Origin: Deltaproteobacteria bacterium
Lineage (GTDB): Bacteria; Desulfobacterota; Desulfobaccia; Desulfobaccales; 0-14-0-80-60-11
Assembly: GCA_016874975.1 (NCBI GenBank)
Contig: VGSQ01000018.1
Location: 1-38,659, forward strand
Reading direction: 5' to 3'
DNA: 38,659 nucleotides
In this document: one piece after another, positions 1-38,659 of the stretch
How the letters are laid out: each line of letters begins with the position of its first letter
How positions within the stretch are numbered: the stretch's first letter is position 1
The notes under the pieces: generated by a model
Seen by the model: only the letters and a program-made list of their open reading frames with translations
Databases searched by the model: none
What the model was told of the DNA's origin: nothing
Translations under genes and position numbers: made by a program

Positions 1-128
1 CGGTGCTCCCCCTTCGAGAATACGACATAAACTCTCTGATTCTTGTGGTTCAGGGGATTCAAATGAGGAATTATCGCTCCTATCTCTCCCATCGGCATAG
101 AAAATTATCAGATATGTCGTTGTAGGGT

Positions 129-456
129 TAAGCGGCGCCACCCCGGCCGGTTTATGGCGAGGTTTGCGCCGTATCTGGGGCCGCAGGAGCCCCTCCTGCT
201 TCCAAAGCCGATACACTCGCTTGGGGTTGATCACCTCCCCGGCCCGCACCAGCAGCGCCCAAGCCCGGCGATAACCATAGCGTGGGTGTTTCCGGGCGAT
301 CTCCCGCAACCGCTCTTTTAAAGGGCCGTCGTCCCTGGGATGGGCTACATATCGGTAACTGGACCAGCCGATCTTGAGCAGCGCACCGCCGCGTCGTGGC
401 GAAACCTGGAAGCCGTGGAGGAAGCGCACGGCCTCCCGACGCGGCGGTGCGCGCAC
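129..456 (-). pseudogene. IS3-family transposase OrfB, N-terminal fragment
   Basis: Frame -1 relative to OrfA. It encodes the OrfB N-terminus: a REAVRFL segment, then an HTH_21-type segment with LKERLREIARKHPRYGYRR and NPKRVYRLWKQEGL. Similarity stops near position 128, about 110 residues into a protein that is usually near 280, so the rve integrase domain with its D-D-E triad is missing. The frame itself stays open to the window edge, but with composition unlike a transposase. It is a dead fragment of the element described at 1-755. Confidence 0.75.
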
Positions 457-722
457 CACTTTTTTGCCAGGAGTTCCTTCAGGGCGTCGATCTCCAGATC
501 GCGCTCCGCCAACAAGCGCTTGAGCCTGGCCGTTTCCCGCTCCAGCTCCCGCATCCGCCTGACTTCAGAGACTTGCAGGCCTCCAAACTTCCGGCGCCAG
601 CGGTAAAAGGATTGCTCCGACACCCCCTGCACCCGGCAGATCTCGCCGATGGTCTGCTCACCCCGCTCCGCTTGCCGCAAAATCCCGATGACCTGCTCTT
701 CCGTAAACCGCTTCTTCTTCAT
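345..722 (-). CDS. IS3-family transposase OrfA
   Basis: Helix-turn-helix OrfA protein of an IS3-family element that binds the element ends. Residues 1-55 form the HTH (KKKRFTEEQVIGILRQAE, then a SEQSFYRWRRKFGG motif) and residues 56-90 form a leucine-zipper-like helix ending in ELLAKKW, typical of the IS407 group. A slippery A6G heptamer (459-465, minus strand) at the LAKKW codons is where a -1 ribosomal shift would join OrfA to OrfB. Residues after AKKW are out-of-frame readthrough and carry no conserved signal. Start ATG at 722 has AAGGAG 8-13 nt upstream. Confidence 0.85.
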   Translation of the reverse strand: MKKKRFTEEQVIGILRQAERGEQTIGEICRVQGVSEQSFYRWRRKFGGLQVSEVRRMRELERETARLKRLLAERDLEIDALKELLAKKWCAHRRVGRPCASSTASRFRHDAAVRCSRSAGPVTDM

Positions 723-755
723 CCCGAATCTCCTTGGGTTCAGGAGATTCTAACA

Positions 756-1230
756 TTTCTGCCGGGCTAGTTTCCGGGGAGCAGGCCATTTGGCCCACCC
801 ATAAATTATGAAAAGTTAAGCATGGTTACGGTGCCAAGTGCGCACCCTAACAAAACTTTTCGAAGCAGTTATTCATGAGCCTTCGGCTCACTCGCAAAGC
901 ATGAAAAGTTCTCCCCCTCACCCCCGCCCCCTCCCCCATTGGGGGAGAGGGGGATAAGGAACTTTTCATAGCAGCAGTCCCTCATGGGCCGCCGGCCCAC
1001 CCATAACACATGAAAAAGGCGGTGGGGCGGGCGTCTCTGCCCGCCGCCTTTGTCTTTGGTGGCGCAGGCTTCCAGCCTGTGCGGCGCACCGGCAAGATGC
1101 CGGCGCCACCAAGAACTTTTCAAGACAGTTACTCATGGGCCTTGGGCTCACCCATAAATTATGAAAAGTTAAGCATGGTTACGGTGCGCAGTGCGCACCC
1201 TAACAAAACTTTTCGAAGCAGGGAAAAATT
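756..1230. repeat. Intergenic block of dispersed repeats with two 73-bp direct copies
   Basis: No gene is supported here. A 73-bp unit occurs at 796-868 and 1149-1221, differing at only a few bases. It is bounded by GAAAAGTT and AACTTTTC, which can pair. A degenerate unit (CATGGGCC..GGCTCACCCATAA..ATGAAAA) recurs four times, near 781, 869, 976 and 1130. Inside are a C/G-rich hairpin bracketed by GAAAAGTTC/GAACTTTTC (903-967), a GGCGGGC hairpin (1026-1045), a GGTGGCGCAGGCTTCCAGCC unit (1058-1083) and a GCACCGGCAAGATGCCGG unit (1086-1103) that reappear elsewhere in the window. Confidence 0.7.
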
Positions 1231-1242
1231 TTGGGTCTATAC

Positions 1243-1290
1243 TTGACAAAAATAATATAGATTAATATTTATATAATATGGCTTATATTA
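1243..1290 (+). promoter_or_regulatory. Candidate promoter and operator of the sulfur operon
   Basis: This is an AT-rich patch in GC-rich surroundings. TTGACA (1243-1248) is a consensus -35. The best -10 string, TATAAT (1272-1277), is 23 bp away, too far for a normal pair, so the -10 may be a weaker AT box near 1266. An inverted repeat TAATAT-GGCTT-ATATTA (1274-1290) overlaps this region just ahead of the ribosome binding site AAGGAGG (1297-1303). Because the operon encodes its own Rrf2-type regulator, the inverted repeat is a plausible operator; that link is inference. Confidence 0.4.
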
Positions 1291-1311
1291 ACAGACAAGG
1301 AGGAAGGGGGC

Positions 1312-1566
1312 TTGAGGTTCCTGACAGACTGTAAGGCCGACGCCACGGCCGACCTGGTATATCGGGTGTGCCCCATGCATCTTCTGGAACCCGCCGAGTT
1401 CCTGCGGGATTTGCATACGGGGCAGGTGCTGGAGATTTTGACCGACTATGACGGCGCCCTGGAGGACATTCCGGCCTGGTGCGCCAAACACGGTCAGGAG
1501 TTTGTGGGCCTCTGCGAGGAAAACGACGACGAGGTTTTCAAGCTCTACATCAGGAAGTTGCACTGA
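1312..1566 (+). CDS. TusA/SirA-family sulfur-carrier-like protein
   Basis: 84 residues, the usual TusA length. TusA proteins carry sulfur as a persulfide on the Cys of a CPxP motif. Here the motif reads VCPMHLLE, so the Cys is kept (Cys20) but the second Pro is His. The rest fits the fold: LxxLxTGQVLEILTDYDGALEDIPAWC, then GQEFVGL and a final FKLYIRKLH strand. The TTG start at 1312 is chosen because a strong AAGGAGG lies 8 nt upstream and the family alignment starts there. It is the first gene of the operon, 8 bp before the NifS-like gene, which suggests it relays sulfur to or from the operon's other Cys or Sec proteins. The function is inferred from family and context. Confidence 0.8.
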   Translation: MRFLTDCKADATADLVYRVCPMHLLEPAEFLRDLHTGQVLEILTDYDGALEDIPAWCAKHGQEFVGLCEENDDEVFKLYIRKLH

Positions 1567-1574
1567 GGTCCGTC

Positions 1575-2768
1575 ATGACACCCGGTTATTTTGACCACGC
1601 GGCAGCCACCCCGGTCCGGCCGGAGGTGTTGACCGCGATGCTGCCGTACTTCACCGAGCGCTTCGGCAATCCCTCCGCGGTGTATGATCTGGGGTCCGCC
1701 ATCAAAGACCTCATGGAAGTCCATCGGGCCAAGGTGGCCGGCCTGATCGGCGCCTCTCCGGAGGGCATCGTCTTCACTTCTTCCGGTGCAGAAGCCAACA
1801 ACCTGGCCATCAAAGGCGCGGCTCTGGCGCATCTCAAGAAGGGCCGCCACCTTATCGTCTCCGCCATCGAGCACCACTCGGTACTGAATGCGGCCCGTTA
1901 TCTCGAAAAGTTTCACGATTTTGAGGTCACCTTTCTGCCGGTCGACCGCCGCGGCCAGTTGGACCCGGAGCGGTTGCGGCGGGCCCTGACCCCGGCCACG
2001 GTCATCGTCTCCATCCAGCATGCCAGCAACGAAATCGGCACAGTGCAGCGCCTTGCCGAGCTGGCCGCTGTCTGCCGGGAGGCCGGGGTGTTGTTCCATA
2101 GCGACGCAGTCGCCAGCATAGGGCAGCTCCCCGTCCAGGTAAAGGAACTGGGCGTCGATCTTCTCAGCCTCGCCGGTCCGGCCCTGGGTGCGCCCAAGGG
2201 CGTCGGCGCCCTTTACTTCCGCCGGGGTCTGCGCCTGGTGCCCCAGATTCACAGCGGCATCCAGGAGAACGGCCGCAGGGGCGGCACCGAAAACGTCCCC
2301 GGCATCGTTGGCCTGGGCGTGGCCGCCGAGCTGGCCCGGCGGGAATTGCCGGAGAAAGCCGCCTATCTGAAGGCCTTGCGGGACCGCCTGGCGGCCGGGG
2401 TCAGGGAACTGATCCCCCACACCCTTTGCACCGGCCACCCGGAGGAGCGCCTGCCGGGCCACGCAAGCTTCTGCTTCGAGGGCATCGAAGGTGAGGCCCT
2501 GGTCTTCCTGTTGAACCGCCAGGGGATTTACGCCAACACGGGTTCGGCTTGCGCCAGCAAGGCCCTTAAGGTTTCCCCCACCTTGTGCGCCCTGGGGATT
2601 TCTCCGGACCTGGCTCAAGGTTCGCTGGTGTTTACCTTGAGTTGCGGCAACCGGGCCGAAGAAGTGGACCAGGTCCTGGCGGAGTTGCCCCGGGCGGTGG
2701 AGAAACTGCGCTCCTTCTCCCCGGTGTGGCGCAAGAAAACGGCGGCCTTCTCCGGAGGATCGGCATGA
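1575..2768 (+). CDS. NifS/IscS-like cysteine desulfurase homologue lacking the PLP lysine
   Basis: 397 residues, full length for a class-V aminotransferase-fold desulfurase. Recognisable parts: SSGAEANN, His100 of EHHSVL that would stack on PLP, NEIGTVQ, Asp177 of the HxDA motif, and the mobile-loop Cys326 in GSACAS. The segment that should read SxSGHKxxGPKG instead reads SLAGPALGAPKG (198-209): Ser to Ala at 200, His to Pro at 202, Lys to Ala at 203. The Gln after HSDA is Ala180. Without Lys203 no internal aldimine can form, so ordinary desulfurase activity is unlikely. A. fulgidus IscS also lacks this Lys and was reported inactive, acting instead as a Cys ligand donor to the cluster on IscU. 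The ATG at 1575 follows the TusA-like gene by 8 bp; the stop overlaps the Rrf2 start by 4 bp. Confidence 0.9.
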   Translation: MTPGYFDHAAATPVRPEVLTAMLPYFTERFGNPSAVYDLGSAIKDLMEVHRAKVAGLIGASPEGIVFTSSGAEANNLAIKGAALAHLKKGRHLIVSAIEHHSVLNAARYLEKFHDFEVTFLPVDRRGQLDPERLRRALTPATVIVSIQHASNEIGTVQRLAELAAVCREAGVLFHSDAVASIGQLPVQVKELGVDLLSLAGPALGAPKGVGALYFRRGLRLVPQIHSGIQENGRRGGTENVPGIVGLGVAAELARRELPEKAAYLKALRDRLAAGVRELIPHTLCTGHPEERLPGHASFCFEGIEGEALVFLLNRQGIYANTGSACASKALKVSPTLCALGISPDLAQGSLVFTLSCGNRAEEVDQVLAELPRAVEKLRSFSPVWRKKTAAFSGGSA

Positions 2769-3205
2769 GGCTGTCCACCCGCAGCCGGTACGGCGCCCGC
2801 CTCATGCTGGATATGGCCCAGCATTATAATCAGGGGCCCATCCAGTTGGGGGACATCGCCAAGCGCCAGGACGTTTCCGTGAAGTATCTGGAGCAGATCA
2901 TCATTCCCTTGAAGAAGGCCAAATATGTGGACAGCGTGCGCGGGCCCAGGGGCGGCCACAGCCTCGCCCGGCCTCCGGCAGAGATCTCCCTGGGGGAGAT
3001 CGTGGCTCTCCTGGAGGAGGGGACCAGCCTGGTGGAATGCGTGGACGACGCGGGGGTGTGCCGGCGCGCCGAGATGTGCCCCACCCGCGTCGTCTGGAAA
3101 GAAGTCTCCGAAGCCATCTTTGAGCGGCTCCGGTCCATCACCCTGGCCGACCTGGTAGAGAAAGCCAGGGCCATGAACCATGAGGAGTTGAGACATGTAC
3201 TCTGA
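2765..3205 (+). CDS. Rrf2-family transcriptional regulator with a three-Cys cluster motif
   Basis: 146 residues, the normal Rrf2/IscR size. An N-terminal winged helix (residues 1-65, STRSRYGARLMLDMA, then VSVKYLEQII and RGPRGGHSLARP) binds DNA. Cys92, Cys99 and Cys105 (spacing x6, x5) match the cluster-binding cysteines of IscR-type proteins, suggesting control by Fe-S status. It overlaps the NifS-like stop by 4 bp (ATGA) and the iscU start by 11 bp, so it is co-transcribed and probably autoregulates the operon. Whether it acts as an IscR-type repressor or on another target cannot be read from the sequence. Confidence 0.92.
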   Translation: MRLSTRSRYGARLMLDMAQHYNQGPIQLGDIAKRQDVSVKYLEQIIIPLKKAKYVDSVRGPRGGHSLARPPAEISLGEIVALLEEGTSLVECVDDAGVCRRAEMCPTRVVWKEVSEAIFERLRSITLADLVEKARAMNHEELRHVL

Positions 3206-3590
3206 GGTCGTGCTGGAGCATTTCAACAATCCGCACCACGCCGGGGTCATCGAAGACGCGGACGGCGTCGGCGAAGTGGGCAACCCCACCTGCGGCGACA
3301 TGATGACCTTTTACATCAAGGTCAGAGATGATGTCATCGAAGACATCAAGTTCCAGACCTTCGGCTGCGTGGCGGCCATCGCGGTTTCCAGTATGGTCAG
3401 TGACCTGGCCAAAGGCAAGAGTCTGGCCGAGGCCCGGAAGATCACCAAAAAGGCGGTGGCCGAGGCTTTGGGGGGCCTGCCTGCCAACAAGATGCACTGC
3501 TCCAACCTGGGGGCCGACGCCCTGGCCCTGGCCATTGACAATTATCAGGAAAAGCAGGCGGCGCGCCGCCCGGAACATTCCCCCCAGTGA
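3195..3590 (+). CDS. iscU: IscU/NifU-N-type Fe-S cluster scaffold
   Basis: 131 residues, the IscU length. The scaffold on which [2Fe-2S] clusters are built. The three ligand Cys are present: Cys33 with Asp35 in NPTCGD, Cys58 in TFGCVAA, and Cys102 in KMHCSNL. The usual GCGSAIAS is GCVAAIAV here, a modest deviation. There is no hscA/hscB/fdx neighbourhood and no NifU C-terminal domain. It sits directly after the Rrf2 gene and pairs with the PLP-less NifS-like protein, the same pairing as in A. fulgidus, where sulfide may supply the sulfur. Confidence 0.92.
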   Translation: MYSEVVLEHFNNPHHAGVIEDADGVGEVGNPTCGDMMTFYIKVRDDVIEDIKFQTFGCVAAIAVSSMVSDLAKGKSLAEARKITKKAVAEALGGLPANKMHCSNLGADALALAIDNYQEKQAARRPEHSPQ

Positions 3591-3606
3591 AAGGAAAAAT
3601 CAGACC

Positions 3607-4197
3607 ATGAGCGCCCTCACCCTTCAGCCGGCTTCGGCCCCGGCGGCGATTGCGGCCGCCGGACCCCGTCCTTCCTTCTTGGAGGAGGTCAGGGAACGGA
3701 GCGGCACCGAGTTCAGCCTCTGTTATCAGTGTCAAGCCTGCGCCAACGGCTGCCCCTTTGTGTCGGCCATGGATTATCGGCCTAATCAGGTATTGCGGCT
3801 GGTGCAGTTCGGAATGCGGGAGGAAGTCTTACAGTGCAAGACCATCTGGGTCTGCGTGGGTTGCCACACCTGCTCCAGCCAGTGCCCCATGGCCATCGAC
3901 CTCGCCGCACTCATGGACACCCTGCGCCTCCTGGCCGTGGAGCAAGGCGTCCCCGTCGGCAAACCCAACATCATCGACTTTCACGAAGAAGTGCTCCGCT
4001 CCCTGGAGAAATACGGCCGGGCCCACAAGCTGGGCATCATGCTGGGCTACAAACGGCAAACCGGCGGCTGGCTGCAGGACCTGGACGTGGGCCTGAAAAT
4101 GCTGGCCAAACGGAAGCTGGAACTGTTCCCCTCCCGGGTCAAGGCCGGCGGGGAAATCGCCGACCTCTTTCGCTGTTATTGGAGGGAATCACGATGA
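3607..4197 (+). CDS. HdrC-like two [4Fe-4S] electron-transfer subunit
   Basis: 196 residues. Two ferredoxin-type motifs: CYQCQACANGCP (39-50) and CVGCHTCSSQCP (83-94), arranged as in heterodisulfide reductase subunit C. A helical C-terminus follows (residues 110-196), with no membrane segment. Its stop overlaps the HdrB-like start by 4 bp, so the two should form an HdrBC pair. In methanogens HdrBC reduces CoM-S-S-CoB; in bacteria lacking those cofactors homologues act in sulfur and flavin electron transfer. No HdrA is present in the window, so the electron donor may be the adjacent SQR-like flavoprotein; this is inference. The first 30 residues are low-complexity and the true start could be slightly downstream. 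Confidence 0.9.
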   Translation: MSALTLQPASAPAAIAAAGPRPSFLEEVRERSGTEFSLCYQCQACANGCPFVSAMDYRPNQVLRLVQFGMREEVLQCKTIWVCVGCHTCSSQCPMAIDLAALMDTLRLLAVEQGVPVGKPNIIDFHEEVLRSLEKYGRAHKLGIMLGYKRQTGGWLQDLDVGLKMLAKRKLELFPSRVKAGGEIADLFRCYWRESR

Positions 4198-5063
4198 ACA
4201 AGCGGCAGAACGGCTATCCGGAGATGGATTTTTCCTATTTCCCGGGCTGCTCCCTGGCCACCACGGCGGCGGAAAGCAATCAGTCCCTGATGCAGGCGGC
4301 GCAGGCCATGGGCTTCAACCTCCTGGAGCTGCCGGACTGGAACTGTTGCGGCTCGTCTTCGGCCCAGACCATGTGCCGGAACCTGAGCCTGGGGATGGCG
4401 GCCCGGAACCTCTCCCTGGCCCCGCCCGACCGGCCTCTGGTGGCCATGTGCCCCCGCTGCCTCCACTATCTGCGCTCGGCCCAAAAATGCCTGCAGCAGG
4501 CCCCCCTGACCCGACGGGAGCTGGAAGAGCGCTGGGGACGGCCCATCAATGTGGAGGGGGAAGTCATCCACTTCATGGAGGTGCTGGTGCGCCACGGCCT
4601 GGACCGGCTGCAAGCCGGCGCCCGGCGGAGCCTGAAGGGCCTGAGATTCGTTCCCTACTACGGCTGCACCCTGTTCCGGCCGCCGCGCCTGAAAAATGAA
4701 TCCTATTTTGAAGGGGAAATGGAGAACATCCTGGCCTCTCTGGGGGCGGAACCCATTACTCATGCCCTGATGTACCGCTGTTGCGGCTCCTTCCTGTCCG
4801 CCACCGACCCGGAGATCGTCACCCCCCTGGTGAATGAGATCATCGACAGCGCCGCGGCCGCCGGGGCGGACTGCCTGGTCACCGCCTGCGCCATGTGCCA
4901 GCTTAACCTGGAAATTCGCCGCACCGGCAAGACCAGGATTCCCGTGCTCCACTTCTCCGAGACCCTGGCCCTGGCCCTCGGCGCCGACGATTATGAGAAA
5001 TGGTTCGTGCGTCACATCGTGGACCCCCGGCCGATCATCACAAAGCTGGTCCAGGCGGCTTGA
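4194..5063 (+). CDS. HdrB-like protein with two CCG domains
   Basis: 289 residues, the size of heterodisulfide reductase subunit B. Two CCG domains are complete: Cys19, Cys51-Cys52, Cys86 and Cys89 in the first; Cys158, Cys196-Cys197, Cys232 and Cys235 in the second. In HdrB these bind two non-cubane [4Fe-4S] clusters that cleave a disulfide. The natural substrate here is unknown; a protein or small-molecule persulfide or disulfide would fit the operon. It overlaps the HdrC-like stop by 4 bp and is followed after 67 bp by the SQR-like gene. Confidence 0.92.
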   Translation: MNKRQNGYPEMDFSYFPGCSLATTAAESNQSLMQAAQAMGFNLLELPDWNCCGSSSAQTMCRNLSLGMAARNLSLAPPDRPLVAMCPRCLHYLRSAQKCLQQAPLTRRELEERWGRPINVEGEVIHFMEVLVRHGLDRLQAGARRSLKGLRFVPYYGCTLFRPPRLKNESYFEGEMENILASLGAEPITHALMYRCCGSFLSATDPEIVTPLVNEIIDSAAAAGADCLVTACAMCQLNLEIRRTGKTRIPVLHFSETLALALGADDYEKWFVRHIVDPRPIITKLVQAA

Positions 5064-5130
5064 AAGCCGCCGCCATGCATTACGAAAGGCAGACGGTTGC
5101 CGGACACGCCAAAATTGAGGGAACCTGGTC

Positions 5131-6405
5131 ATGAAGAAATTGGTCATTTTAGGACACGGCACGGGTGGCACCATTATCGCCACCAAGATGCGGGCCAGGC
5201 TGCCGGAGCGGGAGTGGGACATCACCGTCATTGACCGCGACTGGCAGCACCACTATCAGCCGGGGTGGATCTTCATCCCCTTCGGCATTTACACCAAGGA
5301 CGATTGCCTCAAACCCCGGAGCAAGTACGTCCCTGCCGGGGTCAACTTCGTCCTGGATGAGATCCTGGGGATTGACCCGGACAAGCGCCAGGTCAAGACC
5401 AGACAGGCCACCTTCGGCTATGACTGGCTGGTGGTGGCCACCGGCTGCGGCATCAACCCCGAGGAAGTGGAGGGCATGCTGGGGGAAGGCTGGGGCAAGG
5501 AAATCCACAATTTCTACACCCTGGAAGGGGCCCTGGCCCTGTATGAGAAAATGAAATATTTCCATAAGGGCCGGGTGGTGGTGAACATCGCCGAGCTGCC
5601 CTTCAAATGCCCGGTGGCCCCCCTGGAATTCTGCTTCATGTCGGACTGGTTCTTCGACGTCCGCGGCGTCCGGAAAAACATCGACATTGAGCTGGTGACA
5701 CCGCTGCCGGGGGCCTTCACCAAGCCCCAGGCCTCGGCCATGCTGGGGCAGCTGGCGGAGGAGAAAAACGTCCAGGTCACCCCCAACTTCCAGATCGCCG
5801 GGGTGGACGCGGGCCGCAGGATCATCAGCTCCTACGACGGCCGGGAGGTGAATTACGACCTGCTGGTAACCATCCCGCCCAATTTCGGGGCTCAGTGCAT
5901 CAGGGACAGCGAGATGGGCGACCCCATGGGCTACGTGGACACGGACCACCACACTCTCAAGGCCAGGAACTTCGAGCGGGTCTACATCATCGGCGACGCC
6001 ACCAACCTCCCCACCTCCAAAGCCGGGGCCGTGGCCCACTACGAGGCCGACGTGGTGGCGGACAACCTGGTCCGGGAGATCGACGGCCAGCCACCCTGGC
6101 CCAACTACGACGGCCACGCCACCTGAATTGTGGTGACCGGTTACGAGAAGGGGTCCCTTCTCGACTTCAACTACAAAGTGGAGCCGCTGCCGGGCAAGTT
6201 TCCCTTCCCGGGCCTCGGCCCGTTCGACCTCTTGGGAAACAGTTTCAGCAATTATATCGCCAAGATGATGTTCCGGTGGGTGTACTTTAATCTTATGCTC
6301 AAGGGGAGCCACCTGCCGCTGGAATCTCAGTTCGTCATGGCCGGCAAGGTGCGGGGCATTATTTCTCCCGATATCGAGATGCCCTTAAGGAGGAAGCGGA
6401 GATGA
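5131..6405 (+). CDS. SQR-like FAD oxidoreductase, probable selenoprotein (Sec332 at TGA 6124-6126)
   Basis: 424 residues if TGA 6124-6126 is read as selenocysteine. The two-dinucleotide-fold family of sulfide:quinone oxidoreductases and relatives: N-terminal GHGTGGT for FAD, VVATGCG near 102-107, Cys160 in PFKCPVAPLE, and YIIGDATNLPTSKAGAVAHY for the FAD pyrophosphate end. The TGA falls in YDGHAT-[TGA]-IVVTG, where relatives have GHANCFIETG; this C-terminal Cys acts with the Cys near 160 in sulfide oxidation. The same frame then runs 92 codons through FNYKVEPLPGKFPFPG and ends in ATGA overlap with the next gene. A GGUC-loop hairpin follows the TGA. A plain nonsense mutation is the alternative, but it would not explain the hairpin or the intact tail. 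No transmembrane helix; likely peripheral to the inner membrane. Confidence 0.88.
6144..6163 (+). promoter_or_regulatory. Bacterial SECIS element (UGA recoding hairpin)
   Basis: Perfect 8-bp stem CGAGAAGG / CCTTCTCG closed by the tetranucleotide GGTC (6152-6155). The loop begins 25 nt after the TGA, inside the 16-37 nt window accepted for bacterial SECIS elements. GGUC is the SelB-contacting loop sequence of E. coli fdhF. The hairpin lies within the coding sequence (codons for YEKGSLLD), as all bacterial SECIS elements do. Seen directly: stem, loop and spacing. Inferred: SelB binding. Confidence 0.85.
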
Positions 6406-7130
6406 ACGGCGAACAGCAGATCCTGGAACGGCTGGCCCGTATCGAGGAGAAGCTGGAGCAGTTCTCCGCCCGGACGGAGCAGCTGAAGGGAGTGGGCGAC
6501 GCGGTGGAGAGCCTCCAGGACCTTAGCCGGGACGTCTCCCTGTTGTCCTATCCGGCCGTCCGGCTCCTCACCGAAGAGCTGGGAGAGGTGGAGACGGGCT
6601 TCCAGTTGGAGGACATCTTTTTTCTCCTCAAGCGCGTGCTCCTGAACCTCCGGAACCTGGGCTGGGCCCTGGAGCAATTGGAGAACCTGGTGGATTGGTG
6701 GCGGGACCTGGAACCCATCCTGAAAATCGCCGTGCCCCACCTGATCGACAAACTGGAAGATCTGGACCAGAGGGGCATCTTCAAGGGCTACCAGGCCATG
6801 CTGCAAGGCTACGCCAAGATCGCCCAGGCCTACAGCCCGGAAGACATCGACGTTATTGCGGAGGGCATCGTCCGCATGCACGGCGTGGCCAGGAAGTTTT
6901 CCGAGCCGGCCTTCATCAATTTCATCGAGAAGCTCATGGACTTGCCGGGCCAGATGAGGCTCGCGGAAGCCAGGCCGGCGGGGCCGATCGGCCTCATGTG
7001 GCGGATGCGGAGCCCGGAGTGCCGGCAGGGGCTGGGGGTAATGCTCGAGCTCACCAAGGCTTTGGGAAAGCTGCAAAACGGCAACGGCCAGGCCGTGACC
7101 CCAGTGACAGAAGAAAGAGAAGCGCCATAA
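6402..7130 (+). CDS. DUF1641-family protein
   Basis: 242 residues, almost entirely helical. The N-terminus (1-35) is a coiled coil (ERLARIEEKLEQFSA). A DUF1641 block follows, ending in GLMWRMRSPECRQGLGVMLE and LTKALGKLQ. DUF1641 proteins occur next to SQR-like and Hdr-like genes in sulfur-metabolising bacteria and archaea; their biochemical role is not established. It starts at an ATGA overlap with the SQR-like gene, with AAGGAGG embedded in that gene's last codons, so the two are translationally coupled and probably interact. No cofactor motif is visible. Confidence 0.85.
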   Translation: MNGEQQILERLARIEEKLEQFSARTEQLKGVGDAVESLQDLSRDVSLLSYPAVRLLTEELGEVETGFQLEDIFFLLKRVLLNLRNLGWALEQLENLVDWWRDLEPILKIAVPHLIDKLEDLDQRGIFKGYQAMLQGYAKIAQAYSPEDIDVIAEGIVRMHGVARKFSEPAFINFIEKLMDLPGQMRLAEARPAGPIGLMWRMRSPECRQGLGVMLELTKALGKLQNGNGQAVTPVTEEREAP

Positions 7131-7197
7131 AGGGAGGCCCTCATGGCCCGGGGATGCACCTCTGGGAGACCTCCGGGTCCGCATCAGGACCTCAAGG

Positions 7198-7401
7198 GAG
7201 AATAGATCCCCCAGAGACATCCGCTGGGGCATGGTCATCCACTTGGCCAAGTGCATCGGCTGTCACGCCTTGCCCCCTCAGTTGCGCGGCAGAGAACAAA
7301 CCGCCGCCACCCCGGAGTTGCCGGAGCGGCTGTCTGGTGGCCGGGCAGCGGAAAGATTCGGAACCTGGAGTGGCAGCAGTATGTTCCTGCCGATGGCTGA
7401 G
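7198..7401 (+). pseudogene. Remnant of a 4Fe-4S dicluster (NrfC/PsrB-type) subunit
   Basis: A degraded gene start directly after the DUF1641 gene. RDIRWGMVIHLAKCIGCHA (from about 7213) is the N-terminus of polysulfide, DMSO or tetrathionate reductase electron-transfer subunits, which continue CIGCHACxxACKxEN. Here the frame shifts right after CHA: CPLSCAAENKPPP is found one frame over (7274 on), and a third frame holds LEWQQYVPADG before a stop. At least two frameshifts and a missing remainder make it non-functional. It suggests the operon once continued into a molybdopterin-type or NrfCD-type membrane module. Confidence 0.65.
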
Positions 7402-7433
7402 GTGTGCGCCCTCCCTTATTTGAAGTCGTCGGC

Positions 7434-8180
7434 CTACTCCCCCGACGCCAACCCCCGGGCCATGTCGGCCACGATGCTCCGGGCTGCCGCCGCCGGGTCG
7501 GCGGCCCCGCGGATGGGCCGGCCCACCACCAGATAGTCGGCGCCAGCCCGCATGGCCTGGGAGGGGGACATGATGCGGCGCTGGTCGTCGCCGGCTTGCC
7601 GGGGGCCTGCGGGCCGGATGCCGGGGCAGACCACCAGGAAGTCCGGGCCGCAGGCGGCCTTCACCACCCGGGCCTCCGGGGCCGCACACACCACCCCCTG
7701 GCAGCCCGCGGCCTGCGCCAGCTGCGCCCGCAGGACCACCAGGCGGGCCGGGTCGGCGGCATACTCCGGGGCAATGCCCACGGCCAGCAGATCCTCCGGC
7801 CCCGCGCTGGTGAGCACCGTCACCCCCAGCACCGCGGCGCGCCCGGCGATGGCCGCCACCGTGCTCCGCAAACCCTTGGGACCCTGGTCGCAGTGCACCG
7901 TGGTGAACCTGACGCCGTCGCACAGAAGGCCGGCGGCGCCCGCTACGGTGGCCGGAATGTCGTGGAACTTGAGGTCCAGGAAGATGCGTCCCGGCAGGTC
8001 CCGGGCCAGGCGCTCCAGAAGCCGGGGACCTTCGGCCGCGAAGAGCTGCAGCCCCACCTTAAAGAGCCCCACCTCCTGCCGGAGCAGGTCCACCCAGCGC
8101 CGGGCCGCCTCCCCGTCCGGCACATCCAGGGCGAAGATCAGGCGGGAGGCGGGGTCGTCGCCAGGGGCCGGGGTCGTCAT
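7434..8180 (-). CDS. pyrF: Orotidine 5'-phosphate decarboxylase
   Basis: 248 residues from ATG 8180. Converts OMP to UMP, the last step of de novo pyrimidine synthesis. The active-site signature LDLKFHDIPATV carries the Asp-x-Lys-x-x-Asp array. FALDVP at the N-terminus and GADYLVVGRPIRGA near the C-terminus contact phosphate. A GTG three codons earlier (8189) is possible, but AAAAGG on the minus strand is better placed for 8180. It follows livG after 133 bp on the same strand, and transcription may or may not be shared. Ala-rich substitutions fit the high GC. Confidence 0.95.
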   Translation of the reverse strand: MTTPAPGDDPASRLIFALDVPDGEAARRWVDLLRQEVGLFKVGLQLFAAEGPRLLERLARDLPGRIFLDLKFHDIPATVAGAAGLLCDGVRFTTVHCDQGPKGLRSTVAAIAGRAAVLGVTVLTSAGPEDLLAVGIAPEYAADPARLVVLRAQLAQAAGCQGVVCAAPEARVVKAACGPDFLVVCPGIRPAGPRQAGDDQRRIMSPSQAMRAGADYLVVGRPIRGAADPAAAARSIVADMARGLASGE

Positions 8181-8313
8181 AACAGGCACCTTTTTGGGAT
8201 AATTTTTCAGAACCGGGCAAGTTCGCCCTGTGATTTTTTATGACAACAGCCTGCAGGGGTCGGCTTGCAGCTTTCAGGCAGAAAGAAAGACCTGGGGCGC
8301 CCTCCCCTTCTCA

Positions 8314-9093
8314 TCACGCCGTGGGGCTCATGCGGCCCAGGTAGGCCTCCAGCACCAGGGGGTTGACCCGCACCTCCTCCGGGGCGCCGACGGCGATTTT
8401 GCGGCCGCCGTCCAGCACCACCACCTGTTCGGAGACGTTCATCACCAGGTCCATGTCGTGCTCCACCAGGATGATGGTCTTGCCGCCCTGGCGCATCTGC
8501 CGGATGAGGACGGCCACCGCCGCGGTCTCCTCGGTGTTGAGCCCCGCCACCGGTTCATCCAGCAGGATGAGGACGGGCTGGGAGACGAAGGCCCGGGCCA
8601 TTTCCACCCGCTTGCGGTCGCCGTAGGACAGGGCCCCCGCGGGCAGGTCGGCCTTGTCCGCCAGGCCGAAGATGTCCAGGGCCTCCAGGCCCGCCAGCTT
8701 CAGGCGGCGCTCCTGGTGGCGCAGGGCCGGCGGGCGGAAAAGGCCCCGCAGGAAGGAGGCGTCGGCCTGCACCGTGAGACCCGTCAGCACATTGTCCAGC
8801 ACCGACAGCCGGGGAAAGAGGCGCAGGTTCTGGAAGGTGCGGGAGATCCCCAGCCGGGCGATGTGGTGCGGCGGCAGGCCGGTGAGGTCCGCTCCGTTGA
8901 AGCGGATGGCGCCCCCGTCGGAGTGCAGGACTCCCGTGAGACAGTTCAACAGCGTGGTCTTGCCCGCGCCGTTGGGGCCGATGAGGGCCGTGACCCGGCC
9001 CTGGTGCGCCCTGAAGCTGACGTCGGCCAGGGCCGGCAGGCCGCCGAAATACTTGGTGAGGTTCACGACCTCCAGGAGCGGGGTGCTTTCCAT
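8314..9093 (-). CDS. livG: Branched-chain amino acid ABC transporter ATP-binding protein LivG
   Basis: 259 residues. Walker A GPNGAGKTT, Q-loop in SRTFQNLRLF, signature LSYGDRKRVEMARA, Walker B LILLDEPVAGLN and H-loop VEHDMDLVM. SRTFQ and the C-terminal PLVLEAYLG stretch are typical of LivG. It follows livM by 19 bp. LivF, LivH and the periplasmic LivJ/K are not in the window, so the transporter must draw its other parts from another locus if it works. Placement after iorAB suggests uptake of aromatic or branched-chain amino acids, or of their oxo acids, for fermentation. Confidence 0.93.
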   Translation of the reverse strand: MESTPLLEVVNLTKYFGGLPALADVSFRAHQGRVTALIGPNGAGKTTLLNCLTGVLHSDGGAIRFNGADLTGLPPHHIARLGISRTFQNLRLFPRLSVLDNVLTGLTVQADASFLRGLFRPPALRHQERRLKLAGLEALDIFGLADKADLPAGALSYGDRKRVEMARAFVSQPVLILLDEPVAGLNTEETAAVAVLIRQMRQGGKTIILVEHDMDLVMNVSEQVVVLDGGRKIAVGAPEEVRVNPLVLEAYLGRMSPTA

Positions 9094-9112
9094 GACTGAC
9101 GCTCTCAGGCCC

Positions 9113-10141
9113 TCAAGGCGACGGGGCTCCGCCGGCGGCGTCCCGGCCGGCCGCGGCCAGGCGGCGGCGCACCCAGCGGGTCTTCACCAGGTCCACCAGG
9201 CCGGAGATCAGCCCCTGGGGCAGAAACATCAGAATCAGCACCAGGATGACCCCATGGGCCAGGTCCGCATAGACCTCGAAGAAATCCAGGAAATGGGGCA
9301 TCGAGGTGATGAAGGCCACACCGAACAGCGTCCCCCAGATGGAGCCCAGGCCGCCCACCACCACCATGATAACCAGGTCCAGCGACTTGAAGATGCTGAA
9401 GGCGTCGGGGTTGACGTAATTAAAATAGTGCACGTAGAGACTGCCGGCCACGGAAGCGAGGAAGGCGGACAGCACAAAAATCTTCACCTTGGACCGGGCC
9501 ACGTCAACCCCAAGGCAGGCCGCGGCCACCTCGTCCTGGGCCAGGGCGGCCAGGCCCCGGCCCACGCCGGTGCGCACCAGGTTGAGGCAGAGCGTCAGGG
9601 CCGCCAGGGCGAAGGTCCAGACCAGGTAGTGGAAGCGGACTTCGGTGTTGATGGGCAGCCCCAGCACGGTGAGATAGGGCACCCCGGACAGGCCGCTGGG
9701 GCCGCCGGTGACCGCGTCCCATTGGACGAAGATGATGTGCACCACGTAGTTGAAGCCCAGGGTGGCCATGGCCAGGTAGTGGCCGTGGAGCCGCAGGGTG
9801 GGCAGGCCCAGCACCAGGGCCACCGCGGCCACGGCGCAGGCGGTGAGGACCAGCGCCCCCCAGGGGGGGAAGTGATAGGTGGCGGTGAGGACGGCGGAAC
9901 TGTAAGCCCCCAAGCCGAAAAAGCCGGCGTGGCCCAGGGAAATCTGCCCCGCGTAGCCGATGAACAGGTTGAGGCCCAGCACCACGATGACGAAAATGCC
10001 CACTAGGTTGAGCAGTCCCAGGGTGTAGGGATTGCGCAGCACCAGGGGGGCAAAGAGCAGGACCACGCCCAGGGCGGTGACCGTGAGGCCGGTGGGGTGG
10101 CGCCGGAGGAAGGCCTGGGCCCTGGCCCTGCGGGTCATCAT
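9113..10141 (-). CDS. livM: Branched-chain amino acid ABC transporter permease LivM
   Basis: 342 residues with about ten predicted membrane segments. GLNLFIGYAGQISLGHAGF, TLRLHGHYLAMATLGF and VVVGGLGSIWGTLFG are LivM family blocks, the second being the EAA-like contact with the ATPase. The start is the first ATG of ATGATG at 10141, overlapping the iorB stop by 4 bp (ATGA), so it is coupled to iorB. The C-terminal tail (VKTRWVRRRLAAAGRD) is cytoplasmic and basic. The companion permease LivH is absent here. Confidence 0.92.
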   Translation of the reverse strand: MMTRRARAQAFLRRHPTGLTVTALGVVLLFAPLVLRNPYTLGLLNLVGIFVIVVLGLNLFIGYAGQISLGHAGFFGLGAYSSAVLTATYHFPPWGALVLTACAVAAVALVLGLPTLRLHGHYLAMATLGFNYVVHIIFVQWDAVTGGPSGLSGVPYLTVLGLPINTEVRFHYLVWTFALAALTLCLNLVRTGVGRGLAALAQDEVAAACLGVDVARSKVKIFVLSAFLASVAGSLYVHYFNYVNPDAFSIFKSLDLVIMVVVGGLGSIWGTLFGVAFITSMPHFLDFFEVYADLAHGVILVLILMFLPQGLISGLVDLVKTRWVRRRLAAAGRDAAGGAPSP

Positions 10142-10650
10142 GGCGCCGCCGCCTCCCGACCCAGGGCAAAGGCCCTGAGGTTGTCCTCCCGGAACCGGGG
10201 CGGGGTGACGGCCCGGATGACCTCTTCCAGGGCCGCGGCCCCGGTGAACAGGGCCTCCCGCCCGGCCGCAAATCCCAGCAGGATGAGGTTGGCGGCCACC
10301 GGCGCCAGCCCGGCGTCCAGGGCCAGGGCGAGGGCGTCCAGGGCGAGATAGTCGCCGGGGGCCGCGGTGTTCACCAGCAGCAAGCCGTCCGGCCGGAGAT
10401 ACGGGCGGTGCACCGGCAGGTTGCCGGCGTGCAGGAAGAAGCCCACGTCCGCCTCGCCCAGGGGGATGAGGGGCCCGCGGAATGGCCCCACCTTCACCAT
10501 CGAGATGACCGTGCCGCCCCGCTGGGCCATGCCGTGGGTCTCCGAAGTGAGCACCGGCAGACCCAGACCCAGGGCCGCTTCGGCCAGGAGGCGGGTCAAG
10601 GTCAGGGCCCCCTGGCCCCCCAGACCGCTGATGATGATTTGTTGTCGCAT
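10138..10650 (-). CDS. iorB: Indolepyruvate ferredoxin oxidoreductase, beta subunit
   Basis: 170 residues, a little short for IorB. Belongs to the pyruvate/ketoisovalerate oxidoreductase gamma-domain family: IISGLGGQGALTLTRLLAEA at the N-terminus and SETHGMAQRGGTVISMVKVG, the CoA and subunit-contact region. With IorA it oxidatively decarboxylates aryl 2-oxo acids to acyl-CoA and passes electrons to ferredoxin. The start at 10650 is chosen where the family begins (MRQQIIISG); longer upstream readings are proline-rich and lack similarity. It lies 74 bp after iorA and overlaps livM by 4 bp. Confidence 0.93.
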   Translation of the reverse strand: MRQQIIISGLGGQGALTLTRLLAEAALGLGLPVLTSETHGMAQRGGTVISMVKVGPFRGPLIPLGEADVGFFLHAGNLPVHRPYLRPDGLLLVNTAAPGDYLALDALALALDAGLAPVAANLILLGFAAGREALFTGAAALEEVIRAVTPPRFREDNLRAFALGREAAAP

Positions 10651-10724
10651 GGCTTTGGATTGGTGGGGGGAGGGCCGGGGGAGCACGGGTACCCCGGCCC
10701 CTGGCACCCTCCCTCAAGTTCAAT

Positions 10725-12563
10725 TCATGCCCCTCTCCTCACACCCACAATCGCCCCCTGGGGGCAGACGTGGACACAGACGCCGCAGCCGATGCAGCGG
10801 GTGGCGTCGATGGCAGCCCGGCCGTCCGCGTCGCTCCGGGTGAGGCCCGGGCATTCGAAGTCCTCCAGGCAGTGACCGCAGGCGATGCAGTCTTCGGTAA
10901 CCTCCATGGCATAGACCGGCTGGCCCTTCCTCGCCTCCCGATCCAACATGCAGGGGTGCCGGGCGATGACCACGGCCACGCCGCCCTCGGGGCTCCTGGC
11001 AAAGGCGTCGGCTTCCTTTAAGGTGGCAACGAAGGCGGGGAGGTCGTACGGGTCCCTCACCCGGATGAAATTGACGCCGCAGGCCTCCACCAGCGGCGCC
11101 AGGTCAAGGCGCCCCGCGGGCGCGCCGGCCGCGGTGAAGCCCGAAGCCGGGGTGGGCTGGTGGCCCGTCATGGCCGTGGTGCCGTTGTCCAGGATGACCA
11201 CCAGGATGCGGTCGCCCTGGACCACCGCATTGATGAGGGGCGGGATACCGGCGTGGAAAAAGGTGGAGTCCCCGATGGTGGCGACGATGGTGGGGACGGG
11301 GCCGCCGCCGTCGGCGTAGGCGCGCCGGAACCCCGCGGCCATGGCCAGGCCCGCACCCATGCAGAGGCAGGTGTCCACCGCGCCCAGGTTCATGCCCAGG
11401 GTGTAGCAGCCGATGTCGCTGGGGTAGATGCCTTCGGGGAAGGTCTCTTTAATGGCGTAAAAGGCGGCCCGGTGGGCGCAGCCGGCGCACAGGGTGGGGC
11501 GGGTGCCGCCGGCCGCCGGGAGGCCCACGGCGGTCCGCCGGGGCAGCTCCAGAAAGGCTTCCAGCACCGGGCGCAGGACTTCCGGGGTGAGCTCGCCCTC
11601 CCGGGGCACCAGGCCGTTATGTCGACCGGAGACGGGGGCCGGGGCCGCCTGCATCTCAATGACGGGGTAGGTCTCTTCCAGGACCAATATCCGACGGTAA
11701 TCCGCGCTCAGACGGTCCCGGAAGGCCGGGGCCAGGGGGTAGGGGAGGAGCACCTGGTACAGGTCCACCCGGCCCAGGAGCCCCACTGCCTCCAGCAGGT
11801 CCCAGGTGTGGGCGAAGGCCACGCCCGAAGCCACGATGGCGACGCCGGGAAGGCTCCCGTCCCCCGATGTGAGGCGCGGGGCGAACCCGGGCTCCCGGGC
11901 GATGGCGTCGATCTTTTCGTTGAGCCCCCGGTGCAGGTCCCGCAGGAACTGGGGGGTGGCGCACCAGCGGCGGGGGTCTTTGGCGAAGCGGGCCGCCTGC
12001 GGCGCCGGGCGGGGGGTGGTCAGGACCAGGTCCTGGCGGGCGTGGCAGACCCGGGTGGTGGGCCGCAGCATCACGGGGAGCTCATATTTTTCGGAGAGGG
12101 CGAAGGCCGGGGCGACCAGCTCCCGGGCTTCGGCCGGGGAGGACGGGTCCAACACCGGCACCTTGGCGAACATGGCGAAGAAGCGGCTGTCCTGCTCGGT
12201 CTGGGAACTGTGGGGGCCGGGGTCGTCAGCCACGATAACCAGCATCCCGCCCACGACCCCCAGGTAGGCCGACCGCAGGAAGGGGTCCGAGGCCACGTTG
12301 AGGCCCACCTGCTTCATGGACACCGCGGAGCGCCGCCCGGCCATGGAGTTGGCCAGGGCCACTTCAAAGGCCACCTTTTCGTTCACCGACCACTGGGCGT
12401 GGACGGGATGGCCGGTCTCACGGGCGAAGGCCGCCACCGCGGCCAGAATCTCCGAGGCCGGGGTGCCGGGGTAGGAGGCGGCCACGGTCACCCCCGCCTC
12501 CAGGAGCCCCCAGGCCAGGGCCTCGTTGCCCATGAGGATGCGGCGGGATTGAGGTTCTTCCAA
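10725..12563 (-). CDS. iorA: Indolepyruvate ferredoxin oxidoreductase, alpha subunit
   Basis: 612 residues. The N-terminal half is the pyrimidine-binding domain (ASYPGTPASEIL, then VSMKQVGLNVASDPF). The middle carries PTLCAGCAHRAAFY and the ThDP/Mg motif GDSTFFHAGIPPLINAV ending in LDNGTTAMTG. The C-terminus holds two ferredoxin motifs, CIACGHCLEDFECPG (first cluster spacing slightly unusual) and CIGCGVCVHVCPQG. It catalyses anaerobic oxidation of indolepyruvate and related aryl-pyruvates. The start is TTG 12563 with GAGG about 8 nt upstream. First gene of the iorA-iorB-livM-livG run. Confidence 0.95.
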   Translation of the reverse strand: MEEPQSRRILMGNEALAWGLLEAGVTVAASYPGTPASEILAAVAAFARETGHPVHAQWSVNEKVAFEVALANSMAGRRSAVSMKQVGLNVASDPFLRSAYLGVVGGMLVIVADDPGPHSSQTEQDSRFFAMFAKVPVLDPSSPAEARELVAPAFALSEKYELPVMLRPTTRVCHARQDLVLTTPRPAPQAARFAKDPRRWCATPQFLRDLHRGLNEKIDAIAREPGFAPRLTSGDGSLPGVAIVASGVAFAHTWDLLEAVGLLGRVDLYQVLLPYPLAPAFRDRLSADYRRILVLEETYPVIEMQAAPAPVSGRHNGLVPREGELTPEVLRPVLEAFLELPRRTAVGLPAAGGTRPTLCAGCAHRAAFYAIKETFPEGIYPSDIGCYTLGMNLGAVDTCLCMGAGLAMAAGFRRAYADGGGPVPTIVATIGDSTFFHAGIPPLINAVVQGDRILVVILDNGTTAMTGHQPTPASGFTAAGAPAGRLDLAPLVEACGVNFIRVRDPYDLPAFVATLKEADAFARSPEGGVAVVIARHPCMLDREARKGQPVYAMEVTEDCIACGHCLEDFECPGLTRSDADGRAAIDATRCIGCGVCVHVCPQGAIVGVRRGA

Positions 12564-13435
12564 TTTTTCCTCGTCGGCAGATTTTTTTGGAAGAATGAGT
12601 CTGTCCTAGATACGAGACTCCGTCACAAATGCCCGACTCCGCTTAAAATCATTCTGAGCGCAGGGAAGGATCCCGTGTTTTAAGGTGGTTTATCATACTC
12701 ACCACGTTCGGGAGGACGGAAAACGCCTATTTTGCAAGAGCCTCGACACCTTAGCCAGGATTGCGCCTCTCTTCCTGGGGTCCGCTTTGTCCATTTTCAA
12801 ATCTTTGGGGGATTTGATCTATATATTAAGAGAAACGGTTGCTTCCGAACCGGGGCGCACACCACCAAGCCGATGCAGGAAAAGGAGCGTCGTACCCCCC
12901 GGAAAATTTTTGAACCGGCCTCATTATAAGGTATTCCCGGCAGATTTTCATCCGGGGACCAGGAAATCGTCAGTGCGCCGCCGGTGGGACGGCGCCGTCT
13001 GTCCGCGGCACTCCTCGAGATCTCGCGGCGCCATAAGAAAAACCTGTCCCTGGGAGAGGCCGACGCGGCTTCCCCCACCTTGCCAACGGGGTGGAGGGCA
13101 ATTAATTTATACTTAAAAGCTAATTGTATCCGGAACAGCGGCTTCAAGGGACCGAGACTCACCCCACCGTGACCCCCCTCGGAACGCAGATCCTCTGGAA
13201 ACGTGCGGACCCGCCATCGGCGCCCAGGGATAAGCCCGAACCGGTGGCCGGGGGCCGGCCACCGTCCCTCCAAGCCGTGGTTTTGAGGCCAGACAGTCAG
13301 GCGTGCTGATGGTCAGGGATTTGACGAACCCGGCGTTTTCTGCTAAGTGAGATTCTCATATGCGGGAGACGGGGCGCCCCGGAAAGCGCTCTCGGATTCC
13401 CTTCCGGCCCAGGCCGCCGCGTTACAGGAGACTAC
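12564..13435. other. Intergenic region between divergent iorA and lon
   Basis: 872 bp without a supported gene. It must hold the promoters of iorA (minus) and lon (plus). A perfect 10-bp hairpin with loop GGG lies at 13242-13264 (CGGTGGCCGG arm). TTGACG at 13321-13326 is a candidate lon -35, but its -10 partner 17 bp on (TAAGTG) is poor, and no heat-shock (sigma-32) consensus was recognised. AT-rich patches occur near 12818-12836 and 13098-13130. Short frames across it have no family features. Confidence 0.5.
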
Positions 13436-15859
<2,424 letters not shown>

Positions 15860-15902
15860 CCGGACTGTGCGGGCAGGGAAAAGCCGCGGCCGGCCCGCCG
15901 CC

Positions 15903-15991
15903 GGCGCCAGGGCCGCCTAGGTCGGAGCCCCTTCGGGAAACCCTGGCGCCCCCACGACCTAACGCTTCGGGGGCCGGCATGACGGCGGCCC
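15903..15991 (+). other. Structured intergenic segment downstream of lon
   Basis: Perfect 10-bp pairing GGCGCCAGGG (15903-15912) with CCCTGGCGCC (15941-15950). A second helix TAGGTCG (15918-15924) with CGACCTA (15955-15961) is interleaved with the first, the topology of a pseudoknot. A third hairpin, GGGGGCCG with CGGCCCCC, follows at about 15968-15991. There is no U-tract, so it is not a classical terminator. It may stop or attenuate transcription from lon, regulate the next gene's weak TTG start, or be a folded RNA of its own. Confidence 0.4.
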
Positions 15992-16010
15992 CCCACGAAA
16001 AACCTGAGAC

Positions 16011-17282
16011 TTGACTGATACGCTGTTTCCCCCAGATATCTGGCGGTGGCTCGTCCTGTGCGGGCTGATGTGTCTCTACGTCTGCTTTTCCCTGGCGGAA
16101 ACCTCCCTGTTTGCCCTGAACCCCCTGGACCGCCTGCGTCTGAAGCAACAGCGCCCCCGGCGGGGCAAGATGGTGGAGGACCTCCTGGAGGAATCGCACC
16201 ACCTCCTCATCACCCTGGTGGTGGGAGTGGAGGTCGTCACCATCCTGGGCACCATCATGGCCACCTCCCTGGCCCTGAGCCTCTGGGGCGACCGCGGCAA
16301 ATGGGTGGCGCTGCTTGTCCTGTCGCCCTCCCTGATGCTCATCGGGGAGATCATCCCCAAATCCCTGGCCCTGACCTACCCGCAGCGCTTGGCCACCCTG
16401 GTCGCCCCCCTGGTGCGCATTTTTGTGCGCCTTTTCGCCCCCCTACGGGTGGTGCTGGTGCAGATCAGCCGCGGCCTCCTGGTGACCCTGGGCTTCCGTC
16501 CGGACCTGCAGGTGCCGGCAGTCCACCAGGAAGACTTTCTGCACATGGTGGAGGAGAGCCACCAGGTGGGGGTGATCGGCGCCCTGGAACGGGATTTTAT
16601 CCAGAATCTCCTGAACTTCGGTGATATCCGGGTCAGCCAGATTATGGTCCCCCGTCCGGACATCTTTGCCCTGCCCCTGGACCTGCCGGCGCCGCAACTC
16701 ATCCAGGAGGTGAAGCGCTCCCGCTTCACCCGGGTGCCCATCTATCGGGGCCAGCCCGGCGACATCCTGGGGATTCTCCACGCCAAAGAGCTTCTGAACC
16801 TTTGTTCCCGCACCACCTGTGACGCCGGCATCATCCAGAATCTCCTCCGGGCGCCCCTGTATGTGCCGGAAAACAAGAAAGCCTTCGACCTGCTGAGCGA
16901 ACTGCAGAACCGGCGCATCCACCTGGCTTTGGTGGTGGATGAGTACGGCAGTCTGGTGGGGCTGATCACCGTGGAGGACCTCCTGGAGGAACTGTGCGGC
17001 GAAATCCCCCAGGAATTCGCGCCGGAAGAAAAAAGCATGGAAGAAATCGCCCCCGGACGCTGGCGGCTCAAGGCGGCCATGTCGGTGGAGGACTTCAACC
17101 AGGCCTGGGAAGTCGACCTGCCGGCCCGGGAGTTCGACACCATCGGCGGCCTGGTGCTGGACCGCTTCGGGGAACTCCCCCAGGAGGGGGACGCCGTGGT
17201 CATTGACGACCTGGTTTTTAAAATCCTGAAAAAGAAAGGCACCCGGCTTCTGGAGTTGGAAGTCAGCCGGAACCGACCATGA
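16011..17282 (+). CDS. CNNM/CorC-type membrane protein (DUF21-CBS-CorC_HlyC), first copy
   Basis: 423 residues. An N-terminal DUF21/CNNM membrane domain (about 10-170, four membrane segments, AETSLFALNPLDRLRL and GEIIPKSLAL), two CBS domains (about 205-325, VPRPDIFALPLD and VDEYGSLVGLITVEDLLEE) and a C-terminal CorC_HlyC domain (345-423, FDTIGGLVLDRFGELPQEG). Family members export Mg2+ or Co2+ (MpfA, CorC) or are named hemolysin C. The start is TTG 16011 with no strong ribosome binding site, and the folded segment just upstream may affect initiation. Its stop overlaps the next, paralogous gene by 4 bp. Confidence 0.9.
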   Translation: MTDTLFPPDIWRWLVLCGLMCLYVCFSLAETSLFALNPLDRLRLKQQRPRRGKMVEDLLEESHHLLITLVVGVEVVTILGTIMATSLALSLWGDRGKWVALLVLSPSLMLIGEIIPKSLALTYPQRLATLVAPLVRIFVRLFAPLRVVLVQISRGLLVTLGFRPDLQVPAVHQEDFLHMVEESHQVGVIGALERDFIQNLLNFGDIRVSQIMVPRPDIFALPLDLPAPQLIQEVKRSRFTRVPIYRGQPGDILGILHAKELLNLCSRTTCDAGIIQNLLRAPLYVPENKKAFDLLSELQNRRIHLALVVDEYGSLVGLITVEDLLEELCGEIPQEFAPEEKSMEEIAPGRWRLKAAMSVEDFNQAWEVDLPAREFDTIGGLVLDRFGELPQEGDAVVIDDLVFKILKKKGTRLLELEVSRNRP

Positions 17283-18523
17283 TCCTGGTCCTGCTGCTCA
17301 TCTTTGTGCCGCTCCTCATCCTGGAGGGATTCTTCTCCATGTCCGAGACCTCTCTGGTGTCGGCCAACCGACGCCGTTTGCAGAGCCGGGCGGAGGAAGG
17401 GCATCGGGGGGCGCGCCTGGCCCTGAAACTCCTGGAAAAGCCGGAACGCCTGATGGCCACCTGTCTGGTGGGCTCCAACCTTTCGGAAATCTCCAACACC
17501 GTGCTGGTGACCGCCGTGCTCCTGGCCTGGCTGGGGCCCATGGGCGAGTTGGTGGCCGTGCTGCTGCTGCCGCCCCTCATTCTGCTCCTGGCCGAGATCA
17601 CCCCCAAATCCATCGGCCGCCAGCACTCCACCTGGCTGTCCCAGCGTCTGGCGCCCATAGTTTGGCTCCTCTCCTGGGTGCTGGCGCCCCTCACCGCCAT
17701 CTTCGCCGGTGTGAGCCGCCTCTTCCTGTGGCTCACCGGCGCCCGGCAGACCAGCTCCATTCCCTTCATCACCCGGGAAGATTTACATCTGGTGGTGAAA
17801 AAAGGCGGTCCGGAAATGGACCTGGAAACCGGGGAGCGCCGCATTATCAATCGCATCCTGCGCTTCAGCCTGCGCACCGTGGGGGAGGTGATGGTCCCCC
17901 TGGTCAGGGTGGCGGCCATCTCGGACACCTCGACCGTGGCCCAGGCGCTGGCGGAATTCCACAACACCCCGTACACCCGTCTGCCCGTCTACCACCGCCG
18001 GGTCGACCATCTCATCGGTGCACTCCACGGGTTCGACCTCCTGGGCGAAGAACCCTCGGACCGCCCCCTCAAGCCCTTCATCCGGCCGGTGCATTATGTC
18101 CCGGAGATCAAAAAGATCGATCAGCTCCTGCCGGAGATGCAGCGGCTGGGCATCCATCTGGCCGTGGTGGTGGATGAATTCGGCGGCGCCGTGGGCATCG
18201 TCACCATGGAGGATCTGCTGGAAGAGATCGTGGGGGAGATCGACGACGAGTTCGACCAGAAGGTCGCCCCCTGGAAGAAGTTGGGGGAGGGCCACTACCT
18301 CATCAACGGCCGCACCGAGATCACCGCCCTGAACGAGGCCCTCCATCTTGAACTCCCCCATGGCGATTATGAAACCCTGGCCGGTTTGCTCATCGCCCTC
18401 CTGGGGGACCTGCCCCGTCCGGGAGAACAGCTCCGCCTGGGGAACCTCCGTTTTGTGGTGCGGACGGCCGACCCCAGGACCGTCAAGGAGGTGGAACTCA
18501 TTGTCACTCATCCCTCCGAGTGA
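17279..18523 (+). CDS. CNNM/CorC-type membrane protein (DUF21-CBS-CorC_HlyC), second copy
   Basis: 414 residues with the same order as its upstream neighbour: DUF21 membrane domain ([27 protein letters not shown]), a CBS pair ([34 protein letters not shown]) and a CorC_HlyC domain ([19 protein letters not shown]). The 4-bp ATGA overlap suggests the two products form a heterodimer, since CNNM-fold proteins dimerise through their CBS domains. Sequence identity between copies is moderate by eye, so the duplication is old. The last 23 bp overlap the start of larC. Confidence 0.9.
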
Positions 18524-19688
18524 ACGGTGGGCCTATTTTGACTGCATCAGCGGCATCAGCGGGGACATGACCCTGGGGGCCCTGCTGGACGCGGGGCTGG
18601 AGGCCCCGGAGTTGGAAAAGGCCCTCAATTCCCTGGGGCTGCCGCGGGTGCGCCTGAAGGTGCAGGAGGTCTCCCGGCAGCACCTGCGCGGCCTGAAGGT
18701 GGATTTCGAGACGGACGCCCCCCAACCCCAGCGCACCTACCGGGACATCGTCGCCTTAATCGAGGCGGCCTCCCTGACCCCCAAAGTCAAGGACCTGGCC
18801 ATATCCATGTTCCGGCTGTTGGGCGAGGTGGAGGCGAAGATCCACGGGCAGCCCCTGGAGTCGGTGCACTTCCACGAACTGGGCGCCCTGGACACCATCC
18901 TGGACGTGGTGGGGGTGGCCTTCGGCGTGGAGAGCCTGGGCATCGGCCGGGTCTATTGCAGCGCCCTGCCCCAGGGGCGGGGCCGCATCGCCGCCGCGCA
19001 CGGGCTCCTGCCCAACCCGGCCCCGGCCACATTGGAGCTGTTGCGGGGTTTTCCCGTTTACGGCGTCGACCTGGCCGGCGAGCTGGTCACTCCCACGGGG
19101 GCGGCCATCCTGCGGGCCCTGGAGGCGCAGCCGGAACCCTGCCCGCCCATCCTCCTGGAACGGACGGGCTACGGCGCCGGTTCCTGGGACTTCGCGGGCC
19201 ACCCCAATCTGCTCCGGCTGTGGGTGGGGACTCCCCTGGCCAGGGAAGCGGGGCTGCGGGAGCGGGTTTTGGTCCTGGAAACCCACCTGGACGACATGAT
19301 CCCCGAACTCTACGAGCCCCTCATGGAGGGCCTGTTCGCCGCCGGCGCCCTGGACGTGGCCCTAAGCCCCATCCAGATGAAGAAAAACCGGCCTGGCGTG
19401 GGCCTCACCGTCATCGCCCCGGTGGCGGCCCGGGAAGGCCTGCTGCTGCGCCTCTTCACCGACTCCACCACCCTGGGGGTGCGCCTCCAGGAAGTGGAGC
19501 GGGTGACGGCCCGGCGCTGGCCGGAGACCCTGGAGACTCCCTTCGGACCCCTCACCGTGAAGGTCACGGAATACGGCGGACGGCGCCGCCTGATGCCGGA
19601 ATACGAGGACTGCCGCCGCCTGGCCCGGGAGCGGGGCCTCCCCCTGCTGGAGGTTTACCGCCTGGTCCCCTCCGGCGAGCCCGAGTGA
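18501..19688 (+). CDS. larC: Nickel-pincer cofactor biosynthesis protein LarC
   Basis: 395 residues. LarC inserts nickel into pyridinium-3,5-bisthiocarboxylic acid mononucleotide to complete the nickel-pincer cofactor of lactate racemase and related enzymes. Family blocks: YFDCISGISGDMTLGALLDA at the N-terminus, SVHFHELGALDTILDVVG, LVTPTGAAILRAL, ETHLDDMIPELYEPLMEGLF and MKKNRPGVGLTV. Encoded as a single frame, unlike the frameshifted gene of Lactobacillus plantarum. The start is TTG 18501, with AAGGAGG 9 nt upstream inside the preceding gene, giving a 23-bp overlap. LarA, LarB and LarE are not in the window. Confidence 0.92.
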   Translation: MSLIPPSERWAYFDCISGISGDMTLGALLDAGLEAPELEKALNSLGLPRVRLKVQEVSRQHLRGLKVDFETDAPQPQRTYRDIVALIEAASLTPKVKDLAISMFRLLGEVEAKIHGQPLESVHFHELGALDTILDVVGVAFGVESLGIGRVYCSALPQGRGRIAAAHGLLPNPAPATLELLRGFPVYGVDLAGELVTPTGAAILRALEAQPEPCPPILLERTGYGAGSWDFAGHPNLLRLWVGTPLAREAGLRERVLVLETHLDDMIPELYEPLMEGLFAAGALDVALSPIQMKKNRPGVGLTVIAPVAAREGLLLRLFTDSTTLGVRLQEVERVTARRWPETLETPFGPLTVKVTEYGGRRRLMPEYEDCRRLARERGLPLLEVYRLVPSGEPE

Positions 19689-19699
19689 ACCCGCTCTGT

Positions 19700-20074
19700 T
19701 TAAAGCACTTCCGCTTTGATGAGATACTCCATGGCCCGCTGGGCGTAGGTGGTCATGGTGCTGATGATCCAGGTGAGGTGGCCCTGCAGCTCCCCCAGCA
19801 TGCCCGCGTCCACCATGCCCAGCAGCCCGGTCATCACCGTCTTCACCCGTATCATTTCCGGGTCGCTGATGAGGGCCTGGCCCAGGGCCACCTCCCGGTC
19901 CAGGGCCCGGAAGTATTCCAGGAGGACCCGCAAGCCGCCCGTCCGGTCCGACGCCGACAAGCCCTGCACCGCCGGCAGGAGTTGCGAGGCAATGAGAAGC
20001 TCCGACTTCATGCGGTCGGCATAATGAAAGACCAACACCGCTTCCCGGGTAGAACCGGGCGAATATGCCGCCAT
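19700..20074 (-). CDS. Conserved-looking small protein of unknown function
   Basis: 124 residues, mostly helical and probably soluble. I do not recognise the family. It is convergent with larC (11 bp between stops) and has an ATG start with AAGGAAGG upstream, GC-typical codon use and an acidic-to-neutral composition, so it is probably real. Long amphipathic helices (DRMKSELLIASQLLPAVQ, LRVLLEYFRALDREV) suggest helix-bundle packing or a protein-interaction role. No Cys, metal or nucleotide motif is visible. Confidence 0.65.
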   Translation of the reverse strand: MAAYSPGSTREAVLVFHYADRMKSELLIASQLLPAVQGLSASDRTGGLRVLLEYFRALDREVALGQALISDPEMIRVKTVMTGLLGMVDAGMLGELQGHLTWIISTMTTYAQRAMEYLIKAEVL

Positions 20075-20236
20075 AAGGCCTTCCTTATCTGAAGGATTTG
20101 CCCGCAGCCTACCACATCCTGCCGATCCTCACAACGCCCCTGCAGGCCAAGCTTCGGTGGTAAGGGAACATTTCCTTTATCAAATGCTCATGGCTCCAAC
20201 GGGGCCATTCCCTCAGGATGAAAAGCCAACCGTTGG

Positions 20237-20254
20237 GGCGGTTCGCGAACCGCC
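20237..20254. repeat. 18-bp perfect palindrome, dispersed family
   Basis: GGCGGTTCGCGAACCGCC is a perfect 18-bp palindrome in the 265-bp gap between the small minus-strand gene and the exporter operon. A near copy with one central base change is at 25523-25540, downstream of the same operon. It could be a dispersed REP-like unit or an operator; its recurrence outside the promoter favours the former. Nothing else is recognised in this gap. Confidence 0.6.
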
Positions 20255-20339
20255 TCTACAGAACAGGGATTTTCACGATAGATTCTGGTGAGGTCTATGA
20301 ATAACTTGTCTCCTGGCCTCGCTTTGGTAAGATAGGTTC

Positions 20340-21431
20340 GTGCTGCGCAAGATCCTGTTCGCTTCCCTGGTCCTCATCGTGGTGGCCGCCCTGGGCTGGT
20401 CCGTGGGCGGGCGTTTCCTCAACCCCTGGCCCGACGACCTGCTGCTGGCCAGCGGCCGCATGGAGGGGGACGAGGCGGTCATCGCCCCCAAGGTGGCCGG
20501 GCAGGTGGTGAAGATTCTCAAGGACAAGGGCGAGGCGGTGGCGCCGGGGGAGCTGCTGGCCCTCATCTCCTCGGAGCAGATCGCCGCCCGGCTCAAGGCC
20601 GCGCAGGAGCAGGAAGAATCTGCGGCCAAACGCCTGGCCCAGGCCGAGATCGACCTGGACTACACCCGGGGTCAGGTGCAGGCCTCCATCGACGCAGCCC
20701 AGGCCCAGGCGGGCGCCGCGGCCGCCCAGGTGGAGGAGGCCCGGGCCGAGGCCGTGCGCCATGAAAAGGACTATCGCCGCTATCAGGCTCTGTTCACCCG
20801 GCGCGTGGTGTCCCGGCAGATGTTGGATCAGGCCCTGGCCAACCACCAGGCCGCGGCCGCCAACCTGGCCGCCCGGGGCAAGCGCCTGCAGGAGGCCCGG
20901 GCGCAGCTCGCCCAAGCCCGCCTCCTCACCAAGACGGTGGAGGCCAAGGAGGCGGTGCGCCAGGCGGCCTTCGCCGAGCTCCAGGCGGCCCGGGCCATGG
21001 TGCAGGAGGCCGCCGCCAACCTGACCGACACCCGCATCACCAGCCCCATCCGGGGGGTGGTCCTCACCCGGGAGGCCGAGCCGGGCCTGGTGGTCACCCC
21101 GGGCACGCCCCTGTTCACCATCGTGGACCTGGACCGGCTCTACCTCAAGGTTTTCATTCACCAGACCAAAATCGGGCTCCTGCGGCTGGGGCAGGAGGCC
21201 CGCCTCTACGTGGACGCCTACCCGGACCGGCACTTTGAGGCCGCGGTGAGCCGCGTCTCCCAGCGGGCCGAATTCACCCCCAAGTACGTGGAGACCAGGG
21301 AGGAGCGGGTCAAGCTGGTCTTCGCAGTGGAGCTCAGGGCGGTCAACCCCGAGGGCTACCTCAAGCCGGGCATGCCCGCGGACGGGGTCATCCGCCTCAA
21401 GGAGGGCGTTCCCTGGCGACGTCCCCGCTGA
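20340..21431 (+). CDS. HlyD/YbhG-family membrane fusion protein
   Basis: 363 residues. A single N-terminal membrane anchor (about 4-22) is followed by a barrel-sandwich half-motif (DEAVIAPKVAGQVVKILKDKG), a long Ala/Gln/Glu-rich coiled-coil hairpin (about 75-225), the returning half-motif (TRITSPIRGVVLTREAEPGLVV) and a beta-barrel domain. It is the periplasmic adaptor of an ABC exporter, first gene of a YbhGFSR-type operon. The start is GTG 20340 with a weak ribosome binding site. The substrate is unknown; relatives export drugs or hydrophobic cations. Confidence 0.9.
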   Translation: MLRKILFASLVLIVVAALGWSVGGRFLNPWPDDLLLASGRMEGDEAVIAPKVAGQVVKILKDKGEAVAPGELLALISSEQIAARLKAAQEQEESAAKRLAQAEIDLDYTRGQVQASIDAAQAQAGAAAAQVEEARAEAVRHEKDYRRYQALFTRRVVSRQMLDQALANHQAAAANLAARGKRLQEARAQLAQARLLTKTVEAKEAVRQAAFAELQAARAMVQEAAANLTDTRITSPIRGVVLTREAEPGLVVTPGTPLFTIVDLDRLYLKVFIHQTKIGLLRLGQEARLYVDAYPDRHFEAAVSRVSQRAEFTPKYVETREERVKLVFAVELRAVNPEGYLKPGMPADGVIRLKEGVPWRRPR

Positions 21432-21436
21432 TTGCC

Positions 21437-23155
21437 GTGGACCACCTGAGCAAGTCGTTCCGCCGCCTGCCGGCGCTGGCGGACGTCTCCTTTGAGGTCG
21501 GGCCCGGCGAGGTCTTCGGGCTTTTGGGGCCGGACGGCGCCGGCAAATCCAGCCTCCTCTATATCATGGCCGGACTGCTGCGCCCCGATGCTGGCCGGGT
21601 CCGGGTGGGCGAGCATGACGTGGCCGCCTCCCCCGAGGCCGTGAAGGCAGCCATCGGCTTCATGCCCCAGGGGCTGGGCGCCAACCTGGCCGACGCCCTC
21701 ACCGTGCAGGAAAACCTGGAATTTTTTGGGGAATTGCGCAGCCTCCCCCCGGCCCGCTTCGCGGCCCACACCGGCGAACTGCTCACTCTCACGGGACTGG
21801 CCCCCTTCCGGGACCGGCTGGCCTCCCAGCTCTCCGGGGGCATGCGCCAGAAGCTGGCCCTGTGCTGCGCCCTCATCCACCTGCCCCGGCTCCTGCTCCT
21901 GGACGAGCCCAACACCGGCGTGGACCCCATCTCCCGCCTGGAATTGTGGGGCGTCATCAACCGGCTGGTGACCGAGGAGCAGGCCACCGTAGTCCTGGCC
22001 ACCTCCTACCTGGACGAGGCCGAGCGCTGCCACCAGGTGGCCTTTCTGCATGAGGGCCGCATCCTCTTTGCCGACACCCCGGAGCATCTCCTGGCCCAGG
22101 CCTCCCATCCCGCCGCAGCGGGCCGCTCCCCCCTGGAGGAGGTCTTCATCCGCACCCTGGCCCGGGAAGGCGAGTACCTGCCGCCGCCCCTGCCGGACCC
22201 CCTGCCCGCCGGAGCCCCAGTGGCGGTGGAAGTGGACGGCCTGACCAAAAAATTCGGGGACTTCACCGCGGTGGATCGGGTCGGTTTTCAGGTGCATCAG
22301 GGGGAAATCTTCGGCTTCCTGGGGCCCAACGGCGCGGGCAAGACCACCCTCATCCGCATGCTCACGGGGCTGCTGCCGCCCAGCCGCGGCCAGGCCTGGA
22401 TCGGCGGCCTGGCCCTGGACGGCGAAGCCGCCGCCATCAAGCCCCATCTGGGCTACATGTCCCAGAAATTCTCCCTCTACCGGGACCTCACCGTCCGGGA
22501 AAATCTCTTTTTATACGGCGGCATCTACGGTCTGGACGCCGCGGCCCTGGCGGCGCGGGCGCCCCGGGTGCTGGACCTCCTGGACCTGACCGGCCTGGAG
22601 GACCGCCGGGTGGCCGACCTGCCCCTGGGCCTGCGCCAGCGCCTGGCCCTGGGCGCCGCCCTGGTGCACCGGCCCTCCCTCATCTTCCTGGACGAGCCCA
22701 CCTCGGGGGTGGACCCCCTGGTCAGGCGGCGCTTCTGGGACATCATTCATCAGTTGGCCAAAAGCGGCGTCACCGTGCTGGTCTCCACCCATTACCTGGA
22801 AGAGGCGGAGCACTGCCACCGCCTGGCCCTCATGCACCACGGCCGGCTGGTGGCCCTGGGGTCGCCCGGCGAGCTGCGGGACCGGGCCGAGGCCGCACAG
22901 GGGCGCATCCTGGAGGTGGCCACCCCGGGCTTCCGGGAGGCCTACCCCCTGCTGCGCCGCACCTTCCCCCAGGCCACCCTGTACGGCCGCGCCGTGCACC
23001 TGCCCACCCGGGAGTTCGCCCGGGACGCAGCCCGGGTGCAGGAGCTGCTGGCCCAGGCCGGGATCCCGGTGGAGCGCCTGGGGGAATGCCGCATCAGCCT
23101 GGAAGAGGCCTTCGTCCACTATATCCGGCGGGCCGAGGAGGCGAACGGTGTTTAA
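21437..23155 (+). CDS. Tandem-ATPase ABC exporter subunit (YbhF-like)
   Basis: 572 residues with two nucleotide-binding domains. The first has Walker A GPDGAGKSS, signature LSGGMRQKLAL and Walker B LLLLDEP, but a Ser where the H-loop His should be (ATSYLDEAE). The second has GPNGAGKTT, a degenerate signature LPLGLRQRLAL, LIFLDEP and an intact H-loop STHYLEEAE. In a head-to-tail dimer this makes one canonical and one degenerate ATP site, as is usual for YbhF/RbbA relatives. GTG 21437 is given as start, 5 bp after the adaptor gene, but it has no clear ribosome binding site; in-frame CTG 21413 lies 7 nt after AAGGAGG and could be the true start. Its stop overlaps the first permease by 8 bp. Confidence 0.92.
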   Translation: MDHLSKSFRRLPALADVSFEVGPGEVFGLLGPDGAGKSSLLYIMAGLLRPDAGRVRVGEHDVAASPEAVKAAIGFMPQGLGANLADALTVQENLEFFGELRSLPPARFAAHTGELLTLTGLAPFRDRLASQLSGGMRQKLALCCALIHLPRLLLLDEPNTGVDPISRLELWGVINRLVTEEQATVVLATSYLDEAERCHQVAFLHEGRILFADTPEHLLAQASHPAAAGRSPLEEVFIRTLAREGEYLPPPLPDPLPAGAPVAVEVDGLTKKFGDFTAVDRVGFQVHQGEIFGFLGPNGAGKTTLIRMLTGLLPPSRGQAWIGGLALDGEAAAIKPHLGYMSQKFSLYRDLTVRENLFLYGGIYGLDAAALAARAPRVLDLLDLTGLEDRRVADLPLGLRQRLALGAALVHRPSLIFLDEPTSGVDPLVRRRFWDIIHQLAKSGVTVLVSTHYLEEAEHCHRLALMHHGRLVALGSPGELRDRAEAAQGRILEVATPGFREAYPLLRRTFPQATLYGRAVHLPTREFARDAARVQELLAQAGIPVERLGECRISLEEAFVHYIRRAEEANGV

Positions 23156-24269
23156 CCGGCGCATCCTGGCGGTGGTGAAGAAGGAGGTGCGGGAAATCCG
23201 CCGCAGCCCCCTCTATCTGGCCCTGGCCTTCCTGGTGCCGGTCATCATCATGCTCCTGTTCGGCTTCGGCCTCACCCTGGACGTGAAGAACATCCCCCTG
23301 GCGGTGCTGGACCAGAGCGGCTCACCCACCTCCCGCCGATTCCTGGACCACATCGCCCGGAGCCCCTATTTCCAGGTGGCGGCCCAGCCCCGCACCATGG
23401 GGGAAGTGGAGCGCCTCCTCCTGCAGGGCCGTATCCGGGTGACGGTGGTGGTGCCCCCCGACTTCGAGCGCCGCCATCACACCACCGGCGACCCCCAGTT
23501 CCAGGCCCTCATCGACGGCTCCTTCCCGGACCGGGCCGAGGCCATCCGCTGGTACCTCGAGGCCATCACCTTCGCCTACAACCAGGAGTTGGCCCGCCGC
23601 CGGGGGCCGGTGGGGCCCCTGCCCGCCATCCGGGTGGAGACCCGGGCCTGGTTCAACCCCGGCCTGGAGAGCAAAAATTTCATCACCCCCGGGCTGCTGG
23701 TCACCACCCTCACCTTTTATCCGGCCCTCCTGGCCTCCCTGGCCATCGTCCGGGAAAAGGAGAGCGGCGCCATCATCAACGTCTACATCTCCCCCATCCG
23801 CCCCTGGGAATACGCGGTGGGGAAACTCCTCCCCTACCTGGTCATCGCCCTGGTGAACTATCTGTTCCTCTTTCTCCTGGTGGACTGGGTCTTCCGGGTG
23901 CCCCTGCAGGGGAGCTTCCTCTTTCTCACGGGCGCCACCTTCCTCTTCGTGGCCGCCACCACCTCCCTGGGGCTGCTCATGTCCACCCTTTTCAAGACCC
24001 AGGTGGCGGCCATGCTCCTCACCACGGTGGCCACCCTCATCCCCGCCTTCATCTATTCGGGCTTTTTCATCTCGGTGCACAGCATGGGGCCGGAAGCCCG
24101 GCTCATGGGCTGGCTCATGCCCGCCACCTTCTTCATGGCCATCTGCCGGGGCATCTACCTGAAGGGGCTGGGGCCCGCGGCCTTCGGGCCTGAACTCCTC
24201 ATGCTGGCGGGCTATTTTGCCGTGTACTTCTCCCTGGTGGTGCTCCGGGTGAAAAAGAGGCTGGACTGA
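23148..24269 (+). CDS. ABC-2 type permease (YbhS-like), first copy
   Basis: 373 residues. An N-terminal cytoplasmic helix (KKEVREIRRSPLYLAL) leads into the first membrane segment, then a large extracytoplasmic domain (about 45-170) and five C-terminal membrane segments with REKESGAIINVYISPIRPWE at the ATPase contact. This is the ABC-2 DrrB/YbhS architecture. Start GTG 23148 overlaps the ATPase stop. The partner permease follows after 1 bp, so the transporter core is probably a heterodimer. Confidence 0.92.
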   Translation: MFNRRILAVVKKEVREIRRSPLYLALAFLVPVIIMLLFGFGLTLDVKNIPLAVLDQSGSPTSRRFLDHIARSPYFQVAAQPRTMGEVERLLLQGRIRVTVVVPPDFERRHHTTGDPQFQALIDGSFPDRAEAIRWYLEAITFAYNQELARRRGPVGPLPAIRVETRAWFNPGLESKNFITPGLLVTTLTFYPALLASLAIVREKESGAIINVYISPIRPWEYAVGKLLPYLVIALVNYLFLFLLVDWVFRVPLQGSFLFLTGATFLFVAATTSLGLLMSTLFKTQVAAMLLTTVATLIPAFIYSGFFISVHSMGPEARLMGWLMPATFFMAICRGIYLKGLGPAAFGPELLMLAGYFAVYFSLVVLRVKKRLD

Positions 24270-24270
24270 G

Positions 24271-25383
24271 ATGCTGCGCCGCCTTGCCAGCCTGCTCACC
24301 AAGGAATACCGGCAGTTCTTCCGGGACCGGCCCCTCATCCTCATCGTCCTCTACGTCTTCACCATCGAGATCTACGTGGCCGGCACGGGCTTCAACATCG
24401 AGGTGCGGAACTACCCCACCGCCGTCTATGACCGGGACCGCACCCAGCTCAGCGTGCAACTGGCGGAAAAATTCCGGGCCCCCCATTTCCAGGTCACCCA
24501 CCTCATCACCACCGACGCCGAGATGGAGGCCCTCCTGAACCAGGGCCTGGTCTCCCTGGTGGTGCTCATCCCCGAGGGCTTCGCCCGCCGCCTGGCCCAG
24601 GGCCGGGAGGCCGAGGTGCAGGCCGTCGCCGACGGGACCCTCTCCAACACCGCGCTCCTGGCCCTGGGCTATGTGGAGCTCATCAGCCAGCGCTTCGCCC
24701 AGGAGCTGGCCGGACCGGGACGGCGGCCCGGCGTCCAGGTGGTCTTCGAGCCCCGGGTCTTCTTCAACCCCAATCTGCGGCCCGAATGGTTCGCCAGCCT
24801 CATCGAACTCTTCGCCGTCATCACCCTGGTCTCCATCCTGCTGCCCGCCGCCGCCATGGTGCGGGAGAAGGAATACGGCACCCTGGAGCAGCTTCTGGTG
24901 ACGCCGCTCCGGGCTGCCGAAATCATGCTGGCCAAGGTGCTGTCCATGGCCTCCATCGTTTTGGTGTCCAGCCTGCTCAGCCTCTTTCTGGTCATCTACC
25001 CCGTCTTCGCCCTGCCCTTCCAGGCCGCGGGGCTTCCCTTTTTCCTCATTTCCACGGCGCTTTACGTCTTCTCCGCCACCGGCGCGGGCCTGCTCATCGC
25101 CACCGTGTGCCGCAGCCTGTCCGAAACCATCCTCTTTCTGCTCATCATCATCGCCCCCATTCTCTTCCTGTCCGGCAGTTGGACGCCGCTGGAGGCCATG
25201 CCCGCGGGCCTGCGCCTCATCACCTATCTTTCGCCCCTGCGCTACTACCTCAACCTGGGGGAGGGCCTGCTGGTCAGAGGCGCGCCCTGGCACTTCCTGC
25301 TGGACGACTTCGTGGGCCTCACGCTCCTGGGCCTGGCCCTGTTCGCCTTCAGCGCCTGGCGTTTCCGTAAATATCTGGGATAG
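24271..25383 (+). CDS. ABC-2 type permease (YbhR-like), second copy
   Basis: 370 residues with the same layout as the preceding permease: a KEYRQFFRDRPLILIVL entry helix, an extracytoplasmic domain (about 45-175) and C-terminal membrane segments with VREKEYGTLEQLLVTPLR as the ATPase coupling region, then FLSGSWTPLEAMP. Last gene of the four-gene exporter operon. No dedicated outer-membrane channel gene or TetR regulator is present in the window, so it may work with a shared TolC-type partner. Confidence 0.92.
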   Translation: MLRRLASLLTKEYRQFFRDRPLILIVLYVFTIEIYVAGTGFNIEVRNYPTAVYDRDRTQLSVQLAEKFRAPHFQVTHLITTDAEMEALLNQGLVSLVVLIPEGFARRLAQGREAEVQAVADGTLSNTALLALGYVELISQRFAQELAGPGRRPGVQVVFEPRVFFNPNLRPEWFASLIELFAVITLVSILLPAAAMVREKEYGTLEQLLVTPLRAAEIMLAKVLSMASIVLVSSLLSLFLVIYPVFALPFQAAGLPFFLISTALYVFSATGAGLLIATVCRSLSETILFLLIIIAPILFLSGSWTPLEAMPAGLRLITYLSPLRYYLNLGEGLLVRGAPWHFLLDDFVGLTLLGLALFAFSAWRFRKYLG

Positions 25384-25800
25384 CTTCGCGGTGGGGGGGA
25401 GGGGGGTGAAAGATACTCACCTTCGTATCTTGCCCGACACCATGTGGGTAATGATACGAATCTGAAGTCAAACGTAGAGTAATATTATTTTCCGTTTCAT
25501 GTGCAACAGATGTTTATATAAAGGCGGTTGGCGAACCGCCCCTGCGTTATTATCAGAATTACAAGGTTCGCTGCAAATTAATGTAAGAACTCCTCATTAT
25601 TACTTCCGGGCCAAGGATGTTTTTTGTAGTCGCAGGTTTCACCCTGCGCTAAGCCGCGTTCATTCAGCCCGTTTCGCCCGTAAGCCTAAAGGCCGCGGCT
25701 GCATTTACCGGCCCTTCGTCAATACCTTCCCGAAAAAAGACCATGGGTTTCTTGAATGAGCGTTGCTGAGGCTCGCACCCGCCGGCCCGCTTTCCTCTCC
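25384..25800. repeat. Intergenic region with dispersed palindromes
   Basis: 417 bp without a supported gene, between the exporter operon and the convergent TPR gene. It contains GGCGGTTGGCGAACCGCC (25523-25540), a near copy of the palindrome at 20237, and a CGCAGGTTTCACCCTGCG unit (25633-25650) related to the CAGGCTTCCAGCCTG family. The middle (25440-25520) is AT-rich. No terminator with a U-tract was found for either flanking gene. Confidence 0.5.
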
Positions 25801-26541
25801 CTAATACTTGAAGATGGGCATCTCGCCCGGGTCCCGGCCTCGGGGGTTGGAGATGAAAAAGAAGAGTTGACCGGCGGAGTTATAGTCCAGGATGCCCAGC
25901 GCCTCGTATTGCTGCAGGGCGGTCATCTTGTCCCCCAGCCTCAGGGCGGTGACCCCCAGGTTGTAGCGGGCGTTGATGTTGTTGGGGTTGAGGCGCACCG
26001 CCTCCCTGAAGGACTCCATGGCTTCGCCCCACTGGTTCTGGTTGCCCAGGGCCACCCCCAGGTTGTTGAAGGAGCCGTCGTCCTTGGGGTTAATCTGGAT
26101 GGCCTGACGGAAGGACTCCGCCGCGCCCGACCAGTCCTTGCCTTTGACCAGTTTCACCCCCAGTTCGCCGTAGGCCGTCCCCAGGGCCTGGCGGGCCTCG
26201 GGGAATTCTTTTTTCAGCCGCAGGGCCTCCCGGTAGTCCTTGATAGCGTCTTCCGTTTCCCCCATTTCGCTTTTCACCGAGCCCCTGGCGTAAAAGGCCT
26301 CGGCATAATCCGGCTTGAGCCTCAGGGCCTCTTTGAAGGCTTTCATGGCCTCCTTCTGCTGCCCCAGGATGGCGTATTTCAGGCCCAGCATATACTTCGC
26401 CTGGGCGTCCTGGGGGTTGGCCGCCGCCGCCTCTTTCAGTTCTTTCAGAGAGGGCTTCTCCACCCCCCATCCCGGCGCGGTCCCGAGGATGAGCAGGAAA
26501 CAGAGCCCCAGCGTCAGGGCCATGGCGCGTCTGGCCTTCAT
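25801..26541 (-). CDS. Exported tetratricopeptide-repeat protein
   Basis: 246 residues. A signal peptide (1-26, ALTLGLCFLLILGTAPGWG) is followed by about five TPR units (from residue 40: AQAKYMLGLKYAILGQQ, AEAFYARGSVKSEMGE, ARQALGTAYGELG, GSFNNLGVALGNQNQ, ARYNLGVTALRLGD). TPRs are protein-protein interaction scaffolds. It is probably periplasmic or lipid-anchored (a Cys in the signal region lacks a clear lipobox). The start ATG has GAGGTG upstream. Standing alone between repeat blocks, its partner is unknown. Confidence 0.85.
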   Translation of the reverse strand: MKARRAMALTLGLCFLLILGTAPGWGVEKPSLKELKEAAAANPQDAQAKYMLGLKYAILGQQKEAMKAFKEALRLKPDYAEAFYARGSVKSEMGETEDAIKDYREALRLKKEFPEARQALGTAYGELGVKLVKGKDWSGAAESFRQAIQINPKDDGSFNNLGVALGNQNQWGEAMESFREAVRLNPNNINARYNLGVTALRLGDKMTALQQYEALGILDYNSAGQLFFFISNPRGRDPGEMPIFKY

Positions 26542-27536
26542 GGTGCGGCACCTCGCGATAGTGCTTTATTAGCTATTGTTCATCCGGAAAGTCATTTTGT
26601 TCCCTCCCCCTTGATGGGGGAGGGCTAGGGAGGTGGTGAAATAAGTTAGTAATACAGACCAGTTGCCCTAATTGGTCGCCCTCCCCCCAACCCCCTCCCC
26701 CCAGGGGAGGGGGAGTTTGCGGATGAGAACTAGCTAATCTCATGATACCGGCTCCGCGGGGGAAAAACAATTTCCTTTTTTTTTGAAAGCCTTATCAGCC
26801 AGTAAAACTCTGGTCAGGTGTGCAGGTGCGGTTTCCAACCATGCCGACTGAACCTGCACCTAATCCATAACTGCCTTAGAGAAGCGGTCCTTCCGCAGGG
26901 TGTGCACTCCACCATCGCTCCCGAGCTCCTGCTGCGGACCACAACGCACCGTGAAATGTGGCCCCAGGCTTCAGCCTGCGCAGCATTCCTTTCATTCTAC
27001 CCGGGTCGCCCGGCGCCGCCTGAAGGCTGCGGCTACAAGAACGTAAATTTGTGGGTAACGCTCAGCCCCTCGTGGGAGGGGCAGGGGGAGGGGGAATTTT
27101 TCATGTTTTGCGACAGTGCTGTCCGGTAGGGATTTTGCAAGTGCCTGGTTTTCAAGCCCCCCACGGTGGGGGAGGGGGTGTCGAAGGCAACCCTCCTTCT
27201 GGGTAAGATATTTCGCCACCCCCTCCCTGGACCTCCCCCATCAAAGGGGAGGGAATAAACAGCGTTCTTGACTTCCATGTTTCGGGAATATCCCTGAAAG
27301 CGCAGCGCTGGCGAGGCAGTCCGAATATGGGGCACAGATGAGGCATTCCCCGTGAAAAGCTTCCTTTCAGGCAAATTTCGTGCCGGACAGCACTGGTTTT
27401 CCGAGGAGGCGCAGACCCAGGCGCGATGCGTCCTTCTCCCCCGCCCTCCCTGCCACCCGCCCCACCGCGCAAAATCTCCCCGGCCGGGGGGAAATATGGT
27501 ATGTTCATGGGGAAATTCATGCTCTTGAGGTGCGGC
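26542..27536. repeat. Intergenic C/G-tract hairpins and CAGGCT-type repeats upstream of carA
   Basis: About 1 kb without a supported gene. Four hairpins are built from C- and G-runs: 26602-26624 (9-bp arms), 26691-26713 (10-bp arms), 27158-27172 (7-bp arms) and 27232-27252. An AGGCTTCAGCCTGCGCA unit lies near 26966 and its inverted CCTGAAGGCTGCGGCTAC form near 27017. These recur in GC-rich genomes as dispersed repeats. The carA promoter must lie in or after this block; none was recognised with confidence. Confidence 0.6.
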
Positions 27537-28742
27537 GTGCAGGCATTGCTGGCCCTGGAAGACGGTCTGGTATTGCGGGGCCGGTCCTTCACCGGAGAAG
27601 GCGAGGCCAAGGGCGAGGTGGTCTTCAACACCTCCATGACGGGGTATCAGGAGATCCTCACCGACCCCTCCTACAAAGGCCAGATCGTCACCATGACCTA
27701 CCCCATGCAGGGGAATTACGGCGTCAACCCCGAGGACCTGGAGTCCGCGGGCGTCCAGGTGGAGGGCTTCATCGTCAAGGAGTACCACGCCCACCCCTCC
27801 AACTGGCGGGCCCGGGGCGACCTGGCCGGTTATCTCCAGGCCGCGGGCAAGCTGGGCGTGGAGGGCCTGGACACCCGGGCCCTGACCAAACGCCTGCGCC
27901 AAGTGGGGGCCATGCGGGGCATCATCTCCACCCTGGACCTGGACCCGGCGCGCCTGGTGCGCCGCGTCCGGGAGGAAGTCCCGGACATGAACGGCCTGGA
28001 CCTGGTGCCCCTGGTCACCTGCACCGCGCCCTACTGGTGGGATGAAGGCCTCTGGGACCAACCCCGGGAACAGGCCGACTTCTGCGCTGTTCCCCCTCCA
28101 CCTGGAGCAGGGCCGGTGGCGCCGGCGTCCCGCCGGTGTTCTCTAGAGGATTTACAGGCGCTGTGGAACCTGCGCACCGGGAAAAAAGTCATCCTCTACG
28201 ACTACGGCGTCAAATTCAACATCCTGCGCTCCCTCAAAGCCCGGGGTCTGAGGGTGCTGGTGGTCCCGGCCCACACCCCCGCGGCGGAGGTGCTGGCCCT
28301 GAACCCCGACGGCATCGTGCTCAGCAACGGCCCCGGCGACCCCGCCGCTATGACTTATGCCATAGAGAACGTCCGCCAGTGCCTGGGGAAGAAACCCCTG
28401 TTCGGCATCTGCCTGGGCCACCAGCTCATGGGCCTGGCCCTGGGCGGCAAGACCTTTAAGCTCAAATTCGGCCACCGGGGCGCCAACCAGCCCGTCAAGA
28501 ACCGGATCACCGGCCGGGTGGAGATCACGAGCCAGAACCACGGCTTCGCGGTGGACCTCACCTCCATCCCCGACCCGGAGGTGGAACTGACCCACATCAA
28601 TTTAAACGACAACACCCTGGAGGGCCTGCGCCACCCCGGCAAACAAGCCTTTTCCGTGCAATACCACCCCGAGGCCAGCCCGGGCCCCCATGACGCGGAT
28701 TATCTGTTTGATGATTTTGTAAAAACGGTGCTGGAGGGATAA
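27537..28742 (+). CDS. carA: Carbamoyl-phosphate synthase small subunit
   Basis: 401 residues from GTG 27537, chosen because the family begins [10 protein letters not shown] and GAGG lies 6 nt upstream; ATGs at 27501, 27507 and 27519 are possible. It hydrolyses glutamine and channels ammonia to CarB for carbamoyl phosphate, used in pyrimidine and arginine synthesis. N-terminal domain: [18 protein letters not shown]-terminal class I amidotransferase: nucleophile Cys292 in FGICLGHQL, His and Glu in [12 protein letters not shown]. The linker between domains has an extra Pro/Ala-rich stretch (about 187-208) encoded by a dispersed repeat inserted in frame (28115-28138). carB lies 6.2 kb downstream instead of adjacent. 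Confidence 0.95.
28115..28138 (-). repeat. Dispersed palindromic repeat inside the carA coding sequence
   Basis: The minus strand here carries the ACCGGCGGGACGCCGGCG unit found intergenically at 31072, 31382 and 33509. It lies in the linker between the CarA domains and keeps the reading frame, coding for PVAPASRRC on the carA strand. It is analogous to palindromic elements that enter coding genes in Rickettsia. Confidence 0.7.
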
Positions 28743-28761
28743 TCGGAACTTGCACCACCCT

Positions 28762-28898
28762 CGTTCCCAAGCTCCCGCTTGGGAACGCACCTGCCCGCCA
28801 AGCTCTGCTTGGCAAGGGTGCGGGAAGATCTGGCTCCCATTTTCGAGCAAAGCAGAGCTTTGCTGCCAATCCGGTTCCCAAGCAGGAGCTTGGGAACC
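28762..28898. repeat. Cluster of four AAGC/GCTT hairpins downstream of carA
   Basis: Four strong inverted repeats: 28762-28787 (CGTTCCCAAGC arms, loop TCCC), 28797-28813 (GCCAAGC arms), 28846-28864 (AGCAAAGC arms) and 28873-28898 (GGTTCCCAAGC arms, loop AGGA). The outer two share one core sequence and the inner two another. They fill the gap between carA and the mntA-like gene and could terminate carA transcription or be mobile REP-like units. Confidence 0.7.
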
Positions 28899-28912
28899 AG
28901 AAAATAGGTGCT

Positions 28913-29242
28913 ATGAAGAATCATCCCATGACTAGCGCGGCAAGAGAAAACCCCTTGGAAATCCTGGGACAGCACCGGGAAGAGTTGCGCCTGGCGGGAG
29001 TAAAATCCCTTAAAATCTTCGGCTCTGCCGCCCGGGGCGAAGCCGGACCGGACAGCGACATCGACCTCCTGGTGGAATTTTCCCGGCCCGTGGGACTCTT
29101 TGCCTTCCTGCGCCTTCGCCGGCGCCTGGCTGAACTCCTGGGCCGGCGGGTAGACCTGGTCACTCCCCAGGCCCTGAAGCCCCAACTGCGCCGCCGCATC
29201 CTGGACGAGGCCTCCCATGCCGGGCAGGGATTGGAAGTTTAG
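28913..29242 (+). CDS. mntA: MntA-type minimal nucleotidyltransferase (antitoxin)
   Basis: 109 residues. The nucleotidyltransferase core reads FGSAARGEAGPDSDIDLLVEF, the GSx10DxD signature of MNT proteins, with DLVTPQALKP as the third acidic strand region. In MntA-HepT toxin-antitoxin pairs the MntA protein neutralises HepT by AMPylating a Tyr. The following gene is a HepT-type HEPN protein overlapping by 26 bp, which supports the assignment. Start ATG 28913 has AGGTG upstream; an ATG at residue 6 is possible. Confidence 0.88.
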   Translation: MKNHPMTSAARENPLEILGQHREELRLAGVKSLKIFGSAARGEAGPDSDIDLLVEFSRPVGLFAFLRLRRRLAELLGRRVDLVTPQALKPQLRRRILDEASHAGQGLEV

Positions 29243-29558
29243 AATCGAGGATATCATTGAGGCCGTAAGGGAAATCCTGGAACTCACGCGCGGCCAGACT
29301 TTCGAGTCTTTTTGTAAGGATACGAAAACGACCAAAGCCGTTCTCTACAATCTGGCCGTCATCGGCGAAGCCGCCAGACGCCTGCCCGCGGAGGTAAGCA
29401 GCCGATACCCCGCACTCCCCTGGCGGGAAATGGGCGACATGCGCAATGTGGTCATCCATGAGTACTTCGGCATCGACTTGCGCATCCTGTGGGAAACCAT
29501 TCAGGCCGATTTGCCGCCGCTGCTGAGGCCATTGAGAGAGATTTTATCTGAGGGGTGA
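29217..29558 (+). CDS. hepT: HepT-type HEPN ribonuclease toxin
   Basis: 113 residues, DUF86/HepT family. The catalytic Rx4HxY motif is present as RNVVIHEY, where Arg and His form the RNase site and the Tyr is the residue AMPylated by MntA in characterised systems. GRDWKFRIEDIIEAVREI and YNLAVIGEAARRLP are typical HepT helices. It overlaps mntA by 26 bp. Both key motifs of the pair are intact, so the module is probably functional. Confidence 0.88.
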   Translation: MPGRDWKFRIEDIIEAVREILELTRGQTFESFCKDTKTTKAVLYNLAVIGEAARRLPAEVSSRYPALPWREMGDMRNVVIHEYFGIDLRILWETIQADLPPLLRPLREILSEG

Positions 29559-29584
29559 CAAGGAAAGGAAATCTTGTAATGGCT

Positions 29585-29699
29585 GCGCCGTCGCGGCAAA
29601 CAAGCCTTCTCCGGGCAATACCCCCCCGAGGCCAGCCCCGGGCCGCACGACGCGGATTATCTGTTTGACAATTTTATAAAATTGGTTTCATGCGGTTAG
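29585..29699 (+). pseudogene. Diverged duplicate of the carA 3' end
   Basis: This 115-bp segment repeats the last 115 bp of carA (28628-28742). It is roughly 85% identical by eye over the first 95 bp, then drifts. It still reads [30 protein letters not shown] and ends in its own stop (29697-29699), matching CarA's C-terminus. It has no start or body, so it is not a gene. It forms an imperfect direct repeat around the mntA-hepT segment, as expected if that segment entered at the carA 3' end and restored it, or if carA was partly duplicated. Confidence 0.85.
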
Positions 29700-29715
29700 G
29701 CAGATTTGGAAATTT

Positions 29716-30444
29716 ATGCGAAACAAACAAAGTCAAAATCAGTATCTTACTGAGGATGAGCTACTTACAGTAAGGAATCCAGATGAGTTATATTCTTGGG
29801 TTCACAGAAAATTAGTTGACCTATCCAAGATAAAAGGAGCTAAAGAGGAAGTTTTGCTTCGTAAAGGTTTATTCAAACAATTCTTCTATGAAGTTAAACC
29901 GCTTGCTTTTTTCGCAAAACAAGTTTACCGAAACCGGCCTGATATAACTATTAGATATTTATTGGGAAATCAAGGATGCGATGCAATCATTGATGATTCA
30001 TCTCAATCGCCTCTATCTACAACATTCGTTGAATTGACCTATGCCATTGAAGGCCATGACCATAGTTTACGCATGGAATACTTTTTGAAGAATGGAGATG
30101 TTTCATTATATTCACCGATAAAGCATTATGGAAATAAGGGGAAAAAGCGTGAAATTAAAATTGAATGCGAACTTGTAGAACAGAATTCTCACCTAAAAAC
30201 AACATTTGAATTAATTAAGAAATGCGCTGAGAAGAAATCTAATGTGGTCTACGGTAAAAAATCTTATATATTGATCATTGTGTTTGATGATATTGACTGG
30301 CAAAATGCTCCACAAGGATGTACTGAAAAACTTAAAGCTTTTGTAAAATTTGAAATACTTCCATTGCGTTTAGATTTTAAAGAGCTTTATCTTATAGGAA
30401 GTAATGAAATAGTATTTTTGCATTTTCCTTTGATAAAAGGTTAA
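29716..30444 (+). CDS. AT-rich gene of unknown function, probably acquired
   Basis: 242 residues. I do not recognise the family. GC is about one third, against roughly two thirds on both sides, and codon use is A/T-ending, so it is recently acquired. It begins 16 bp after the carA remnant. Visible features: GCDAIID followed by FVELTYAIE and YGKKSYILIIVFDDIDW, alternating strands and helices. The spacing of acidic D, E and K residues is loosely like a PD-(D/E)XK nuclease fold, which would suit a defence island, but that is only a suggestion. No signal peptide or membrane segment. Confidence 0.75.
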   Translation: MRNKQSQNQYLTEDELLTVRNPDELYSWVHRKLVDLSKIKGAKEEVLLRKGLFKQFFYEVKPLAFFAKQVYRNRPDITIRYLLGNQGCDAIIDDSSQSPLSTTFVELTYAIEGHDHSLRMEYFLKNGDVSLYSPIKHYGNKGKKREIKIECELVEQNSHLKTTFELIKKCAEKKSNVVYGKKSYILIIVFDDIDWQNAPQGCTEKLKAFVKFEILPLRLDFKELYLIGSNEIVFLHFPLIKG

Positions 30445-30490
30445 CCAAATTATCAGTCATGTAGGCTGCCCCCTTTGCACCACTTTATTA

Positions 30491-30544
30491 TGGCGCAGGC
30501 TCTCTACCCTGCGCCTCTGCACAGGTGAGGACACCTGCGCCACC
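30491..30544. repeat. Dispersed repeat copy (GGCGCAGGCT...CACCTGCGCCACC)
   Basis: Composite unit: TGGCGCAGGC with CCCTGCGCC, followed by CTCTGCACAGGTGAGGACAC. The same composite occurs at 31168-31220, and the first half also at 1058-1083. It lies between the AT-rich gene and the next nucleotidyltransferase gene. Confidence 0.7.
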
Positions 30545-30571
30545 GGGGCTGATTGATTAGAAGAGGTCTCA

Positions 30572-30889
30572 TTGGCAAAGTTGGATAACATCCTCAGCGA
30601 ATTCAAAAAGGGCCTGGTGGAACGGTATGGGGAGCGCTTGGCTCGGTTGGTGTGCTACGGTTCCGTGGCCCGGGGCGAGGCCGGTCCGGAGTCCGACATT
30701 GACCTGGCTCTGGTGCTGGAGGGAGAGGTGCGGCCCTCCCGGGAGATTGACGCCCTGGTGGATCTTCTGGCGGACTTCAATCTGCGCTACGGCGTGTTAA
30801 TCTCCATCTTGCCTATTGACCGGGGGACCTGGGAAAATGCCGCAGGGCCGTTTTGGCGCAACGTACGGCGGGAAGGGATCGAGCTGTGA
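30572..30889 (+). CDS. MNT-type nucleotidyltransferase-domain protein (paralogue A)
   Basis: 105 residues. The GSx10DxD signature is intact (YGSVARGEAGPESDIDLALV) and Asp in GVLISILPIDRG may be the third acid. It is about 85% identical by eye to the protein at 32186-32545, including the conserved TTG start preceded by GAGGTCTC. It is followed after 2 bp by a HicB-like gene rather than by a HEPN gene, as is its paralogue. It is likely the antitoxin or modifying half of a toxin-antitoxin-type module, but the partner is uncertain. Confidence 0.82.
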   Translation: MAKLDNILSEFKKGLVERYGERLARLVCYGSVARGEAGPESDIDLALVLEGEVRPSREIDALVDLLADFNLRYGVLISILPIDRGTWENAAGPFWRNVRREGIEL

Positions 30890-30891
30890 GC

Positions 30892-31107
30892 ATGAAAAAG
30901 ACATTTACCATTATCGTAGAACGAGACCTGGAGAGCGGCTGGCTGGTGGGAGAAGTGGTGGAACTGCCGGGGTGCTACACCCAGGCCCCGGACCTTCCCG
31001 CCCTGGAGGCCAACATGCGGGAGGCCATCACCGCTTATCTCAAGACGGCTGAACCCCATGAGCCAACATTCCACCGGCGGGACGCCGGTGCCACCGGCTT
31101 TTTGTGA
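30892..31107 (+). CDS. HicB-like antitoxin, C-terminus replaced by a dispersed repeat
   Basis: 71 residues. FTIIVERDLESGWLVGEVVELPGCYTQ and LEANMREAITAYLK are the HicB partial RNase-H fold. The last 13 residues ([12 protein letters not shown]) come from the dispersed ACCGGCGGGACGCCGG repeat at 31072-31097, so the natural C-terminus is lost. No hicA follows, unlike the copy at 32559. It is probably a broken or orphan antitoxin. It starts 2 bp after the upstream nucleotidyltransferase gene. Confidence 0.75.
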   Translation: MKKTFTIIVERDLESGWLVGEVVELPGCYTQAPDLPALEANMREAITAYLKTAEPHEPTFHRRDAGATGFL

Positions 31108-31430
31108 GGAGCACAGCATAAAGCCAAGATGTGGAAACGTAGGGTGCGCACCGCGCACCATCCTTTGGTGGCGCAGGCTTTCCAGCCTGTGCCTCTGCAC
31201 AGGTGAGGACACCTGTGCTACTGAATCCGAGTTTCTGGTTTTTTCAACAAGATTTTATCTGTATCTTATTGATTTGGCAAAGTAATTGGATCATTTTTCG
31301 GTTTGGTTCCGGCCTCCAGGCCGGGATGTGCCACCTGGGTCTTTGGATAATTGGGGGACAATTATTCGAGGCGCACCACTCCACCGGCGGGACGCCGGCG
31401 CCACTGGCCTTGTGGTGATGAGGCAGTCTA
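31108..31430. repeat. Intergenic cluster of at least four dispersed repeats
   Basis: It holds a GGTGCGCACCGCGCACC palindrome (31144-31160), the composite GGTGGCGCAGGCTTTCCAGC unit with CTGCACAGGTGAGGACAC (31167-31220), a CTACTGAATCCGAGTTT string (31218-31234) that recurs at 38539-38555, and an ACCGGCGGGACGCCGGCG unit (31382-31407). No gene is supported. Confidence 0.7.
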
Positions 31431-31778
31431 TTGAATAAAGAAGAGGCGAACGCCACCGTTAGCATCCCTGACCGGGCCATTGAAGCCGCGGTGAAACTCC
31501 TGGCCGAGGCGGGGCGTCCCAGCCGCATCATTCTGTTCGGCTCCTATGGGCGCGGTCAGGGGCACGAGGACAGCGACCTGGACTTTCTGGTCATCCAGCC
31601 CCAGGTTGCCGACCCCCGTGCAGAGATGGTGCGATTGCGCCGGGTGTTGAGCCCCCTGCGCCTGCCCGTGGACGTCTTGGTGGTGAGCGAGGCGGCCTTC
31701 CGCACCTGGTCCGACACCCCGGGGAACGTGCTGTTTGAAGCCGCGCAGGAGGGACGGGTGCTCTATGAAGCCCCATGA
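31431..31778 (+). CDS. MNT-type nucleotidyltransferase-domain protein (distinct lineage)
   Basis: 115 residues. Signature LFGSYGRGQGHEDSDLDFLV (GSx10DxD) and a third acidic strand in LPVDVLVVSEAAF. It differs clearly from the two near-identical paralogues flanking it. The stop overlaps the following HEPN gene by 14 bp, so this is a MNT-HEPN pair. Start TTG 31431 is the first start-type codon after the repeat block; the ribosome binding site is weak. Confidence 0.85.
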   Translation: MNKEEANATVSIPDRAIEAAVKLLAEAGRPSRIILFGSYGRGQGHEDSDLDFLVIQPQVADPRAEMVRLRRVLSPLRLPVDVLVVSEAAFRTWSDTPGNVLFEAAQEGRVLYEAP

Positions 31779-32154
31779 GCAAGCCCGGCTCTATCTTCTC
31801 AAGGCCGCAGAAGATGAGGCGCTTCTGGACGAAGTGTTGGGCTCGCCCCGGGTGAGCGATGCAGTGATCGGGTTCCACTGCCAACAGGCGGCGGAGAAGC
31901 TATTAAAGGCCTCTTTGTCGTTCTTGGGGGTGCGTTTTCGCAAGACCCATGATCTCAGGGAATTGATGGACCTCCTGGAGGATAAGGGGCACCGGTTGCC
32001 CGACCATCTCCAGGACCTGGACCGATTGTCCCCTTATGCCGTGGAGTTTCGGTATGGACTCTTTGCCTGGGAAGAAGAGAGGCCGCTGAATCGTCAGGCG
32101 GCGCGGCAGTTGGTGGAAGCATTGCGCCGCTGGGTGGAACAGGGCCTGGTTTAG
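31765..32154 (+). CDS. HEPN-domain protein
   Basis: 129 residues, all helical. HCQQAAEKLLKASLSFLGVRF, KTHDLRELMDLLE and YAVEFRYG match the HEPN family that pairs with MNT nucleotidyltransferases (the type also fused to kanamycin nucleotidyltransferase). An Rx4H can be drawn at RFRKTH, but it is not the RNxxxH of HepT, so RNase activity is uncertain. Start ATG 31765 is within the preceding gene. Confidence 0.85.
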   Translation: MKPHEQARLYLLKAAEDEALLDEVLGSPRVSDAVIGFHCQQAAEKLLKASLSFLGVRFRKTHDLRELMDLLEDKGHRLPDHLQDLDRLSPYAVEFRYGLFAWEEERPLNRQAARQLVEALRRWVEQGLV

Positions 32155-32185
32155 GGCTGACACCTGATCGATGATCGAGGTCTCC

Positions 32186-32545
32186 TTGGGCAAGTTGGAC
32201 TACATCCTCAACGAATTCAAAGAGGGCCTGGTGGCACGGTATGGGGATCGCCTGGCCCGGGTGGTCTGCTACGGTTCCGTGGCCCGGGGCGAGGCCGGGC
32301 CGGAGTCCGACATTGACCTGGCCCTGGTGCTTGAGGGAGAGGTGCGGCCCTCCCGGGAGGTTGACTCACTGGTGGATCTGTTGGCGGCCTTCAACCTGCG
32401 CTACGGGGTATTAATCTCCCTCATCCCGGTGGACCGAGCAACCTGGGAGAGAGCCGCAGGGCCGTTCTGGCGCAACGTGCGGCGGGAAGAGCTTTCTGGT
32501 GCGCATTGCGCACCCTACACACCCGGCGAGGGGCTGACGTTATAA
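32186..32545 (+). CDS. MNT-type nucleotidyltransferase-domain protein (paralogue B)
   Basis: 119 residues from TTG 32186, matching the start of paralogue A at 30572; an ATG at 32171 is in frame. It has the same GSVARGEAGPESDIDLALV core. After RRE the two copies part: this one runs into LSGAHCAPYTPGEGLTL, where GGTGCGCATTGCGCACC (32500-32516) is a dispersed palindrome that has extended the reading frame. A complete hicB-hicA pair follows after 13 bp. The duplication therefore covered nucleotidyltransferase plus hicB. Confidence 0.82.
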   Translation: MGKLDYILNEFKEGLVARYGDRLARVVCYGSVARGEAGPESDIDLALVLEGEVRPSREVDSLVDLLAAFNLRYGVLISLIPVDRATWERAAGPFWRNVRREELSGAHCAPYTPGEGLTL

Positions 32546-32558
32546 AAGGACTTTTGCC

Positions 32559-32759
32559 ATGAAACTCAAGGTGGTCTTAGAGCCCAGCGATGAAGGCGGC
32601 TTCACGGTCTATGTCCCCTCACTCCCCGGTTGCATCAGTGAAGGGGAGACGCTGGAGGAGGCCATGGCCAACATCCGGGAGGCCATTGAACTTTACCTGG
32701 AAGAGGAAGAGCCTTTGGTCCTGCCCGAAAAGGCCCAGGTCATGGAACTTGTGGTGTGA
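32559..32759 (+). CDS. hicB: HicB-family antitoxin
   Basis: 66 residues, the short HicB form. LEPSDEGGFTVYVPSLPGC and GETLEEAMANIREAIELYLE are the diagnostic blocks of the partial RNase-H fold. There is no C-terminal DNA-binding domain, so autoregulation would rely on another factor. It overlaps hicA by 4 bp (GTGA). Order hicB-hicA is the reverse of the E. coli operon but common elsewhere. Confidence 0.9.
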   Translation: MKLKVVLEPSDEGGFTVYVPSLPGCISEGETLEEAMANIREAIELYLEEEEPLVLPEKAQVMELVV

Positions 32760-32983
32760 CCGTCATCCCCAGTCTTTCTTATACAGAAATCCTGCATGCT
32801 CTGGAGCGCGCCGGGTGGCAGGTGTCCAGGCAAAGGGGCAGCCACCTACGCCTGACCAGGTTTGCCGAGGGCCGTCTCAAGAAACTCACCATACCGGCCC
32901 ACCGACCGGTGAAGCGCACCACCCTGGCGAAGATCATCAAGCAGGCAGACCTGACCCTGGAAGAATTTCTGGGACTTCTTTAA
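32756..32983 (+). CDS. hicA: HicA-family mRNA interferase toxin
   Basis: 75 residues with the double-stranded-RNA-binding-like fold: LSYTEILHALERAGWQVSRQ, the catalytic His in RGSHLRL, LTIPAHRPVKRTTLAKII and LTLEEFLGLL. It cleaves mRNA when HicB is degraded. Start GTG 32756 overlaps hicB by 4 bp. The active-site His and the basic patch are intact, so the pair is probably active. Confidence 0.9.
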   Translation: MTVIPSLSYTEILHALERAGWQVSRQRGSHLRLTRFAEGRLKKLTIPAHRPVKRTTLAKIIKQADLTLEEFLGLL

Positions 32984-32998
32984 ACAGAACTACTGAAG

Positions 32999-33015
32999 GG
33001 TGGGCACTGCCCACC
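32999..33015. repeat. GGTGGGC palindrome, dispersed family
   Basis: GGTGGGC-ACT-GCCCACC followed by ATTTCCTTGC. A matching copy with loop AAT and tail ATATCCTTGC lies at 38254-38270 after carB. It is related to the GGTGCGC palindromes at 1184, 31144 and 32500. Confidence 0.7.
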
Positions 33016-33444
33016 ATTTCCTTGCAGCACAGATAAATAATTCAAAGGATTCTTGGACTCTGCAAGAAAATAAACAGAGGCCGCAGTCTGGCGTCCCCCC
33101 GGTCCACAACCTCTTTGCCGGGCTGCCGGCGGAGTTGCCCCAGGAATGGTGTCAGGACCTCCTCCAAACCGGGCACTTCCGCCTGGAGCGCATTGTCTCC
33201 GCAGGGCAGGCCAGCCCCGAGGGGTTCTGGTACGACCAGCCTGCGCATGAATGGGTGGCGCTGCTTTCCGGCGGCGCGGGCCTGAAATTTGCGGACCGCC
33301 CGGAGGTCGTGGTCCTGAAGCCCGGCGACCACCTCTTCATCCCCGCGGGCTGCCGTCATCGGCTTGGAATGGACCGCGGCGGGTGAAAAGACGGTCTGGC
33401 TGGCTTTGCACTTTCCGGCTGATGAACCAACACCCTCACCCTGA
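33000..33444 (+). pseudogene. Cupin-domain protein gene with a one-base frameshift
   Basis: The cupin barrel starts near 33099 (VHNLFAGLPAELPQEW) and continues through GFWYDQPAHEWVALLSG, FADRPEVVVLKPGDHLFIPAG and CRHR. One extra G within 33363-33369 then throws the frame into an early stop at 33386. Shifting one base restores LEWTAAGEKTVWLALHF to a stop at 33444, the normal family ending. The loss could be real or a base-calling error in a GG run. The true start is not evident: the first GTG (33000) lies in a dispersed repeat. These small cupins are often of unknown function. Confidence 0.75.
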
Positions 33445-33508
33445 CCCTCTCCTTCAAAGGTGAGGGAATGTTTGGTAAATCCAGTTTTATTGCGGTTCGA
33501 CCTGACTC

Positions 33509-33534
33509 CACCGGCGGGACGCCGGCGCCACTGG
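33509..33534. repeat. ACCGGCGGGACGCCGGCG dispersed repeat copy
   Basis: An intergenic copy of the unit also present at 31072 and 31382, and inverted inside carA at 28115. It sits in the 225-bp gap between the cupin remnant and the secreted-protein gene, next to a CCCTCACCCTGACCCTCTCC hairpin element (about 33432-33471). Confidence 0.7.
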
Positions 33535-33669
33535 TCATCAAGGCAATTTGGGGGAAATCCGCTTGGTCGGGGCGGATTTCCGGCAAAAACGTTCCGACAC
33601 CCGGGGGCGGGTGTTTTACTCATTTCTGCAGAATGTTATCTCAACCGCAGTCATACCGAGGAGGTGGCT

Positions 33670-34257
33670 ATGCTTTGCCGGCGGTCTGGGAAGTTGGCCT
33701 TCTTAATGATTTTAGCCTTATTCACCGGCCTGTTACCGGCCTTGAGCGCCAGTGCGGCCCCATTTACCCAGGAAAACAAGCCCGAAAATCTCAAGGCCCT
33801 GTTCGAACTGATTTATCAGAACATCCATGTGAATAAGAACCCAAAGGAGGCCGCGGCCCTCTTCGCGGGGATGATCCCCGACGCGGACCGCGTCAGAAAG
33901 GCCCTCAAGGACGACGTCTCCCCCGAGATGGTGCAAAAGATCATGGACCTGTTCAAGCGGCTGGGGGCGCCGGGCGAGGACCAGATCGGCAGGCTGTTCC
34001 CCCGGGACAAGAGCGCGGTGGTGATCTACGGCGCCACCACCGAGGAGATCGCCGCGTATAAAGAAGGAACTGTCGCTTTCGACCATTTTACCGGCGGGGC
34101 CCAAGAGTTGGCGCAGCAGGTCCTCAAACCCGGCCTGACCTTTTACCAGGTGAAGCTCACGGCTCCGGGCCAGACTTCGGGCATCACCTATCACCTGTTC
34201 TACTGGGACGGCAGGCAATGGTCCATGCTGGCCAAGGCCTGGCGGGCGTTGAAGTGA
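33670..34257 (+). CDS. Secreted protein of unknown function
   Basis: 195 residues. A clear signal peptide (1-29: basic MLCRRSGK, hydrophobic LAFLMILALFTGLLPAL, cleavage after SASA). The mature part has a helical first half (ENLKALFELIYQ, AAALFAGMIPDADRVRKAL) and a beta-rich second half ending GITYHLFYWDGRQWSMLAKAW. I do not recognise the family. Start ATG 33670 has GAGGTGG upstream. It lies in the island between carA and carB but has typical GC content. Confidence 0.8.
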   Translation: MLCRRSGKLAFLMILALFTGLLPALSASAAPFTQENKPENLKALFELIYQNIHVNKNPKEAAALFAGMIPDADRVRKALKDDVSPEMVQKIMDLFKRLGAPGEDQIGRLFPRDKSAVVIYGATTEEIAAYKEGTVAFDHFTGGAQELAQQVLKPGLTFYQVKLTAPGQTSGITYHLFYWDGRQWSMLAKAWRALK

Positions 34258-34343
34258 ACGTGGCCTGACGTCCGGGGGACGGCAGTGGGGAAATGCCCGG
34301 TCCATGTCCTCCCGGAAATTTCCCAAGCAGACAAGGAGGAGAA

Positions 34344-34922
34344 ATGAGCGCCAAACCAAAAGCCTTGCATCCTGGCCGAGTGTATCAGTTGAAAGTCACC
34401 CTGAAGGGGGCCCAACCTCCCATCTGGAGGAGGATCCAGGTCTCCGAGCAGATCACCCTGGCCAAACTGCACCGGATTCTTCAGGTGACCATGGGATGGA
34501 CTGACAGTCACCTGCACCAGTTTCGCGTCGGCAAAACCTATTATGGCGAGCCCGAGCCGGATTACGACCTCGGTTTCGTCACCGTGAACGAAAAAAAGGT
34601 GAAGTTGAATCAGTTGCCCCTGAAAGAAAAAAGCAAGTTTCTCTATGAATATGACTTTGGCGACAGTTGGGAGCACGAAATCCTGGTGGAAAAAATCCTG
34701 CCTCAAGAAGAAGGAAAAACCTATCCGCTCTGCCTCACCGGCAAGAGGGCCTGTCCCCCGGAGGATAGCGGAGGCGTCTGGGGCTACGCCGGGTTCCTGG
34801 AAGCCATCAGCGACCCCAGCCACCCTGACCACGAGGAAATGTTGGATTGGATAGGGGGAAGTTTCGACCCCGAGGAGTTCGACCTGGAGGGAGTTAACCG
34901 GTATTTAAGCAGTCTCCGGTAG
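34344..34922 (+). CDS. Plasmid pRiA4b ORF-3-like family protein
   Basis: 192 residues. YQLKVTLKGAQPPIWRRIQV, LAKLHRILQVTMGWTDSHLHQF, YEYDFGDSWEHEILVE and ACPPEDSGGVWGYAGFLEAI are the family's diagnostic blocks. The family is named after a plasmid ORF and an IS1096 passenger gene; its members travel with mobile elements and the function is unknown. Start ATG 34344 has AAGGAGGA just upstream. It is 60 bp before carB and read in the same direction, so it may now share carB's transcript. Confidence 0.88.
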   Translation: MSAKPKALHPGRVYQLKVTLKGAQPPIWRRIQVSEQITLAKLHRILQVTMGWTDSHLHQFRVGKTYYGEPEPDYDLGFVTVNEKKVKLNQLPLKEKSKFLYEYDFGDSWEHEILVEKILPQEEGKTYPLCLTGKRACPPEDSGGVWGYAGFLEAISDPSHPDHEEMLDWIGGSFDPEEFDLEGVNRYLSSLR

Positions 34923-34982
34923 TGGATCAAGATCTCTCCACCTCCCTCGACCTGCGGTGCCAGACGGATATCCCCAACGCTC

Positions 34983-38231
<3,249 letters not shown>

Positions 38232-38253
38232 GACATCCGAGTGTAAAGTGTAG

Positions 38254-38318
38254 GGTGGGCAATGCCCACCATATCCTTGCCGGTTTAAGCAGGTTCCCCA
38301 GTTGAACTCGGGAACCTG
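38254..38318. repeat. Two hairpins downstream of carB
   Basis: GGTGGGC-AAT-GCCCACC (38254-38270) is a copy of the dispersed palindrome at 32999. CAGGTTCCC pairs with GGGAACCTG (38290-38298 with 38310-38318). Neither is followed by a U-tract, so a terminator role is uncertain. Confidence 0.55.
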
Positions 38319-38380
38319 ATGGTCAAGTCTTTCGCATTCTGCTATGATGCAGTTATCAGGCCGATACTTGGGTGAGCCCC

Positions 38381-38545
38381 ATGAAATATCCCGATGAAAT
38401 GGCCCGACTGGAAGAGTTGCTCCGGGAACTGCCCCCGGAGATGTACCGGGAGGTGGAGGATTTCCTGGAATTGCTGCTGGCCCGGAAGTCCCGGCCACCG
38501 CAGGCTCGCCCCACCTTGGCCTGGCGGGGAGCTCTGTGCTACTGA
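38381..38545 (+). CDS. DUF2281-type antitoxin-like protein, truncated
   Basis: 54 residues. MARLEELLRELPPEMYREVEDFLELLLARK is the DUF2281/VapB-like motif of antitoxins. Relatives continue WxGAL, then about 20 more residues; here the protein stops at WRGALCY because the dispersed CTACTGAATCCGAGTTT repeat (38539-38555) supplies a stop. No toxin gene follows in the window. It is probably a decayed orphan. The ATG at 38381 follows GGGTGAG. Confidence 0.7.
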   Translation: MKYPDEMARLEELLRELPPEMYREVEDFLELLLARKSRPPQARPTLAWRGALCY

Positions 38546-38581
38546 ATCCGAGTTTTTATTTTTTTGAGAAAGATTTTTCTT

Positions 38582-38659
38582 TCATGCTGCTAATTTAATT
38601 AAAGAATCGGTGTCGGCGTGCAGGGCGGCAATGATGGCTGAGATGGCCTTGGACCCACC
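38582..38659 (-). CDS. Possible C-terminus of a gene running off the window
   Basis: The minus strand is open from the window edge to a TGA at 38582 and reads GGSKAISAIIAALHADTD then SLIKLAA. Composition and helical pattern look coding, but 25 residues are too few to assign a family. Confidence 0.35.
   Translation of the reverse strand, partial: GGSKAISAIIAALHADTDSLIKLAA

Follow-up and report, generated by a model that had tools for sequence, protein, structure and literature searches.

The question raised by this locus is whether an in-frame TGA codon in a gene for a flavin-dependent oxidoreductase is a stop or is read as selenocysteine (Sec), and which enzyme would carry a Sec at that position. 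The gene lies in an assembly of a Deltaproteobacteria bacterium (GCA_016874975.1), on contig VGSQ01000018.1, of which positions 1 to 38,659 were analyzed; this whole stretch of 38,659 nucleotides is called here the window, and the gene is named SQR after sulfide:quinone reductase. From its ATG at 5131 in frame +1, the gene meets TGA as codon 332 and runs on to a stop at 6403–6405; with TGA translated as Sec, a continuous 424-residue protein containing U332 results, and the stop overlaps the ATG of the next ORF at 6402 (ATGA). The frame, its coordinates, the TGA at codon 332, the 92 codons beyond it and the ATGA overlap, all given in the initial annotation, were reproduced from the sequence. 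In comparison with the related locus L018, the codons after the TGA show 29 synonymous and 12 non-synonymous differing codons; since the differences in this stretch are mainly synonymous, at third positions, the part of the gene 3' of the TGA evolves, on codon comparison, as protein. The features of the locus are collected in Table 1.

Table 1. Coordinates of the features of the SQR locus in the window, with the basis of each assignment.
Feature	Coordinates	Strand	Basis
Predicted Sec-containing type III sulfide:quinone reductase gene	5131..6405	+	424 residues with TGA as Sec; NF049943 match; many relatives have orthologues with TGA
Codon of Cys160, which presumably pairs with Sec332	5608..5610	+	Alignments; matches human SQOR Cys201
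UGA codon for predicted Sec332	6124..6126	+	Alignments; matches catalytic Cys379 of human SQOR
Bacterial SECIS-like hairpin, CGAGAAGG-GGUC-CCUUCUCG, within the coding sequence	6144..6163	+	Fold; invariance in TGA copies
DUF1641-domain protein gene	6402..7130	+	PF07849 at 8.2e-9; overlaps SQR stop (ATGA)

Relatives of the SQR protein were gathered from a genome-collection scan (20 relatives) and a class-level search, with matches in 21 of 29 genomes. In the first alignment, 48 rows from the class reach column 332, and every one of them has TGA, TGC or TGT there; these rows are partly non-independent because the two collections overlap in some genomes. The column is Cys in 12 of 12 more distant, phylum-level copies. 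Both a Cys at this column in SQR-like relatives and an alternation of Cys and Sec in related genomes had been anticipated in the initial annotation, and both were seen, every covered row holding either Cys or TGA. The motif quoted there for the relatives (GHANCFIETG) was slightly off, as they mostly read GH(A/S)TC(Y/F)(V/I)VTG. C160 is conserved in all aligned copies, and C59 and C106 in most of them. Four Cys orthologues (L020, L027, L034 and L100) share 64–78% identity with the window's protein and, unlike it, have TGC or TGT at column 332; furthermore, several genomes (e.g., G015 and G019) have, besides a TGA copy, a Cys copy that is more distant.

At nucleotides 18–37 after the UGA, the message folds into a hairpin with an 8-bp stem and a GGUC loop. 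This hairpin (GAGAAGGGGTCCCTTCTC) is present in all TGA copies, invariant and at a constant distance 3' of the TGA. Over codons 338–344, pairwise synonymous diversity is 0.00 among 17 TGA copies (background 0.37), whereas among 11 Cys copies it reaches 0.37–0.68 in six of the seven codons (background 0.40), codon 340 being invariable in these 11. Because synonymous sites are frozen in the TGA copies and variable in the Cys copies, a selected SECIS-like element after the UGA is strongly supported; the evidence is conservation and not energy, for the window sequence taken by itself does not fold with exceptional energy (z -0.9 to -1.9). The hairpin is missing from the Cys copies L020 and L034, and it is retained with one base changed in the Cys copy L027 of Desulforhabdus sp. 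TSK (CGAGAAGGGGTCTCTTCTCG, L027:4991–5037).

The machinery for Sec insertion, which the initial annotation proposed to look for in the same genome, was recovered in part: selA (609 bits), selB (361 bits) and selD (379 bits) match their profiles above cut-off, and tRNA-Sec (selC) was not found in the window's draft genome by an Rfam covariance model, ARAGORN on candidate loci, similarity or pattern searches. The selD gene (L038, G000:C155) has itself a single in-frame TGA, in the motif AGUAAKV, fitting the N-terminal catalytic Sec described for SelD (PMC13188914). Upstream of selD on the same strand stand a short TusA-like gene and a YedE-like membrane gene, both named by eye only. Among the 31 genomes searched, tRNA-Sec was above cut-off in 27, including those with the nearest TGA copies (G008–G010). 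The window genome is a draft (217 contigs, 94.28% completeness), so the missing tRNA-Sec is most simply, and probably, explained by a gap in the assembly; an archaemetzincin-like gene (named by eye) that adjoins tRNA-Sec in G010 is also absent from the window's assembly, in a search without a positive control, which fits a gap.

The missing tRNA-Sec gene is what could be advanced for taking the TGA as a true stop, ending a truncated protein or pseudogene, or as a sequencing error in a TGC or TGT codon. Nonetheless, the same TGA recurs in many species whose genomes were assembled separately, the codons 3' of it evolve as coding sequence, the synonymous sites of the hairpin do not vary among the TGA copies, and selA, selB and selD are in the genome; this explanation is therefore highly improbable. 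Sequencing error or a pseudogene at the SQR TGA was rejected, the codon being common to many separate assemblies. Sec is, in all these respects, almost certainly inserted at codon 332.

With respect to the family, the protein scores 654.1 bits with the NCBIfam model NF049943 (“type III sulfide quinone reductase, selenoprotein subtype”), whose cut-off is 525. The match takes in residues 2–406, 405 of 406 positions, and crosses the TGA. The four Cys orthologues named above likewise exceed this cut-off, so the match alone does not demonstrate Sec. A 2026 review (PMC13188914) lists NF049943 as an NAD(P)/FAD-dependent oxidoreductase with the motif HxxU, which reads H329-A-T-U332 (GHATU) in the window's protein, and gives deep-Sep as its source; deep-Sep (2025, PMC12013277) labelled the family by COG1252, Ndh, with TGA copies also in Desulfosediminicola. 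The claim that no Sec-containing SQR had been described is wrong, and the novelty attached to it fails, because NF049943 and the review, which cites deep-Sep, already record the family. The Sec-SQR family was thus previously predicted, and the window's gene is a well-supported added member of it, not a new kind. Like the family on record, which it matches over the full length, it carries Sec in the HxxU motif and has Cys homologues; it differs in belonging to another lineage of the phylum, and the hairpin constraint and a Sec-to-Cys reversion are documented here for its branch. What is new here is the spread of the family in one bacterial class, one apparent Sec gain, one Sec-to-Cys reversion and the constant pairing with DUF1641.

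Among solved structures, the nearest are chains of human SQOR (E 7.8e-50), aligned over residues 4–392. C160 and position 332 align with chain cysteines counted at 161 and 339; these are 178 residues apart, the spacing of human SQOR Cys201 and Cys379 (PDB 6oi5, 8dhk), and this alignment supports the pairing of Cys160 with residue 332 put forward in the initial annotation. Human SQOR differs in having Cys and not Sec, in being mitochondrial and in its distant sequence. Its active-site trisulfide, Cys379-S-S-S-Cys201, is attacked by sulfide; Cys379 bears the persulfide, which is handed to an acceptor, and the partner of FAD in the charge-transfer complex is Cys201 (PMC11039317). Since Cys160 and position 332 align with these two residues, Sec332 would replace the sulfur-accepting, sulfur-delivering residue of SQOR. 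An AlphaFold prediction from a 14-row alignment was poor (pLDDT 46.8) and unusable for active-site geometry.

In the proposed mechanism, UGA codon 332 would be recoded as Sec by SelB, tRNA-Sec and the in-frame SECIS hairpin just 3' of it, giving a type III sulfide:quinone reductase that depends on flavin. On the pattern of human SQOR, a sulfur beside FAD would bridge Sec332 and Cys160. Sulfide would attack the Cys160/Sec332 bridge, the sulfane sulfur would stay on Sec332 (Se-SH) before its transfer to an acceptor, and the electrons would travel from Cys160 to FAD and on to quinone. The insertion of Sec itself, the use of sulfide as the substrate and of quinone as the acceptor, any DUF1641 role and the advantage of selenium at position 332 are elements that we infer.

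The enzyme might, on the other hand, receive Sec and be a different FAD oxidoreductase, of the persulfide/polysulfide or the NAD(P)H-dependent type, perhaps with the DUF1641 protein as electron partner. The Pfam match is only the general domain Pyr_redox_2, the deep-Sep label points to Ndh, and no assayed or characterized member of the window's SQR branch was found in the literature; yet the best solved relatives are SQORs along most of the protein, both catalytic Cys positions are kept, and the NCBIfam name is that of a type III SQR, which leaves such a function unlikely, though worth bearing in mind. Because no assayed member of the branch was found, Sec insertion and sulfide:quinone reductase function taken jointly are rated as probable, a step below Sec insertion itself. 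Thus, regarding the initial claim that Sec takes the place of the C-terminal catalytic Cys in an SQR-like enzyme, the Sec is strongly supported by the alternation, the hairpin and selA/selB/selD, and the sulfide:quinone activity is only presumed. More tentatively, Cys160 and Sec332 could form a mixed Se-S bridge with a selenopersulfide intermediate, and the enzyme, with the coupled DUF1641 protein, could handle sulfane sulfur in an undescribed anaerobic pathway, a possibility that we consider less likely than not.

In 46 of 49 loci, SQR is followed directly on its 3' side by the DUF1641 gene, and the remaining three loci break off inside SQR; the Cys orthologues L020, L027 and L034 have it downstream, like the window locus. 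Of the CCG-domain, NifU, IscS-like and Rrf2 genes upstream, none was found adjoining SQR in relatives, apart from one weak CCG match (L034). Given this constancy, set against upstream genes not found beside SQR in relatives, the DUF1641 protein is a likely partner of SQR. The literature search returned no paper with both DUF1641 and sulfide quinone. In the window, the genes for a class V aminotransferase (IscS-like), an Rrf2 regulator and a NifU-N/IscU scaffold are consecutive at 1479–3590, upstream of the CCG-domain and SQR genes.

On a 43-row maximum-likelihood tree, the Sec label requires two changes: one apparent gain, basal to a clade of 25 rows, and one apparent reversion to Cys, shared by a subclade of four rows (L047, L027, L020 and L021) that is sister to the window's own clade with branch support 96/92; this direction rests on midpoint rooting and on Cys as the ancestral state (Cys outgroups). 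The copy in Desulforhabdus sp. TSK, with TGC and a kept hairpin, is as expected for a recent reversion and probably a relic of it. The SQR family occurs in 20 of 297 genomes of the phylum; within this sample, the TGA copies are confined to the family to which the window itself belongs. The window's SQR is a clear, testable selenoprotein candidate of sulfur metabolism; the close Cys and Sec orthologues offer natural pairs for asking what selenium contributes to sulfide oxidation, and a Cys copy still carrying the SECIS-like hairpin gives a handle on how Sec is lost. Elsewhere in the window (16011–18523), two adjoining genes for GldE/PaeA/CorC-like membrane proteins have similar scores and are perhaps a tandem duplication.
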